Part shown: positions 1 through 64,000 of the stretch, piece by piece
Layout of the letters: each line of letters begins with the position of its first letter
Position numbering within the stretch: position 1 is the first letter of the stretch
Assembly (NCBI RefSeq): GCF_018417635.1
Contig: NZ_CP071007.1
Location: 2,108,501 to 2,172,500, forward strand
Direction: 5' to 3'
Length of the DNA: 64,000 nucleotides
DNA from: Pseudomonas sp. SORT22
Lineage (GTDB): Bacteria > Pseudomonadota > Gammaproteobacteria > Pseudomonadales > Pseudomonadaceae
The notes under the pieces: generated by a model
Told to the model about the DNA's origin: nothing
Databases searched by the model: none
What the model saw: the letters and a program-made list of their open reading frames with translations, nothing else
Translations under genes and position numbers: made by a program

Positions 1-3000
1 GACGGTCGGCCGTCCGCCGCTGAGGGCGACGGTACGGTCAAGGGCGTTGCTGCCGTTGGCGGTATCGCCATCGGGGTCGCTGAAGTGGATTTGCGCACTG
101 TTTTGCAGGGAACGGTTGCTCTGGTTGCCGTCGACGTTGCTGACCGTCAGGCGCACGCGAATGACAAAGCTGTTGTTGTCGCCGCGGTTGTCGGCGGTTG
201 CGCCGGCATTGCTGAAGGCCAGGCGCAAGCTGACGCCGTCGCCGCCAAGGCTGCCGCCGATGGCTGAGATAGCCTGGCTGCCGAGGCTGCCATTGAAGTC
301 GGCGGTCAGCGCCGCGCTGCCGGCCACTGTGGTGATCAACTGGTAGCCCTGGCCGCCATTGAAGCTGGTGTCCAGGCGCAGGCCCGGCGGGATCAGGTCG
401 TCGATGCGCAGGTTGCGGGTGTCGCCTTCGGGCAGGGTGACCTTGATGTCGTAGAGCATGCTTTCGCCGACCACCAGGTCGCTGCCGCTGGTATGGCTGG
501 CGCTGGAGTCGCCGTTGTCGAGGCTGCCGCCGGCGAAGGTCTTGCGTACCTCGGGGGTGGCCACTTGCTGGTTGGCCAGGTCTTGCAGGTCGGTGGGGGT
601 GAAGTCGCTGCCGCCGTTGACGCTGGCATAGTTGCTCAGAGTCGCGGTGCTCTGCAGGGTACGCCCGGCCTCGATGCTGGCGACGACCTGGACGTCGTAG
701 GTGATGACCACGATGTTGGCGCCAGTGGTGTCGGCGGCGGTCCCGCTGCGCCCGGGCAACAGGCTGGCCACGGCGCCGGCGTCGAGGAAGCTGATCTGAT
801 TGCCGTTGACCTCGTAGTCAACGCCACGCACCAGCAGGCTGCCATCGCCGCGATAGACCTGCAGGTTGGCGGCGCCCAGGCTGCCGCCGACAAAGCCCAG
901 GCCATTGGGCAGGCTGATGCCGGTGACCACGTCGAAGGCGCCGCCGCCGCCGGTGTTCTCGATGGCGGTGGCCAGGCGCAGGGTGTCGCCGCCATCGATG
1001 CCGCTGACGTTGCCGTCGATCTGGCTCAGGCTGGTGATCTGGCCGCTGAACGGCACGCCGCTGGTGCCCGGTGCTTTCCAGCTGCCGCTGGTGCCGGTGA
1101 CGCTGCCCTGGCTGCTGGACACCACGCCGTGGGTGAGGGCCAGCACTGGCTCGGCGATCGAGGCAATCAGTGCGACATCGGAAGAAATCAGCGGCCGGTT
1201 GTCAATGGTGGTGAGCTGGCTGGATTGCGCCAGGACGTCGAGCGAACGTTGGTCGGCGAAGGGTTGGTCGCCGACCCGCAGGGTGAACTGCACCTCGATC
1301 CGGCTGCCATTGGTCAACGCCGTGGTGTAGTCGCCAAAGTCGAAGATTACCGCGTTGCCGGGGCCGCTGGTGACGCTGTCGACGCCGTCCGGGTTGCTGT
1401 TGCCAGCACCGAACGACCACTGGCCGACACCGTTGCCCTGGCTCCAATTGATGGCGCCCAGGTCGAACAGTGGCAAGGGCAGGTAGGCGGTGAGCTTGAA
1501 CTGCTCGTAGTCGCCGGTCACCAGGTCGTAACTCAGGCGGAACGTCACCAGGTCGCCGGGACGCAGCTCGCCGTTGGCCGGCGGCACGCCGTTGTTGACC
1601 GTCACCAGTTCGATATCCACGGTGCGCGTGGGGATGGTACTGGTGGTAGTGGAGCGGTCGCTCTGGTCGTAGCCGGTCAGGTTGAGGGCATCCTGGATCA
1701 GGGTTGCACTGACCTGGGCATTGTTGCCCAGGCTGTCGCCTTCGTTGATCTCGCTGTGCGGCGGGTAGGGCGTGGTGTAGCTCTGGGCAACCACGGCGTT
1801 GTAGCCGATTACCGCCGTGGTGGCGCCGCGGATCAGGTCCTGGAACGCCAGGTCGCCCAGCAGGGCGCCGAGGCTGCCGTTGGCATTGCGCAGCGACTGG
1901 GCAATGTCGAAGGTCAAGGTGGTGCTGCCATCGACATTGAGCGTGGTGCCGGTCACCAGCGCCACGGTCTGGGTACGACCGGCCGAGGTGATGGTCAGGG
2001 TGGCCGGGCCGGAGACGCTCAGGCCATCGCCGACCTGGTCGACGACCACGAAGCGGCCTTGCTGGAACAGGGTCTGGCCGAAGGCAAAATAGTCGGAAAT
2101 CGCCAGGTTCAGGCTGTAGTGCAGGGTGTCGCCGGGGGTGATGCCGGCCTGGCCGAGGTCGGTGATCAGGCTGACCTGCTTGAGCAGGGTGATCGACTTG
2201 GCAACAAAGTTGGTGTCCTGGCCGGTGGCGGTAAAGTCGATGTCGTTACCCGGAGTCGAGACGTCACGCGGGTCGAGCGGCACCCAGTTGCCACTGACGG
2301 TGGCGCCGGCGACGGTGATGGTGCGCTCGTCGCCGGTCAGGGGGTCGATGACCTGCTGGCCGTTGGCATCGACATCCGGTACATAGAAATCCACCACGGT
2401 GCTGGTAGCGGCGCTGAGGGTGGCATAAGTGACGGTGTAGGCGTCGATGAACACGTCCCTGGCGGCGATCAGGGTGGCGATCTGCGCGGGGTCGGTAATC
2501 ACCCGGCCATCGTGCAGGGTGATCGAGGTCAGGCTGCCGCCGGGGCCGGGGGTGATGGCGTTGACCTGGACATTGGGCGGCAACGGCTGGGTCACCACGA
2601 CATTGCTCAGGGTCTGGCCCGGCGCCGGGGTGACGGTGCTGGTCAGGGTGCGTTCGTAGTTGGGGCCGGTCGCGGTTTCGCCTTCCGGGGTGGTGACGGT
2701 CTGGGTCTGGGTCAGCACCGTGGGGTGGACCACGAAGCTTTGCAGGCTGGCTTCCACCAGGCTGGGGTCACTGGCCGGGTTGTCCAGGGCATCGTTGCCG
2801 AACTGGAAGCCGCTGCGCGCGCGAATGGTCAGGTCTGGCGAGCCGTTGGAGAAGTCGGTATCGGCCAGTTCGCTCAAGCGTGCGTTGATCTGCACGCTGA
2901 TGCCCGGTTGCCCCTGGGAGACACTGGCGTACGGCAGTTGCAGCACCACCAGCTGGTCGCCGGCGCGCAATCCGAGGCTTGCGGCATCGAGAATCAGTGC

Positions 3001-3999
3001 GTTGCCGCTGCTGTCCTTGGCCAGCGGGTGGCTGGCCTTGCCATTGGCGTCGAAGGTAAGCACATACGATTGCACGTTCTGGCCAAGATAACTGGCCGAG
3101 ACAAAGCTGACGCCGTCGTCGCCATCCTTGCCGGTGGCCGGCATGAACAGGTCGATATAGGGCGCGAAGCCGACCTGGCTTGAGGGGTTGCTGAAGGTCA
3201 GGTCAAAGCTGAATGCGCCGCCGAGCAGCACGTCCGAGCCGCCAGACGAAATGCCCAGGGTCGGGCTAGCATTGGCCAGCAGGCTGTCGAAGCTGCTCAG
3301 GGCTGTCGCAGACAGGGCGATGGCCTGGTCGATGTTGCCGTTGCGCACCTCCAGGTTCCAGTCGCCGCCCAGCCGCGCGCTGCCGCTGTCGTTGCTCGAG
3401 GCGCCGACGTCGGCACCGGTCCAGCGTGCCAGTTCATCGACCAGGGTACGCCCGGCACTGCCTTCGCCCACCTTGCAGCCGTACAGCTGGATATCGGCAC
3501 CCTCGCTGAGCGCCTGGCGCCACTGGCCCAGCGGCGTGGCGAACTGCTCGATATTGTCGGCGCTGAGGGTGCTGCTGCCGAGGGTGAACTGGCCGGCGGC
3601 GCCGTGGGAGAGGATCTGGATCGAATCGACCTGGCCCAGTTGCGCCAGGCTTGCGGAAATCGCCGCCAGGCCATCTTGCTGACTGTCGACCACCAGTACC
3701 TGGACATCTGCCGGCAGCTGGGCGAGCAGTTGTTCGCGGCCTTCAATGCGGCTGTCGAGCACCAGCAGGTGGCGCGCGGCCGAGGGTTGGGCCGGGGCAT
3801 CGCTGCGAGCTTCGGTGTGAGTGGCGGGGGTGGCCAGGGCGCTGTCCTTGTTGCCCGCGCTGTTGTCGTCGCCAGCGTGCTGCTGGTCGGCCGCTGCGGC
3901 AGCGGCGCCGTCGAACAGGATCCGCTGCTCCAGCGCCATGGCCCGGCGCTGTGGTTTGAAAAAAGGCGGTTGTACGCCAGGTCCGGTCATCCTGTCCAT
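1..3999 (-). CDS. Giant secreted/surface protein, DUF4347 N-terminus plus DUF11-like repeats (partial, 3' end off window)
   Basis: The minus strand is open from an ATG at 3999 to the window edge, 1333 codons without a stop. A good Shine-Dalgarno site (GAGGTGA, 4004-4010) precedes the start and a stop codon lies in frame just upstream. About residue 22 is the motif ALEQRILFDG, a variant of the LEPRILFDA-type N-terminus seen in very large secreted proteobacterial proteins. Residues about 76-240 match my memory of DUF4347 (HLLVLDSR..., SIQILSHGAAG, LYGCKVGEG). The rest is long Thr/Ser/Gly/Asp-rich, Lys-poor beta-type sequence with repeated phrases such as ANGELRPGDLVTFRLSYD and NGDSSASHTSGSDLVVGES, typical of DUF11-like stalk domains. 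I infer a type I-secreted or surface-anchored adhesin. The C-terminal secretion region, which would decide this, is outside the window. Confidence 0.8.
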   Translation of the reverse strand, partial: MDRMTGPGVQPPFFKPQRRAMALEQRILFDGAAAAAADQQHAGDDNSAGNKDSALATPATHTEARSDAPAQPSAARHLLVLDSRIEGREQLLAQLPADVQVLVVDSQQDGLAAISASLAQLGQVDSIQILSHGAAGQFTLGSSTLSADNIEQFATPLGQWRQALSEGADIQLYGCKVGEGSAGRTLVDELARWTGADVGASSNDSGSARLGGDWNLEVRNGNIDQAIALSATALSSFDSLLANASPTLGISSGGSDVLLGGAFSFDLTFSNPSSQVGFAPYIDLFMPATGKDGDDGVSFVSASYLGQNVQSYVLTFDANGKASHPLAKDSSGNALILDAASLGLRAGDQLVVLQLPYASVSQGQPGISVQINARLSELADTDFSNGSPDLTIRARSGFQFGNDALDNPASDPSLVEASLQSFVVHPTVLTQTQTVTTPEGETATGPNYERTLTSTVTPAPGQTLSNVVVTQPLPPNVQVNAITPGPGGSLTSITLHDGRVITDPAQIATLIAARDVFIDAYTVTYATLSAATSTVVDFYVPDVDANGQQVIDPLTGDERTITVAGATVSGNWVPLDPRDVSTPGNDIDFTATGQDTNFVAKSITLLKQVSLITDLGQAGITPGDTLHYSLNLAISDYFAFGQTLFQQGRFVVVDQVGDGLSVSGPATLTITSAGRTQTVALVTGTTLNVDGSTTLTFDIAQSLRNANGSLGALLGDLAFQDLIRGATTAVIGYNAVVAQSYTTPYPPHSEINEGDSLGNNAQVSATLIQDALNLTGYDQSDRSTTTSTIPTRTVDIELVTVNNGVPPANGELRPGDLVTFRLSYDLVTGDYEQFKLTAYLPLPLFDLGAINWSQGNGVGQWSFGAGNSNPDGVDSVTSGPGNAVIFDFGDYTTALTNGSRIEVQFTLRVGDQPFADQRSLDVLAQSSQLTTIDNRPLISSDVALIASIAEPVLALTHGVVSSSQGSVTGTSGSWKAPGTSGVPFSGQITSLSQIDGNVSGIDGGDTLRLATAIENTGGGGAFDVVTGISLPNGLGFVGGSLGAANLQVYRGDGSLLVRGVDYEVNGNQISFLDAGAVASLLPGRSGTAADTTGANIVVITYDVQVVASIEAGRTLQSTATLSNYASVNGGSDFTPTDLQDLANQQVATPEVRKTFAGGSLDNGDSSASHTSGSDLVVGESMLYDIKVTLPEGDTRNLRIDDLIPPGLRLDTSFNGGQGYQLITTVAGSAALTADFNGSLGSQAISAIGGSLGGDGVSLRLAFSNAGATADNRGDNNSFVIRVRLTVSNVDGNQSNRSLQNSAQIHFSDPDGDTANGSNALDRTVALSGGRPTV

Positions 4000-4352
4000 T
4001 TCATCACCTCAGGCCTGCTTCGCTTGGGCAGGCCAACGCAGAACAAACACCTTCAGTGACCTGCCCGGCAGACACTGAAAAGGTCCCTATGTTTGCAACG
4101 ACGGTTCTACTGTGTGCTGACCTGTATCAGGCTTGGCAGAACCCTGGCACTTCACATTCCTTGTGATTTTTTGCTGTAGGTGATTTCTATTTATATCTCC
4201 AGATGTTTCAACGCGCTAGTGGCAGTGGCGTGCTTCACGTCAAGTTTTCGCTATTTACACCGTCTGGCTGGCGCAGTTCGCCTGCTCTGAGGCACAGTTG
4301 CAGCCTGAGCACATGCCGGCTGCTGGCTGGCGGTCACCGAGCGAGAACACTG
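4000..4352. other. Intergenic region between the giant gene and greB
   Basis: This 353-bp divergent gap is visibly more AT-rich around 4150-4200 and should hold promoters for both neighbours. An in-frame extension of greB opens at 4203, but its predicted residues do not look like GreB, so I treat 4203-4352 as leader. I see no convincing RNA gene or repeat. Confidence 0.5.
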
Positions 4353-4829
4353 TTGAGCACGAAGATCATCACACGTGGCGGCTACGACGCCTTGAAGCAG
4401 GAGCTGGATCAGTTGTGGCGGGTCACCCGCCCCGATGTCACCCAGAAAGTCACCTGGGCAGCGTCGCTGGGCGATCGCAGCGAGAACGCCGATTACCAGT
4501 ACAACAAGAAGCTCTTGCGCGAGATCGACCGCCGCGTGCGCTACCTGCGCAAACGCCTGGAAGACATGCGCGTGGTCGACTATTCGCCAGAGCAGGAAGG
4601 CCGGGTGTTTTTCGGCGCCTGGGTCGAAATCGAGAACGAGGAGGGCGAGAGCAAGCGCTTTCGCATCGTTGGCTACGACGAGATCTACGGGCGCATGGAC
4701 TACATCTCGATCGACTCGCCCATGGCCCGCGCCTTGCTGAAAAAAGAGGTCGGCGATGAAGTCATCGTCCAGACCCCTTCCGGCGAGATGTGCTGGTGGG
4801 TCAACGCCATCGACTACGTCAAACCCTGA
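4353..4829 (+). CDS. greB: Transcription elongation factor GreB
   Basis: GreB rescues backtracked RNA polymerase by inserting a coiled coil into the secondary channel and stimulating transcript cleavage. The 158-aa product begins STKIITRGGY after a TTG start, which matches the usual GreB N-terminus. The N-terminal coiled coil contains the loop region LGDRSENADYQYNK with the conserved acidic residues. The C-terminal FKBP-like domain includes FFGAWVEIENEEGE and ends WWVNAIDYVKP. The frame stays open upstream to 4203, but those residues are unlike the family, so the TTG at 4353 is preferred. The stop codon abuts the stop of the convergent exporter gene, leaving no room for a separate terminator. 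Confidence 0.93.
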   Translation: MSTKIITRGGYDALKQELDQLWRVTRPDVTQKVTWAASLGDRSENADYQYNKKLLREIDRRVRYLRKRLEDMRVVDYSPEQEGRVFFGAWVEIENEEGESKRFRIVGYDEIYGRMDYISIDSPMARALLKKEVGDEVIVQTPSGEMCWWVNAIDYVKP

Positions 4830-7328
4830 TCAGCCCTCGCGCAGTACCGCCAGCGGGCTGGCATTGAGCGCCCGGCGCGTGCCGTAGACCCCGGCACCGC
4901 CGACCAGCAGCGCGCCGAGGACCGGCAGCAACAGCAGCCATGGGTGCGGGCTCCAGTGCAGGTCGAAGGCGTAGCGGTACAGCACCAGGGTGATCAGCTC
5001 GCAGCCAATCGCCGCCAGCAGGCCGCTGGCCGCCCCGAGCAAGCCGAACTCGATGCGTCGGGCCTTGACCAGCAAACCGCGCCCGGCGCCCAGGGCGCGC
5101 AGCAGGGCGCCCTGGCGAATACGCTCGTCGAGGGTCGCCTGCAAACCGGCGAACAGCACCGCCAGGCCCGCCGCCAGCACGAACAACAGCACGTACTCCA
5201 CCGCCAGGGTGACCTGGGCGAGGATGCTGCGCAGTTGTTCCAGCAACGCATCGACCTGAAGGATGGTCACCGCCGGGAACGCCCGCGACAGCGCTACCAC
5301 CTGCTGGTCATGCCCGGGGGCCAGGTAGAAGCTGGTCAGGTAGGTGGTCGGCAGGTCCTGCAGGGTCTGGGGCTGGAAGATCATGTAGAAGTTGGGCTGG
5401 AAACTGTCCCAGTTGACCGTGCGCAGGCTGCTCACCTGCACCTGACGTTGCAGGCCGCCGATGCTGAAGGTCAGCTGGTCACCGAGTTTGAGCTTGAGGC
5501 TCAGGGCCAGTTCGGCTTCCACCGAGACGCCGGGCAGGGCGTCGGCCGGCGGTTGGGCCTGCCACCACTGGCCTTCGCTCAGAGTGTTGCCCTGAGGCAG
5601 GTCGGCAGCCCAGGTCAGGCTCAGGTCGCGCTGCACCGCGCGGTCGCCGGTGGATTCCTTGCTGACGATCTGTTGCACCGGCTCGCCGTTGATTGCGGTC
5701 AGGCGTCCGGGGATGACCGGGTACAGCGGCGCGGCTTCGGCGGAAAATTCGCTCAGGCGCTGGGCAAAGCTGTTCTTGTCGTCGGGCAGGATGTTCAGGG
5801 CGAAGTAGTTGGGGGCGTCCTTGGGCAGCTGGTTCTGCCAGGTGTCGAGCAGCTCGGCGCGCAGCAGGGCAATCAGCGCCATGGCCAGCAGGATCAGGCC
5901 GAAGGCCAGCGATTGCCCGGCCGCCGCCAGCGGATGGCGCAGCAACTGGCCAAGGCCCAGGCGCCAGGCCAGCGGGCTGCCGGCGAGCAGGCGGCGCAGG
6001 CTGCGCAGGCCGAGCAACAGCAGGCCGCCCAGCAGCAAGGCGGCCACCAGGCCACCGCCGAGCAGGGCGAAGGTCAGCAGCAGGTCGAGGCTCAGCCGCC
6101 ACATGATCAGCCCAAGGGCGAACAGTGCGGCGCCATACACCAGCCAGCTGCTGGCCGGTACCGGCAGCAGGTCGCGGCGCAATACCCGCAGCGGCGGAAC
6201 CCGGCCCAGGGCGGCCAGCGGCGGCAGGGCGAAACCGGCCAGGGCCACCAGGCCGGTGGCAATCCCGGCCAGGGCCGGGCCGATGCCGCCAGGCGGGATC
6301 TGCGCCGGCATCAACCCCTGCAGCAACTGGAACAGGCCCAGTTGGGCCAGCCAGCCGAGCGCCGCGCCACACAGCGCAGCGATGCTGCCAAGAATCGCCA
6401 GTTGCAGGCAGAACAGGCTCAGCGCCTGGCGCCGCGACAGGCCCAGGCAGCGCAGCAGGGCGCTGGCATCGAAACGGCGGGTAGCGAAGCGGCTGGCCGA
6501 CAGGGCCACGGCGACACCAGCGAGCAGCACTGCCACCAGGCTGGCCATGTTCAGGTAGCGTTCGGCCTTGCCCAGGGCGCCGCCGATTTGCTGGTTGCCA
6601 TCGCGCGAATCCTGCAGGCGCTGGTTGGCGGCAAGGTTTTTACTCACCGCGTCACGGTAGCTGGCCAGGGCTTCGGGCTCGCCGCGCCAGAGTTCGCGGT
6701 AGCTGACCCGGCTACCCGGTTGCACCACCCCGGTGGCCTCAAGGTCGGCAAGGTTGATCAGTACCCGTGGGGTCAGGCTATAGAAGTTGCCGGCGCGGTC
6801 GGGCTCGTAGGTCAGTACCCGGCTCATGCGCAGGGTTTTCATGCCGACATCGATGCTGTCGCCGATCTTCAGCTCCAGCGCTGCCAGCAGCCGTGGCTCG
6901 ACCCAGGCCTCGCCCGGTGCCGGGCCGCCACCGGCGGTTTCGCTGGCATAGGGTTCGGCGGCGCTGCGCAGCTCACCGCGCAGCGGATAACGGTCGTTGG
7001 CCGCCTTGATGCTCGACAGCTGGATGCCGTTGTCGGTGGCGATCACGCTGGAGAACTCGACCACCTGGGCATGCTGCAGGCCCAGGGCGGTGCCGCGGCT
7101 GATCTGCTCGGGGGCGGCCGGCGAGCTGCCCTGCAGCACCAGGTCGGCGCCGAGGAATTCGGTGGCGCGCAGCAGCATGGCGCCATTGAGGCGGGCGCCG
7201 AAGTAGCCGATCGCGGTACTGGCCGCCACCGCCACCAGCAGGGCGAAGAACAGCACGCGCAACTCGCCGGCGCGGGCGTCGCGCAGCAACTGGCGCAGGG
7301 CCAGGGGGAACAACGGCAGGCGTTTCAT
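4830..7328 (-). CDS. ABC transporter permease, FtsX-like, YbbP family
   Basis: This 832-aa inner-membrane protein has the layout of YbbP-type exporters/mechanotransmission permeases: one N-terminal membrane segment (about 24-44), a large periplasmic domain, a bundle of segments between about 255 and 500, a second periplasmic domain, and three C-terminal segments (about 715-825) ending ALNASPLAVLREG, the usual FtsX-domain tail. Its ATG overlaps the stop of the ATPase gene (TGA 7328-7330), so the two are translationally coupled and surely form one complex. The pair sits divergent to tesA, as in E. coli ybbAP-tesA. The transported substrate is unknown. In E. coli the complex is linked to TesA, a lipase/thioesterase, so lysophospholipid or lipid handling is plausible but inferred. 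Confidence 0.88.
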   Translation of the reverse strand: MKRLPLFPLALRQLLRDARAGELRVLFFALLVAVAASTAIGYFGARLNGAMLLRATEFLGADLVLQGSSPAAPEQISRGTALGLQHAQVVEFSSVIATDNGIQLSSIKAANDRYPLRGELRSAAEPYASETAGGGPAPGEAWVEPRLLAALELKIGDSIDVGMKTLRMSRVLTYEPDRAGNFYSLTPRVLINLADLEATGVVQPGSRVSYRELWRGEPEALASYRDAVSKNLAANQRLQDSRDGNQQIGGALGKAERYLNMASLVAVLLAGVAVALSASRFATRRFDASALLRCLGLSRRQALSLFCLQLAILGSIAALCGAALGWLAQLGLFQLLQGLMPAQIPPGGIGPALAGIATGLVALAGFALPPLAALGRVPPLRVLRRDLLPVPASSWLVYGAALFALGLIMWRLSLDLLLTFALLGGGLVAALLLGGLLLLGLRSLRRLLAGSPLAWRLGLGQLLRHPLAAAGQSLAFGLILLAMALIALLRAELLDTWQNQLPKDAPNYFALNILPDDKNSFAQRLSEFSAEAAPLYPVIPGRLTAINGEPVQQIVSKESTGDRAVQRDLSLTWAADLPQGNTLSEGQWWQAQPPADALPGVSVEAELALSLKLKLGDQLTFSIGGLQRQVQVSSLRTVNWDSFQPNFYMIFQPQTLQDLPTTYLTSFYLAPGHDQQVVALSRAFPAVTILQVDALLEQLRSILAQVTLAVEYVLLFVLAAGLAVLFAGLQATLDERIRQGALLRALGAGRGLLVKARRIEFGLLGAASGLLAAIGCELITLVLYRYAFDLHWSPHPWLLLLPVLGALLVGGAGVYGTRRALNASPLAVLREG

Positions 7329-8011
7329 CAGGGCTCCAGCGGCGCGACCAGGTGGCCGGCGTCCAGGCGGATCAGGCGACGGCAGCGCTGGGCCAGGCGT
7401 TCGTCATGGGTGACCAGTACCAGGGTGGTGCCGCGCTCCTTGTTCAGTTCGAACAACAGGTCGCTGATGCGCTCGCCGGTGTGGCTGTCGAGGTTGCCGG
7501 TCGGCTCGTCGGCAAACAGCACCGCAGGCTCGGCGGCAAAGGCGCGGGCGATGGCCACCCGTTGTTGCTCGCCACCGGACAACTGGCGCGGCGAGTGGCT
7601 CAGGCGCTGGCCCAGGCCCACCCGTTCGAGCAGGCTGCGGGCGTGCTCGCGGGCATCGCGGCGACCGTCCAGCTCCAGCGGCAGCATGACGTTTTCCAGG
7701 GCGTTGAGGCTGTCGAGCAACTGGAACGACTGGAACACGAAGCCGACATGCTCGGCCCGCACCCGTGCGCGCTGGTCTTCATCCAGCGGGCCGAGGTCGT
7801 GGCCGGCCAGGGTCACGGAGCCTGCGCTAGGCAGGTCGAGGCCGGCCAGCAGGCCGAGCAGGGTCGATTTGCCCGAGCCCGAGGCGCCGACGATGGCCAG
7901 GCTGTCGCCTTGTTTCAATTCCAGCGAGAGTTCGTGCAGGATGGTCAGGTCGCCTTCCGCGCTGGGGACCACTTTGCTAAGGTTGCGCGCACTGAGAATG
8001 CTGGGGCCCAT
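7328..8011 (-). CDS. ABC transporter ATP-binding protein, YbbA/LolD type
   Basis: This 227-aa ATPase energises the adjacent YbbP-like permease. Walker A is GASGSGKST near residue 45, the Q-loop is in FVFQSFQLL, the signature is LSGGEQQRVAIARA, Walker B is VLFADEPTGNLD and the H-loop lies in VLVTHDE. The length and spacing fit the MacB/LolD/YbbA group. The frame is open further upstream to 8425, but that stretch is antisense to tesA and lacks ABC homology. MGPSILSARNL at 8011 is therefore the start. Its ATG and the tesA ATG point away from each other about 10 bp apart, so the promoter must lie inside tesA. Confidence 0.93.
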   Translation of the reverse strand: MGPSILSARNLSKVVPSAEGDLTILHELSLELKQGDSLAIVGASGSGKSTLLGLLAGLDLPSAGSVTLAGHDLGPLDEDQRARVRAEHVGFVFQSFQLLDSLNALENVMLPLELDGRRDAREHARSLLERVGLGQRLSHSPRQLSGGEQQRVAIARAFAAEPAVLFADEPTGNLDSHTGERISDLLFELNKERGTTLVLVTHDERLAQRCRRLIRLDAGHLVAPLEP

Positions 8012-8021
8012 GGAGAATCCG

Positions 8022-8627
8022 ATGCGAGTGTGGTTATTGAGTGCTGGCCTGGCCTTGATGTGCCTGGCCCAGGGCGCAGCCGCGGGGACCGTGCTGATTG
8101 TCGGCGATAGTATCAGTGCCGCTTTCGGCCTGGATACCCGTGAGGGGTGGGTTGCCTTGCTGGAAAAACGCCTGAAGAGCGAGGGTTTCGACGCCAAAGT
8201 GATCAATGCCTCGATCAGCGGCGACACCAGTGCCGGCGGCCAGGCGCGGCTGCCGGCGCTGCTTGCAGAGCACAAGCCGGAGCTGGTGGTGCTCGAATTG
8301 GGCGGCAACGATGGCCTGCGCGGGCAGCTGCCAACGCAATTGCAACAAAATCTTGCCTCGATGATCGACCGCTCGCGGGCTGCCGGCGCCAAGGTGTTGT
8401 TGCTGGGCATGCGCCTGCCGCCCAACTATGGCAAGCGTTACAACGAGGCTTTTGCCCAGGTGTATGAAAACCTGGCGACGGAAAAACAGGTGCCGCTGGT
8501 GCCGTTTTTCCTCGAAGGGGTGGGCGGTGTACCCGAGCTGATGCAGGGCGATGGCATCCATCCGGCGCAGGGCGCCCAGGCCAGGTTGCTGGAAAATGCC
8601 TGGCCGCAACTAAAACCGCTGCTTTGA
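8022..8627 (+). CDS. tesA: TesA, periplasmic GDSL acyl-CoA thioesterase I / lysophospholipase L1
   Basis: The 201-aa precursor has a signal peptide (MRVWLLSAGLALMCLAQGAAA) followed by the SGNH-hydrolase blocks: GDSIS with the catalytic Ser near residue 30, GGNDG with the block III Asn, and DGIHP carrying the catalytic Asp and His. The family hydrolyses acyl-CoA, lysophospholipid and ester substrates in the periplasm. An alternative ATG at 8010 (MENPMRVW) would only lengthen the n-region. The next gene is 56 bp downstream on the same strand. Divergent coupling to ybbAP is conserved in proteobacteria. Confidence 0.93.
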   Translation: MRVWLLSAGLALMCLAQGAAAGTVLIVGDSISAAFGLDTREGWVALLEKRLKSEGFDAKVINASISGDTSAGGQARLPALLAEHKPELVVLELGGNDGLRGQLPTQLQQNLASMIDRSRAAGAKVLLLGMRLPPNYGKRYNEAFAQVYENLATEKQVPLVPFFLEGVGGVPELMQGDGIHPAQGAQARLLENAWPQLKPLL

Positions 8628-8683
8628 CGCTTTTATAGTGACCGGCTTTCGGCTAATGTTGCGCCCCCGATTTGGAGCCCCCG

Positions 8684-8965
8684 ATGCCGCGTCCCGCCTG
8701 GTCCCTGTATGCCTATCAATTGATCGAGCCTGACGAACAGCTTGACCTGTTCGCCTGCCAGGAGATCCGCGTCCACCTGGTAGCCCGCCAGCTCGAGCTC
8801 GGTGGCTCGGCCGACCGCACCCTCTGCGGCACCCTGTTGCCGGCGCAACCGCGCTGGTCGCAGGCCGAGCGCAGCATCTACCGTGACCGCCGCCTGTGCT
8901 CGCTGTGCCGGGCAATCCTCGATGCCCAGCGCCGTGGCACGCGGCCAGTGTGGCCCGAGCTGTAA
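8684..8965 (+). CDS. Small conserved hypothetical protein with CxxC
   Basis: This 93-aa protein (MPRPAWSLYAYQ...) is not assigned to a named family. The start is set by a GGAG at 8674-8677, six bases before the ATG; a TTG at 8672 is in frame but has no such site. It has no signal peptide or membrane segment, is Arg-rich, and carries four cysteines including LCSLC near residue 75, which could bind metal. Codon use looks like its neighbours. It follows tesA and may be co-transcribed with it. Confidence 0.65.
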   Translation: MPRPAWSLYAYQLIEPDEQLDLFACQEIRVHLVARQLELGGSADRTLCGTLLPAQPRWSQAERSIYRDRRLCSLCRAILDAQRRGTRPVWPEL

Positions 8966-9086
8966 CGCGCTGATATAACCTTTCATCCCCTGCACCGCCA
9001 ACTGCGCCCGGGACATCTCCCTGTTCCGCGGGGGGCGGTGTACAATCGATTGCTTGACTCAATTGAATTAGCGAAGGATTTCCCGG

Positions 9087-10064
9087 ATGTTGCCGCGCTT
9101 TCCCGCCGTCACCCGTTGCCTGTCCCTGGCCGCCCTGCTGGCGGCAGGTCCCGCTGCTGCGCTGGAGTTCCCCCTGCCGCCTCCCGGTGAAGACGTCATC
9201 GGCCAGGTCCAGGTGATCAAGGCCAAGTACGAAGACACCTTTGCCGACATCGGCACCGCCAACGACCTTGGCTACCTGGAAATGATCGCCGCCAACCCCG
9301 GCGTCGACCCGTGGCTGCCGGGCGCCGGCACCGAGATCATCCTGCCGACCCGTTTCATCCTGCCGCCGGGCCCGCGCGAAGGCATCGTCATCAACCTTGC
9401 CGAGTACCGCATGTACTACTACCCGAAAGGGCAGAACGTGGTGCATACCTACCCGCTGGGCATCGGCCGTGAAGGCTGGGGTTCGCCGATCGCCAACACC
9501 AGGGTCACCGCCAAGACCCCGAACCCGACCTGGACGCCGCCAGCCTCGATCCGCAAGGAGCACGCCGAAGACGGCGACATCCTCCCGTCCGTAGTACCGG
9601 CAGGTCCGGACAACCCGCTGGGGCCGTTCAAGTTCACCCTCGGCGTGCCGGGCTATCTGATCCACGGTTCGAACAAGAAATTCGGCATCGGCATGCGCAC
9701 CAGCCACGGCTGCTTCCGCATGTTCAACAACAACGTGCTGGAACTGGCCAAGATGGCCCCGGTCGGTGTGCCGGTGCGCATCATCAACGAGCCGTACAAG
9801 TTCGGTATCAGTGCCGGCAAGGTCTATCTCGAGGCGCACACGCCGCTGGACGACAAGGGCGATCCGTCGGTGGTCGACAAGCACACCGCGGTCATCAACG
9901 CCCTGCTCAAGCGCGAAGACCTGGCCAACAACCTGCGCATGAACTGGGACATGGTTCGTGATGTGGTCGCCGCCGAAGACGGCATGCCGGTGGAGATCGC
10001 CGTGCCCAATGGCGCTGGCAACCCGGCGCCGATGGTGTCCAGCGTGCCTTACGACATGCAGTAA
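9087..10064 (+). CDS. L,D-transpeptidase (YkuD/ErfK family) with N-terminal LysM-like region
   Basis: This 325-aa exported enzyme probably forms 3-3 peptidoglycan cross-links or attaches an outer-membrane lipoprotein to peptidoglycan. A signal peptide covers about residues 1-28. A LysM-like stretch (about 48-90) has DTFADIGTANDLGY and PGAGTEIILPTRF. The YkuD domain (about 95-235) has the catalytic signature: HGSNKK, then SHGCFRM with the nucleophilic Cys. The next gene, oprI, encodes a small lipoprotein of the kind such enzymes can anchor, a suggestive but unproven link. Confidence 0.92.
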   Translation: MLPRFPAVTRCLSLAALLAAGPAAALEFPLPPPGEDVIGQVQVIKAKYEDTFADIGTANDLGYLEMIAANPGVDPWLPGAGTEIILPTRFILPPGPREGIVINLAEYRMYYYPKGQNVVHTYPLGIGREGWGSPIANTRVTAKTPNPTWTPPASIRKEHAEDGDILPSVVPAGPDNPLGPFKFTLGVPGYLIHGSNKKFGIGMRTSHGCFRMFNNNVLELAKMAPVGVPVRIINEPYKFGISAGKVYLEAHTPLDDKGDPSVVDKHTAVINALLKREDLANNLRMNWDMVRDVVAAEDGMPVEIAVPNGAGNPAPMVSSVPYDMQ

Positions 10065-10082
10065 GCCATTCCTGCTGTACCT

Positions 10083-10106
10083 GAGGCCTGCCATCGTGCA
10101 GGCCTC
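10083..10106 (+). terminator. Candidate terminator of the L,D-transpeptidase gene
   Basis: A perfect 9-bp stem (GAGGCCTGC / GCAGGCCTC) with a 6-base loop begins 19 bp after the stop codon. The following bases (GTCGTTTCTG) are only moderately T-rich, so termination may be weak. Confidence 0.5.
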
Positions 10107-10144
10107 GTCGTTTCTGCTGTTGCACTTTCACGGCGGCAATAAAA

Positions 10145-10170
10145 AAGCCGACCCACAAGTGGGTCGGCTT
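10145..10170 (-). terminator. Rho-independent terminator of oprI
   Basis: An 11-bp perfect stem (AAGCCGACCCA / TGGGTCGGCTT, loop CAAG) lies 24 bp past the oprI stop. Read on the minus strand it runs into a T-tract. Such a strong terminator suits a very highly expressed lipoprotein gene. Confidence 0.85.
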
Positions 10171-10193
10171 CCAATAACAATCCCGAAGGACTA

Positions 10194-10445
10194 TTACTTG
10201 CGGCTGGCTTTGTCCAGCATACGCAGAGCGCGCTCGTTAGCTTCGTCAGCGGTCTGTTGTGCTTTTTGAGCAGCAGCCAGAGCGTCGTCAGCTTTGCGAT
10301 AGGCTTCATCGGCACGAGCTTGTGCACGAGCAGCTGCGTCTTCGGTAGCGGTCAGACGAGCTTCGGTTTCTTTGGATACGCTGCTGCAACCGGTAGCCAG
10401 GACTGCGGCCAGAGCCAGAGCAGAAAATTTCAGAACGTTGTTCAT
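10194..10445 (-). CDS. oprI: Outer membrane lipoprotein OprI (Lpp-like)
   Basis: The 83-aa product matches OprI in length and layout. The lipoprotein signal peptide ends in a lipobox (VLATGC, acylated Cys at 20). It is followed by an all-alpha heptad region rich in Ala ([20 protein letters not shown]) and a C-terminal Lys (ASRK), the residue linked to peptidoglycan in Lpp-like proteins. It is a trimeric structural lipoprotein tethering outer membrane to cell wall. The start at 10445 has a purine-rich AAGGGGAA upstream. The gene is monocistronic between its own promoter and a strong terminator. Confidence 0.95.
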
Positions 10446-10512
10446 CGTGTTCCCCTTCAAGGACTTTCTATTAAATAGCCATCTCTCAAGAAAGAGAAAC
10501 TGGCCGGCGTAC

Positions 10513-10540
10513 ATAGTACCCATTACTTGTAGTAAGTAAA
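10513..10540 (-). promoter_or_regulatory. Candidate sigma-70 promoter of oprI
   Basis: On the minus strand TTTACT (10535-10540) and TACTAT (10513-10518) are separated by 16 bp. They lie about 70 bp upstream of the oprI start, giving an untranslated leader of roughly 60 bases. Read by eye only. Confidence 0.5.
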
Positions 10541-10952
10541 CTGACAGAGCGCAAGAACTGCAAAAAAATGCGCCTGTCCCGGGTCCGCCACAGCCTTATG
10601 TAGAAAAACTGTGAAGGCGCCGCATGCGCGGGTGCTAACAAGTGTAGCAAGTGTGTAATTTGTTGAACTAAAAGTGACTTAAAGTGTCATCCTTCGTCAT
10701 AGCACTACAACATCCGGCAACTGTTCAGGCCGATGCTCGCCGCCGTGTCCGCTTGCCACAAGTGGGTGAAATTTGCGACCAGCCACCTTGAGCATCCGGG
10801 CATCGGGCGCCTACTATTTGTACGTGCTCATTTGCCAGAGAACAGCCATGCTCTTCTCGTTGTCCAATGGGGCACGGGGTGGCGTAGAGGTTCCTTCGCC
10901 GGACAAACATCGGTAAGGTAGGGTCATAGCACAAGACCCGCGAGGAGTAGTG
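10541..10952. other. 412-bp divergent intergenic region with hairpin potential
   Basis: This gap lies between the oprI promoter and the GNAT-like gene. I find no credible ORF. Possible structure near the right-hand gene includes TTGTCC (10859-10864) facing GGACAA (10901-10906) and GGGTC...GACCC (10921-10939) just ahead of the ribosome-binding site. These could form a structured 5' leader. No known riboswitch class is recognised. Confidence 0.4.
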
Positions 10953-11237
10953 ATGAGCGAGGCGTTGTCCATCCACCATGACCAGGCTGGTCATCAGTTC
11001 GAGACCAATGTGGACGGTCATCGTGCTTACCTGACCTACATGGACCTGGGTAAGCAGACCCTGGATATCTACCGCACGTTCGTGCCCAACGCGTTGCGTG
11101 GCCGGGGTATCGCTGCGGCGCTCACCGAGCAGGCGCTCAAGTACGCCGAAGACATGGGCTATACCGTGATTCCGTCGTGCTCCTATGTTGAGCGCTACAT
11201 GGAACGTCAGCAAAAGCACGCCACCAACAAGGCCTGA
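10953..11237 (+). CDS. Small GNAT-fold N-acetyltransferase (YjdJ/NATD1-like)
   Basis: The 94-aa protein is the short GNAT type: a beta-rich N-terminus (HQFETNVDGHRAYLTYMDLG), then the acetyl-CoA pyrophosphate loop region (ALRGRGIAAALTEQAL) and a final VIPSCSYVERYMERQ segment typical of the family. Substrate is unknown. The ATG at 10953 has GAGGAG at 10942-10947; the overlapping GTG at 10950 is too close to it. Confidence 0.85.
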   Translation: MSEALSIHHDQAGHQFETNVDGHRAYLTYMDLGKQTLDIYRTFVPNALRGRGIAAALTEQALKYAEDMGYTVIPSCSYVERYMERQQKHATNKA

Positions 11238-11280
11238 AGATCACGAAGGGCAGCCCTTTGCGCTGCTGTTCAACGCACCA

Positions 11281-11314
11281 ACAAAAACGCCGGGCAATTG
11301 CCCGGCGTTTTTGT
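11281..11314. terminator. Bidirectional rho-independent terminator
   Basis: A perfect 15-bp inverted repeat (ACAAAAACGCCGGGC, loop AATT) has A-tract and T-tract flanks inside the arms. It serves the GNAT gene on the plus strand and DAHP synthase on the minus strand. Confidence 0.92.
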
Positions 11315-11323
11315 ACCTGCCTG

Positions 11324-12400
11324 TCAGCCGCGCTGGCGTTTGGGCAACACGTCCTTGAGCTTGGCATGCATGCTGCGCAGGGTTTTCTCGGTGGACGCCC
11401 AGTCGATGCAGGCGTCGGTGATCGAGACACCGTACTGCAGGTCGTTGAGGTCTTTCGGGATTGCCTGGCAGCCCCAGTTCAGGTGGCTCTCGACCATCAG
11501 GCCGATGATTGACTGGTTGCCTTCGAGGATCTGGTTGGCGACGTTCTCCATCACCAGCGGCTGCAGGGCCGGGTCCTTGTTGGAGTTGGCGTGGCTGCAG
11601 TCGACCATGATGTTCGGCTTGATCCTGGCCTTGGCCAGGGCCTGTTCGCACAGGGCGACGCTGACCGAGTCATAGTTGGGCTTGCCGTTGCCGCCACGCA
11701 GCACCACATGGCCGTAGGCGTTGCCCTTGGTGGTGACGATGGACACGCCGCCTTCCTGGTTGATACCAAGGAAGCGGTGCGGGCTCGACACCGACTGCAG
11801 GGCGTTGATGGCAACGGTCAGGCCGCCGTCGGTGCCGTTCTTGAAGCCGACCGCGGAGGACAGGCCCGAGGCCATTTCGCGGTGGGTCTGGGATTCGGTG
11901 GTGCGCGCGCCGATGGCCGACCAACTGATCAGGTCCTGCAGGTACTGCGGCGAGATCGGGTCGAGGGCTTCGGTGGCGGTCGGCAGGCCCATTTCCGCCA
12001 GGTCCAGCAGCAGCTGGCGGCCAATGTGCAGGCCGTCCTGGATCTTGAACGAGTCGTCCAGGTACGGGTCGTTGATCAGGCCCTTCCAGCCGACGGTGGT
12101 ACGCGGCTTTTCGAAATACACGCGCATGACCAGGTACAGGGTGTCGGACACCTCTGCCGCCAGCACCTTGAGGCGCTCGGCATACTCGTGGGCAGCCTTG
12201 ATGTCGTGGATCGAGCAGGGGCCGATCACCACGAACAGGCGGTGGTCCTTGCCGTCGAGGATATTGCGCACCACTTCGCGGCCGGCAGTCACGGTCTGCA
12301 GGGCGGTAGCGCTGAGGGGGATTTCCTTCTTGAGCTGATCGGGGGTGATCAAGGTCTCGTTGGAGGCAACGTTTAGGTCATCGATCGGTAAATCAGCCAT
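11324..12400 (-). CDS. aroF: 3-deoxy-7-phosphoheptulonate (DAHP) synthase, class I
   Basis: It condenses phosphoenolpyruvate and erythrose 4-phosphate, the first step of the shikimate pathway. The 358-aa length and motifs are those of the class I AroF/G/H type: VIGPCSIHD near residue 60, RVYFEKPRTTVGWKG, IGARTTESQTHREMASGL, GFKNGTDG and DCSHANS. Feedback specificity (Tyr, Phe or Trp) cannot be read safely, so the symbol is a family name rather than an isozyme claim. A -10-like TACAAT lies on the minus strand at 12464-12469. No leader peptide is seen. Confidence 0.93.
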   Translation of the reverse strand: MADLPIDDLNVASNETLITPDQLKKEIPLSATALQTVTAGREVVRNILDGKDHRLFVVIGPCSIHDIKAAHEYAERLKVLAAEVSDTLYLVMRVYFEKPRTTVGWKGLINDPYLDDSFKIQDGLHIGRQLLLDLAEMGLPTATEALDPISPQYLQDLISWSAIGARTTESQTHREMASGLSSAVGFKNGTDGGLTVAINALQSVSSPHRFLGINQEGGVSIVTTKGNAYGHVVLRGGNGKPNYDSVSVALCEQALAKARIKPNIMVDCSHANSNKDPALQPLVMENVANQILEGNQSIIGLMVESHLNWGCQAIPKDLNDLQYGVSITDACIDWASTEKTLRSMHAKLKDVLPKRQRG

Positions 12401-12554
12401 CGTGTTACTCGTCAGGTCACGGGTGCCGGCCGCCAGCGATCCCCGTGCGGCGGAGCAGCGAAAATTGTACGCAGCGGGGAGCCGAACCTTAGCGCGTTAC
12501 ACCGTGGCTCGACAATGGGCAAGGGCGGCTTTCCTGCAAGGAAAAGCCCACAGC

Positions 12555-12575
12555 CACGGGGTTTTTACCCCGGAA
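12555..12575 (-). terminator. Hairpin overlapping the PilZ-gene stop codon
   Basis: CGGGGT/ACCCCG (12557-12562 / 12567-12572) can pair on the minus strand with the TAA stop in the loop, with TTTTCC about 20 bases further on. It is a weak terminator candidate for the PilZ gene, preventing read-through into aroF. Confidence 0.4.
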
Positions 12576-13017
12576 GGAGGATTTCCCGGGTATGGCTTGC
12601 CTCAAGGCTGGCCTCGGAGAACTCGCCGGCGTGCAGGCTGACCCACTGCTGGGCGAGGGCTTCGACATCGGTATCGGGGTTGGCGGCGTGTTCCCGGGCC
12701 TGACAGAAGTGCTGGATCTGGCACACCTGTTCGCCCATGCGTGCGCCAAACAGCGCCTGTTCGTCGATAAAGGCAATACCCACCCGGTAGCCGTCCTGGT
12801 GCTTCTGGCACCAGGCCACGTAACCTGGGTAGCGCGCCTCGGCGCCGAGGGAGGGGATGAGCATTTCCACCGCCATGCCGCGTCGGTAGGCCCGAGGGTG
12901 GTTGCAGGCGATTCCGCCCAGGCTGATAGTGTGCAGCCGTTGGCGGAACAGTTTGGGCGACTGACGCAGGGTCAGCTCCACCGGAACATCGTCCGGGTGC
13001 AGCAAGAAACCACGCAT
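12565..13017 (-). CDS. PilZ-domain protein
   Basis: This 150-aa soluble protein has the PilZ beta-barrel pattern: a basic stretch RQRLHTISLGGIAC near residues 25-38 (the SxGG part of the c-di-GMP motif), then EMLIPSLG..., then VAWCQKHQDGYRVGIAFID. The classical RxxxR half-motif is not clean, so c-di-GMP binding is uncertain. The helical C-terminus (about 95-145) has no recognised domain. It is upstream of aroF on the same strand but about 165 bp away, so probably separately transcribed. Confidence 0.75.
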   Translation of the reverse strand: MRGFLLHPDDVPVELTLRQSPKLFRQRLHTISLGGIACNHPRAYRRGMAVEMLIPSLGAEARYPGYVAWCQKHQDGYRVGIAFIDEQALFGARMGEQVCQIQHFCQAREHAANPDTDVEALAQQWVSLHAGEFSEASLEASHTREILLPG

Positions 13018-13133
13018 GCTCGACTCCGTGTCGATTTTTTGACCTTGTTCGCCTCAGTATAGTGAAGGTTCGTAAAACGTATGATTTGCGTGTAAAAAAT
13101 GTGAACAGAAAATGAACGCTTGAGGAGAGCAGG

Positions 13134-14102
13134 ATGAACACGAGCAGCCCGCGTATCGGCGTAATCGGCACCGGTGCCATTGGTGGCTTCTATGGCCTGA
13201 TGCTGGCGCGTGCCGGGTTCGAGGTGCACTTTCTCTTGCGCAGCGAGTTCGACGCCGTTCAGCTCAACGGTTTGCGCCTCGACAGCGCCGTGCATGGCAT
13301 CGTGCAGATGAAGGTTTCGGCCTACGCCGACGCCGCCGACATGCCGCCCTGCGACTGGCTGCTGGTGGGCGCCAAGACCACCAGCAACGCTGAACTGGCG
13401 CCGTTGATTGTCCAAGCGGCGGCGCCGGATGCCAAGGTGGTGCTGCTGCAGAACGGCCTGGGCGTCGAAGAGCAACTGCGGCCCTTGCTGCCGGCCAACC
13501 TGCACCTGCTTGGCGGCTTGTGCTTTATCTGCGTCAACCGCGAAGCGCCGGGGGTGATCCGCCACCAGTCGCTGGGCGCGGTGAACCTGGGCTACCACAG
13601 CGGCCCGGCGGTCGATGACGGCAGCCGCCAGCAGATTGTCGAGGCCGGGGCGGCGCTGTTCCATGGCGCCGGCATCGATTCCCAGGCTATGAGCAACCTG
13701 GCCCAGGCGCGCTGGCAGAAGCTGGTGTGGAATGTGCCCTACAACGGGTTGTCTGTGCTGCTCAAGGCCAGTACCACGCCGCTGATGGCCGATGCCGACA
13801 GCCGCGCATTGATCCAGGCGCTGATGGCCGAAGTAGTGCAGGGTGCCCGTGCCTGTGGCCATGAACTGCCGCAAGGCTATGCCGAGCACCTGTTTGCGGT
13901 GACCGAGAAGATGCCCGACTACTGGCCGAGCATGTACCACGATTTCGCCCAGCAGCGGCCACTGGAACTGGCGGCGATCTACGCCGAGCCGTTGGCCCAG
14001 GCGCGGGCGGCGGGCTGTGAGTTGCCGAAGATGCAGGTGTTGTATCAGGCCTTGGCTTTTATTGACCGGCAAACAGCACCGCCCCTGCAGGAGCGGGCTT
14101 GA
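13134..14102 (+). CDS. 2-dehydropantoate 2-reductase family protein (PanE/ApbA-like)
   Basis: The family reduces ketopantoate to pantoate with NADPH. The 322-aa protein has the Rossmann motif GVIGTGAIGGFYG at residue 9 and the second motif LLQNGLGVEEQL near 104. The catalytic-Lys region (ARWQKLVWNVPYNGLSVL) and C-terminal helices are of the ApbA type. Pseudomonads carry several paralogs, so this may not be the main pantothenate enzyme and the symbol is withheld. The C-terminal residues PPLQERA and the stop codon are encoded by a REP-like repeat, suggesting the native end was rewritten. Confidence 0.82.
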   Translation: MNTSSPRIGVIGTGAIGGFYGLMLARAGFEVHFLLRSEFDAVQLNGLRLDSAVHGIVQMKVSAYADAADMPPCDWLLVGAKTTSNAELAPLIVQAAAPDAKVVLLQNGLGVEEQLRPLLPANLHLLGGLCFICVNREAPGVIRHQSLGAVNLGYHSGPAVDDGSRQQIVEAGAALFHGAGIDSQAMSNLAQARWQKLVWNVPYNGLSVLLKASTTPLMADADSRALIQALMAEVVQGARACGHELPQGYAEHLFAVTEKMPDYWPSMYHDFAQQRPLELAAIYAEPLAQARAAGCELPKMQVLYQALAFIDRQTAPPLQERA

Positions 14103-14120
14103 CCCGCGATGAGGCCCGCT
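14084..14120. repeat. REP-like palindromic element overlapping the end of the reductase gene
   Basis: The core GAGCGGGCTTGACCCGCGAT with flank GAGGCCCGC matches the other REP copies in this window. It supplies the last codons and the stop of the upstream gene. Confidence 0.8.
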
Positions 14121-14144
14121 AGAACAGCGCAAAAGGAGCAGCAT

Positions 14145-15053
14145 ATGAGCAAGAACCTCGGTGACAAACTGGTCGTCGCCATCTCCTCCCGGGCGCTGTT
14201 CGACCTCAGCGAGAGCCACCGGCTGTACCTGGCCGAGGGCGTTGAGGCGTATCGCCAGTACCAGATCGAACACGAAGACGAAGTGCTTGAACCTGGTGAC
14301 GCTTTCCCGCTGGTGCAAAAGCTTCTGGGCCTGAACGCCCATCTTGGCCAGGCGCGGGTCGAGGTGGTGCTGGTGTCGCGCAACAGCGCCGATACCGGCT
14401 TGCGGGTGTTCAATTCGATCGAGCATCACGGCCTGGGTATTTACCGCGCCGCCTTCGTCGGCGGTCGTAGTCCTTATCCGTATCTGGCGGCGTTTGGTTG
14501 TCACCTGTTCCTGTCCACCGATGCCGATGACGTACGCAGCGCCCTGGAGGCTGGCTTTGCCGCCGCCACTATTCTCTCCGGTGGCGCCCAGCGTGCGGCC
14601 AGTGACGAGCTGCGCATCGCTTTTGACGGCGACGCGGTGCTGTTCTCCGATGAGTCCGAGCGGGTCTACCAGCTCGGCGGCCTCGAAGCCTTTCAGGCCA
14701 GCGAGCGTCAATCGGCGCGTGAGCCGTTGCGTGGCGGGCCGTTCAAGCCGTTCCTGGCGGCGCTGAACCTTTTGCAAAAGGAGTTCCCGGAAGGCGCCTG
14801 CCCGATCCGCACGGCGCTGGTCACCGCCCGTTCGGCACCGGCCCATGAGCGGGTGATCCGCACCTTGCGCGAATGGGATATTCGCCTGGACGAATCGCTG
14901 TTTCTTGGCGGCCTGGACAAATCGGCGTTCCTCGAAGCCTTCGCCGCCGATGTGTTCTTCGACGATCAGGCCGGCCATTGCGAACGGGCCCGCAGCGTCG
15001 TCGCCACTGGCCATGTGCCCCATGGGATCAGCAACGAACCGACCCTGGGCTGA
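14145..15053 (+). CDS. Cytosolic 5'-nucleotidase family protein (PF06189 type)
   Basis: This 302-aa protein resembles the cN-I-like bacterial 5'-nucleotidases, which dephosphorylate nucleoside monophosphates. Recognisable parts are MSKNLGDKLVVAISSRALFDL, the substrate region VVLVSRNSADTGLRVFNS, FDGDAVLFSDESE with the Asp-rich catalytic loop, and FFDDQAGHCERA near the end. The ATG at 14145 follows AAAAGGAGCA. It is 42 bp beyond the reductase and may share its transcript. Confidence 0.82.
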   Translation: MSKNLGDKLVVAISSRALFDLSESHRLYLAEGVEAYRQYQIEHEDEVLEPGDAFPLVQKLLGLNAHLGQARVEVVLVSRNSADTGLRVFNSIEHHGLGIYRAAFVGGRSPYPYLAAFGCHLFLSTDADDVRSALEAGFAAATILSGGAQRAASDELRIAFDGDAVLFSDESERVYQLGGLEAFQASERQSAREPLRGGPFKPFLAALNLLQKEFPEGACPIRTALVTARSAPAHERVIRTLREWDIRLDESLFLGGLDKSAFLEAFAADVFFDDQAGHCERARSVVATGHVPHGISNEPTLG

Positions 15054-15145
15054 CTGGCAAACCTCGGCGCCGGACGGCCCTGCGGCCGGTCTTGGCGCTG
15101 CTAAGCTGAAGCTTGCTCTGCCGTCGTGGCAGTCGAGGAGGTCGA

Positions 15146-15643
15146 ATGATCCGTTCCATGCTGTATGCCACTGACCTCGGTGTGTACGCGCCTTTTGTCA
15201 TGCAACACGCGCTGGCGCTGGCGCGGACCTTCAACGCAGAGCTCTACGTCATTCATGCAGTCGAGCCCATGGGCCAGTTCGCCGAATCACTGCTGCAAAG
15301 CTACCTGGACGAGCAGACCCTCGATGAACTGCATAGCGAAGGCGTCACCACGGTGATGGCCAACATCGAGCAGCGGGTCCTGGAAAACTTTCGTGACGAA
15401 TTAGGCGAGGAGGCTGACCTTGCCCTGATCAAGGCCGTGCGCGTGCGCCAGGGCGACCCGGCGCAGGTGATTCTCGAACAGGCCCAGCGCCTGAGTGTCG
15501 ACCTGCTGATCTTCGGCAGCCACAGCCAGGGCGCCGGCGTTGACATTCCGATTGGCCGCACCGCTGTGCGCTTGCTGCAGCTGTCGCCGGTGCCGGTGTA
15601 CATGGTGCCGCTCGCGCAACATCTCGGTCGTAGGAAGTCTTAA
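15146..15643 (+). CDS. Universal stress protein, single UspA domain
   Basis: The 165-aa product begins MIRSMLYATDLGVYAPFVMQHAL, the classic Usp start, and ends with the nucleotide-binding style motif DLLIFGSHSQGAGVDIPIGRTAVRLL. It sits 93 bp after the 5'-nucleotidase gene and has its own GAGGAGG ribosome-binding site (15135-15141). The role is inferred from family: stress-related nucleotide-binding protein. Confidence 0.9.
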   Translation: MIRSMLYATDLGVYAPFVMQHALALARTFNAELYVIHAVEPMGQFAESLLQSYLDEQTLDELHSEGVTTVMANIEQRVLENFRDELGEEADLALIKAVRVRQGDPAQVILEQAQRLSVDLLIFGSHSQGAGVDIPIGRTAVRLLQLSPVPVYMVPLAQHLGRRKS

Positions 15644-15758
15644 CTGGGTGACGTAGGTGGGTTCCTTGAAGACTGCTAAAATAGTTCTAGATTTATTCTT
15701 CAAACCACTAATATAGTTATAAATCGTCGCTGCTGCCGGTGACGCCCAGCTGATTTGA

Positions 15759-16742
<984 letters not shown>

Positions 16743-16770
16743 TTTGCGTCTTCAATAGCTGATGTGCAGA

Positions 16771-16798
16771 AAGCGCCCTTCAAGGGGCGCTTTTTTTT
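16771..16798 (+). terminator. Rho-independent terminator of cysB
   Basis: The stem AAGCGCCC/GGGCGCTT (16771-16778 / 16785-16792) is followed by T residues through 16798. The T-tract abuts the palindromic element that follows. Confidence 0.9.
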
Positions 16799-16936
16799 GG
16801 CTCTTCACGGAATCCCGGGTTGGGATGTTGAGGCTGCGAGTTTATCCATTCAGTGTGGGGCCAGCAGCGCCACACCGAATGGATAAGCCCGCAACCCAAC
16901 CCAAGAATCATAGCCCCCGGGATTCCGTGAAGAACC
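16799..16936. mobile_element. 138-bp palindromic (MITE-like) element with 21-bp terminal inverted repeats
   Basis: The ends GGCTCTTCACGGAATCCCGGG (16799-16819) and its complement at 16916-16936 match at 20 of 21 positions. An inner pair, 16842-16858 with 16870-16886, matches at 16 of 17 (TTATCCATTC-GTGTGG). The element is flanked by T8 (16791-16798) and T7 (16937-16943), as a target duplication in the cysB terminator T-tract would leave. It has no coding potential. It could instead be a long transcribed hairpin ending in its own T-run. Confidence 0.6.
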
Positions 16937-16966
16937 TTTTTTTGTGCGATTGAACGTTAACGCTCT

Positions 16967-16982
16967 TTGGGAAATTTCCCAA
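16967..16982. promoter_or_regulatory. 16-bp perfect palindrome upstream of the fimbrial operon
   Basis: TTGGGAAATTTCCCAA is fully symmetric and lies 140 bp before the pilin start in otherwise non-coding DNA. A regulator-binding site is possible; the adjacent LuxR-type response regulator is an obvious candidate ligand, but this is inference. Confidence 0.45.
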
Positions 16983-17121
16983 TCCTGCTGGGAGTGGTCC
17001 GACTTTTTGCGTCGGATATCTGCCGAATAATCCTCCTCGCCAACCGCCCTGTGCGGTGCGGCATTTGCCGTTGGCACGTCGCCTGTGACGATTGCACAGG
17101 TCAATTCGAGGAGATCAATTC

Positions 17122-17601
17122 ATGAAGCGCACTTTTCTGGCCCTGCCGCTCGCCTTGCTGGCCGTTGGTAATGTATTTGCCGCCGACCCACTGGAGAAAC
17201 AAGTCACCGTAACCGCCACCGTTCCGACCGAGAACTTTTATGTCGAGCCGGTGGGCGGCAACTGGATGAACGAACCGCAGAACATGGCCTGGAACGCCCT
17301 GCGCGAATCGCTTGAGCCGATCCGCAAGCAATTGCAGGTCAAGAGCACCACCGGGGCAATTTCTGCCCGTCTGCTCAGCCCGGCAGTGATCAACAGCGGC
17401 GCCAACAGCATCGGCCTGGACGTCGCGGTCAACGGCACCGGCCTGACCACCACCTCGGTGCCGGTAGTGCCGGCAGCCGCAGCGGCGGCGGGCACCCTGG
17501 TGGCCTTCGATGTGGCCGCGCAGTCGGCCGGTGCTGGCGGCTACGTGCCAGGCAACTACCAGGGCATCGTCAACATGCTGTTCGAGACCGTTTCGCCGTA
17601 A
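17122..17601 (+). CDS. CS1/cable-type fimbrial major pilin (CblA-like)
   Basis: The 159-aa secreted subunit has a signal peptide MKRTFLALPLALLAVGNVFA, then a mature start ADPLEKQVTVTATVPTENFYVEP typical of alpha-fimbrial pilins (CooA/CblA family). The family assembles by donor-strand exchange through the N-terminal strand. The C-terminus GNYQGIVNMLFETVSP also fits. The ATG has a GAGGAGA site upstream. It is the first gene of a pilin-usher-tip-chaperone operon. Confidence 0.88.
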   Translation: MKRTFLALPLALLAVGNVFAADPLEKQVTVTATVPTENFYVEPVGGNWMNEPQNMAWNALRESLEPIRKQLQVKSTTGAISARLLSPAVINSGANSIGLDVAVNGTGLTTTSVPVVPAAAAAAGTLVAFDVAAQSAGAGGYVPGNYQGIVNMLFETVSP

Positions 17602-17690
17602 GTCGCCAGCCGGCGTTTTTTTGTCCCCTTCTATTCACCCCGTTGCTCCTTCGTTTGGATGAGTACGGGGTGAATATTGCCTGTGAAAAA

Positions 17691-20228
17691 ATGGACATGG
17701 CCAATTACTTGTCTCTCGCTGCATCCGTTCGACTGGCCCTGGGTTGGGTTGTGCTCTGCAGTTCTGCCTGTGCCTGGGCCGATGCCCGGGGAGCGGCCGG
17801 GCCCTTGGGGGTGTTGAGCCAGGCGCAAGGCTTGCCGCAAGAGTTCGGCGAGCACTTCTTTGATGTGCCCCTGGCGGTTCGCGTCGATCTTGATGGGCGC
17901 TACCTGGGCGATGCGCTGGTGGTGCTGTCGCGCGATGAGCAGGTGCAACTGCTCGACTTTACCGACACCTTCGACAGCCAGGCCGCCGACAGCGAGCGTT
18001 CACGCTGGCGCGAACAGTTGCAGGAGCCGAGGTTGCTGGGCAACTGCCTGTCCAGTTGCCCGCTGGGGCTGGTGGCCTTGCACTACAGCCTGGTCAATTC
18101 ACAGTTGTCGATCCTCACCACGGCGGCGGAGCGCAGCGACCAGCCGGCGCTTTACCACACCTTGCCGGAACGCGGCAGCCACGGCTTGCTGTTGCGCAAC
18201 CAGTTGAACCTGGTCGGGGGCGACCTGGAAACCACCGGGCGTTATGCCGTGCAGGGGCGGGGCAGCGTCGGCAACTGGACTGCCGTTGGCGAGGCGCAGT
18301 TCGACCGCAACAGCGACTACGCCGAGCAAACCCGGCACCGTGTCGACCAGCTCTATGCCGAGCGTGTGCACGACCAGCATTTCTTTCGCCTGGGCTACTT
18401 TACCCCGGGCGCCCAAGGCCTGACCCGTCAGCCGCGCCTGCTCGGCAACCTGCCCGATACCACCCGCGGCCTGATGCTCGGCAGCAGCGACAGCCTGGCG
18501 GTCAATAATGGCCAGGCCAGCGCCACGCCCATCTATGTCACCCCGAACCGCTCGGCTATCGCCGAAATCTACCGTGATGGTGTGCTGATCAACAGCCAGT
18601 CGGTGCAGGCCGGTTTGCAGGCGCTGGATACCCGGGTGCTGCCGGGAGGCATTTATGAAGTAGAAGTTCGCCTGATTGAAGACAACCAGGAAACCTCGCG
18701 CAGCGAGGCCTTCATCTACAAACCCTCGAACTGGAACAACGCCGAGTCGCCCTGGCGCTACAACGTTTATGTCGGGCAGCAGAGCACCTTGTGGAGCAAT
18801 TGGGACAAGGACTATGACAACAGCCTGAGCGCCGGGGTCTTTACCAATTACCTGTTGCACCCGCGGGCAGTGCTCGGGCTCTCGGCCCAGCGCATCGATG
18901 AACTCATGCAGTACGGCAGCTCGCTGGACTGGGATGTGCTCGATCCGTTCAAGCTCTATGGCAGTGTTTTTCACACCGAAGATCAGGGTAACGGCTACGA
19001 CCTGCAAGGCATCTACAACTATGCATCGGGCTCGCTGGTGTTCAGCCAGAGCCGCTCATGGCTGGACAGCCGCAGGTTCGAAGACGATCAGCCTGGCGCG
19101 CAGCGCGACTTCAGCGTGCGCGAGGTGCGCCAGAGCGCACTGTCGCTGAACCACCGGGTCGATCGCCACAGTACCGCTACCGTACGGGTTTCCCATAGCA
19201 GTGGTACTGGCGCAAACGGCACCGGCTTCGATGTCGGCTGGGGTTATTTTGGCAAGCTGCTGGACTCCGATACCCACTGGCGGCTGTCAGTGTTCGATCG
19301 CCCTGGCACCAGCAGCTCGGGTGATGCGCGCAACCGCGGCGTCACCTTGAGCATGAGCATGAGCCTCGGCGGGCCGGGACGCAGGATTTCGGCAACCCTG
19401 GGCAGCCGCACGTCCCGCGACGGCGGGCGCGATCAGAACGCTTCGCTGACCTATCAGCAAGATGTCGACTACGGCGCGTTGCAGAGCCTGGCCGGCACGG
19501 TTTCGCTGGACCGCTACGGCACCGGCTTTGGCGGCAGCGCCCTGTTCGAGAGCCCGCTGCTGCATGGCGATGCCTATGCCCAGAGCTCGTCGTACAACGG
19601 CGAACTGACCGCCGGTTTGAACCTCGACAGCGTGCTGGCGATCGGCGCCGGCCAGGTGGCGATGTCCGGGCAGTACCTGCCCCACGAGGCCGGCCTGATT
19701 GTCGATGTCGAGTCGGACCTGCAGGGCCTGCGCATGCGCGCCGACGACCATCACGGCCACAGCGCCGTGCTGCGCCCGGGGCGCAATGTCATTCCGGTCA
19801 GCGCCTACAAGGCCGGCCAGGTGCATTTCGATTTCGAAGGCAGGGACGCCCATGCTGCGGTCATCCAGCCCGCTACGGTGGAGTATCACCTCAACCGCGG
19901 CGGGGTCGATTATCACCAGATTCGCGTGATGCAGACCGTCACCGTGATCGGCCGTCTGGTCGATGGCAAAGGCCAGCCGCTGCGGGGCGCGCTGGTAATC
20001 AACCACGCCAGCCGCAGCGTGAGCGAGGCGGATGGTTTCTTCGCCATCGAGATGAGCGAATCGACGCCGACCCTGGAGATTCGCCGGGGCGCTGATGCCT
20101 TGTGCCTGTTCAGCTTCGATCAGGGCACGTACACCCGCGAGAACGACATTCTGCTGGTCGGCGACCTGACCTGCGCCGGGGCCAATGTGGCCAGGGCTGA
20201 GCTGAAACAATCGAAGGAGGACGCTTGA
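17691..20228 (+). CDS. Outer membrane usher of CS1/CblC (TcfC) type
   Basis: This protein of about 845 aa is the assembly platform for the fimbria. After a signal peptide (about 1-36, ending ACAWADARG) comes an E-set-like N-terminal domain, then a long beta-barrel section with alternating aromatic strands (YNVYVGQQSTLWSNWDKDYD, LYGSVFHTEDQGNGYDLQG), and C-terminal domains around RLVDGKGQPLRGALVINH resembling usher plug/carboxy domains. The frame opens at a TTG (17643), but the signal peptide begins best at ATG 17691 or 17697. Its TGA overlaps the next start (TGATG). Confidence 0.85.
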   Translation: MDMANYLSLAASVRLALGWVVLCSSACAWADARGAAGPLGVLSQAQGLPQEFGEHFFDVPLAVRVDLDGRYLGDALVVLSRDEQVQLLDFTDTFDSQAADSERSRWREQLQEPRLLGNCLSSCPLGLVALHYSLVNSQLSILTTAAERSDQPALYHTLPERGSHGLLLRNQLNLVGGDLETTGRYAVQGRGSVGNWTAVGEAQFDRNSDYAEQTRHRVDQLYAERVHDQHFFRLGYFTPGAQGLTRQPRLLGNLPDTTRGLMLGSSDSLAVNNGQASATPIYVTPNRSAIAEIYRDGVLINSQSVQAGLQALDTRVLPGGIYEVEVRLIEDNQETSRSEAFIYKPSNWNNAESPWRYNVYVGQQSTLWSNWDKDYDNSLSAGVFTNYLLHPRAVLGLSAQRIDELMQYGSSLDWDVLDPFKLYGSVFHTEDQGNGYDLQGIYNYASGSLVFSQSRSWLDSRRFEDDQPGAQRDFSVREVRQSALSLNHRVDRHSTATVRVSHSSGTGANGTGFDVGWGYFGKLLDSDTHWRLSVFDRPGTSSSGDARNRGVTLSMSMSLGGPGRRISATLGSRTSRDGGRDQNASLTYQQDVDYGALQSLAGTVSLDRYGTGFGGSALFESPLLHGDAYAQSSSYNGELTAGLNLDSVLAIGAGQVAMSGQYLPHEAGLIVDVESDLQGLRMRADDHHGHSAVLRPGRNVIPVSAYKAGQVHFDFEGRDAHAAVIQPATVEYHLNRGGVDYHQIRVMQTVTVIGRLVDGKGQPLRGALVINHASRSVSEADGFFAIEMSESTPTLEIRRGADALCLFSFDQGTYTRENDILLVGDLTCAGANVARAELKQSKEDA

Positions 20229-21442
20229 TGCGATGGCTGAAACAACCACGGTGCACAACCCTTGGGGCACTCTTTTCGGTGTTCGCAGCGTTCTGTCCGG
20301 AACCTTTCACGGGTGTTGCCCAGGCCGGCGTGGTGGACATTACCGGCGAGTACATTCCGGGTTACAGCGGCAGGCCGCCTACTGGCTTTACCAACACCAC
20401 GCCGCGGGCGGCTTTTTGTTCGGGATTGGTCTCCTGCGTCGGCAGCGAGTATCGGTTTACGGCCAATTTGCCGTTGAGCTTTTCTACGGCGTTCATCCAT
20501 CGTGCACCGCATCCGCGGGACAATTACTTCATCAGGCTTCCCCCAAGCAAGACGTTGAATCTGGTTAATGAGCAAGGGGATTCGTTCAGTACCCAGTTCC
20601 GAGCGACGCATATCGGCCTGAGGATGGTGCCGGGCCTGACGGTCTTGGTCGCGGGGCCTACCCATGGCGCGTGTGAACGGGTTGCAGCGACCGAGGACAG
20701 AAACGCTACGGTGTATCTGGGGCGAATCGATACAGCTATTTCAACCGGTTGTTACATGGTCGGACGCAGCGGCAGTGCCGGGACCGTTATCAATATAGAT
20801 AGCACTATCGAGGGGCTTGCTTTTGACCTGCAGTTGCCTTCGCCGCTCTCACTGAAAAATGGCGTCTACCGGGCCCAGTTGCAATTGAGCGTCGGTGGCA
20901 GTGGGGCGGACTTTGACCTGGGTAATCGATTCACCAGTGTCAGCACCAACATGCTCACCTTCAATTTCGAGTTCACCGTCAAACACCCCTTGAAGCTCGA
21001 GTTTCCGCCTGGCTCCGAACGCGCAGTACTCGAACCGCCTGGAGGCTGGGCAAGCTGGATCAATCGCGGCACGCCCCCTCAGCGCCTGTACCGGGTGCTG
21101 CCATTCCAGATCTGGACCACGGGTGCGATCAGCGTGCACACCCGCTGCGAACACGACCTGGGTGGGCGCTGCGGCATTCGCGGGCGCGACGGCCACCAGG
21201 TTCCGTTGAAAGTCGCCCTGACCCTGCCGTCCAGCATGAGGCACCTGGGTGCGCCGGTGGACAACCTGGTGGTGCCGGTTGGCGCGCCGGCGGCGCTGCA
21301 CATCGATACCGTCGAGGCCACGCTCGACCGTCAGGCGCGGCTGCTGTTCGAAGTGTCCCAGGCCGATACCGCCTCGATGCTCGGGTACCCGGGCGAAACC
21401 TTCCAGGGCGATGTGACGCTGGTACTGGATGCTGCGCTTTAA
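20228..21442 (+). CDS. CblD-like fimbrial tip/minor adhesin
   Basis: The 404-aa exported protein follows the usher with a one-base start/stop overlap. It has a signal peptide (about 1-34, ending GVAQA), then VVDITGEYIPGYSGRPPTGF, and several Cys (FCSGLVSCVGS, HTRCEHDLGGRCG) that may form disulfides. Size and position match the tip protein CblD/CooD of class 5 (alpha) fimbriae, which initiates assembly and binds receptors. Parts are more AT-rich than the flanking genes (about 20400-20860), as often seen in variable adhesins. Confidence 0.75.
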   Translation: MRWLKQPRCTTLGALFSVFAAFCPEPFTGVAQAGVVDITGEYIPGYSGRPPTGFTNTTPRAAFCSGLVSCVGSEYRFTANLPLSFSTAFIHRAPHPRDNYFIRLPPSKTLNLVNEQGDSFSTQFRATHIGLRMVPGLTVLVAGPTHGACERVAATEDRNATVYLGRIDTAISTGCYMVGRSGSAGTVINIDSTIEGLAFDLQLPSPLSLKNGVYRAQLQLSVGGSGADFDLGNRFTSVSTNMLTFNFEFTVKHPLKLEFPPGSERAVLEPPGGWASWINRGTPPQRLYRVLPFQIWTTGAISVHTRCEHDLGGRCGIRGRDGHQVPLKVALTLPSSMRHLGAPVDNLVVPVGAPAALHIDTVEATLDRQARLLFEVSQADTASMLGYPGETFQGDVTLVLDAAL

Positions 21443-21576
21443 ACAACCCCCGAACGGGGCAATTGGAAGTTTCGCTGTCAGTTAAGGAAGTTTCCTACAG
21501 CCTCTGCCGGTTGCCCGGACAGGCCGGGTGGATGAGAATGATATTAATTGGCCAGTTGAGCTGGGAGCTAAACGAC

Positions 21577-22311
21577 ATGAAAGGAATACTGGCGGTACCG
21601 CTGCTATGGATACTGGTGGCGAGCGCTGCGCTCGCCGGGCCCGAGCTCAACATCGGGACCTTCTACGATTACCTCGACGGTGAAAAGAGCACGTTGCTCA
21701 AGCGCGTGCGCAATGGCGGCGACACCACCGCCTTCGTCAAGGTCAGCGTCGCCGAGCTGGTTTACGATGAGCAGGGCCAGGCGCGCGAGGTTGAAATGGA
21801 CGGCCGCGAGGCATTGCAGCGTGGCCTGGTGGTGAGCCCGGCGCGGTTGATCATCCCCGCTAATGGCATGCAGGCGGTGCGCCTGCTGTATCGCGGCGAG
21901 CGTGAGCACGAGCGCTATTTCAGGCTGCGTTTCATCCCGGTGCTGCCGGAGGTCAACGACGGTTTTGCCGTGACCGAAGATGAAGCCGAGCGCTATGAAA
22001 ACGCCCTCAAGGTCGGGGTCAACATTTTGGCCGGCTACGGCTCGATCCTGTTCGTGCGGCCCCAGGCCAGCCGCTACCAGGTCGAGGTCGAGCATGAGGC
22101 CGGGCGCTTCCTGGTCCCCAACCGGGGCAACACCACCATCGTCCTCGATCATTTCAATGATTGCGCCGCCGGCAACAAGGACTGCGCCCCGGCGACCAAG
22201 CACCATGTGCTGCCGGGCAAGGTCCGTGCATTCGAGAAACAGGCCGGGCGCCACTATCGCTTTGAGCTGGTCGAGGGCGAGCAACGTCGCGAAATTGCCT
22301 TCAAGGGGTGA
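21577..22311 (+). CDS. Periplasmic fimbrial chaperone (CblB-like)
   Basis: The 244-aa product has a signal peptide (MKGILAVPLLWILVASAALA) and a PapD-like immunoglobulin fold: VSPARLIIPANGMQAVRLLYRG carries the usual ...R/K-Q-x-hydrophobic edge strand, and YFRLRFIPVLP follows. It would keep the pilin and tip subunits assembly-competent. In Burkholderia cable pili the chaperone gene comes first; here it is last of the four structural genes, 134 bp after the tip gene. An in-frame extension upstream to 21463 is not signal-like. Confidence 0.83.
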   Translation: MKGILAVPLLWILVASAALAGPELNIGTFYDYLDGEKSTLLKRVRNGGDTTAFVKVSVAELVYDEQGQAREVEMDGREALQRGLVVSPARLIIPANGMQAVRLLYRGEREHERYFRLRFIPVLPEVNDGFAVTEDEAERYENALKVGVNILAGYGSILFVRPQASRYQVEVEHEAGRFLVPNRGNTTIVLDHFNDCAAGNKDCAPATKHHVLPGKVRAFEKQAGRHYRFELVEGEQRREIAFKG

Positions 22312-22347
22312 ATCGGACCGAGTCACCGTCGTGGTATGAGGGAAGGT

Positions 22348-22945
22348 ATGAGTAGTGTTCTGATCGTGGACGATCACCCGTTTATTCGCTCAAGCGTCAA
22401 CCTGCTGCTGGTCAGCGAGCGCTTCGAAGTGGTCGGCCAGACCGACAACGGCATCGATGCCGTGCGCCTGGCTCGTGAGCTGAGCCCGGACCTGATGATC
22501 CTCGATATCAGCATTCCGGGCCTGGACGGCCTGGAGGTGATTGCCCGGGTCAAAGCAATGAAGCTTGCGCTGAAAATTCTGATCCTGACCTCTCAGCAGG
22601 CTGATTATTTTTCCCTGCGCTGCATGAAGGCCGGCGCGGTCGGCTATGTATCGAAAACCGACGATTTATGCGAGCTGAGCAAGGCCGTGCATGCGGTCAT
22701 GTCCGGCTACACCTACTTCCCTGAAGTCGCCTTGAGCTCGGTGAGCAGGGTCGATGTGCGCGCCTCGGAAGCCGAGTGCATCGCCAGCCTGACCAACCGT
22801 GAACTGCTGGTGCTGCAGCAACTGGCCCGCGGCCTGAGCAACAAGGCCATCGGCGATGCGATGCTGTTGAGCAACAAGACTATCAGCACGTACAAAACCC
22901 GTCTGATCGAGAAATTGAGGGTCAAATCATTGGTGGACCTGGCGG

Positions 22946-22974
<29 letters not shown>
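22348..22974 (+). CDS. LuxR/NarL-type response regulator of the fimbrial locus
   Basis: The 208-aa regulator has a receiver domain ([13 protein letters not shown] with acidic pocket D9/D10, phosphoacceptor D53 in LDISIPG, Lys in YVSKTDDL) and a C-terminal HTH ([33 protein letters not shown]). GGGAAGG precedes the ATG at 22348; an ATG at 22336 is in frame but poorly placed. It overlaps the downstream hybrid kinase gene and starts 36 bp after the chaperone gene, so it is probably part of the same operon and likely controls it. Confidence 0.92.
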
Positions 22975-24860
<1,886 letters not shown>

Positions 24861-24874
<14 letters not shown>

Positions 24875-25595
24875 TCAGGTTGCCGGCGTGCAGCCCGCAT
24901 TCCTTCTGGGTCGACTCTTCCCACCACCAGCGGCCTTCGCGCTCGTGCTGGTTCGGCAGCACCGGGCGGGTGCAGGGCTCGCAGCCGATACTGATGAAGC
25001 CGCGCTCGTGCAGGCTGTTGTACGGCAGCTCGAGCATGCGGATGTAACCCCAGACTTCCTCGCTGCTCATCTGTGCCAGCGGGTTGAACTTGTACAGGGT
25101 GTGCTCGGGGCTCGAGAAGGCGCTGTCGATTTCCAGCGCCGCCACCTGGCTGCGGGTGCCCGGGCTCTGGTCGCGGCGCTGGCCGGTGGCCCAGGCGCTG
25201 ACAGTGCTCAGCTTGCGCCGCAGCGGCTCGATCTTGCGGATGCCGCAGCACTCGCCATGGCCGTCCTTGTAGAAGCTGAACAGGCCTTTTTCCTTGACGA
25301 AGGGCTCGAGTTTGCTGTGATCGGGGGAGAGGATCTCGATCGGCAGCTGGTACTGTTCGCGCACCTGGTCGATGAAACGGTAGGTTTCCGGGTGCAGGCG
25401 GCCGGTATCCAGGCTGAACACCTTGAGGTTCTTGTTGAGCTTCCAGGCCATGTCCACCAGCACCACGTCCTCGGCGCCGCTGAAGGAAATCCACAGGTCA
25501 TCGCCGAAGTGCTCGAAGGCCAGCTTGAGGATGTCTTGCGGCGACTTGTTGGCGTAGGTCGCGGCCAGGGCGGCGACGTCGAAGGGTTGGCTCAT
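24861..25595 (-). CDS. cysH: Assimilatory (phospho)adenylyl-sulfate reductase CysH
   Basis: It reduces APS (or PAPS) to sulfite with thioredoxin. The 244-aa protein has the PP-loop region [13 protein letters not shown] and [11 protein letters not shown]. The cluster cysteines are CCGIRK, CEPCTR and the redox-active ECGLH tail; the CC...CxxC set marks the [4Fe-4S] APS-reducing type found in pseudomonads. MSQPFDV at 25595 is preferred over the upstream in-frame MTGSRL. Expected to be CysB-controlled. Confidence 0.95.
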
Positions 25596-25724
25596 CAGGC
25601 GGCTTCCGGTCATTGAATGGCGCTTGGCGCTCGTAATGCCCTGATCTTAACAAAAATTGCCCGGGTAGACGCCGCGCATGTAGAGTGCGGCTTCCCATTT
25701 TTGGCGTTGTTCGAGGAGTGTGCT

Positions 25725-26342
25725 GTGGAAATTGCCTGTCTCGACCTGGAAGGCGTATTGGTCCCGGAAATCTGGATCGCCTTCGCGGAAAAAACCGGAA
25801 TCGAATCGCTGCGGGCCACCACCCGTGACATTCCCGATTACGACGTGCTGATGAAACAGCGCCTGCGCATCCTCGATGAGCACGGCCTGAAGCTTTCCGA
25901 TATCCAGGCGGTGATCGCCACGCTCAAGCCACTGGACGGCGCCATCGAGTTCGTCGACTGGCTGCGTGAGCGTTTCCAGGTGGTGATTCTTTCCGACACT
26001 TTCTACGAGTTCTCCCAGCCTCTGATGCGCCAGCTGGGCTTCCCGACGCTGCTCTGCCATCGATTGATCACCGACGAAAACGACCGGGTGACCGGCTACC
26101 AGCTGCGCCAGAAAGACCCCAAGCGCCAGTCGGTGCTGGCCTTCAAGAGCCTGTACTACCGGGTGGTTGCCGCGGGGGATTCGTACAATGACACCACCAT
26201 GCTCGGCGAGGCAGATGCAGGGATTCTGTTCCATGCGCCGGAGAACGTGATCCGCGAGTTTCCGCAGTTCCCGGCGGTGCATGATTTTGCGGCGCTGAAG
26301 AAAGAGTTCATCAAGGCTTCGAACCGCTCGTTGAGCCTGTAG
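25725..26342 (+). CDS. thrH: ThrH, phosphoserine phosphatase/homoserine kinase-like HAD protein
   Basis: The 205-aa length equals ThrH of P. aeruginosa, which has phosphoserine phosphatase activity and can transfer phosphate to homoserine. HAD motif I is LDLEGVLVPEI, with an unusual Glu where most HADs have the second Asp, itself a known ThrH trait. Motif II is ILSDTFYEF and motif III/IV is AAGDSYNDTTML. The start is a GTG with GAGGAG six bases upstream. It lies divergent from cysH and convergent to pabB. Confidence 0.92.
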   Translation: MEIACLDLEGVLVPEIWIAFAEKTGIESLRATTRDIPDYDVLMKQRLRILDEHGLKLSDIQAVIATLKPLDGAIEFVDWLRERFQVVILSDTFYEFSQPLMRQLGFPTLLCHRLITDENDRVTGYQLRQKDPKRQSVLAFKSLYYRVVAAGDSYNDTTMLGEADAGILFHAPENVIREFPQFPAVHDFAALKKEFIKASNRSLSL

Positions 26343-26386
26343 GGCCTCATCGCGGGGCGACGCCTCGACTTGCCCCGCGATGCTTT
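26343..26386. repeat. REP-like element between thrH and pabB
   Basis: GGGCCTCATCGCGGGGC...GACTTGCCCCGCGATGC fills nearly the whole 44-bp convergent gap. It is a degenerate REP pair like the other copies. Confidence 0.7.
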
Positions 26387-27730
26387 TCAGAGGCCTTGCA
26401 AGGTCTCGAGCAACACCTTGACCTTGGTGATCGACTCTTCGTACTCCGCCTGCCAGTCCGAATCCGCCACCACTGCGCCACCCCCCCAGCAGCACACCTG
26501 ACCGTCCTTGACCAGCAGGCTGCGGATGGCGATCGAGCTGTCCATCTCGCCGCGCACATCCACATACAGCAACGACCCGCAGTACAGCGCCCGACGGCTG
26601 GGTTCCAGCTCGTCGATGATCTGCATGGCGCGGATTTTCGGTGCGCCGGTGATCGAGCCGCCGGGGAAGCTGTCAGCGATCAGGTCCAGGGCATCCTTGC
26701 CGGCCGCCAGGCGCCCGGTGACGCTGCTGACCAGGTGATGGACGTTGGGGTAGCTCTCCAGGCTGAACAGCTCCGGGACCTTCACCGAACCGATCTCGCA
26801 GGTGCGCCCCAGGTCGTTGCGCAGCAGGTCGACGATCATCAGGTTTTCTGCGCGATCCTTGCTGCTGCCCAGCAGTTCGGCGGCGTTGCGCGCATCTTCG
26901 TCGGCATCGCTGCTGCGCGGGCGGGTGCCCTTGATCGGCCGGGTTTCGACCTGGCCATTGCTGACCTGGATGAAACGCTCCGGCGAGAAGCTCAGCAGCG
27001 CGCTGCCGTCGGCCAGCAACTGGAACCCCGAGTACGGCGTCGGGCAGGCCTGGCGCAGGGCCTGGTAGGCGTGCCAGGGGTCGCCCTGGCAGGGCGCGCG
27101 AAAGCGTTGGGTGAGGTTGATCTGGTAGCAGTCGCCGGCATGGATGTACTGCTGCACGCGGTCGAAGGCCTGGCGGTAGCTGTGTGCGCTGATATCGCCG
27201 CGCATCGGTGCTTGCAGGGCGAAGCTGGCGGCATCGATAGCAGGTGGCGCCTCGAACAGTTCAATCAGGCGCTGGCGTTCGGCCGCTGCCAGGCTTGGGT
27301 GAAACAGCAGCTGGCTGCACTTTTGCTGGTGATCGCTGATCAGTGCCCAGGCATACAGGCCAAGGCTGGCATCGGCCAGGCCCAGGTCATCGACAGCGAT
27401 GCTTGGCAGTTGCTCCAGGCGCCGGCCAAAGTCGTAGCTCAGGTAACCGATCAGGCCGCCGGCAAACGGCAACTCGATGCCATCCGGTACCTGCGCCTGG
27501 CCCAGTTGCGCCAGGCTTTCACGCAGCCGTTGCAGGTAGGCGCTACCACGTTCATCCATCGCGGGCGCGAGGGTTTGCAGCGGCCAGGCGCTGAGCAGGT
27601 CAAAGCGGCCGCGTTCGGCGCTAGGCCGGGCGCTGTCGAGCAACACGGCGCCGGGCGCCTGGCGAATACGCGCGAAGTAGGCCGCAGGGTCGGCCTGGTA
27701 GGGCAGGGGGTGGAGCGTACAGGTCGGCAT
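26387..27730 (-). CDS. pabB: Aminodeoxychorismate synthase component I (PabB)
   Basis: It converts chorismate and ammonia to 4-amino-4-deoxychorismate for folate synthesis. The 447-aa protein has an N-terminal region from 1 to about 180 and the chorismate-binding domain (about 185-440): CYQINLTQRFRAPCQGDP, SPERFIQV, TRPIKGTRPR (the PIKGT motif with the catalytic Lys that distinguishes PabB from TrpE's PIAGT), DLLRNDLGR, SFPGGSITGAPK and YCGSLLYVD. No fused aminodeoxychorismate lyase domain is present. Confidence 0.94.
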   Translation of the reverse strand: MPTCTLHPLPYQADPAAYFARIRQAPGAVLLDSARPSAERGRFDLLSAWPLQTLAPAMDERGSAYLQRLRESLAQLGQAQVPDGIELPFAGGLIGYLSYDFGRRLEQLPSIAVDDLGLADASLGLYAWALISDHQQKCSQLLFHPSLAAAERQRLIELFEAPPAIDAASFALQAPMRGDISAHSYRQAFDRVQQYIHAGDCYQINLTQRFRAPCQGDPWHAYQALRQACPTPYSGFQLLADGSALLSFSPERFIQVSNGQVETRPIKGTRPRSSDADEDARNAAELLGSSKDRAENLMIVDLLRNDLGRTCEIGSVKVPELFSLESYPNVHHLVSSVTGRLAAGKDALDLIADSFPGGSITGAPKIRAMQIIDELEPSRRALYCGSLLYVDVRGEMDSSIAIRSLLVKDGQVCCWGGGAVVADSDWQAEYEESITKVKVLLETLQGL

Positions 27731-27817
27731 GCAAGTAACAGCTATGAATGCGGGGAGGCGATTGTAGTCCTCTGTAGGAAATGCTCCTAGCGCTGACTAC
27801 GACATAGAGGCTCCAGG

Positions 27818-27844
27818 GCGCGCCAGCCGGGCAGGCTGGCGCGC
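27818..27844 (-). terminator. GC-rich hairpin after the ATP-grasp operon
   Basis: An 11-bp perfect stem (GCGCGCCAGCC / GGCTGGCGCGC) with loop GGGCA starts 13 bp beyond the stop of the ATP-grasp gene. There is no good T-run on the minus strand, so it may end or stabilise the transcript rather than terminate it alone. Confidence 0.5.
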
Positions 27845-27857
27845 ACAGGATGTGGAC

Positions 27858-28835
27858 TCAGCTCGGCACGTGGCCGAACAGCTCCTGGGCGAAGCGTACG
27901 CGTTCTTCGGGGCTTTCCTGGCGGCCGTCTTTGGCCAGTTGCTCCAGGTGCGCTTCCACCGCGTGGGTACGCAGGGTCAGGCCGCAGTCGTTGGCGATCT
28001 GGATGTTCAGGCCGGGGCGGGCGTTGAGTTCGAGGATCAACGGGCCCTTGTCCTGGTCCAGCACCATGTCGACACCGATGTAGCCCAGGCCGCACAGCTC
28101 GTAACAGCCGGCGGCAAGCTTCATGAAGCCGTCCCAGTTCGGCAGTTGCACGCCGTCCACCGCGTTGGTGGTGTCCGGGTGCTTGCTGATGATGTTGTTC
28201 AGCCAGGTACCGCGCAGGGTCACGCCGGTGGCCAGGTCGACGCCGACGCCGATGGCGCCCTGGTGCAGGTTGGCCTTGCCGCCGGACTGGCGGGTCGGCA
28301 AACGCAGCATGGCCATCACCGGGTAGCCCATCAGTACGATGATACGGATGTCCGGCACGCCTTCGTAGCTGATGCTCTTGAAGATCTGGTCGGGGGTAAC
28401 GCGGTACTCGATCAAGGCGCGGTCGCGGTGACCGCCCAGGGAGTACAGGCCGGTGAGGATGCTGGAGATCTGGTGCTCGATTTCCTCGTGGCTGATGATC
28501 TTGCCCGAGACCGTGCGGTAACGGTCTTCGAAGCGATCGGCAACTACCAGGATGCCGTCGCCGCCGGCACCCTGGGCAGGCTTGACGACGAAGTCGCTGC
28601 GCCCGCCGATGATCTCGCCGAGCTTGTCGATCTCTTTCTCGGTGGAGATGATCCCGTACATTTCCGGCACATGGATGCCGGCCTGGATCGCACGCTCCTT
28701 GGTGATGATCTTGTCGTCGACGATCGGGTACAAATGGCGCTTGTTGTACTTGAGGACGTAGTCCGCATTGCGCCGGTTGATACCCATGATGCCCCGGGCC
28801 TCCAGGGCTTTCCAGGTTTTCCAGAGACCGAACAT
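27858..28835 (-). CDS. ATP-grasp ligase, alpha-L-glutamate-ligase-like (PF14397 type)
   Basis: This 325-aa RimK-like ATP-grasp protein probably ligates an amino acid to a peptide or protein. It starts MFGLWKTWKALEARGIMGINRRN. ATP-grasp features are VVKPAQGAGGDGILVV (phosphate loop with Lys), ALIEYRV, and LILELNARPGLNIQIAN (metal-binding E-x-N and Arg). Its ATG overlaps the stop of the membrane gene by one base, so it is translationally coupled. The trio ATP-grasp, inactive transglutaminase-7TM and retropepsin is conserved in many proteobacteria, but its substrate is not known to me. Confidence 0.88.
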   Translation of the reverse strand: MFGLWKTWKALEARGIMGINRRNADYVLKYNKRHLYPIVDDKIITKERAIQAGIHVPEMYGIISTEKEIDKLGEIIGGRSDFVVKPAQGAGGDGILVVADRFEDRYRTVSGKIISHEEIEHQISSILTGLYSLGGHRDRALIEYRVTPDQIFKSISYEGVPDIRIIVLMGYPVMAMLRLPTRQSGGKANLHQGAIGVGVDLATGVTLRGTWLNNIISKHPDTTNAVDGVQLPNWDGFMKLAAGCYELCGLGYIGVDMVLDQDKGPLILELNARPGLNIQIANDCGLTLRTHAVEAHLEQLAKDGRQESPEERVRFAQELFGHVPS

Positions 28836-30367
28836 CAGGCGTCAGCCTTCACGAAAGCCTTGAAACGCACCAGCTCCGTCAGGCGGTAGCCGCGGTAGCG
28901 ACCCATCGCCAGCATGAAGCCCACCAGAATCAGCAGTACCGCCGGGAAGGTGAAGACGAAGTACACCAGCTCCGGCACGCTCATCAGCAGATGCGCCAGG
29001 GAGGCAGCGAACAGGGTGCCGATCGCCACTTTCATGGCATGGCCGCCGCCGCGTTCTTCCCAGGTGATCGACAGGCGTTCGATGGTCATGGTCAGGATCA
29101 CCATCGGGAACAGCGCGACCGACAGGCCGCGTTCCAGGCCCAGCTTGTGGCTGAACAGGCTGATGGCGGCGATCAATACCACGACGAAGGTCAGCACCAC
29201 CGACAGGCGCGGCAGCATCTGCAACTTGAGGTGTTCAAGGTAGGAGCGTAGCGACAGCCCGAGCGCGGTAATCACCGTGAACAGGATGATGCCGAAGCCC
29301 AGCTGGGTTTCGCGGAAGGCCAGGGCGATCAGCACCGGGGTGAAGGTACCCAGGGTCTGGATGCCGATCAGGTTGCGCAGCACCAGGATCACCAGCACGC
29401 CGATCGGGATCATCACCATGATCATGAAGGTCTGCTGGGTCTGCAGCGGCAGGCCGTACAGCGAGTACTCGAGGAAGTCGGCGTCGGTGTTCTCGTCGGT
29501 CAGCTTGGCCAGGCGAATGGCGTTCATTTCGCTGTTGTTGAGGCTGAAGCTGACGTTGGCTTTCTTGCCGCCATCGACGGTGATCAGGTTGTCGTCACCG
29601 GTCCACCACAGCAGGCGGTCGGCCGGCAGGCCTTGCTCGCCGGTGTCCGGGTTGAAGTACAGCCAGTCGCTGCCGTTGAAGCTGCGCAGCCACAGTTCAG
29701 GGGTTTGCGGCTGGTCGGCGACCAGGCGGATGGTGTGGACCTTCTCCACCGGCACGTGGGCAATCGACAGCAGCAGGTCGATGACCTTGGCCTTGTTCAG
29801 CGACGAGGTATCGCCGGCCAGCAGCAGCTTGACGTTGTCGTCGTTGAGGTTGTTGACCCGCTTGATGGTCTCGCCAACGAAGGTTTCGACGTCGGCCGAG
29901 TGCTGGCGAATAGGCGCCATCAGGGCTTCGGCGGCGATCTTCTCGGGGCCTTCTACCGCCAGGCTGTCGCGGAAGGTCGGGCCCTTGATCTTGGCTTTTT
30001 CGGTGCTGTAGCGCTTGGTCAGCACCAGACGGTAGTAGAGGGTCTGGTTGCCGCTGGCGCGACGGGCCGACCAGGTCACCTTGCGGTTGCCGTCGACGCG
30101 GTTGACGCTGACGCCGTAGTTGTTGGAGATGAAACTCTCGTTGAGGCTCACATAGTCGCGGCTCAGCGGCGGCACGAACATCTGGACCTTGACCGGGTCC
30201 TTGGGGCTGGCGACGAACTCGACCTTGGCGTCGATGTTCCACAGGTCATCGGTTTCGTCCTCGGTCACCGGAATGCCGAGAAAGAAGATCTGATAGGCCG
30301 TGACCAGGATGCCCAGTAGCACCAGGACGGTAATCAGGACTTTCAGATGGAGGGTAAGAGAGCGCAT
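28835..30367 (-). CDS. UUP1-family protein: inactive transglutaminase domain fused to 7 TM helices
   Basis: The 510-aa protein has one N-terminal membrane segment (about 8-28), a periplasmic domain to about residue 315 containing the transglutaminase-like core (PVEKVHTIRLVADQPQTPELWLRSFNGSDWLYFNPDTGEQGLP), and a C-terminal 7-helix bundle (about 318-495). The transglutaminase Cys is missing, matching the 'inactive' family. It is the middle gene of the operon with the retropepsin upstream and ATP-grasp downstream. I infer that the periplasmic domain binds a peptide and the complex couples sensing to modification across the membrane. Confidence 0.85.
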   Translation of the reverse strand: MRSLTLHLKVLITVLVLLGILVTAYQIFFLGIPVTEDETDDLWNIDAKVEFVASPKDPVKVQMFVPPLSRDYVSLNESFISNNYGVSVNRVDGNRKVTWSARRASGNQTLYYRLVLTKRYSTEKAKIKGPTFRDSLAVEGPEKIAAEALMAPIRQHSADVETFVGETIKRVNNLNDDNVKLLLAGDTSSLNKAKVIDLLLSIAHVPVEKVHTIRLVADQPQTPELWLRSFNGSDWLYFNPDTGEQGLPADRLLWWTGDDNLITVDGGKKANVSFSLNNSEMNAIRLAKLTDENTDADFLEYSLYGLPLQTQQTFMIMVMIPIGVLVILVLRNLIGIQTLGTFTPVLIALAFRETQLGFGIILFTVITALGLSLRSYLEHLKLQMLPRLSVVLTFVVVLIAAISLFSHKLGLERGLSVALFPMVILTMTIERLSITWEERGGGHAMKVAIGTLFAASLAHLLMSVPELVYFVFTFPAVLLILVGFMLAMGRYRGYRLTELVRFKAFVKADA

Positions 30368-30372
30368 CAGGA

Positions 30373-30909
30373 TTACTCTGCGGTGTGAGCGTCAGTGGCG
30401 CAGGCGGGTTTGCCGGCAGCGTATTTAAGGCTTGGATCGACCAGCGCGTCGAAGTGCTTGAGGGCCTCGGAGCCGATCAGCAGCGGATACTGGAACGCGC
30501 TGCGGTCGGTCAGGTTCACTTCGATGCTGCGCAGGGCCGTACCCATGCAGATGTTCATGGCAATCACCGGGCGGGCGGTATAGGCCTTGCCTTCGTCCGG
30601 GTCGTAATCTCCGGCGCGTCGCTTGATCTTGCTGACGCGGGCCAGTGGTCGTTCTATCGGATGCGAGTGGGCAGCGTCAATTGCCAGGTAGAAGCGCACC
30701 CATGACTCACCATCGCGCTTGAAGCGCTTGATGTCGCGGGCACTGAGCGAGGCGGTCTTGGCCCCGGTGTCGAGTTTGGCCGCCACTTCCAGGTCGATAT
30801 CGGCCAGGCGGGCGTATTCATTAAGGCCGTACACGGTCTTTTCCGCAGCCTGGCCCAGGGCCGGCAACAGACAGAGGCTGAACAACAGGGGGAGGGGCGT
30901 AAGTCTCAT
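30373..30909 (-). CDS. Retropepsin-like aspartic protease (RimB/PF05618 family), exported
   Basis: The 178-aa protein has a signal peptide (MRLTPLPLLFSLCLLPALGQA) and a pepsin-like catalytic motif AKLDTGAKTASLSA near residue 45, where D-T-G is the active-site triad of single-domain retropepsins. Later ERPLARVSKIKRR and RSAFQYPLLIGSEAL are family-like. It was formerly annotated as an 'ATP-dependent zinc protease'. The start at 30909 gives the signal peptide; an upstream in-frame extension to 31086 does not fit. It ends 6 bp before the membrane gene. Confidence 0.85.
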   Translation of the reverse strand: MRLTPLPLLFSLCLLPALGQAAEKTVYGLNEYARLADIDLEVAAKLDTGAKTASLSARDIKRFKRDGESWVRFYLAIDAAHSHPIERPLARVSKIKRRAGDYDPDEGKAYTARPVIAMNICMGTALRSIEVNLTDRSAFQYPLLIGSEALKHFDALVDPSLKYAAGKPACATDAHTAE

Positions 30910-31117
30910 AAATCCTGGCGCGGTGCTGTGCGATGTTCGGGTCAAGGCCACTGGCAGTACTGCGCAAGCTTCCTCGTTTACCTGGCACCTGCATAAACAG
31001 ATGACAGACACACTATTCGTGCCCCGTCGGGAGGCGCGGCATTCTATCACGCTGGTGTGCTGGCGCCAGCGGCTGGACTCAGACAACAGCGGACACCTTG
31101 AAGTTCGTTCTTAGACG

Positions 31118-31129
31118 ATTGTCGACAAT
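31118..31129. promoter_or_regulatory. Putative GntR operator O1
   Basis: ATTGTCGACAAT is a perfect 12-bp palindrome 74 bp upstream of the GntR start in the divergent gap to the retropepsin gene. A second, imperfect copy lies at the start codon. FadR-type GntR proteins bind palindromes of this size. Confidence 0.65.
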
Positions 31130-31190
31130 GTTCATTTTGTCTTTGACTCCGCATGCCGATTTAGCTAGTTTTGCCCTCATTGATTTATGA

Positions 31191-31202
31191 GGTGTCGACA
31201 AT
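31191..31202. promoter_or_regulatory. Putative GntR operator O2, touching the start codon
   Basis: GGTGTCGACAAT repeats the TGTCGACAAT core of O1, 73 bp downstream, and ends directly before the ATG at 31203. It also overlaps the ribosome-binding region GAGG (31189-31192). This suggests autorepression. Confidence 0.6.
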
Positions 31203-31913
31203 ATGCTGGACACAGCCCAAGCCCCCGGCACAGTGGCAGACGACAGCGAAACCCTCTCGGAAAACGTCTTCCGGCGTATCCAGGCGGCCATCGTCAAAGG
31301 CGAGATCGCCCCCGGCAGCAAGATCTCGGAGCCGGAGCTGGCACGCACCTACGGCATCAGCCGCGGGCCGCTGCGCGAGGCCATCCACCGCCTGGAAGGC
31401 CAGCGCCTGCTGGTGCGCGTACCGCATGTCGGGGCGCGGGTAGTGTCGCTCAGCCATGCCGAGCTGATCGAGCTGTACGAGATCCGCGAGTCCCTCGAAG
31501 GCATGGCCTGCCGCCTGGCCGCCGAGCGTATGAGCGTAGCCGAGATCGACGAACTGCGCCGGGTGCTCGACACCCACGAGCGCGACGCCACCTTCCAGGC
31601 CGGCCTGGGCTATTACCAGCAGGAAGGCGATTTCGACTTCCACTACCGGATCATCCAGGGCAGCGGCAACCGCACCCTGGTGCAGATGCTCTGCGGCGAG
31701 CTGTATCAACTGGTGCGCATGTACCGCATCCAGTTCTCCGCCACGCCCAACCGGCCACGCCAGGCGTTCGCCGAACACCACCGGATTCTCGATGCCATCG
31801 CCGACCGTGACGGTGAACTGGCCGAGCTCTTGATGCGCCGGCACATCGGCGCCTCCAAACGCAACATCGAGCGTCACTATCTGGACGCTACCAGCCCACG
31901 AGGTGAGTCATGA
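31203..31913 (+). CDS. GntR-family (FadR subfamily) regulator of the methylcitrate operon
   Basis: The 236-aa protein has an N-terminal winged HTH (about 18-85: [36 protein letters not shown] sequence with [19 protein letters not shown]) and a C-terminal all-helical FCD ligand domain with [12 protein letters not shown] and EHHRILDAI histidines that usually bind a metal plus a carboxylic acid. It overlaps prpB by 4 bp (ATGA), so it is cotranscribed with, and probably represses, the prp genes. 2-methylcitrate or propionyl-derived acids are the likely inducer, by analogy. Confidence 0.88.
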
Positions 31914-32800
31914 GTCAGAAAAGCAGTCCCGGCCAGCGCTTTCGCGATGCAGTTGCCGCCGAACACCCGTTGCAGGTGGTCGGTGCGATCAACGCCAACC
32001 ACGCGCTGCTGGCCCAGCGTGCCGGTTTCAAGGCCATCTACCTGTCTGGTGGCGGTGTTGCCGCAGGCTCCCTGGGCCTGCCTGACCTGGGCATCAGTGG
32101 CCTGGACGACGTGCTGACCGACGTACGGCGCATCACCGACGTCTGCGACCTGCCGCTGCTGGTCGACGTCGATACCGGTTTTGGCTCCTCGGCGTTCAAC
32201 GTCGCCCGTACGGTCAAGTCGATGATCAAGTTCGGCGCTGCCGCCATTCATATCGAAGACCAGGTCGGCGCCAAGCGCTGCGGCCACCGCCCGAACAAGG
32301 AGATCGTCACCCAGCAGGAGATGGTCGACCGCATCAAGGCCGCCGTTGATGCCCGTACCGACGACAGCTTCGTGATCATGGCGCGTACCGACGCCCTGGC
32401 CGTTGAAGGCCTGGAAGCGGCCCTGGATCGCGCTGCCGCCTGCATCGAAGCCGGCGCCGACATGGTCTTCCCGGAAGCCATCACCGAGCTTTCGATGTAC
32501 AAGACCTTTGCCGACCGGGTCAAAGCCCCGATCCTCGCCAACATCACCGAATTCGGCGCGACGCCTTTGTACACCACCGAAGAGCTGGCCTCGGTCGATG
32601 TCTCGCTGGTGCTGTACCCGCTGTCGGCCTTCCGCGCCATGAACAAGGCCGCGGAAAACGTCTACACCGCGCTGCGCCGCGACGGCACGCAGAAAAACGT
32701 CATCGACACCATGCAGACTCGCATGGAACTGTACGACGCCATCAACTACCACGTGTTCGAGCAGAAGCTCGACGCCCTGTTCGCCCAGAAAAAGGGCTGA
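31910..32800 (+). CDS. prpB: 2-methylisocitrate lyase PrpB
   Basis: It cleaves 2-methylisocitrate to pyruvate and succinate, the last step of the methylcitrate cycle. The 296-aa protein is of the isocitrate-lyase/PEP-mutase superfamily: [26 protein letters not shown] (Mg-binding), [14 protein letters not shown] with the catalytic [18 protein letters not shown] and ANITEFG. Translation is coupled to the GntR gene. Confidence 0.95.
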
Positions 32801-32807
32801 ATGCTCG

Positions 32808-32840
32808 AACCTGTAGAAGCGGGCTTGCCCCGCGATTAGC
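32808..32840. repeat. REP-like half element between prpB and prpC
   Basis: CCTGTAGAAGCGGGCTTGCCCCGCGATTAGCC is a single REP copy in the 77-bp gap. Inside an operon such elements can stabilise the upstream message. Confidence 0.7.
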
Positions 32841-32877
32841 CAAGATTCCATAACAATTTCAAAAGTGGAGAAAGACA

Positions 32878-34005
32878 ATGGCCGAAGCAAAAGTACTCAG
32901 CGGTGCCGGCCTGCGTGGTCAAGTGGCCGGGCAAACCGCACTGTCGACCGTGGGCCAGGCCGGTGCCGGCCTGACCTACCGTGGTTACGACGTGCGCGAC
33001 CTGGCCGAGCACGCGCTGTTTGAAGAAGTCGCCTACCTGCTGCTGTACGGCGAGCTGCCAAGCAAGGCGCAGCTGGCCGAGTACCAGCAAAAGCTGAAAA
33101 CCCTGCGCGACCTGCCGCAGGCCCTCAAGGAAGTGCTTGAGCGCATTCCGGCCAACGCCCACCCGATGGATGTCATGCGTACCGGTTGCTCGGTGCTCGG
33201 CACCCTGGAGCAGGAGCTGACCTTTGCGCAGCAGCACGACAAGACCGATCGCCTGCTGGCGCTGTTCCCGGCGGTGATGTGCTATTGGTACCGCTTCAGC
33301 CACCATGGCGTGCGCATCGACTGCAGCAGCGACGAAGACACCCTCGGCGGCCACTTCCTGCACCTGCTGCACGGCAAGAAGCCGAGCGAGCTGCACGTCA
33401 AGGTGATGAACGTCTCGCTGATTCTTTACGCCGAGCACGAATTCAACGCCTCGACCTTCACCGCGCGGGTTTGTGCCTCGACCCTGTCCGACCTGTACTC
33501 CTGCGTCACCGCCGCCATCGGCTCGCTGCGCGGCCCGTTGCATGGCGGCGCCAACGAAGCGGCGATGGAGCTGATCGAGCGCTTCCAGAGCCCGCAGGAA
33601 GCGGTCACCGAGCTGCTGCAGATGCTCGCGCGCAAGGACAAGATCATGGGCTTTGGCCATGCCATCTACAAAGAGTCCGACCCGCGTAACGAAGTGATCA
33701 AGGCCTGGTCGAAGAAGCTGGCGGACGAGGTGGGCGATACCGTGCTGTACCCGGTGTCCGAAGCCATCGACAAGACCATGTGGGAGCAGAAGAAACTGTT
33801 CCCCAACGCCGACTTCTACCATGCCTCGGCGTACCACTTCATGGGCATCCCGACCAAGCTGTTCACCCCGATCTTCGTCTGCTCGCGCCTGACCGGCTGG
33901 GCGGCGCATGTGTTCGAACAGCGTGCCAACAACCGCATCATCCGCCCGAGCGCCGAGTACACCGGCGTCGAACAGCGCAAGTTCGTGCCAATCGAACAAC
34001 GCTGA
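32878..34005 (+). CDS. prpC: 2-methylcitrate synthase PrpC
   Basis: It condenses propionyl-CoA with oxaloacetate. The 375-aa length and short citrate-synthase fold fit PrpC. Motifs are GLTYRGYDVRDLAEHALFEEVAYLL, GSLRGPLHGGANEAAMEL, the catalytic region GFGHAIYKESDPRN and the C-terminal SAEYTGVEQRKFVPIEQR. The start has a GGAG upstream. It lies between prpB and acnD in the canonical pseudomonad order. Confidence 0.95.
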   Translation: MAEAKVLSGAGLRGQVAGQTALSTVGQAGAGLTYRGYDVRDLAEHALFEEVAYLLLYGELPSKAQLAEYQQKLKTLRDLPQALKEVLERIPANAHPMDVMRTGCSVLGTLEQELTFAQQHDKTDRLLALFPAVMCYWYRFSHHGVRIDCSSDEDTLGGHFLHLLHGKKPSELHVKVMNVSLILYAEHEFNASTFTARVCASTLSDLYSCVTAAIGSLRGPLHGGANEAAMELIERFQSPQEAVTELLQMLARKDKIMGFGHAIYKESDPRNEVIKAWSKKLADEVGDTVLYPVSEAIDKTMWEQKKLFPNADFYHASAYHFMGIPTKLFTPIFVCSRLTGWAAHVFEQRANNRIIRPSAEYTGVEQRKFVPIEQR

Positions 34006-34009
34006 GACC

Positions 34010-34140
34010 AGGCCGAGCTGCAAGCTTGAAGCGCCAAGCTGCAAGTAACAGCAGGGATGTGCCCCGGCAGTAAATGCTGACGCACCACTCATCTGCTTTG
34101 CTTGCCGCTAGTGGCTTGGGGCTTGTAGCTGGCTTTCGAC
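34010..34140. repeat. Degenerate GCTTGAAGC/GCAAGCTGC repeats
   Basis: CTGCAAGCTTGAAGCGCCAAGCTGCAAG and, further on, GGCTTGGGGCTTGTAGCT belong to a degenerate intergenic repeat type that also occurs at 49.56-49.64 kb. Function unknown. Confidence 0.55.
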
Positions 34141-34165
34141 CTTACCGTGATTGAGTCCCTGTGCC

Positions 34166-36757
34166 ATGAATAGTGAATTTCGCAAGAACCTGCCGGGCAC
34201 TGGCCTGGATTATTTCGACGCCCGCGCGGCTGTCGATGCGATCAAGCCCGGCGCCTATGACCGTCTTCCCTATACCTCGCGGGTGCTGGCGGAAAACCTT
34301 GTGCGCCGCTGCGACCCGGCCAGCCTCAATGCTTCGCTGGGCCAGCTGATCGAGCGCAAGCGCGACCTCGACTTCCCCTGGTTCCCGGCCCGTGTGGTGT
34401 GCCACGACATTCTTGGCCAGACCGCGCTGGTCGACCTCGCCGGCCTGCGCGACGCCATCGCCGAAGGCGGCGGTGACCCTGCCCAGGTCAACCCGGTGGT
34501 GCCGGTGCAACTGATCGTCGACCACTCCCTGGCGGTGGAATGCGGTGGTTTCGACCCGCAGGCGTTCGAGAAGAACCGCGCCATTGAAGACCGCCGCAAC
34601 GAAGACCGTTTCCACTTCATCAACTGGACCAAAAAGGCGTTCAAGAACGTCGACGTGATTCAGCCAGGCAACGGCATCATGCACCAGATCAACCTGGAGA
34701 AAATGTCGCCGGTGATCCATGCCGAGCGCGGCGTGGCCTACCCGGATACCTGCGTCGGCACCGACAGCCACACCCCGCACGTCGATGCCCTGGGCGTGAT
34801 CGCCATCGGCGTCGGCGGCCTTGAGGCCGAAAACGTCATGCTCGGCCGTGCCTCGTGGATGCGCCTGCCGGAGATCGTCGGCGTCGAGCTTTCGGGCAAG
34901 CCGCAGCCGGGCATCACCGCCACCGACGTGGTACTGGCCCTGACCGAATTCCTGCGCAAGGAAAAGGTCGTTGGCGCCTACCTTGAATTCTACGGCGAAG
35001 GCGCTCGCGCCCTGACCCTGGGCGACCGCGCGACCATCTCCAACATGGCCCCGGAATACGGCGCCACCGCGGCGATGTTCTCGATCGACCAGCAGACCAT
35101 CGACTACCTCAAGCTCACCGGCCGTGAAGACCAGCAGGTCAAGCTGGTAGAAACCTACGCCAAGGTCGCAGGCCTCTGGTCCGACAGCCTGGCCAACGCC
35201 GAGTACGAGCGAGTGCTGCGTTTTGACCTGTCCAGCGTCGTGCGCAACATGGCCGGGCCGTCCAACCCGCACGCCCGGGTCGCCACCAGCGACCTGGCGA
35301 GCAAGGGCATCGCCGGCCAGTGGGAGGAAGTACCGGGGCAAATGCCCGATGGCGCGGTGATCATCGCTGCCATCACCAGTTGCACCAACACCAGCAACCC
35401 GCGCAACGTGATTGCCGCCGGTTTGCTTGCGCGCAACGCCAACAAGCTGGGCCTGGTGCGCAAGCCGTGGGTCAAGTCTTCGCTGGCACCGGGTTCCAAA
35501 ACCGTCGCCCTGTACCTGAAAGAGGCGGGCCTGGATGACGAGCTGGAGCAGCTCGGTTTTGGCATCGTCGCCTTTGCCTGCACCACCTGTAACGGTATGT
35601 CTGGCGCGCTGGATCCGCTGATACAGCAGGAAATCATCGACCGCGACCTGTACGCCACCGCCGTGCTCTCGGGCAACCGCAACTTCGACGGGCGGATTCA
35701 CCCATACGCCAAGCAGGCGTTCCTGGCGTCGCCGCCGCTGGTGGTGGCCTACGCGATTGCCGGCACCATCCGTTTCGACATCGAGAAGGACGTGCTGGGC
35801 GTGGTCGACGGCAAGGAAATCCGCCTGAAAGACATCTGGCCAAGCGACGAAGAGATCGACGCGGTGGTCAAGGCCGCGGTCAAGCCCGAGCAGTTCCGCC
35901 AGGTGTACATCCCGATGTTCGCCGTGCAGGAAGACACAGGGCCCAAGGTCACCCCGCTGTACGACTGGCGCCCGATGAGCACCTACATCCGCCGCCCGCC
36001 GTACTGGGAAGGCGCCCTGGCCGGCGAGCGCACGCTCAAGGGCATGCGCCCGCTGGCGGTGCTGCCGGACAACATCACCACCGACCACCTGTCGCCGTCC
36101 AACGCCATCATGCTCGACAGCGCCGCCGGTGAATACCTGGCGAAAATGGGCCTGCCGGAGGAAGACTTCAACTCCTACGCGACCCACCGTGGTGACCATC
36201 TGACCGCTCAGCGCGCAACCTTTGCCAACCCGAAACTGTTCAACGAAATGGTCCAGGAAAACGGCAAGGTCAAGCAGGGTTCGCTGGCGCGCCTCGAGCC
36301 GGAAGGCAAGGTCACGCGCATGTGGGAGGCGATCGAAACCTACATGCAGCGCAAACAGCCGCTGATCATCGTTGCCGGTGCCGACTACGGCCAGGGCTCG
36401 TCCCGTGACTGGGCGGCCAAGGGCGTGCGCTTGGCCGGTGTCGAGGCCATCGTCGCCGAAGGCTTCGAGCGTATCCACCGTACCAACCTGGTGGGCATGG
36501 GCGTGTTGCCGCTGGAGTTCAAGGCGGGCGTCAACCGCAAGACCCTGGGCATCGACGGCACTGAAACCTTCGACGTGCTCGGTGAGCGCACCCCGCGGGC
36601 GACCCTGACCCTGGTCATCACCCGGGCCAACGGTGAGCGTGTCGAAGTGCCGGTGACCTGCCGCCTGGATACCGCCGAAGAAGTCTCGATCTACGAAGCG
36701 GGCGGGGTGCTGCAGCGCTTTGCCCAGGACTTCCTCGAATCGGCGGTCGCGGTTTGA
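34166..36757 (+). CDS. acnD: Fe/S-dependent 2-methylcitrate dehydratase AcnD
   Basis: This aconitase-superfamily enzyme, with PrpF, turns 2-methylcitrate into 2-methyl-cis-aconitate. The 863-aa product has cluster ligands in ITSCTNTSNPRN and ACTTCNGMSG, plus HQINLEKMSPVI, TDSHTPHVDALGVI and the swivel-domain GADYGQGSSRDWAAKG. ATG 34166 (MNSEFRKNLPGTGLDYFD) is preferred to the TTG at 34151. The pair acnD-prpF replaces the single PrpD route, yet prpD is also present downstream. Confidence 0.94.
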   Translation: MNSEFRKNLPGTGLDYFDARAAVDAIKPGAYDRLPYTSRVLAENLVRRCDPASLNASLGQLIERKRDLDFPWFPARVVCHDILGQTALVDLAGLRDAIAEGGGDPAQVNPVVPVQLIVDHSLAVECGGFDPQAFEKNRAIEDRRNEDRFHFINWTKKAFKNVDVIQPGNGIMHQINLEKMSPVIHAERGVAYPDTCVGTDSHTPHVDALGVIAIGVGGLEAENVMLGRASWMRLPEIVGVELSGKPQPGITATDVVLALTEFLRKEKVVGAYLEFYGEGARALTLGDRATISNMAPEYGATAAMFSIDQQTIDYLKLTGREDQQVKLVETYAKVAGLWSDSLANAEYERVLRFDLSSVVRNMAGPSNPHARVATSDLASKGIAGQWEEVPGQMPDGAVIIAAITSCTNTSNPRNVIAAGLLARNANKLGLVRKPWVKSSLAPGSKTVALYLKEAGLDDELEQLGFGIVAFACTTCNGMSGALDPLIQQEIIDRDLYATAVLSGNRNFDGRIHPYAKQAFLASPPLVVAYAIAGTIRFDIEKDVLGVVDGKEIRLKDIWPSDEEIDAVVKAAVKPEQFRQVYIPMFAVQEDTGPKVTPLYDWRPMSTYIRRPPYWEGALAGERTLKGMRPLAVLPDNITTDHLSPSNAIMLDSAAGEYLAKMGLPEEDFNSYATHRGDHLTAQRATFANPKLFNEMVQENGKVKQGSLARLEPEGKVTRMWEAIETYMQRKQPLIIVAGADYGQGSSRDWAAKGVRLAGVEAIVAEGFERIHRTNLVGMGVLPLEFKAGVNRKTLGIDGTETFDVLGERTPRATLTLVITRANGERVEVPVTCRLDTAEEVSIYEAGGVLQRFAQDFLESAVAV

Positions 36758-36762
36758 GGTAG

Positions 36763-36828
36763 GGCCTCATCGCGGGTCAAGCCCGCTCCCACTGAACTGT
36801 GGGAGCGGGCTTGACCCGCGATAGCTCC
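36763..36828. repeat. REP pair forming a perfect 24-bp inverted repeat (BIME-like)
   Basis: 36769-36792 and 36799-36822 are exact reverse complements (core GAGCGGGCTTGACCCGCGAT) with loop TGAACT. The element lies between acnD and prpF within the operon. Confidence 0.85.
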
Positions 36829-36856
36829 CCCAAAGCACTCACAGGACAACTCAGCC

Positions 36857-38047
36857 ATGGCTCACGTACCCCAGATCAAAATCCCCGCCACCTACATTCG
36901 TGGCGGCACCAGCAAGGGCGTATTCTTTCGCCTCGACGACCTGCCGCAAAGCGCGCAGATCCCGGGCCCGGCCCGCGACGCGCTGCTGCTGCGGGTAATC
37001 GGCAGCCCCGACCCCTACGGCAAGCAGATCGACGGCATGGGCGGCGCGACGTCGAGCACCAGCAAGACCGTGATCCTCTCGCGCAGCATCAAGCCCGAGC
37101 ATGATGTCGACTACCTGTTCGGCCAGGTCTCGATCGACACCGCGTTCGTCGACTGGAGCGGCAACTGCGGCAACCTCTCGGCAGCCGTTGGTTCGTTCGC
37201 CATCAGCGCCGGCCTGGTCGACGGCAGCCGCATCCCGCACAACGGCGTGGCCGTGGTGCGCATCTGGCAGGCCAATATCGGCAAGACCATCGTTGCCCAC
37301 GTGCCGATCACTGACGGTGAAGTGCAGGAAACCGGCGACTTCGAACTGGACGGCGTGACCTTCCCGGCCGCCGAAGTGCAGCTCGAATTCATGGACCCGG
37401 CCGCCGACGAAGACGGCGAGGGCGGCTCGATGTTCCCCACCGGCAACCTGGTCGATGACCTGGTGGTGCCCGGCGTCGGCACCCTGAAAGCCACGCTGAT
37501 CAATGCCGGCATCCCGACCATCTTCATCCAGGCCGAGGCCCTCGGCTACACCGGTACCGAGCTGCAGGATGCGATCAACGGCGACTCGCAGGCCCTGGCC
37601 CGTTTCGAAGCCATCCGTGCCTATGGTGCGGTGCGCATGGGCCTGATCGAGCATATCGACGAGGCCGCCAAGCGCCAGCACACACCGAAAGTCGCCTTTG
37701 TCGCGCCAGCGGCGGCTTATCAGTCATCCAGTGGTAAAGCCGTGGCCGCCGGCGACGTTGATCTATTGGTACGGGCGCTGTCCATGGGCAAGCTGCACCA
37801 CGCCATGATGGGCACCGCTGCGGTTGCCATTGGTACTGCCGCGGCAGTGCCTGACACCCTGGTCAACCTCGCCGCCGGTGGTGGCGAGCGCACGGCCGTA
37901 CGTTTCGGTCACCCCTCGGGCACCCTGCGCGTCGGCGCCGAAGCCCGCCAGGTGAACGGTGAGTGGACTGTCACCAAAGCAATCATGAGCCGCAGCGCTC
38001 GCGTACTGATGGAGGGCTGGGTACGGGTACCCGGTGATGCCTTCTAA
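36857..38047 (+). CDS. prpF: PrpF, 2-methylaconitate isomerase
   Basis: It isomerises the AcnD product (2-methyl-trans- to cis-aconitate). The 396-aa protein starts MAHVPQIKIPATYIRGGTSKG and has SGNCGNLSAAVGSFA, with the active-site Cys, in the DAP-epimerase-like fold, and the late QSSSGKAVAA loop. It directly follows acnD, the standard pairing. Confidence 0.94.
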   Translation: MAHVPQIKIPATYIRGGTSKGVFFRLDDLPQSAQIPGPARDALLLRVIGSPDPYGKQIDGMGGATSSTSKTVILSRSIKPEHDVDYLFGQVSIDTAFVDWSGNCGNLSAAVGSFAISAGLVDGSRIPHNGVAVVRIWQANIGKTIVAHVPITDGEVQETGDFELDGVTFPAAEVQLEFMDPAADEDGEGGSMFPTGNLVDDLVVPGVGTLKATLINAGIPTIFIQAEALGYTGTELQDAINGDSQALARFEAIRAYGAVRMGLIEHIDEAAKRQHTPKVAFVAPAAAYQSSSGKAVAAGDVDLLVRALSMGKLHHAMMGTAAVAIGTAAAVPDTLVNLAAGGGERTAVRFGHPSGTLRVGAEARQVNGEWTVTKAIMSRSARVLMEGWVRVPGDAF

Positions 38048-38098
38048 CCAGTAGCGGCGCTTGGCTCCCTGTTACCTACGTCAACAGAGAGATGTGAA

Positions 38099-39583
38099 AT
38101 GAGTGCCAACGTTGATCTGAACAACCGTCCCGACTACGACCGGGTGCTGCAGGACATCGCCGATTACGTCCTCGGCTACAAGGTCGAGTCGCAGGAGGCG
38201 CTGGACACCGCGCGCAACTGCCTGATGGACACCCTGGGCTGCGGCCTGCTGGCCCTGCGCTTCCCGGAATGCACCAAGCACCTGGGGCCGCTGGTGGAGG
38301 GCACGGTGGTGCCGTTCGGTGCGCGGGTGCCAGGTACCCGCTACCGCCTGGACCCGGTCAAGGCCGCCTGGGACATCGGTTGCATCGTCCGTTGGCTCGA
38401 TTACAACGACACCTGGCTGGCTGCCGAATGGGGCCACCCCTCGGACAACCTCGGCGGTATCCTGGCCGTCGCCGATCACCTCTCGCAAAAACGCGTGGCC
38501 AATGGCGAAGCGCCGCTGAGCATGCGCGTAGTGCTTGAGGCGATGGTCATGGCTCATGAGATCCAGGGTGTGATTGCCCTGGAAAACTCCTTCAACCGCG
38601 TTGGCCTTGATCATGTGTTGCTGGTCAAGGTCGCCTCGACCGCGGTGTGCGCCAAGCTCATGGGCGCCAATCGCGAACAGCTGCTGGCGGCGTTGTCCCA
38701 CGCCTTTGTCGATGGGCAGGCGTTGCGTACTTATCGCCATGCGCCGAACGCCGGCTCGCGCAAGTCCTGGGCGGCGGGCGATGCCTCCAGCCGTGGCGTG
38801 CGCCTGGCCGATATCGCCCTGCGTGGCGAGATGGGTATCCCCGGGGTGCTGACGGCGCCGCAGTGGGGCTTTTATGACGTGCTGTTCAGCCACACCAACA
38901 AGGACCTGGCGCTCAAACCTGAAGGCAAACGTGCTTTCAGCCTGAGTCAGAAGTACGCAAGCTACGTGATGGAAAACGTGCTGTTCAAGATCAGCTTCCC
39001 GGCCGAATTCCATGCCCAGACTGCCTGCGAAGCGGCAGTCACCTTGCACCCGCAGGTGCGCAACCGCCTGCATGAAATCGAGCGTATCGTCATTACCACC
39101 CATGAGTCGGCGATCCGCATCATCTCCAAGGTTGGCACCCTGGCCAATGCCGCTGACCGTGATCACTGCATCCAGTACATGACCGCCGTGCCGCTGATTT
39201 TCGGCAACCTGGTGGCCGAGCAGTACGAAGATGATTTCCATGCTGCGCACCCGATCATTGACCGTCTGCGCGAGAAGATGGAGATCGTCGAAGAGCCGCG
39301 ATTCACCCGCGAGTACCTGGAGGCCGACAAGCGTTCGATCGCCAATGCTGTGCAGGTGTTCTTCAACGATGGTTCGAGTACCGAGCAGGTGGTGGTGGAG
39401 TACCCGATCGGCCATCGCCGGCGCCGGGCCGAGGGCATTCCGCTACTGGAAGAGAAGTTCAAGGCCAACCTGGCGACGCGGTTTACCGGGCAGCGTTCGG
39501 CGCAGATATTTGCCCTGTGCAAGGACCAGCAGGCGCTTGAAGCGACGGCAGTGCAGCGGTTTGTGGATTTGTTTGTGATCTGA
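38099..39583 (+). CDS. prpD: 2-methylcitrate dehydratase PrpD
   Basis: This 494-aa cofactor-free dehydratase of the MmgE/PrpD family has an N-terminal helical domain ([19 protein letters not shown]), [31 protein letters not shown] with the conserved active-site region, and [20 protein letters not shown]. It is the last gene of the operon. Having both AcnD/PrpF and PrpD gives redundant dehydration, common in pseudomonads. Confidence 0.94.
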
Positions 39584-39615
39584 GGGCCTCATCACGGGGC
39601 AAGCCCGCTCCTACA
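39584..39615. repeat. REP half element after prpD
   Basis: GGGCCTCATCACGGGGCAAGCCCGCTCCTAC is a diverged single REP copy ahead of the shared terminator. Confidence 0.7.
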
Positions 39616-39624
39616 AGGCTCAAT

Positions 39625-39655
39625 AAAAAACCCCGCCAATTGGCGGGGTTTTTTT
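39625..39655. terminator. Bidirectional terminator between prpD and acnB
   Basis: CCCCGCC-AATT-GGCGGGG (39631-39648) is flanked by A6 on the left and T8 on the right, so it terminates both convergent transcripts. Confidence 0.93.
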
Positions 39656-39669
39656 AACGCTAAGTCAGC

Positions 39670-42279
39670 TTAGGCTTGAACAACCGGGATCTTGGCGTTC
39701 GCAGCGGCTTCACGGAACTCGGCGATCTGGTCGAAGCTCAGGTAGCGGTAAACGTCGGCAGCCATGCTGTCGATGTTCTTCGCGTACTCCATGTACTCTT
39801 CGACGGTTGGCAGCTTGCCCAGGATCGAGGCAACAGCGGCCAGCTCGGCAGAGGCCAGGTAGACGTTGGCGCCATCACCCAGACGGTTCGGGAAGTTACG
39901 GGTCGAAGTCGACACTACGGTCGAGTTCGCCGCAACGCGTGCCTGGTTACCCATGCACAGCGAGCAGCCCGGCATTTCCATGCGCGCGCCAGCCTTGCCG
40001 TAGATGCCGTAGTAGCCTTCTTCGGTCAGCTGGTGAGCGTCCATCTTGGTGGGCGGCGACAGCCACAGACGGGTCGGGATCGAGCCTTTGACCTTGTCCA
40101 GCAGCTTGCCGGCAGCGCGGAAGTGACCGATGTTGGTCATGCACGAACCGATGAACACTTCGTCGATCTTCTCGCCCTGTACCGAGGACAGCAGACGGGC
40201 GTCGTCCGGGTCGTTCGGGGCGCAGAGTACAGGCTCTTTGACGTCGGCCAGGTCAATCTCGATGATCTCGGCGTATTCGGCGTCCTTGTCGGCAGCCAGC
40301 AGTTGCGGGTTGGCCAGCCAGGCTTCCATCGCTTGCGCGCGGCGTTCCATGGTGCGGGCATCGCCGTAGCCTTCGCTGATCATCCAGCGCAGCAGGGTGA
40401 TGTTCGACTTCAGGTACTCGGCAACGGCTTTTTCCGGCAGCTTGATGGTGCAACCGGCAGCCGAACGTTCGGCCGAGGCGTCGGACAGTTCGAACGCTTG
40501 CTCGACGGTCAGCTCGTCCAGGCCTTCGATTTCCAGGATGCGGCCGGAGAAGGCGTTGATCTTGCCTTTCTTCTCGACGGTCAGCAGGCCTTTCTGGATG
40601 CCATAGTAAGGGATGGCATGGACCAGGTCACGCAGGGTGATGCCTGGCTGCAGCTTGCCCTTGAAGCGCACCAGTACCGACTCCGGCATGTCCAGCGGCA
40701 TGACGCCGGTGGCCGCGGCGAAGGCGACCAGGCCGGAACCTGCAGGGAACGAGATGCCGATCGGGAAGCGGGTGTGCGAGTCACCACCGGTACCGACGGT
40801 GTCCGGCAGCAGCATGCGGTTCAGCCAGCTGTGGATGATGCCGTCGCCTGGACGCAGGGACACGCCGCCACGGGTGCGGATGAAATCCGGCAGGGTGTGG
40901 TGGGTGGTGACGTCGATCGGCTTTGGATAGGCCGCGGTGTGGCAGAACGACTGCATGACCAGGTCGGCGGAGAAGCCCAGGCACGCCAGGTCTTTCAGTT
41001 CGTCACGGGTCATCGGGCCAGTGGTGTCCTGGGAGCCGACGGTGGTCATCTTCGGTTCGCAGTAGGTGCCTGGACGCACGCCTTTGCCTTCCGGCAGGCC
41101 GCAGGCTTTACCGACCATCTTCTGTGCCAGGGTGTAGCCCTTGCCGGTGTCGACAGGTGCTTCAGGCAGCTTGAACAGGTCGGTTGGGCCCAGGCCCAGC
41201 TCGGCGCGGGCTTTCTCGGTCAGGCCACGGCCGACGATCAGCGGGATACGGCCGCCAGCGCGGACTTCGTCGAGCAGCACCGGGGTCTTCAGTTCGAAGG
41301 TGGTGATGACGTCTTCGGTGCCGTGCTTGCAGACTTTGCCAGCGTGCGGGTAAACGTCGATGACGTCGCCCATGTTCAGGTTCGACACGTCGAACTCGAT
41401 CGGCAGGGCGCCGGCGTCTTCCATGGTGTTGTAGAAGATCGGGGCGATTTTCGAACCGAAGCAGAAGCCGCCAGCGCGTTTGTTCGGTACGTACGGGATG
41501 TCGTCGCCGAAGAACCACAGCACCGAGTTGGTGGCGGATTTACGCGAGGAACCGGTACCGACCACGTCACCGACGTAGGCAACCGGGAAGCCTTTGGCTT
41601 TGACTTCTTCGATCTGCTTGAGCGGGCCGATGGCGCCTTGTTGCTCAGGCACGATGCCGTCACGGGCCATTTTCAGCATGGCCAGGGCGTGCAGCGGGAT
41701 GTCAGGGCGCGACCAGGCGTCCGGGGCAGGGGACAGGTCGTCGGTGTTGGTTTCGCCAGGGACCTTGAACACGGTCAGGCTGTACTTGTCAGCGATGGCT
41801 GGCTTGCTGGTGAACCACTCACCGGCGGCCCAGGATTCCAGCACGGCCTTGGCGTGGGCATTGCCCGCCTTGGCTTTTTCGGCGACGTCGTGGAAGGCAT
41901 CGAACATCAGCAGGGTGTGCTTGAGCTGTTCGGCGGCCACAGGGGCCAGTTCGGCGTTGTCCAGCAGCTCGACCATGGTGGCGATGTTGTAGCCGCCCTG
42001 CATGGTGCCCAGCAGCTCAACGGCGCGCTTCTTGTCGATCAGCGGCGAGGTGGCTTCGCCTTTGGCGATGGCGGAAAGGAAACCGGCCTTGACGTAGGCG
42101 GCTTCGTCCACTCCTGGTGGAACGCGATTGGTGATCAGGTCGACGAGGACTGCTTCTTCGCCAGCAGGGGGATTCTTCAGCAGCTCGACCAGGCCTGCGG
42201 TTTGTTCGGCGTTAAGCGGCTGGGGCACGATACCCTGGGCGGCACGCTCTTCGATGTGTTTGCGGTAGGCTTCAAGCAC
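39670..42279 (-). CDS. acnB: Bifunctional aconitate hydratase 2 / 2-methylisocitrate dehydratase AcnB
   Basis: This TCA-cycle aconitase can also hydrate 2-methyl-cis-aconitate, so it completes the methylcitrate pathway encoded alongside. Starting at the GTG at 42279 ([16 protein letters not shown]) gives 869 aa, the usual length, with GAGGG nine bases upstream; the frame continues to 42327 without similarity. The N-terminal HEAT-like domain is typical of AcnB. Motifs are [50 protein letters not shown] and [11 protein letters not shown], the last two with cluster ligands. Confidence 0.96.
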
Positions 42280-42685
42280 AGTTATTACCCTCATCAGTGG
42301 TCCCAAATGGGTGTCCGGGACGCTCATCCAGAAATTCCGGCAGCCATGCGCAATACGGCTTCTTGGGCCGCGTAGCCAGGGTTGCAGGAAATCCTTACAG
42401 AAGCTGCTTTCAAAGTTTTACGCCTGTAGAACGGAGGCTGATGAGGGCTGGCGCGGGACATGCGCGAAGCGAATATCCCGGGCCAACGCCGTTCTACCGG
42501 ATGAACTGTGCTCGTGACGCTTTGAAAACAGCTTCTAACGGACATTGCTGCCTTAAAAAGGCCGGATGATTCTACGGTAAAAAGTCGATAAAGGTAAGGC
42601 GCGCTGGATGACTTTAGCGGGTGACCCTCGTTAGACAAAGGGCTAACATGGCAGCCTGTTCCACCGCCAAGCTGTCGGTTTTTTC
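42280..42685. other. Divergent regulatory region acnB / DUF1289 gene
   Basis: 406 bp with no convincing ORF. It holds a 138-bp imperfect inverted repeat (listed separately) and the leaders of both genes. The right part (42550-42640) is more AT-rich and probably includes the promoter of the plus-strand gene. Confidence 0.5.
42399..42536. repeat. 138-bp imperfect inverted repeat upstream of acnB
   Basis: AGAAGCTG-TTTCAAAG (42399-42415) pairs with 42520-42536 except for one position. Inside it GTAGAACGG (42426-42434) pairs with CCGTTCTAC (42489-42497), and TGGCGCGGGA-type sequence with TCCCGGGCCA nearer the tip. It could form a long transcribed hairpin in the acnB leader or be a remnant palindromic element. 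It is unlike the element at 16.8 kb in sequence. Confidence 0.55.
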
Positions 42686-43153
42686 ATGTCCAATCAGTCA
42701 ATTAAAACGCCTTGCGTCGGCCTCTGTTCCACGGTTTACGGGGACTTGGTGTGCCGTGGCTGCAAGCGTTTTCACCATGAAGTGATCAACTGGAACGGCT
42801 ACAACGAAGATGAGAAGCGTGCGGTGTGGCTGCGCCTGGAGCAATTGCTGGTGCAGGTCATGGTGGCCAAACTTGAAGTCTTTGATGCCACGCGCCTGCG
42901 CCAGCAACTGGAGCTGCGCAAGGTCCGCTTCGTAGCGCATCAGTCCGAATATTGCTGGGCTTATCAACTGATTGCCCGCGGCGCACGGGTGATCCGTGAG
43001 CTGGAGGCTTACGGCATGGTGCTGCTGCCGGAGTTTCGCGACTGGGAATTGCCCGAGCTGCGCGATGCCATTGATCGGGAATTCTTCCTGCTGTCTGAAG
43101 CGCATTACCAGCGCTATATCGCGCCAGGCTTTCTCAAGGATGCCTTGGGGTAG
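42686..43153 (+). CDS. DUF1289 domain protein
   Basis: The 155-aa soluble protein starts with the DUF1289 zinc-type pattern TPCVGLCSTVYGDLVCRGCKR (about 8-28; Cys at C-x3-C and C-x2-C), followed by EVINWNGYNEDEKRAVWLRL. The rest is helical and unassigned. Function is unknown; the cysteines suggest a small metal site. Confidence 0.82.
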   Translation: MSNQSIKTPCVGLCSTVYGDLVCRGCKRFHHEVINWNGYNEDEKRAVWLRLEQLLVQVMVAKLEVFDATRLRQQLELRKVRFVAHQSEYCWAYQLIARGARVIRELEAYGMVLLPEFRDWELPELRDAIDREFFLLSEAHYQRYIAPGFLKDALG

Positions 43154-43156
43154 GTG

Positions 43157-43203
43157 GTCAAGCCTGCTCCTGTAGGAGCGGGCTTGACCCGCGATGAGGC
43201 CCT
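43157..43203. repeat. REP element between convergent genes
   Basis: CCTGTAGGAGCGGGCTTGACCCGCGATGAGGCCCTC, a well-conserved copy, preceded by CAAGCCTGCTCC in inverse orientation. Confidence 0.8.
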
Positions 43204-44066
43204 CAGCCCCTGGCCAGTTCCGTCAGCTGCACCTTCACCTCCTCGGTCTTGAGCACCAGCACATCACACTCCAGCGCATCGAGCACCACTTCCGCGGTGT
43301 TGCCGATCAGCGCCCCGGAAATCCCGGTACGGGCCACGGTGCCAATCACCGTCACCGCCGCTTCGTACTTTTTCGCCGTATAGGGAATCAGCACATCCGC
43401 CGGCCCTTCGGCAACATGCAGGCGCTCATTGCTGATATCGAACTCGGCCTGGAACGCTGCGCATTCCTCGCGGTACTTGCGCTCGATGGTGTCTTTGAGC
43501 TGATACACCGGGTCTGCCGCTGACAGCATCGGCGACGGATGGGCGCTGATCACATGCAGCTCGCCCTTGGCCAGGCTTGCGATCGCGTAGCCATGGTCGA
43601 TGATGCTGGTGTGCAGCAGGCGATGGGCCTCGTCGTGGTTGCCGACGTCGACTGCGGCAAGAATCACCCCGCCGGTCCACGGGCGCTCGCTCTTGACCAT
43701 CAATACCGCGCACGGGCACTGGCGCAGCAGCTTCCAGTCGCTGGGGGTGAGCAGGGCGCGCTTGAGTGGGTTATCCGGGCGATGCTCCTTGATCACCAGC
43801 TCGCAGCCTTCGGCCTGCTGCACACTGACGATCGACTCGTGCAAGGTGTCGTGCCAGGCCTGCTCATGGGTTACGTTGTTGTAGCCGTCATCATGCAGCT
43901 GGCTGGCCAGCAGGCTGAGCAGGGCGCTGTGGTCGTGTTTCTTGTCGCACATCAGCAAGTGCAGGCGCGCGCCGGTGACCCCGGCGATCAGTTTGGCCCG
44001 GGTCAGCGCCCGGCTGTGAGCGTGATCGGGATCCAGTACCACCAGGATGCTGCGTACTTCTTGCAT
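43203..44066 (-). CDS. Tandem universal stress protein (two UspA domains)
   Basis: This 287-aa protein has two Usp modules. The N-terminal one (about 1-145: SILVVLDPDHAHSRALTRAK, then GCELVIKEHRP) is similar to UspE-like proteins, and the C-terminal one (about 150-285) ends AAVTVIGTVARTGISGALIGNTAEVVLDALECDVLVLK. The family helps in anaerobic or stress survival; a specific role cannot be read. It is a single-gene unit. Confidence 0.88.
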   Translation of the reverse strand: MQEVRSILVVLDPDHAHSRALTRAKLIAGVTGARLHLLMCDKKHDHSALLSLLASQLHDDGYNNVTHEQAWHDTLHESIVSVQQAEGCELVIKEHRPDNPLKRALLTPSDWKLLRQCPCAVLMVKSERPWTGGVILAAVDVGNHDEAHRLLHTSIIDHGYAIASLAKGELHVISAHPSPMLSAADPVYQLKDTIERKYREECAAFQAEFDISNERLHVAEGPADVLIPYTAKKYEAAVTVIGTVARTGISGALIGNTAEVVLDALECDVLVLKTEEVKVQLTELARG

Positions 44067-44224
44067 GAGCGTGAACTCCCTTCATAAATGGCGGCCAATG
44101 CCTGACTATAGTCGGCGCCAACTGCACCGGGCGTTGATATGTATCAAGCATAGTTCACTGGTGATCGGCGCTGCTGCCGGTATAATCGCCGGTCTTGCCG
44201 TTTGCCCTGCCTGTTTGTGAGCCT

Positions 44225-44830
44225 ATGTCCCTTATCCCTGAAATCGAAGCCTTCCTTGGTTGCCGTACCCCTGATGCCTGGGTCCAGGCGGCGCTCGCCG
44301 ACCAGGAAACCCTGCTGATCGATCACAAGAACTGCGAGTTCAAGGCTGCCAGCACCGCGCTGAGCCTGATGGCCAAGTACAACACGCACCTGGACCTGAT
44401 CAACATGATGTCGCGCCTGGCCCGCGAAGAGCTGGTGCACCATGAGCAGGTACTGCGCCTGATGAAGCGGCGCAAGATCGCCCTGCGGCCGTTGTCGGCC
44501 GGGCGCTATGCCTCGGGCCTGCGCCGGGTGGTGCGCACCCACGAGCCGGTGAAGCTGGTCGACACCCTGGTGGTCGGCGCCTTTATCGAGGCGCGCAGTT
44601 GCGAGCGCTTTGCCGCCCTGGTGCCGCACCTGGATGAAGAGCTGGGCAAGTTCTATCACGGCCTGCTCAACAGCGAAGCGCGGCATTATCAGGGTTACCT
44701 CAAGCTTGCCCATCAATACGGCGATGGCGCAGATATCGAGCGGGTGGTGGAGAAGGTCAGGGCGGTCGAGGCCGACCTGATCAGCAGCCCGGATGAAGAG
44801 TTCCGTTTTCATAGCGGCGTGCCGGTTTGA
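44225..44830 (+). CDS. miaE: tRNA 2-methylthio-N6-isopentenyladenosine hydroxylase MiaE
   Basis: It hydroxylates ms2i6A-37 in tRNAs. The 201-aa protein shows the diiron ferritin-like ligands: IDHKNCEFKAASTALSLM (Glu), REELVHHEQVL (E-x2-H), FIEARSCERF and NSEARHYQGYLKLA (E-x2-H). MSLIPEIEAFLG at 44225 is the family start; an in-frame TTG extension to 44195 is unlikely. Confidence 0.93.
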   Translation: MSLIPEIEAFLGCRTPDAWVQAALADQETLLIDHKNCEFKAASTALSLMAKYNTHLDLINMMSRLAREELVHHEQVLRLMKRRKIALRPLSAGRYASGLRRVVRTHEPVKLVDTLVVGAFIEARSCERFAALVPHLDEELGKFYHGLLNSEARHYQGYLKLAHQYGDGADIERVVEKVRAVEADLISSPDEEFRFHSGVPV

Positions 44831-44928
44831 TTATTCACTTCTTTTGAATGCCTGATCGCGGTGCGGCGACCCGACTTGCCCCGCGATTGCCTTCTATCGA
44901 CAAAATAATAAGCTAGCTAATTAATGCC

Positions 44929-44979
44929 TTGACGTTAGCTGCCTAAGCAGTAACATTATGTAACTTACTGCCTAAGCAG
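44929..44979 (+). promoter_or_regulatory. Promoter with two CTGCCTAAGCAG operators for the MarR-emrAB operon
   Basis: The 12-bp near-palindrome CTGCCTAAGCAG occurs at 44939-44950 and 44968-44979. A TTGACG (-35) at 44929-44934 and a CATTAT-like -10 at 44954-44959 flank the first copy. The second lies between the -10 and the start codon. This is the geometry of autorepression by the downstream MarR protein. Confidence 0.7.
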
Positions 44980-44985
44980 GTATCT

Positions 44986-45465
44986 GTGTCCATGCAGCAT
45001 TACACCCCGGAAAACTTCCAGAACTGCACCCTCGGCATGCTTCTGGGCCGCACCGCGCTGGTCAAGGACCGCATCATCGACAGCCACATGCAGCCTTACG
45101 GCGTGACTGCCGCGCAGTTCAAGGTGCTGATCATCGTCGCCCAATACGGCGTCGACACCCCGGCCGAGCTGTGCCGCTACCTGTCGGTGGACAGCGGCTC
45201 GATGACGCGCATGCTCGACCGTCTCGAACAGAAAGACCTGATCATCCGCCGCCGTTGCCCGGACGACCGTCGGCAGATTCGCCTGGGTCTGAGCGAAGAA
45301 GGCCAGAAGCTCGCCGACCTGCTGCCACAGATCGGCGCTGCGGCGATGAACGAGCTGGTCGGTGTGCTCGAGCCCAGTGAGCTGGCCACCCTCGAAGCGA
45401 TCCTGAGCAAGGTGCTGCTGGCCGCCGGCGACACCCTGACGGCCATGCGCCTGGGCGCCAAGTAA
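44986..45465 (+). CDS. MarR-family repressor (EmrR/MprA-like)
   Basis: The 159-aa regulator has the MarR fold: MQPYGVTAAQFKVLIIVAQYG, then the recognition part YLSVDSGSMTRMLDRLEQKDLI and the wing RRRCPDDRRQIRLGLSEEGQ. It should repress the efflux operon until a lipophilic compound binds. A GTG at 44986 has AGG five bases upstream; the ATG at 44992 (MQHYTPENF) is the alternative. It is followed after 39 bp by emrA. Confidence 0.9.
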   Translation: MSMQHYTPENFQNCTLGMLLGRTALVKDRIIDSHMQPYGVTAAQFKVLIIVAQYGVDTPAELCRYLSVDSGSMTRMLDRLEQKDLIIRRRCPDDRRQIRLGLSEEGQKLADLLPQIGAAAMNELVGVLEPSELATLEAILSKVLLAAGDTLTAMRLGAK

Positions 45466-45504
45466 GCGCCCATTTCACCCATTCACTCAGCCAAGGTATT
45501 AGCA

Positions 45505-46701
45505 ATGGCCACTACTTCTTCTGCGCACGACACCACGCAGGACCTCAACAACCAGCGCAAGCGCAAGACCTGGCTGTTGGCCCTGGCGTTGCTGATCGTC
45601 GTCGCCGGCGCTGGCGTCTGGGCCTGGCACGAGCTTTACGGGCGCTGGAGCGAAGAGACCGACGATGCCTATGTCAACGGCAACGTAGTGGAGATCACCC
45701 CGCTGGTCACCGGCACTGTGGTCAGCATCGGCGCGGACGATGGCGACCTGGTCCACGAAGGCCAGATGCTGCTCGAATTCGACCCCAGCGATGCCGAGGT
45801 CGGCCTGCAGGCCGCCGAGGCCAAGCTGGCGCGTGCGGTGCGCCAGGTGCGTGGCCTGTACAGCAACGTCGATGGCAAGAAGGCCCAGGTGGCTTCGCGC
45901 CAGGCCGAGCTGAAAAAAGCGCAGGAGAACTTCAACCGGCGACAAACCCTGGCCGCCGGTGGGGCGATCTCCAAAGAAGAGCTGTCCCATGCCCGCGACG
46001 ACCTGTCTTCGGCGCAAAGCGCCTTGAATGATGCAAAACAGCAGCTCAACACCACAGCGGCGCTGGTCGATGACACCGTAGTGTCGTCGCACCCCGAGGT
46101 GATGGCCGCGGCCGCCGAGCTGCGCCAGGCCTACCTCAACAACGCCCGCACCACCCTGGTGGCGCCGGTCACCGGCTACGTTGCCAAGCGCACCGTGCAG
46201 CTTGGCCAGCGCCTGCAACCGGGCACTGCGACCATGGCGGTGATCCCACTCGACCAGCTGTGGATCGACGCCAACTTCAAGGAAACCCAACTGCGCAACA
46301 TGCGCATTGGCCAGCCGGTCGACATCGTTGCCGACCTGTACGGCAGCGACGTCAAGTACAGCGGCACCATCGACAGCCTCGGCGCCGGCACTGGCAGCGC
46401 CTTTGCCCTGTTGCCGGCGCAGAACGCCACCGGCAACTGGATCAAGATCGTCCAGCGGGTGCCGGTGCGTATTCATATCAATGCCGAGCAACTGGCCAAA
46501 CATCCGCTGCGGATCGGCCTGTCGACCCAGGTCGAGGTCGATCTGCATGACCAGAGCGGCCCGGTGCTGGCCCAGCAGCCGCCGCAGAAGGCCTCGTTCG
46601 CCACCCAGGTGTACGACCGTCAACTGGTCGAGGCTGATCGCCTGATCACCAGGCTGATCCATGACAACAGTGCCGGTTCCAGCAAGACGGCGCAGCGATG
46701 A
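45505..46701 (+). CDS. emrA: Multidrug efflux membrane fusion protein (EmrA family)
   Basis: The 398-aa periplasmic adaptor links the inner-membrane pump to an outer-membrane channel. A single N-terminal membrane anchor (about 18-38, TWLLALALLIVVAGAGVWAW) is followed by the biotinyl-lipoyl motif DDAYVNGNVVEITPLVTGTV, a long coiled coil (about 90-200) and the HlyD-like barrel (RTTLVAPVTGYVAKRTVQLG). No outer-membrane component is encoded here. Confidence 0.93.
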   Translation: MATTSSAHDTTQDLNNQRKRKTWLLALALLIVVAGAGVWAWHELYGRWSEETDDAYVNGNVVEITPLVTGTVVSIGADDGDLVHEGQMLLEFDPSDAEVGLQAAEAKLARAVRQVRGLYSNVDGKKAQVASRQAELKKAQENFNRRQTLAAGGAISKEELSHARDDLSSAQSALNDAKQQLNTTAALVDDTVVSSHPEVMAAAAELRQAYLNNARTTLVAPVTGYVAKRTVQLGQRLQPGTATMAVIPLDQLWIDANFKETQLRNMRIGQPVDIVADLYGSDVKYSGTIDSLGAGTGSAFALLPAQNATGNWIKIVQRVPVRIHINAEQLAKHPLRIGLSTQVEVDLHDQSGPVLAQQPPQKASFATQVYDRQLVEADRLITRLIHDNSAGSSKTAQR

Positions 46702-48230
46702 GCGCCAATCAGGCTTCCTTTACCCCGCCAAGCCTGTTGCTGACCACCATCGGCCTGTCACTGGCGACCTTCATGCAGGTGCTCGACACCACCATCGCCA
46801 ACGTGGCATTGCCGACTATTTCCGGCAACCTCGGCGTCAGTTCGGAGCAGGGCACCTGGGTCATTACCTCGTTTGCGGTGAGCAACGCCATTGCCTTGCC
46901 GCTGACCGGCTGGCTGAGCCGGCGCTTCGGTGAGGTCAAGCTGTTCATCTGGGCCACGCTGCTGTTCGTGCTGGCTTCGTTTCTCTGCGGCATTGCCCAG
47001 TCGATGCCCGAGCTGGTCGGCTTTCGCGTGCTCCAGGGCATCGTTGCCGGGCCGCTGTATCCGATGACCCAGACCCTGCTGATCGCAGTCTATCCGCCGG
47101 CCAAGCGCGGCATGGCCCTGGCGTTATTGGCGATGGTCACGGTGGTGGCGCCGATTGCCGGGCCGATTCTCGGCGGCTGGATCACCGACAGCTACAGCTG
47201 GCCGTGGATCTTCTTCATCAACGTGCCGATCGGCCTGTTCGCCGCCGCCGTGGTGCGCCAGCAGATGCGCACGCGCCCGGTCAGCACCAGCCGCCAGCCG
47301 ATGGACTACATTGGCCTGCTGAGCCTGATCATCGGCGTCGGCGCCTTGCAGATCGTGCTCGACAAGGGCAATGACCTGGATTGGTTCGAGTCGAATTTCA
47401 TCGTCATCGGCAGCCTGATCTCGGTGGTGTTCCTGGCGGTGTTCATCATCTGGGAGCTGACCGACAAGCACCCGGTGGTCAACCTGCGGCTGTTTGTGCA
47501 CCGCAACTTTCGCATCGGCACCATCGTGCTGGTCGGCGGCTATGCCGGCTTCTTCGGCATCAATCTGATCCTGCCGCAGTGGCTGCAGACGCAGATGGGC
47601 TACACCGCCACCTGGGCAGGCCTGGCGGTGGCGCCGATCGGCCTGTTGCCGGTGCTGATGTCGCCGTTTGTCGGCAAGTACGCGCACAAGTTTGACCTGC
47701 GGGTGCTGGCGGGGCTGGCGTTCCTGGCGATTGGCACCAGTTGCTTCATGCGTGCCGGTTTCACCAACGAAGTCGACTTCCAGCACATCGCCCTGGTGCA
47801 ATTGTTCATGGGGATCGGCGTGGCGCTGTTCTTCATGCCGACCTTGAGCATCCTGCTCTCCGACCTGCCGCCGCACCAGATCGCCGACGGCTCGGGGCTG
47901 GCGACCTTCCTGCGGACCCTGGGCGGCAGTTTTGCCGCGTCGCTGACCACCTGGATCTGGATTCGCCGGGCAGACCAGCACCATGCCTACCTGAGCGAGA
48001 GCATCAGCAACTACGAGCCTGCGACCCGCGAGGCGTTGAACCAGCTGGGCGGGGCGAGCGGGCAGTCGTATGCGCAGCTGGAGCGGATGCTCAGCAGTCA
48101 GGCGTACATGATGTCGACGGTGGATTACTTCACCCTGATGGGCTGGATTTTCGCAGGCTTGATATTACTGGTGTGGCTGGCCAAGCCGCCGTTTGCGGCC
48201 AAGGCCGGGCCGGCGTCGGCGGGGCACTGA
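46698..48230 (+). CDS. emrB: MFS multidrug exporter, DHA2 family (EmrB)
   Basis: This 510-aa proton-coupled exporter has 14 predicted membrane segments. The N-terminal motif FMQVLDTTIANVALPTISGNLG is the family signature, and GPLYPMTQTLLIAVYPPAKRG and APIAGPILGGWI (motif C) follow. It overlaps emrA by ATGA, giving translational coupling. Substrates are probably hydrophobic toxic compounds. Confidence 0.93.
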   Translation: MSANQASFTPPSLLLTTIGLSLATFMQVLDTTIANVALPTISGNLGVSSEQGTWVITSFAVSNAIALPLTGWLSRRFGEVKLFIWATLLFVLASFLCGIAQSMPELVGFRVLQGIVAGPLYPMTQTLLIAVYPPAKRGMALALLAMVTVVAPIAGPILGGWITDSYSWPWIFFINVPIGLFAAAVVRQQMRTRPVSTSRQPMDYIGLLSLIIGVGALQIVLDKGNDLDWFESNFIVIGSLISVVFLAVFIIWELTDKHPVVNLRLFVHRNFRIGTIVLVGGYAGFFGINLILPQWLQTQMGYTATWAGLAVAPIGLLPVLMSPFVGKYAHKFDLRVLAGLAFLAIGTSCFMRAGFTNEVDFQHIALVQLFMGIGVALFFMPTLSILLSDLPPHQIADGSGLATFLRTLGGSFAASLTTWIWIRRADQHHAYLSESISNYEPATREALNQLGGASGQSYAQLERMLSSQAYMMSTVDYFTLMGWIFAGLILLVWLAKPPFAAKAGPASAGH

Positions 48231-48232
48231 TA

Positions 48233-48287
48233 ATCGCGGGGCAAGCCCGCTCCTACCAGGAATGTAGGAGCGGGCTTGCCCCGCGAT
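48233..48287. repeat. REP pair, perfect 24-bp inverted repeat
   Basis: 48233-48256 and 48264-48287 are exact complements (core GTAGGAGCGGGCTTGCCCCGCGAT) with a 7-base loop. It occupies almost all of the convergent emrB-lpxH gap and may act as a shared transcript end. Confidence 0.88.
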
Positions 48288-48293
48288 CAGTCT

Positions 48294-49016
48294 TCAGGGA
48301 AAAGCAAAAGGCTGCAGTTGAAACCCTTGCTCGTCCACCTCCAGCGCCCAGCCTTGGCGGTCCCAATCGCCCAGCACGATACGCCGCGCCGGTTGATCGC
48401 CGACCACCAGCTTGTGAATCGCCGGCCGATGGGTGTGGCCATGCACCAGGGTGCGCACACCGTATTGCTGCATGATCCGCGGCACTTCCTCGGCGGTCAC
48501 GTCGACAATGTCGTTGGCCTTCATCCGCGTCTGTGCCCGGCTTTCGCTACGCAGCTTGCGTGCAAGCTTCTGCCGGGTGCTCAGCGGCAGATGCCGAAGA
48601 ATCCACAGGCTCAACGGGTTGCGCAGGTAACGGCGCATCTTCATGTAGGCCAGGTCGCGGGTGCACAGGCTGTCGCCGTGCATCAGCAACACCGGCTCGC
48701 CGCCCATCTCGACCACGCTCGGGTCGGCCAGCAGGGTGCAGCCAGCGGCCTTGCAAAAGGCCTGGCCGAGCAGGAAGTCGCGGTTGCCGTGCATCACAAA
48801 GACCTGCGTGCCGCTGTCGCTCAAGGCGCGCAGGGCCTGGCAGATCGAGGTCTGGAAGGGCGTCATGGCGTCGTCGCCGATCCATGCCTCGAAAAAATCG
48901 CCAAGGATGTACAGCGCCTCGGCGTGCCGCGCACGACCGTCGAGCAGATCAACAAACGCCCGGGTAATGTCCGGGCGTTCTTCTTGCAGGTGCAGATCAG
49001 AGATCAGCAGTATCAC
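48294..49016 (-). CDS. lpxH: UDP-2,3-diacylglucosamine diphosphatase LpxH
   Basis: It hydrolyses UDP-2,3-diacylglucosamine to lipid X in lipid A synthesis at the inner membrane. The 240-aa metallophosphoesterase has all motifs: [31 protein letters not shown] and VHGHTHRP. The GTG start overlaps the ppiB stop (GTGA), so the two are coupled. Confidence 0.95.
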
Positions 49017-49516
49017 TCAATGATCTCGGCTTTCTCGATGATCACGTCGTCCTTCGGCACGTCCTGGTGACCGGACTTGGAACCGGTGGCGACTTTCTCG
49101 ATGGCGTCGACAACCTCGGTACCTTCGGTCACTTTGCCGAATACCGCGTAACCCCAGCCCTGCACGTTCTTGCCGCTGTGGTTGAGGAAGTCGTTGTTCG
49201 AGGCGTTGATGAAGAACTGCGCCGAGGCCGAATGCGGCTCCATGGTGCGAGCCATGGCGATGGTGTACTTGTCGTTCTTCAGGCCGTTGTCAGCTTCGTT
49301 CTGGATGCTGGCACGCTTGTCACGCTTCTCGTTCATGCCTGGCTCAAAACCGCCGCCCTGGATCATGAAACCCTTGATCACACGGTGGAATACGGTGTTG
49401 CTGTAGTGGCCAGCGTTAACGTATTCGATGAAGTTGGCCACGGTGATCGGGGCTTTCTCGGCGTTCAGCTCGATGACGATGTCACCGTGGTTGGTAGTCA
49501 GTTTGACTTTGGACAT
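49013..49516 (-). CDS. ppiB: Cytoplasmic peptidyl-prolyl isomerase B (cyclophilin)
   Basis: The 167-aa cyclophilin starts [18 protein letters not shown] and contains the active-site stretch [15 protein letters not shown], then [17 protein letters not shown] and [12 protein letters not shown]. No signal peptide is present, so it is the cytosolic type. Order ppiB-lpxH and divergence from glnS match other pseudomonads. Confidence 0.95.
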
Positions 49517-49558
49517 GCTTGAAACTCGCTCTGTTCGGGGGTTTTGCGGTGGTGTAGC

Positions 49559-49640
49559 TTCAAGCTTCAAGTGGCAAGCTGCAAGAAAAAGCGCACGGCG
49601 TTCGTCTTGGAGCGTGTTGCTTGTAGCTTGAAGCTGCTAT
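49559..49640. repeat. Degenerate AGCTTCAAGCTTC/GCTTGTAGCTTGAAGC repeat
   Basis: AGCTTCAAGCTTCAAGTGGCAAGCTGCAAG and the inverse CTTGTAGCTTGAAGCTGC lie in the ppiB/glnS divergent gap. It is the same repeat type as at 34.0-34.1 kb. Confidence 0.55.
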
Positions 49641-49732
49641 TTGACCTGTCGGCAGCTCGACCGCTTCGGCTATGATAAGCGCTTTGATTCAGTCGGCCTA
49701 CCCAGGCCGTGCACCCCGTATTCAAGGATCCT

Positions 49733-51436
49733 ATGAGCAAGCCCACTGCCGACACCGCTCCCAACGCCGCTGCCAAAGGCGCTCCCGCCATCCCTGCGAA
49801 CTTCCTGCGTCCGATCGTGCAGGCAGACCTGGACTCGGGCAAGCACAGCAGCATCGTCACCCGTTTCCCGCCAGAGCCCAACGGTTACCTGCACATCGGC
49901 CATGCCAAGTCGATCTGCGTGAACTTCGGCCTGGCCCAGGAATTCGGTGGGGCCTGTCACCTGCGTTTCGATGACACCAACCCGGCCAAAGAGGACCAGG
50001 AGTACATCGACGCGATCCAGAGCGACATCAAGTGGCTGGGCTTCGAGTGGACCGGCCCGGTGCGCTACGCTTCGCAATATTTCGACCAGTTGCACGACTG
50101 GGCGGTCGAGCTGATCAAGGCCGGCAAGGCCTACGTCTGCGACCTGACCCCGGAGCAGGCCAAGGAATACCGTGGCAACCTGACTACCCCTGGCCAGAAC
50201 AGCCCGTTCCGCGAGCGCTCGGTTGCAGACAACCTCGACCTGTTCGCGCGCATGAAAGCCGGTGAGTTCAAGGATGGCGAGCGCGTGCTGCGGGCCAAGA
50301 TCGACATGGCCTCGCCGAACATGAACCTGCGCGACCCGATCCTCTACCGCATTCGTCATGCCCATCACCACCAGACCGGTGATGCCTGGTGCATCTACCC
50401 CAACTACGACTTCACCCACGGTCAGTCGGATGCCATCGAAGGCATCACCCACTCGATCTGCACCCTCGAGTTCGAAGGCCATCGCCCGCTCTACGAGTGG
50501 TTCCTCGACAACCTGCCGGTGCCGGCCAAGCCGCGCCAGTACGAGTTCAGCCGCCTGAACCTGAACTACACCATCACCAGCAAGCGCAAGCTCAAGCAAC
50601 TGGTCGATGAGCAGCACGTCAACGGCTGGGACGACCCGCGCATGTCGACCCTGTCGGGTTTCCGCCGTCGCGGCTACACCCCGGCGTCGATCCGCAACTT
50701 CTGCGAAATGGTCGGTACCAACCGCTCCGACGGCGTGGTCGACATGTCGATGCTCGAATTCAGCATCCGTGACGACCTTGACCGCACCGCGCCACGCGCC
50801 ATGTGCGTGCTGCGCCCGCTGAAAGTGGTCATTACCAATTACCCGGAAGGCCAGGTCGAGAACCTCGAACTGCCGCGCCACCCCAAAGAAGACATGGGCG
50901 TGCGCGCACTGCCATTCGCCCGCGAAATCTACATCGACCGCGACGACTTCATGGAAGAGCCGCCCAAGGGCTACAAGCGCCTGGAGCCGGCCGGTGAAGT
51001 GCGCCTGCGCGGCAGCTACGTGATCCGCGCCGACGAGGCGATCAAGGACGCTGACGGCAACATCGTCGAGCTGCGCTGCTCGTACGACCCCGACACCCTG
51101 GGCAAAAACCCTGAAGGCCGCAAGGTCAAGGGCGTGATCCACTGGGTGCCGGCCGCGGCCAGCGTCGAATGCGAAGTACGCCTGTACGACCGCCTGTTCC
51201 GCTCGGCCAACCCCGAAAAGACTGAAGATGGCGGCAACTTCCTTGACAACATCAATCCTGATTCGCTGCAGGTGCTGACGGGTTGTCGTGCGGAACCTTC
51301 CCTGGGCCAGGCCCAGCCAGAAGACCGCTTCCAGTTCGAGCGCGAAGGCTACTTCTGCGCCGACCTGAAAGACTCCCAGCCGGGTCGCCCGGTGTTCAAC
51401 CGCACCGTGACCCTGCGCGATTCGTGGGGCAGCTAA
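49733..51436 (+). CDS. glnS: Glutaminyl-tRNA synthetase
   Basis: This class I synthetase charges tRNA-Gln. The 567-aa protein has a short Ala/Pro-rich N-terminal extension, [18 protein letters not shown] (HIGH motif), the Gln-type insertion [18 protein letters not shown], and the KMSKS equivalent [15 protein letters not shown] at 49733 is chosen; an upstream in-frame ATG at 49709 adds eight residues. Confidence 0.97.
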
Positions 51437-51445
51437 GGAACTCTC

Positions 51446-52828
51446 GTGCTTACCATCTACAACACGCTCAGCAAGACCAAGGAAGTCTTCAAACCGCTTG
51501 AAGGCAACAAGGTGCGGATGTACGTCTGCGGCATGACCGTCTACGACTTCTGCCACCTGGGCCACGGGCGCAGCATGGTCGCCTTCGACCTGGTGACCCG
51601 CTGGCTGCGTTACAGCGGCTACGACCTGACCTATGTGCGCAACATTACCGACATCGATGACAAGATCATCAACCGGGCCAACGAAAACGGCGAAAGCTTC
51701 GACGCCCTGACCGCCCGCATGATCGACGCGATGCACGAAGATGAGCGCCGCCTGAACATCCTGCCGCCGGACCAGGAGCCGCGTGCCACCGACCATATCG
51801 CCGGCATGCACGCGATGATCCAGACCCTGATCGACAAGGGCTATGCCTACGCGCCGGGCAACGGCGACGTGTACTACCGGGTCGGCAAGTTCGTCGGCTA
51901 TGGCAAGCTGTCGCGCAAGAAGATCGAAGACCTGCGCATCGGCGCCCGCATCGAGGTTGACGAAGCCAAGCAGGACCCGCTCGACTTCGTCCTCTGGAAG
52001 GGCGTCAAGCCCGGCGAGCCGAGCTGGGAATCGCCCTGGGGTGCGGGCCGTCCGGGCTGGCACATCGAGTGCTCGGTGATGTCCACCTGCTGCCTGGGCG
52101 AGAGCTTCGACATTCACGGTGGTGGCAACGACCTGGAGTTCCCGCACCACGAGAACGAAATCGCCCAGAGCGAGGCCGCCACCGGCAAGCAGTACGCCAA
52201 TTCGTGGATGCACTGCGGCATGATTCGCATCAATGGCGAGAAGATGTCCAAGTCCTTGAACAACTTCTTCACCATTCGCGACGTGCTCGACAAGTATCAC
52301 CCGGAGGTGGTGCGCTACCTGCTGGTGTCGAGCCACTACCGCAGCTCGATCAACTACTCCGAAGACAGCCTGCGCGAGTCCAAGGGTGCCCTCGAGCGCT
52401 TCTACCACGCCCTGCGCGGCTTGCCACGGGTGGCGGCTGCAGGTGGCGAGGAGTACGTCGAGCGCTTCACCGCGGCGATGAACGACGACTTCGGCACCCC
52501 TGAAGCCTGCGCCGTGCTGTTCGACCTGGTGCGCGAGATCAACCGCCTGCGCGAGAACGATCCACAGGCCGCTGCCGGCCTGGCCGGTCGCCTGCGCGAA
52601 CTGGGTGATCTGCTCGGTGTGCTGCAACTGGACGCCGATGACTTCCTGCGTGCCGGCGCCGAAGGCAAGGTCGATGCTGCCGAGGTTGAAGCCTTGATCC
52701 AGGCGCGCCTGCAAGCGCGTGCCGACAAGAACTGGGCCGAATCCGACCGCATCCGCGACCAGCTGACCGCCATGGGCGTGGTGCTGGAAGACGGCAAGGG
52801 CGGCACGACCTGGCGCTTGGCTGACTAA
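51446..52828 (+). CDS. cysS: Cysteinyl-tRNA synthetase
   Basis: This 460-aa class I synthetase starts at a GTG with AAGGAA upstream, 9 bp after glnS, so the two form an operon. [18 protein letters not shown] carries a zinc Cys and the H-x-GH motif. [35 protein letters not shown] sequence holds the other zinc ligands, and [11 protein letters not shown] is the KMSKS loop. Confidence 0.97.
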
Positions 52829-52831
52829 GTA

Positions 52832-52897
52832 ATCGCGGGTCAAGCCCGCTCCCACAGAAGACTGCAATCCTCTGTGGGAGCGGGCTTGCCCCGCGAT
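52832..52897. repeat. REP pair after cysS
   Basis: Arms 52832-52858 and 52871-52897 (27 nt) are inverted with one mismatch, core GAGCGGGCTTGMCCCGCGAT. It lies in the convergent gap to the sensor kinase gene. Confidence 0.85.
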
Positions 52898-52903
52898 GAG
52901 GCC

Positions 52904-54292
52904 CTAACTGACTACACCCGTCCTGCAGTGCAACACCAGTTTCGCCCCACCCAGCTCACTCTCGCCGACCTCCAGTTCAAAGCCATGCAGGTCAACGATC
53001 GCCGCCACAATCGACAGGCCCAGCCCGAACCCCGGGTGACGCTGGCCTTCCTCACTGCGATAAAAGCGCTTCAACACCGCCCCACGCTCGTCCACGGGAA
53101 TCCCCGGGCCGCTGTCGTGCACCTCGATATGCAAGCCCTTGGCATCGCTCAACGCGCGCATCAGCACCTGGCCCTGGGCCGGGGTGAACTTGATCGCGTT
53201 GCCGACCAGGTTGGCCAGCGCCTCGAACAGCAACTCGCGATCACCGTGCAGCGCCGGCAATTGTTCGGGCATTTCCAGGGTTAGTCCAATCTCGCCGTCT
53301 TCGGCCAGCGGCAGGTAGAAGTCGTGCAGCTCCTGCAGCAGCCCGTGCGGGTCAAGCTCGACAAACCCGGCGCGGCGCTGGCGGTCTTCCAGCTCGCTGA
53401 TGCGCAGCAACCCGCGAAAGCGCGCCATCAGCGTGTCGGTTTCGCCAATCGCCTGTTCCAGTGCTTCGGCCTGCGGCGAATCATCGCCGGCCTGCTGGCG
53501 GATGCGGTAGAGCTGGGCGCGCAGGCGGGTCAGCGGGGTGCGCAGGTCGTGGGCGATGTTGTCACAGACGCCTTTGACTTCATGCATCAGGCGCTCGATG
53601 CGGTCGAGCATGGCGTTGACGATGGCCGCCAGCATGTCCAGCTCGTCGCGCCGCGACGACAACGGCAGGCGCCGGGTCAGGTCGCCGGAAACAATCTGCT
53701 CGGCGCTGGCCTGGATCGCGCGGATACGCTTGAGCGGCCTGCGCCGCAGCAGGTACCAGCCGGCGATGCCGGGAATGATGGTCAGCGACAGGCCCCAGAG
53801 CAGGGCGTGGAGGATGATCCGGGTGACCACGAACAGCGAGCCGTTGTCGCGCACCAGCACCAGCCAGCGGCCATCGCGGACCTTGATCGCCACTGCATCG
53901 CAGCTGTCACGGGGCAGGTGCGGGTCGTCGGCGTCCAGGCAGCGGCTCAGTTCGTGGATCTTGCCGTCCAGGCCGAGTTCGGGCGGGATCTGGCGAACCT
54001 GCCCGCCGAGCGCATTGAACTGCGCGTCGAACAGCCCATAGGCATCAAAACTGCGCTCTTCGAAGGCCTGGCTGGCAATCAGCGCATCATCGAGCTGCTT
54101 GCCGCTCATGTGCGCGAACAGGTGCTGGCGCTGCAGCAGGGAGTGGCGGGTGAGCTTGTTCAGGTAGCCTGATACCTCGAAGTACAGCACCCCCATGAGG
54201 ATGCTGCTCCAGGCCACGAACAGAAAGCTGTACAGCGCCAGCAGGCGGCTGGTGGACGAGCTCCAGCCCTTAGACGGGTTCGGCAATGGCAT
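52904..54292 (-). CDS. Two-component sensor histidine kinase (QseC/PmrB-like layout)
   Basis: The 462-aa kinase has two membrane segments (about 16-40 and 155-180) around a periplasmic domain of some 115 residues with two Cys. A HAMP domain (about 183-235), HisKA with H248 in IAHDLRTPLTRL, and HATPase (NLVGNAIKF, HDSGPGIP, GFGLGLSIV) follow. It overlaps its regulator gene by 23 bp. In P. aeruginosa a kinase pair (parRS) lies not far from cysS, but I cannot show orthology, so no symbol is given. Confidence 0.88.
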   Translation of the reverse strand: MPLPNPSKGWSSSTSRLLALYSFLFVAWSSILMGVLYFEVSGYLNKLTRHSLLQRQHLFAHMSGKQLDDALIASQAFEERSFDAYGLFDAQFNALGGQVRQIPPELGLDGKIHELSRCLDADDPHLPRDSCDAVAIKVRDGRWLVLVRDNGSLFVVTRIILHALLWGLSLTIIPGIAGWYLLRRRPLKRIRAIQASAEQIVSGDLTRRLPLSSRRDELDMLAAIVNAMLDRIERLMHEVKGVCDNIAHDLRTPLTRLRAQLYRIRQQAGDDSPQAEALEQAIGETDTLMARFRGLLRISELEDRQRRAGFVELDPHGLLQELHDFYLPLAEDGEIGLTLEMPEQLPALHGDRELLFEALANLVGNAIKFTPAQGQVLMRALSDAKGLHIEVHDSGPGIPVDERGAVLKRFYRSEEGQRHPGFGLGLSIVAAIVDLHGFELEVGESELGGAKLVLHCRTGVVS

Positions 54293-54950
54293 AGCCCGAG
54301 CCCCGCACGGTGCGAATCAGCGGTGTCTGGCCGGCGGCGTCGATCTTCTTGCGCAAGCGTCCGATGTGCACGTCGATCAGGTTGGTGCCCGGGTCGAAGT
54401 GATAGCCCCAGACTTCCTCGAAAATCATCATCCGGGTAATCACCTGGCCAGCGTGACGCATGAGAAATTCCAGCAGCTTGTACTCGGTGGGCAGCAGGTT
54501 GAGGGTCTGCTCGCCGCGCTTGGCCTCGTGGCTGATCAAATCCAGCTCAAGGTCGGCAACCTGCAGGCGGGTCTGCGCCAGCGGCACGCTGTTGCGGCGC
54601 AACAGCACCTCGACGCGGGCGGCCATTTCATCGGAGGCGAACGGCTTGGTCAGGTAGTCATCACCGCCGGCGCGCAGGCCACGGACCCGTTCGTCGACAT
54701 CCGAAAGGGCGCTGATCATCAGGATCGGCGTGGCGATCTTCAGGGTGCGCAGGGTGGTGACGATGGTCAGGCCGTCGACTTCCGGCAGCATCCGGTCCAG
54801 GGTGATCAGGTCGTAGCCACCGGCAATCGCCTTGGCCAGGCCTTCACGGCCGTTGTCGGCCCAATCCACTTCCAGGCCATGGCTGGAAAGCTCGGCGACG
54901 ATCTCCTGGGCGGTGACAGCGTCGTCTTCGATAGTCAGTACGCGGGGCAT
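54270..54950 (-). CDS. OmpR/PhoB-family response regulator
   Basis: The 226-aa regulator has a receiver domain (VLTIEDDAVTAQEI; phosphoacceptor D52 in ITLDRMLPEVDG; Lys in DYLTKPFASDE) and a C-terminal winged helix (LLPTEYKLLEFLMRHAGQVIT, then VRGSGYAIA). MPRVLTIEDD at 54950 is the start; the in-frame extension to 55025 is not homologous. It is the first gene of the pair. The inducing signal is not readable. Confidence 0.92.
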   Translation of the reverse strand: MPRVLTIEDDAVTAQEIVAELSSHGLEVDWADNGREGLAKAIAGGYDLITLDRMLPEVDGLTIVTTLRTLKIATPILMISALSDVDERVRGLRAGGDDYLTKPFASDEMAARVEVLLRRNSVPLAQTRLQVADLELDLISHEAKRGEQTLNLLPTEYKLLEFLMRHAGQVITRMMIFEEVWGYHFDPGTNLIDVHIGRLRKKIDAAGQTPLIRTVRGSGYAIAEPV

Positions 54951-55035
54951 GCTTTTACCTGGGCGGCGGGTAGAGACTTGATTGTGCCAAAGAATAGGCG
55001 GTGCCCGGGTTAAAGAAAAATTCATCTAGGGAGGA

Positions 55036-55140
55036 GAGCATCGCGGGTCAAGTCGGATCGCCGCACCGCCGCTCCCACAGGATTTGCGATCACCTGTGGG
55101 AGCGGGCTTGACCCGCGATCCGCTTTGGCCCGCGATGGCG
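55036..55140. repeat. REP cluster between the regulator and ilvE
   Basis: Copies in both orientations are seen: ATCGCGGGTCAAGTCGGATCGCC (degenerate), GTGGGAGCGGGCTTGACCCGCGAT (about 55096-55119) and a partial GGCCCGCGATGGCGG. It forms a compact BIME-like array. Confidence 0.8.
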
Positions 55141-55150
55141 GTTCAGCGCA

Positions 55151-56170
55151 TCAGGCGACCTTGACGATCCAGCCCGCCGGGCCTTCGATGTCGCCGCTCT
55201 GGATACCGGTCAGCTCGTTGTAGAGCTTCTGGGTAACCGGGCCAACCTCGGTTTCGCTGTAGAACACGTGCAGCTTGTCGCCATACTGGATGCCGCCGAT
55301 CGGGGTGATCACCGCAGCGGTGCCGCAAGCGCCGGCTTCGACGAAGCGGTCCAGGTTGTTGATCAGCACGTCGCCTTCGATGACCTTCAGGCCCAGGCGC
55401 GATTGCGCCAGTTCCATCAGCGACAGGCGGGTAATGCCCGGCAGCACGGAGGCTGACTTCGGCGTGATGAACTCGTTGTTGGCGGTGATGCCGAAGAAGT
55501 TGGCCGAACCAACTTCCTCGATCTTGGTGTGGGTCAGCGGGTCAAGGTAGATGCAGTCGGCAAAGCCGGCTTGCTTGGCCTTGTAGCCCGGTTGCAGGCT
55601 GGCCGCGTAGTTGCCGCCGACCTTGGCAGCGCCGGTGCCTTGTGGCGCGGCGCGGTCGTAGTCGGAAATCAGGAACTTGTGCGGGGTCATGCCGCCCTTG
55701 AAGTACGAGCCGACCGGGATGGCGAAGATCGAGAAGATGAACTCCGGCGCGGTCCGCACGCCGATGTTGTCGCCCACGCCGATGACGAACGGACGCAGGT
55801 ACAGCGCACCTTTGCCATACGGCGGAATGAAACGCTCGTTGGCCTTGACCACTTGCTTGCAGGCGTCGATGAACTGTTCGGTCGGCACCTGCGGCATCAG
55901 CAGGCGGTCGCAGCTGCGCTGCATGCGCAGGGCGTTCTGGTCCGGGCGGAACAGGTTGATCGAGCCGTCCTTGCAGCGGTAGGCCTTCATCCCCTCGAAG
56001 CATTGCTGGCCATAATGCAGCGCGGTCGAGCCTTCGCTGATGTGCAACTGGTTGTCTTCGGTCAGGGTGCCCTTGTCCCACTCGCCGTTACGGAAATAGG
56101 ACAGGTAGCGCTTGTCGGTCTTGATGTAGTCGAAGCCCAGCTTGTCCCAGTTAATGCTTTCGTTACTCAT
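55151..56170 (-). CDS. ilvE: Branched-chain amino acid aminotransferase
   Basis: This 339-aa class IV PLP enzyme performs the last step of Ile/Leu/Val synthesis and the first of their degradation. It is the longer (type II, eukaryote-like) form. LHYGQQCFEGMKAYRCKDG, KVGGNYAASLQPGYKAKQAG, with the PLP Lys region, EVGSANFFGI and EAGACGTAAVITPIGGIQYG are characteristic. Confidence 0.95.
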   Translation of the reverse strand: MSNESINWDKLGFDYIKTDKRYLSYFRNGEWDKGTLTEDNQLHISEGSTALHYGQQCFEGMKAYRCKDGSINLFRPDQNALRMQRSCDRLLMPQVPTEQFIDACKQVVKANERFIPPYGKGALYLRPFVIGVGDNIGVRTAPEFIFSIFAIPVGSYFKGGMTPHKFLISDYDRAAPQGTGAAKVGGNYAASLQPGYKAKQAGFADCIYLDPLTHTKIEEVGSANFFGITANNEFITPKSASVLPGITRLSLMELAQSRLGLKVIEGDVLINNLDRFVEAGACGTAAVITPIGGIQYGDKLHVFYSETEVGPVTQKLYNELTGIQSGDIEGPAGWIVKVA

Positions 56171-56301
56171 GGCACCCTCGATTCGGTTGCAGATGCCTGC
56201 TCAGGCAGGCGGTTCTTATTGCGCACTCGGCCACGATAATACATCCCGTGCAGATCGGGAACGCCCAGTCATAGATTGGACCTTGGTCGCAGTGAAAATC
56301 T

Positions 56302-56937
56302 TCAGCCACCGAGCTGGCGCAGCAGTGCCAGACGCATGCCGAAGCCGATCAGCAGGGTGCCGAACACGCGGTTCTGCAGTTTCTGCTTCCAGAGGCTGGC
56401 GGCCAGCCAGCGCCCCAGGCGATCGCCACTCAGGGCATAGAGCCCGTCAAAACCCAGGCCGACCACCACCAGCACCGTGCCGAGCACGGCAAACTGCTGG
56501 CCGACCGCAGCGCCGTGCGGGTCGATGAACTGCGGCAACAGCACCGAGCAGAACAGCAGCGCCTTGGGGTTGAGCAGGTTGGTCAACAGGCCCTGGCGCA
56601 ATGCTGCCTGCCAGTGCCCGCGCTGCTGCACCCCGCTGTGACGCGGCGGCAGCGGCGCAACCGGGGCGCAGAGCAATTGCCAGCCGAGCCAGGCCAGGTA
56701 AATACCGCCGGCAATGCTCAGCAGGTCAAACGCCCAGGGGTGGCTGCGTAGCAGGGCGGCCAGGCCCAGTGCCGCCAGGCTTACGTGCGCCGCGCGGGCC
56801 AGGGCCAGGCCCAAGGCGGTCACCAGGGCCTGGCGCTTGCCCTGGCTGGCGCCGGTATTAAGCAGCAGGAACATGTCCGGGCCGGGCACCAGGTAGACCA
56901 CCAGCAAGGCGGCGCAAAACAGGCTGTATTGAGACAT
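56302..56937 (-). CDS. LysE/RhtB-family amino acid exporter
   Basis: The 211-aa protein has about six membrane segments and starts SQYSLFCAALLVVYLVPGPDMFLLLNTGASQGKRQAL, the RhtB signature with PGPD...G. NLLNPKALLFCSVLLPQF is the second conserved region. RhtB members export threonine, homoserine or leucine. It is divergent from an Lrp-type gene 133 bp away, the classic pairing in which the regulator controls the exporter. Confidence 0.9.
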   Translation of the reverse strand: MSQYSLFCAALLVVYLVPGPDMFLLLNTGASQGKRQALVTALGLALARAAHVSLAALGLAALLRSHPWAFDLLSIAGGIYLAWLGWQLLCAPVAPLPPRHSGVQQRGHWQAALRQGLLTNLLNPKALLFCSVLLPQFIDPHGAAVGQQFAVLGTVLVVVGLGFDGLYALSGDRLGRWLAASLWKQKLQNRVFGTLLIGFGMRLALLRQLGG

Positions 56938-57070
56938 GACGGGCTCCTGCGCAAATAACGGGACGAGAAAATTCTAAGCGCGAAAGGCCTGGCAGGTGCT
57001 TGCGATTGTTGCGTGTTTGCCTGGCTGTATTGCTATAAACTGCCACGATCTACCGCTCAGAATTAAGATC

Positions 57071-57571
57071 ATGCCAAAACTCACCCTCGACGCTTTTGAT
57101 CGCAAGATTCTCGAAGCTTTGCAGCGCAATGCCCGCCTGAGCAATGTCGAGCTGGCTGAAGCCATTGGCCTGTCGCCGTCGCCGTGCCTGCGCCGGGTGC
57201 GTCTGCTGGAAGAGGCGGGGCTGATCAAGGGCTACGCCGCGCAACTGGACCGCGATGAAGTCGGCCTGGGCCTGACCGTGTTCGTCGGGGTCAAGGTCGA
57301 GCGCCACCACGAGCCAGCCGCCCAGGCCTTTCAGCAGGCGGTGCTGGCGCTACCGCAGGTAATTGCCGCGCACCTGGTGTCCGGCGAGTCGGACTTCCTT
57401 TTGCAAGTGGTGGTGCCGGACCTGCGCAGCTACGAGCGCTTTCTCATCGACACCTTGCTCAAATTGCCCGGCGTCAGCGATATCCGCAGCAACTTCGCCA
57501 TCCAGACCGTCAAGGCGCACGGGCCGTTGCCGCTGGATCACCTGGGCCTGGCCGAGGAAAACAAGCGTTGA
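57071..57571 (+). CDS. Lrp/AsnC-family regulator
   Basis: The 166-aa regulator has an N-terminal HTH (LDAFDRKILEALQRNARLSNVELAEAIGLSPSPCLRRVRLLEEAG) and a C-terminal RAM/AsnC ligand domain (LPQVIAAHLVSGESDFLLQV). ATG 57071 gives the normal family N-terminus. It probably controls the divergent exporter in response to an amino acid, and a threonine-rich leader is encoded just 32 bp downstream. Confidence 0.9.
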   Translation: MPKLTLDAFDRKILEALQRNARLSNVELAEAIGLSPSPCLRRVRLLEEAGLIKGYAAQLDRDEVGLGLTVFVGVKVERHHEPAAQAFQQAVLALPQVIAAHLVSGESDFLLQVVVPDLRSYERFLIDTLLKLPGVSDIRSNFAIQTVKAHGPLPLDHLGLAEENKR

Positions 57572-57602
57572 CCGCTGCCTGGCCCGGGCGCATTATCGAG
57601 CT

Positions 57603-57674
57603 ATGAAGATTTGCCTGCTGACCTCGTCGCGTACCACTACCACCGCCATACGCGGGGCGGGTACGGCTGCATAA
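57603..57674 (+). CDS. Putative 23-aa Thr-rich leader peptide (attenuator)
   Basis: The short ORF reads MKICLLTSSRTTTTAIRGAG plus TAA residues: four consecutive Thr codons (ACC ACT ACC ACC, 57633-57644), two further Thr codons (one before, one after), plus Ser and Ile codons. It resembles E. coli ThrL (basic start, Thr run, then a G-A-G type end). A rho-independent terminator follows 20 bp after the stop, and a structural gene 92 bp after it. Its ribosome-binding site is weak (GAG two bases before ATG), the main reason for doubt. Confidence 0.6.
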   Translation: MKICLLTSSRTTTTAIRGAGTAA

Positions 57675-57694
57675 CCTTAGGCAGCAGGTAATCC

Positions 57695-57730
57695 AAGGCC
57701 CCGCCAGCAATGGACGGGGCCTTGTCTTTT
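57695..57730 (+). terminator. Attenuator-type terminator before the isochorismatase-like gene
   Basis: The stem AAGGCCCCG/CGGGGCCTT (57695-57703 / 57715-57723) is followed by GTCTTTT. The 5' arm segment GCCCCGC (57698-57704) can instead pair with GCGGGGC (57652-57658) inside the leader, and CCTGCTG (57614-57620) with CAGCAGG (57682-57688). Exclusive alternative pairings are what attenuation needs. It could also simply terminate the Lrp transcript. Confidence 0.75.
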
Positions 57731-57765
57731 CTCCGTCCGGGCTGGCCAATCACACGGAGATGAAG

Positions 57766-58296
57766 ATGCAAGCAAAACGCGCACTGCTGGTCCTGGATAT
57801 GCAAGTGGGTTTGTTCCACGGCCCCGAACAACCCTGGCAGGGTGAGCAGGTGCTCAACCGGATCAACAGCCTGATCGGCGCTGCGCATAACGCCCAGGCA
57901 GCGGTTTTTGCGGTTCGCCACACCGGGCCCGAAGGTTCGCCGATTGCCGCCGGCAGCCCCGCGTGGCAGTTGTTGCCGGCCCTGGCGATTGATCCCGCAC
58001 GCGACACGGTCTTCGATAAAACCCGGCCCAGTGCCTTCTTTGCTACCACGCTGGCCGATCAACTGCGTGAAGCCGCTATCGATGAACTGGTCATCGTCGG
58101 CCTCAAGACCCAGTACTGCGTCGACACCAACTGCCGGGTTGCCCGCGAGCTTGGCTTCAACGTCGTACTGGTCAGTGATGCCCACACCTGCATGGACACC
58201 CCAGGCTTGCCCGCCGAGGCGATCATCGCCCACCACAACCTGACCCTGGGCGGCGCCTTTGCCCGCCTGCAATCAAGCGCGGATGTGCAGTTCTGA
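57766..58296 (+). CDS. Isochorismatase-family cysteine hydrolase
   Basis: The 176-aa protein has the family catalytic triad: Asp in LLVLDMQVG, Lys in FDKTRPSAF, and Cys in GLKTQYCVDTNCRVARELG. Members hydrolyse isochorismate, nicotinamide, ureido compounds or other amides; the substrate here is unknown. ATG 57766 with CGGAG six bases upstream is the start; ATG 57760 is too close to it. It is preceded by the leader-terminator unit and overlaps the convergent ABC-F gene by 24 bp. Confidence 0.88.
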   Translation: MQAKRALLVLDMQVGLFHGPEQPWQGEQVLNRINSLIGAAHNAQAAVFAVRHTGPEGSPIAAGSPAWQLLPALAIDPARDTVFDKTRPSAFFATTLADQLREAAIDELVIVGLKTQYCVDTNCRVARELGFNVVLVSDAHTCMDTPGLPAEAIIAHHNLTLGGAFARLQSSADVQF

Positions 58297-59880
58297 GCCC
58301 TCGCCCAGTTGCAGGTAGCCGTCCAGCTCTAGTTGCTGCATGAACACCCGGTCGTGGGACGCAACCAGCAAGGTCCCACGATACTGGCGCAGCATCGCTT
58401 CAAGGGCAGCGAGGGAGGGCAGGTCGAGGTGGTTGCTCGGCTCGTCAAGCAACAGCAGGCCCACCGGGGTGTCGCGGTACAGCACCCCGGCCAGGGTTGC
58501 CTTGAGCCGTTCGCCGCCGCTGAGCACGCCGCTGGGCAAACTGATGCGCTCGGCGCCCAGGCCCAGTTGCGCCAGGCGCGTACGCAGCAGGCTCTCGTCC
58601 GGGTTGGCGCTGGCGCTGCGCAGGTAATCGAGCACCGATTGCCCGGCGGGCAGCAGGCTGCAGTGCTGGTCGAGCAAGGCGACTTCGCTGCGTACTTCAC
58701 ACGTCCCCGCGGCCGGCGCCAATTGCCCGGCCAGTACCTTGAGCAAGGTGGATTTACCGCTGCCATTGGCGCCGACCAGGCCCAGGCGTTCGCCGCTATA
58801 CAGGCTGAGATCGACCAGGCCTTGGTGGGCGAAGGGTAATTGCAGGTCTTGAAATACGACTACCTGACTGCCGCTCGGTTGTAGCGGCGCGGGCGCATGG
58901 ATCACGATCGGGCTGGCAGATTCAACCTGCTGCGCCGCATCGCGCACCTGTGCGTTAAGCGCCTGACGCGCCGCCAGATGATCACGCTGCTGTTTGCCGG
59001 CAGTGGTTTCGCTGCGTTGCTGCTGGCGGTCGAGAAGGATCTTCGCCTGGTTGGCCGAACGCGCAGCCTTGCTGGCGCGTGACTGCTGGCGCTGCAGGCG
59101 CTCGCGCTGTTGCTGCAGCTCGCGGGCCTGGCGCTGGCGTTCGAGCTTGAGGCGTTCCAGGGTGCGTTCGGCCTGCTCGGTCTGCGCGCTTTTGCACTGG
59201 GCGTAGACGCTGTAATTGCCGCCGTAGCTGCTCAGGCCCAGGGGCGAGAGTTCGACGATGCGCTCCATGCGCTCAAGCAGCGCGCGGTCATGACTGATCA
59301 CCAGCAGGCCCTTGTTCCAGCCCTCGAGCAGGGTCATCAGCGCCTCCCGGCTGGTGGCGTCCAGATGGTTGCTGGGTTCGTCGAGGATCAGGTAATCGGC
59401 ATCACTGACAAAGGCCCCGAGCAGCGCCACGCGCATCGCCTGGCCACCGCTCAGCGCCGCTGCACAGTGCGTCCAGTTCAGTTGCCCCAGGCCATGCAGA
59501 TCAAGCTGCGCCTGCAGGCGTTCGCGAATGTCCCAGCGCTCGCCGACGCAATCGAAGTCCGCGTCTTGGGTGCTGCCGGCCTCAATGCGCAGCAAGGCAT
59601 CGATCACCTCGCGTACCTGAGCCAGGTCCGCCACCGTGGCATCGGCATCGGCCAGATGCTGACCCACATAGTGCACCCGGCCACGACGCAAACAGCGGCC
59701 TTCGCTGGGCGGCAAGCGCCCGGCCAAAACCTGCGCCAGCAACGACTTGCCCACGCCATTGCGACCGACCAGGCCGGTGCGGCGCTGGTCGAAGGTCTCG
59801 ACAAGATCGGAAAACAAAAGCCGGCCATCCGGCAAGGCCAGGGTGACGCTGTCCAGCGTCAGGATCGACGTATTCGTCAT
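58273..59880 (-). CDS. ABC-F family ATPase
   Basis: This 535-aa cytosolic protein has twin ATP-binding cassettes and no membrane domain. NBD1 has LVGRNGVGKSLLAQVLAG, LSGGQAMRVALLGAF and LILDEPSNHLD. NBD2 has LVGANGSGKSTLLKVLAG, LSGGERLKATLAGVL and LLLDEPSNHLD. A Gln/Arg-rich coiled linker (about 225-300) connects them. ABC-F proteins act on ribosomes in translation or antibiotic protection; the subfamily is not determined. M5 of the open frame (59880) is the likely start. Confidence 0.92.
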   Translation of the reverse strand: MTNTSILTLDSVTLALPDGRLLFSDLVETFDQRRTGLVGRNGVGKSLLAQVLAGRLPPSEGRCLRRGRVHYVGQHLADADATVADLAQVREVIDALLRIEAGSTQDADFDCVGERWDIRERLQAQLDLHGLGQLNWTHCAAALSGGQAMRVALLGAFVSDADYLILDEPSNHLDATSREALMTLLEGWNKGLLVISHDRALLERMERIVELSPLGLSSYGGNYSVYAQCKSAQTEQAERTLERLKLERQRQARELQQQRERLQRQQSRASKAARSANQAKILLDRQQQRSETTAGKQQRDHLAARQALNAQVRDAAQQVESASPIVIHAPAPLQPSGSQVVVFQDLQLPFAHQGLVDLSLYSGERLGLVGANGSGKSTLLKVLAGQLAPAAGTCEVRSEVALLDQHCSLLPAGQSVLDYLRSASANPDESLLRTRLAQLGLGAERISLPSGVLSGGERLKATLAGVLYRDTPVGLLLLDEPSNHLDLPSLAALEAMLRQYRGTLLVASHDRVFMQQLELDGYLQLGEGSELHIRA

Positions 59881-60061
59881 GCAAAACTCCAAGAAATGCC
59901 CGCGACGTCCCCCGCAAAGGGGCTGAAGACTGGCCGTCGCAAAGACGGCGGCATTAATTGCGCATTGGACGAATACCTCGGGGAGATGGGGGAGGGGACA
60001 GCTTAGGGCGCAGAGCGGTGCGGGTAAAGAGCTATTCAGTCGGTGTATTGAAGATACTCAC

Positions 60062-60304
60062 TCATTCGTCAGGTTGAAACTTGCGGCGTCCGATGATCAG
60101 CGTCGTACCTGCGCAGAATACGAGCACAGGCACTAGGAACAGATCCATTGCCTCCCAATAGCTACCACCCGGTTTGAACAGTAAAGTAATACCTGCAGCC
60201 CATAGGAACAACCCTAGCCATTTACGAATCAGGTAGGGCTTCAGGCAGTGATCCAGAAAGGCGATGAGGATCAACGCGTAACATAGCTGGGTAACTTCAG
60301 ACAT
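60062..60304 (-). CDS. Y-family small membrane protein, copy Y3'
   Basis: An 80-aa protein not recognised from any named family. It has a hydrophobic N-terminus (TQLCYALILIAFLDHC), the core LKPYLIRKWLGL, a second segment (about 32-44), a third (about 55-72) and a basic tail GRRKFQPDE. It is about two-thirds identical to Y2' at 60902 by eye. It follows Y3 after 14 bp. A three-helix inner-membrane protein is likely; an immunity-like role is only a guess from the repeated array. Confidence 0.7.
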   Translation of the reverse strand: MSEVTQLCYALILIAFLDHCLKPYLIRKWLGLFLWAAGITLLFKPGGSYWEAMDLFLVPVLVFCAGTTLIIGRRKFQPDE

Positions 60305-60318
60305 GATGTGTGCTCTGC

Positions 60319-60558
60319 TCAGCCATGCTCTAGGTACTTGCGTCGTGTCATGAAAAGCGCACCGCCGGCTCCAGATATGCAGATGGCGATGAATTCGATG
60401 TCCAATGAACCTGCCCGGGTAGGGAGCAGGTAGCTGGCAATCGTGCCGCCGAAAAACAGTACGATGCCACAGCGCTTTCGTAGGCGATAAGGTTTGACTA
60501 AGAAGTACAGCAGGTAAAATAGAATCAAGAGGATTGTGTACTGAAGATACTCATTCAT
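60319..60558 (-). CDS. Y-family small membrane protein, copy Y3 (divergent)
   Basis: 79 aa, the most divergent of the five Y copies. VKPYRLRKRCGIVLFFGG corresponds to the LKPYxLRKWLG core, and TRRKYLEHG to the basic tail. The DNA is more AT-rich than the window average. Its ATG overlaps the end of the broken X3 reading frame (CCATGA), the coupling seen for intact X-Y units. Confidence 0.68.
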   Translation of the reverse strand: MNEYLQYTILLILFYLLYFLVKPYRLRKRCGIVLFFGGTIASYLLPTRAGSLDIEFIAICISGAGGALFMTRRKYLEHG

Positions 60559-60742
60559 GGGGCCAGACCTGCGGTCGGTATGATTATCGAATCAGCTGAA
60601 AATTGTGGGCCGATGCCCCCGTCAACACGAGCCTCAATGCTTATGATCAGGTTCCGCGATCACCCTCCGTAACAACGAACTTGGAAACATAGAAAACTAT
60701 TCCGTGAGGACCGGCGTACTCATAGGTTTTTTCTATCTGCAC
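60555..60742 (-). pseudogene. Internally deleted X-family copy (X3 remnant)
   Basis: From the GTG at 60742 the frame reads MQIEKTYEYAGPHGIVFYVS..., clearly the start of an X protein, but reaches TGA at 60647-60649 after 31 codons. Immediately after, in another frame, comes SIEARVDGGIGPQ, the X C-terminus, running to 60555. About 120 internal codons are missing, with a frameshift at the junction. The copy is non-functional as an X protein, while the downstream Y genes stay intact. Confidence 0.8.
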
Positions 60743-60875
60743 AACAACCCTCCCTGTGTAATACAGACGTGCCAGGCGCACCTCATCATTGACGTGCAGG
60801 GAAAGATGCCCATATCAATTTCGGGCGTTTGCCGTATTGCTCCGGCATGAAGGTAGGACCGATCCCAAATTAGCG
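60711..60875. repeat. Direct repeat copy 1 (X-gene start and upstream region)
   Basis: This 165-bp stretch is repeated at 61858-62019 with a few substitutions and one 3-base insertion (ATTGAC versus GAC). It covers the first codons of X, the GGGAGGG ribosome-binding site and about 130 bp upstream, ending CCCAAATTAGCG. Confidence 0.9.
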
Positions 60876-60901
60876 GATGACGGTCTGTCGAAGAGGCTCT
60901 C

Positions 60902-61153
60902 TCATTCGCCCCGTTGAAACTTTCGACGTCCCTTGACCAGAGTCATGCCCGCGAATAGTACGAACAAAGGGAACAGTTTCAGATTCAACTCATGCCAATA
61001 GAGGCCGCCCGGCACAAACTGCAATGTAACGGCGGCTATCATCAACGCCAGGCCCAGCCATTTGCGGAGTAAATAGGGTTTAAGGCAATGATCCATAAAT
61101 GAAATCAGGATCAGTGCGTAGCACAGTTGGGTAACGTCAGACACGAGTGGCAC
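60902..61153 (-). CDS. Y-family small membrane protein, copy Y2'
   Basis: 83 aa from a GTG directly after the Y2 stop, with AGGA seven bases upstream; a second GTG at 61144 would give 80 aa aligned to Y3' (SDVTQLCYALILISFMDH). It carries LKPYLLRKWLGLAL and the tail KGRRKFQRGE. It is the closest relative of Y3' in the next unit, so the Y' position is conserved between units. Confidence 0.7.
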   Translation of the reverse strand: MPLVSDVTQLCYALILISFMDHCLKPYLLRKWLGLALMIAAVTLQFVPGGLYWHELNLKLFPLFVLFAGMTLVKGRRKFQRGE

Positions 61154-61396
61154 TCAAGCGTCCTCATCGAATCGATTACGTCTGAAGAACAACTCCACGC
61201 CACCGAGAATCGCAAAAAGTGCAATAAGGTGCAGGTCGACGTCGAGCCAGTAGCTGCCTTCCAACGTGAATCTACCGATAAGGCCGCCGAGCAATAACGT
61301 CAGGCTTAACCATTTTCGGAGTGTGCTGGGTTTGAGCCGGCGCTCGACCACAACAAAGATGAAGAAGGCGATGAATAGCTGGCTGAATTCTGCCAT
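61154..61396 (-). CDS. Y-family small membrane protein, copy Y2
   Basis: 80 aa: hydrophobic start (SQLFIAFFIFVVVERR), core LKPSTLRKWLSLTLLLGG, and a tail with RRNRFDEDA. It starts 7 bp after the X2 stop and abuts Y2'. The G+C looks close to one half by eye (32 of 60 in the line at 61201), below the window norm. Confidence 0.7.
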   Translation of the reverse strand: MAEFSQLFIAFFIFVVVERRLKPSTLRKWLSLTLLLGGLIGRFTLEGSYWLDVDLHLIALFAILGGVELFFRRNRFDEDA

Positions 61397-61403
61397 GGCG
61401 TCT

Positions 61404-61889
61404 TCAACCTTGATTCTTGATGATCATTGAGGACGCTGATCGTTGGGGGCCGATACCCCCACTGACAGATGCCTGGATGCTGACAATTATGTCGCCGGAA
61501 TGATAAATCGGTAGGTGTGGTTCGGTGAGGGAGGCAGCGGCGGATCCAACGAGGGATCCGAAAACTGGCGTTAGGAGCAGAGTGGCGGCGCCCCCAAAGT
61601 AACCTCCGATGACAGCGATTACGTCAAAGCGCTGACTGTTCAATCTATCCGCCTGCTGACGGCTCAACGCTCGAGAAACAGCGACTCTCATCTCACAAAC
61701 ACGATTACCGGCCTGCATTCTGTCGTATAGCGCCACCAGCATTGTGTTGACTTGATAGTGTGCCCCCTTCGCCTCGCTGATATGCAACTCGCGCAGCCTC
61801 GTGCGATCTTCCGGCAGGACCACAATTTGCGAGACGTGGAAAACGATGCCGAAGTTGCCGGCGTACTCATAGGTTTTTTCGATCTGCAC
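61404..61889 (-). CDS. X-family uncharacterised protein, copy X2
   Basis: 161 aa, no named family recognised. The GTG at 61889 with AGGGAAGG upstream aligns with the X1 start (MQIEKTYEYAGNFGIVFHVS); the frame is open to 61928. Conserved with X1: RLRELHISEAKGAHYQVNT, a middle SRALSRQQADRLNSQR, a Gly/Ala-rich hydrophobic stretch (about 98-122) and the C-terminus YHSGDIIVSIQASVSGGIGPQ. No signal peptide is seen. Such a central hydrophobic stretch could insert in a membrane; the function is unknown. Confidence 0.72.
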   Translation of the reverse strand: MQIEKTYEYAGNFGIVFHVSQIVVLPEDRTRLRELHISEAKGAHYQVNTMLVALYDRMQAGNRVCEMRVAVSRALSRQQADRLNSQRFDVIAVIGGYFGGAATLLLTPVFGSLVGSAAASLTEPHLPIYHSGDIIVSIQASVSGGIGPQRSASSMIIKNQG

Positions 61890-62019
61890 AACAACCTTCC
61901 CTGTGTAATACAGACGCGCCAGGCGCACCTCATCGACGTGCAGGGAAAGATGCCCAAATCAATTTCGGGCGTATGTCGTACTACTCCGGTATCAAGGTAG
62001 GACCGATCCCAAATTAGCG
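61858..62019. repeat. Direct repeat copy 2 (X-gene start and upstream region)
   Basis: 162 bp matching 60711-60875. The copies are 1147 bp apart, the length of one X2-Y2-Y2' unit, as expected for a tandem duplication. Confidence 0.9.
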
Positions 62020-62037
62020 ATCAGCCCCAGGAAACGC

Positions 62038-62280
62038 TCAGCCAACCGGCGCAAACCGACGACGTTTGAGGAACAGCCCTACACCCAGGGCGACGGCGAA
62101 GATCGACAGCAGCCCCAGGTCGGCCCCCAGCAGGCGGGCCTGGCTTGCCGCTACGCAGCCGACCGCGCCAGCGGCCACCAGCGCCAGGCCCAGCCACTTG
62201 CGCAGCGGGTAGGGCTTGAGAAAGCGATCAAGCAAAAAGAACAGCACCAGGGCCAGAACCAGCTGGGTAATCTCGGACAT
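62038..62280 (-). CDS. Y-family small membrane protein, copy Y1
   Basis: 80 aa from ATG 62280 (MSEITQLVLALVLFFLLDRF) with GGAG seven bases upstream; a GTG at 62292 is in frame. It has the core LKPYPLRKWLGLALVAAG and tail KRRRFAPVG. Unlike units 2 and 3, this one has a single Y gene, and its base composition is like the chromosome average. It follows X1 after the X1 stop with 12 bp. Confidence 0.72.
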   Translation of the reverse strand: MSEITQLVLALVLFFLLDRFLKPYPLRKWLGLALVAAGAVGCVAASQARLLGADLGLLSIFAVALGVGLFLKRRRFAPVG

Positions 62281-62292
62281 GTGCGGCTCCAC

Positions 62293-62772
62293 TCAGGTCT
62301 TGATGATCAGGGTCGAAATGGTGCTTTGCGGGCCGATGCCGCCGTTGACCCGCGCTTCAATGCTGACCAGCACGTCGCCGGCATGGTAGGTGGGCAGGAT
62401 TTCGTTGGCGTACATGCGCACACCGGCACCCACCGGGACGCCGACATAGGGCGAGGCGACGGAACTGGCGGCGCCGGCGAAGGCCGAGGCGGCGAGGTTG
62501 GCGACCTTGGTGCGCTGGGCATTGAGCACGTCGCCCTGCTGGCGGGTCAACGGCTTGGAGATGCCGATCATCATGGTGCACGGCAGGTTCTTGGCGAGCA
62601 TCTTGTCGTAGACCTCGACCACCTTGCTGTTCACTTCATAGTGAGCGCTTTTCGCTTCGCCAAAATGCAGCTCACGCAGGCGCCCGCGTTCGCTGTCGGT
62701 GAGGGTGATCTGCGAGACGTTGAAGACGATCCCGTGTTGGCCCATGTATTGGAAAGTCCCTTCGAACTTCAT
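62293..62772 (-). CDS. X-family uncharacterised protein, copy X1
   Basis: 159 aa from ATG 62772 (MKFEGTFQYMGQHGIVFNVS), with AAAGGA upstream. Shared X features: RLRELHFGEAKSAHYEVNSKV, KPLTRQQGDVLNAQR, a hydrophobic Gly/Ala/Val-rich segment (about 92-122) and YHAGDVLVSIEARVNGGIGPQ. It has no signal peptide. It is G+C-rich like normal chromosomal genes and is probably the ancestral copy of the array. Confidence 0.75.
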   Translation of the reverse strand: MKFEGTFQYMGQHGIVFNVSQITLTDSERGRLRELHFGEAKSAHYEVNSKVVEVYDKMLAKNLPCTMMIGISKPLTRQQGDVLNAQRTKVANLAASAFAGAASSVASPYVGVPVGAGVRMYANEILPTYHAGDVLVSIEARVNGGIGPQSTISTLIIKT

Positions 62773-62890
62773 TGCACGCATCCTTTCGAGGCAAAGGCGG
62801 CGATTCTGTACAAGGATCGCCGTCGGTGCAAATCATTGTGCCAGGGTTGTGATCAACTCGTGCCTTGGAGGTGAGAGGGCCCCAAGGGGT

Positions 62891-64000
62891 TCACCTCACC
62901 GTCTGCAGGCGCAGATCGCTGTAGTAAAAGGCGTTCTTGTCGGTGCTGGCATTGAAGAAGTAGCCGTAGTCTTCCAGGTAGAACAGGTGATTCACGCGTT
63001 TGTACTCGTCACCCTTTACGCTGCAGTCGAGTGCCTTGGCATTGCCACTCAAGCTGGCGTTGAGGGTGTTGGCCGGCAGTTGCTGTTGCACGGTGCACTC
63101 GGTGATCTTCAGATCCTTGTCGTACTGGCCAATCACGCTGTTGTTGGTCACACCTTGCTGTGAATAGCTGAGTTTGCTGCCCACCGCCATGGTCTTCCAG
63201 TCACCCTTGAAGCTCAGGCTGGTCAGCGCGCTGCTTTCACTCATGCCGGTAAAGTCGCTTTTGCTTACCAGCGGGATCAATCCGCGCCAGGTGACCTTTT
63301 GCGCCTCATAGCCTTTGCCACGCAGGATCAGCACTTGCTGGCGGCTGTTGGCATCGACGGAGAGAAAGTGCTCTTCGCGCATGGGCGACGTCTTGCCTTT
63401 CATGGTCGAGGTGCCGACGGTTTCCAGGTAGGTTAGCGGCTGCACCGGCTTGGGCAGTTGCAGGCGCTCGAGGGCGACCATCACCGACGGGCTGACCGGC
63501 GGTATCACCCCGGTGACGATCGGTGCCTTGAAGCGCGGGCTGAACGGCGCCAGTTGCGCGAGTTTGTCCGGCGTTGCGCAGGCCAGATCGTACAGCGCCT
63601 GGTAATCGGCGTTGCTGCCGGCCACAGGCGCGGGCTTGGGCAGTGACGGGACCATGCCGTCGGTGACCCGGTTGTCGGCATCGACATCGTAGCCGGCCAG
63701 CAGGGTGTAGGTGCCGGTGCTGCAGTTGAAGCGGTGATGCTCACGCTTTTGCGCGTAGGGGGCGTTGTACGGCAGGTCGAGGAGGATGCTCGGCTGGTCG
63801 AAGGCGGCCCACAGGCTGACCTCGTCGCCGATTTTGGCGATGCTGTTGCGCTCGACCAGCACCCATGGCTCGCCCTCTTCACCTTTAAGCTTGCGCCAGT
63901 CGGGCTTTGCTTGAGCCTTGCAGGCCTGGGCGAAGCTGGGGTTATTCAGCAGGGTGGCATGGTAGCGAGCCGGCATCGGCTGCGGTGGGGCATAGCCGCT
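62891..64000 (-). CDS. Uncharacterised protein (partial, 5' end off window)
   Basis: At least 369 codons are open to the right edge; an internal ATG at 63976 exists but the frame continues past it (SGYAPPQP before it), so the start is likely outside. I do not recognise the family. The sequence is rich in beta-type stretches with scattered Cys (QACKAQ, HRFNCSTGTYTLLAGYD, ITECTVQQQL, ALDCSVKGDEYKRVNHLFY) and looks like an exported protein. It ends 118 bp before the X1 start on the same strand, so it could head or merely precede the X/Y array. Confidence 0.6.
   Translation of the reverse strand, partial: SGYAPPQPMPARYHATLLNNPSFAQACKAQAKPDWRKLKGEEGEPWVLVERNSIAKIGDEVSLWAAFDQPSILLDLPYNAPYAQKREHHRFNCSTGTYTLLAGYDVDADNRVTDGMVPSLPKPAPVAGSNADYQALYDLACATPDKLAQLAPFSPRFKAPIVTGVIPPVSPSVMVALERLQLPKPVQPLTYLETVGTSTMKGKTSPMREEHFLSVDANSRQQVLILRGKGYEAQKVTWRGLIPLVSKSDFTGMSESSALTSLSFKGDWKTMAVGSKLSYSQQGVTNNSVIGQYDKDLKITECTVQQQLPANTLNASLSGNAKALDCSVKGDEYKRVNHLFYLEDYGYFFNASTDKNAFYYSDLRLQTVR

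Follow-up and report, generated by a model that had tools for sequence, protein, structure and literature searches.

A tandem array of predicted T6SS effector and immunity genes in Pseudomonas

A 64,000-nucleotide stretch of DNA from Pseudomonas sp. SORT22, referred to here as the window, carries a tandem array of two small gene families, X and Y, on its minus strand at positions 60062-62772. We consider that X is probably a small T6SS effector that is carried by Hcp and acts on membranes, and that Y is its immunity protein. In the mechanism we propose, X would travel within the Hcp tube to reach a rival cell, whose inner membrane it would depolarise by inserting its central glycine/alanine-rich hairpin. 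Y, which is encoded directly downstream, would bind the hairpin and so protect the producer and its kin. Toxicity, pore formation, delivery with binding to Hcp, and neutralisation by binding are the parts of this scheme that we infer. The window array would represent a small armoury of two complete effector genes and five immunity genes; some of these Ys may have been kept after loss of their effector, or may never have been paired here, and would guard against relatives that still use it.

Organisation of the array

The array contains two complete X genes, five intact Y genes and one X remnant, arranged as X1-Y1, X2-Y2-Y2' and a third unit in which Y3-Y3' follow a deleted X3. An earlier note on this DNA had described three minus-strand units with seven intact genes and one remnant, and every gene was found in its place:

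X1, 62293-62772, minus strand: 159 aa, predicted small T6SS effector, high-G+C copy
Y1, 62038-62280, minus strand: 80 aa, predicted membrane immunity protein
Leader and first X2 codons, 61803-62019, minus strand: repeat copy at 60656-60875 over X3
X2, 61404-61889, minus strand: 161 aa, GTG start, second predicted effector, 48% identical to X1
Y2, 61154-61396, minus strand: 80 aa, predicted immunity protein adjoining X2
Y2', 60902-61144, minus strand: 80 aa, GTG start, extra predicted immunity protein
X3 remnant, about 60576-60742, minus strand: about 30 N-terminal and 25 C-terminal codons, frame broken
Y3, 60319-60558, minus strand: 79 aa, intact predicted immunity protein retained beside the broken X3
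Y3', 60062-60304, minus strand: 80 aa, extra predicted immunity protein

The intergenic gaps are short (12 nt for X1-Y1, 7 nt for X2-Y2, 9 nt for Y2-Y2' and 14 nt for Y3-Y3'), which makes co-translation of X and Y plausible. Over the leader and first codons, X2 and X3 have about 220 bp in common, 90 nt at 91% and 132 nt at 80% identity, which demonstrates duplication. What is left of X3 corresponds to profile positions 2-30 and 134-158, split between two frames, and the whole hairpin is deleted. The other window Ys are 33-43% identical to Y1. The G+C content is about 49-54% from X2 to Y3' and 63-66% for most of X1-Y1. The flanks, in which the array is bordered by a lipoprotein-like gene on one side and an ABC ATPase gene on the other, have 56-66%. 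The X-Y order recurs in other Pseudomonas, which excludes chance.

The X and Y proteins

X proteins are about 160 aa in size. Full-length homologues of X1 with 79-91% identity occur in Pseudomonas, and X matches were found in Pseudomonas and in two other genera of the same family. The AlphaFold model of X has four helices and five strands, with a pLDDT below 50 for residues 93-122, and fold comparison gave no match. Against membrane insertion, the hairpin is only moderately hydrophobic: the best 19-residue Kyte-Doolittle mean has a median of 1.23, and 8 of 98 reach 1.6. X had no match to a known family above cut-off in the libraries searched. Neither X1 nor X2 matched DUF6861 (PF21724) at E up to 1; two of ten distant relatives scored 26.1 and 24.4 bits, over the hairpin only and below the Pfam cut-off of 28 bits. 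A 624-aa open frame at one locus (L050) looks like an upstream extension that arose by chance.

Y, of about 80 aa, is predicted to be a membrane protein with three helices, which a weak, single-sequence model of Y1 (mean pLDDT 68.6) places at residues 3-21, 27-51 and 55-76. Y2' is 92% identical to a P. rubra protein (L086) and Y3' is 94% identical to a P. wadenswilerensis protein (L085). A housekeeping family behind X or Y had been named beforehand as the finding that would count against an effector-immunity or toxin-antitoxin reading; neither protein matched one above cut-off in the libraries searched.

One branch of X is accompanied by a long Y, in which the Y membrane domain is followed by DUF1493 (PF07377), as seen in both relatives scanned (36.6 and 31.9 bits, cut-off 21); a Pfam scan found no DUF1493 in the five window Ys. 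DUF1493 also occurs on plasmids, where 12 records matched and three places were opened. At one of these (L296) it follows an Hcp gene, at the second (L297) Rhs and DUF1795 genes adjoin on the opposite strand, and at the third (L298) no T6SS gene was seen.

Pairing and one-sided retention

An X match is present in 92 of the 398 Pseudomonas genomes surveyed, and the genomic surroundings of X-Y differ between genomes. At 80 named loci we scored downstream open reading frames with at least two hydrophobic segments and a start between -30 and +60 nt from the X stop. These were present for 74 of 76 full-length X genes, as against 18 of 378 control genes at the same loci; at one of the two exceptions (L153, the same place as L053) a Y exists and falls below the hydropathy threshold.

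The survey count covers 136 X loci from the 398 genomes, one place having been left out (G006:C93, the same as L304), together with 33 stretches around Ys far from X, of which one (L281) held a broken X and two lie near contig ends. X copies with in-frame deletions (L076, L241) were not scored as intact. At the fetched loci a Y-like gene lies directly downstream of 104 of 105 intact X genes (103 by profile, one by hydropathy). The sole intact X without an adjoining Y is the X1 of P. donghuensis, whose array still has two Ys. Broken X genes have an intact Y alongside in 34 of 38 cases, and at least 26 intact Ys have no X match in the fetched stretch. Y without a working X therefore outnumbers X without Y by at least 60 to 1, with P = 5.7e-10 when X, at twice the length, is allowed double the hit rate; this value assumes independent loci, an assumption that does not hold completely. 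Y decays too, since four of the 38 broken X genes lack one and there are at least seven partial Y matches in at least six X-less loci.

Ys without a working X remain under purifying selection. The median dN/dS against the nearest usable relative is 0.40 for Ys beside a broken X (n = 33) and 0.41 for Ys without X (n = 26), compared with 0.27 for paired Ys (n = 111) and 0.19 for X (n = 98). An intact X nearly always comes with a Y, and Y is often kept without a working X; a toxin and its protector would be expected to show this one-sided pattern. The earlier note had offered an effector-immunity or toxin-antitoxin reading, and the pattern of pairing and retention supports it. The kind of independent occurrence across genomes that would have told against that reading was not seen in the survey, the dependence being one-sided.

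Joint replacement of X and Y

At a single site the second portion of X has been replaced together with Y. Between the loci L202 and L254, hcp and the N-terminal part of X are 96-100% identical at the DNA level per 75-nt window, identity is 44-79% through the remainder of X and Y, and downstream it is again at least 93%. In 15 loci with a long Y, the membrane domain of Y tracks the X hairpin (rho 0.79) more closely than it does the X N-terminus (0.39) or the attached DUF1493 (0.18). The partial correlation of Y with the hairpin, given the X N-terminus, is 0.85 (permutation p 0.0005), and in this subset the X C-terminus tracks Y as well as the hairpin does (rho 0.78). Across all 98 pairs the Y distance follows the X N-terminus, hairpin and C-terminus about equally (r 0.91, 0.89 and 0.84).

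Association with T6SS genes and alternative explanations

An hcp gene lies immediately upstream of X at three loci, L202, L254 and L266 (PF05638, E 1.5e-35, 6.1e-34 and 1.8e-35), and an interrupted hcp lies directly upstream of X at a fourth (L061). These four genomes represent one lineage and the upstream neighbour is common to all. With this hcp-X-Y order, a T6SS effector becomes more probable than an intracellular toxin-antitoxin system. The window genome has two T6SS sheath-gene loci; no hcp was found near the window's array, and of 120 X loci just one was matched by any of 40 ORFs taken from these two regions. A sheath gene is present in 91 of 92 genomes with an X match (31 of 31 and 60 of 61; the exception is G383), compared with 135 of 149 sampled genomes (p 0.001), and X occurs in none of 14 sheath-negative genomes (p 0.03), both values being uncorrected for phylogeny. 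T6SS is so widespread in Pseudomonas that this co-occurrence is weak evidence.

An intracellular toxin-antitoxin or phage defence system, in which Y would hold a membrane-damaging X inactive until stress or phage released it and lone Ys would be anti-addiction modules, is unlikely. It predicts the same asymmetry between X and Y, and it would suit the genome G383, which has intact X and Y genes and in which a sheath gene was not detected. One branch at the pckA site also adjoins a gene that looks, by eye, like a Fic type; the SoFic model matched one of 100 neighbour proteins. Neighbour proteins matched 32 PADLOC families, and of the 25 families among the matches listed none occurred in more than one neighbour. 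Against phage defence, none of the seven window proteins matched a PADLOC model at E up to 1. Toxin-first gene order with extra immunity genes, and joint replacement of a toxin part with its immunity gene, are usual in interbacterial conflict systems, and the X-Y order, the extra Ys and the replacement seen here fit such conflict; the four genomes in which hcp immediately precedes X also speak against an intracellular system.

Somewhat less likely again is a toxin-immunity pair exported by another route, such as contact-dependent inhibition, release by lysis or a different secretion system. Such a route would account for the 133 of 137 X loci at which tblastn with one Hcp found no hcp in flanks that are often only 1.3 kb, and for G383; at one locus (L060), X-Y lies just downstream of a region that resembles, by eye, a contact-dependent toxin. 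The hcp-X-Y order argues against it, as does X itself, in which no leader peptide or fused delivery domain was apparent by eye. It is highly improbable that X and Y are subunits of an ordinary transport or envelope membrane complex duplicated by happenstance, since the short gaps, constant gene order and purifying selection on both proteins that would suit one are set against a patchy distribution (92 of 398 genomes) in differing surroundings, diverged copies that adjoin and a Y kept by a broken X.

Effector and immunity remain our preferred assignments for X and Y. A broader proposal is about as likely as not. In it, X/Y would be a polymorphic and so far undescribed family of Pseudomonas membrane toxins loaded into Hcp, whose N-terminal delivery part stays constant and whose hairpin part can be exchanged, moving together with the membrane immunity gene that matches it. 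A single recombination step would then let lineages swap toxin specificity, old immunity genes would be hoarded, and the branch with the DUF1493 fusion would have a two-part protector. The X family is common, compact and unnamed in the libraries searched. Few small membrane-acting T6SS effectors are known, and they are hard to recognise because they are without catalytic motifs. The natural X/Y variants offer a cross-immunity matrix for studying recognition of a membrane toxin by a membrane immunity protein, and the array would be a natural record of immunity genes outlasting effectors away from T6SS clusters.

Comparison with known systems

The Ssp6-Sip6 pair of Serratia marcescens is described as a small effector with a downstream membrane immunity gene of 204 bp that encodes two predicted helices and overlaps by four nucleotides; its distribution is patchy, orphan hcp loci are among its sites and delivery probably depends on Hcp (PMC6889166). 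X-Y resembles it, by that description, in the small effector, the tiny membrane immunity gene directly downstream and the patchy distribution. Ssp6 is reported from Enterobacteriaceae only (PMC6889166), whereas X comes from Pseudomonas and two related genera.

Ssp4-Sip4 loci, as reported, are often distant from T6SS genes, with some by hcp or vgrG, and a Pseudomonas branch exists (PMC12669606). The frequent separation from T6SS genes, the occasional position beside hcp and the predicted membrane immunity protein are all features of X-Y. For Ssp4 itself the model has 13 helices and one sheet, its homologue hits cover more than 200 residues in 95% of cases, and Sip4 has four predicted helices (PMC12669606). 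X has about 160 residues and is modelled with four helices and five strands, and Y has three predicted helices. We rejected membership of X in the Ssp4 family, as the 159 and 161 aa of X1 and X2 and the model are unlike an Ssp4 described as having more than 200 residues and at least three membrane helices (PMC12669606).

Tse4 of P. aeruginosa is, at 19.2 kDa, similar in size to X; it is reported to associate with Hcp1 and to depolarise membranes, and its partner Tsi4 is located in the inner membrane (PMC12169545). Compared by description, Tse4 has several predicted transmembrane regions, whereas X has one weakly hydrophobic hairpin.

In the orphan immunity arrays described for Vibrio cholerae, effectors are displaced, immunity genes stay and arrays build up (PMC5361080). 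Those arrays are reported from the 3' region of T6SS clusters (PMC5361080), whereas the window array lies between lipoprotein-like and ABC ATPase genes. The X3 remnant with its intact Y3 and Y3', together with the extra Ys, fits the Vibrio cholerae model.

The X/Y array

The earlier note had described a tandem array of genes for X (proteins of ~160 aa) and Y (membrane proteins of ~80 aa), and this array is present exactly where it was placed. The features of the window are:

60062-62772, minus strand: X/Y array; order 5' to 3' on that strand X1, Y1, X2, Y2, Y2', broken X3, Y3, Y3'
10482-10616, minus strand: match to Rfam RF01669 (Pseudomonas sRNA P14), 97.7 bits

The array is flanked on one side by a lipoprotein-like gene (by eye, with a weak Pfam match) and on the other by a gene with two ABC ATPase domains (Pfam). 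What remains of X3 aligns, in two different frames, to profile positions 2-30 and 134-158; everything between them is missing, and with it the hairpin, the central Gly/Ala-rich segment of X. X2 and X3 share ~220 bp that cover the leader and the first codons. The G+C content is 63-66% over most of X1-Y1 and ~10 points lower in the later units, which suggests that these arrived from elsewhere. The matching site holds X1, Y1, X2 and four Ys in P. wadenswilerensis and P. rubra and X1, X2 and two Ys in P. donghuensis; the array is therefore subject to turnover between closely related genomes.

Dependence of X on Y

In a set of 80 named loci with 76 full-length X genes, 74 of these genes are followed by an ORF with at least two hydrophobic segments (start within -30 to +60 nt of the X stop), compared with 18 of 378 other genes of the same loci. 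In one of the two remaining cases the threshold passed over a recognisable Y; in the other, that of P. donghuensis, X2 and then two Ys come after X1. We then classed the X places of the 398-genome Pseudomonas draw, and with them the listed Y places that are distant from any X. Intact X (n = 105) is accompanied by an intact Y by profile in 103 cases, by a divergent multi-helix ORF in one and by neither in one; broken X (n = 38) has an intact Y in 34 cases and no Y in four. In stretches without X there are at least 26 intact Ys, besides 7 partial matches to Y, and arrays hold 18 further intact Ys. Y is thus often found without a working X, and an intact X hardly ever lacks a Y; the dependence between them is one-sided. 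Median dN/dS of Y is 0.40 beside broken X, 0.41 without X and 0.27 when paired; constraint on lone Ys persists but is weaker than on paired Ys, the values for lone Ys also spanning time that preceded the loss of X.

Judged from sequence, this pattern is what one expects of an effector with its immunity protein. It is unlikely that X and Y form an intracellular toxin-antitoxin or defence pair. Searches of X against PADLOC and PHROGs gave no match better than E 0.2, and X matched no Pfam or NCBIfam family above cut-off.

Variable and conserved parts of X

In an alignment of 29 X proteins the invariant residues, start aside, fall at positions 55-87 and 132-149, the latter including the GGIGPQ motif. 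For X, AlphaFold predicts five strands and four helices, with one long helix that leads into the hydrophobic hairpin (residues ~77-125, with very low confidence at 93-122); a weak model of Y1 has three helices. Across 98 non-identical Y-paired X proteins, mean pairwise identity is lowest at residues 89-125 (34%), against 58% at residues 1-88 and 67% at 126-159. The median length of the longest segment without Asp, Glu, Lys or Arg is 25 residues; half of these are Gly, Ala or Ser, and the hydropathy of the segment is moderate, unlike that of a typical permanent membrane helix.

In one X/Y branch, mostly beside pckA (PEPCK), Y carries a C-terminal DUF1493 domain (two of two scanned). These Y relatives, with a membrane part and DUF1493 (PF07377), occupy loci L063-L071 and L073-L075 of other Pseudomonas; a Fic-type gene and a DUF6124-like gene were seen next to them by eye, and DUF6124 was detected among the neighbours. 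For the Y membrane part at 15 loci of this branch, rho is 0.79 with the X hairpin and 0.78 with the X C-terminus, compared with 0.39 for the X N-terminus and 0.18 for the DUF1493 domain; controlling for the N-terminus leaves a partial correlation of 0.85 with the hairpin (permutation p 0.0005). Over all 98 X-Y pairs the hairpin does not stand out: r is 0.91 for the N-terminus, 0.89 for the hairpin and 0.84 for the C-terminus.

Two loci at a different site, L202 and L254, match at 96-100% DNA identity over hcp and approximately the first 58 codons of X, fall to 44-79% over the remaining X and Y, and resume similarity further downstream; a third genome (L266) is of the L254 type throughout. The latter part of X has therefore been exchanged along with Y.

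Possible link to type VI secretion

Using the Hcp of the window's genome as a tblastn query, we located an hcp gene immediately 5' of X and co-oriented with it at four loci, three scoring far above the PF05638 cut-off and one interrupted. All four have a common upstream neighbour and so count as one lineage. T6SS sheath genes were detected in 91 of the 92 genomes that match X and in 135 of the 149 sampled; the counter-example, G383, rated 100% complete, has an intact X and Y with no sheath gene (PF05943) detected. Export of X by a route other than the T6SS is improbable.

On a P. savastanoi plasmid (NZ_CP032458.1, 5628-6999) an Hcp gene is followed by an unannotated ORF of ~140 codons with a hydrophobic stretch, which the X profile does not match, and by a DUF1493 gene; this reads like another putative hcp-effector-immunity cassette. 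On a Cronobacter plasmid a DUF1493 gene adjoins Rhs and DUF1795 genes on the opposite strand, and at the third place examined, a Serratia plasmid, no T6SS gene was seen. T6SS surroundings of DUF1493 at two of three plasmid places are a lead rather than a test.

Distribution

Organism names among the X homologues and loci listed are Pseudomonas. X matched 31 of the 149 Pseudomonas genomes sampled and, in the larger draw, 92 of 398, with up to six matches per genome (counting fragments) in varied gene surroundings. At one locus (L060) X-Y lies just 3' of an apparent contact-dependent toxin region, with small genes behind and a transposase fragment (by eye). In a family-wide sample 14 of 248 genomes, which belong to 3 of the 19 genera, matched X: beyond Pseudomonas, one genus has a full X-Y pair and another a distant X relative. 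This distant relative (L299, G588:C12:130000-146000) comprises two X-like ORFs in tandem, the longer carrying GGIGPQ, with no Y by profile. An order-wide sample (194 genomes, 96 genera) gave no X outside the window's own genome.

Comparison with known systems

The best single explanation, and a probable one, is that X is an Hcp-carried, membrane-damaging effector, on account of its link to hcp, its size and the membrane location predicted for Y. X would then be close in kind, though not necessarily in descent, to Ssp6 (PMC6889166), Ssp4 (PMC12669606) and Tse4 (PMC12169545) as described there. The broken X3 followed by two intact Ys repeats the model of immunity-gene arrays put forward for V. 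cholerae (PMC5361080).
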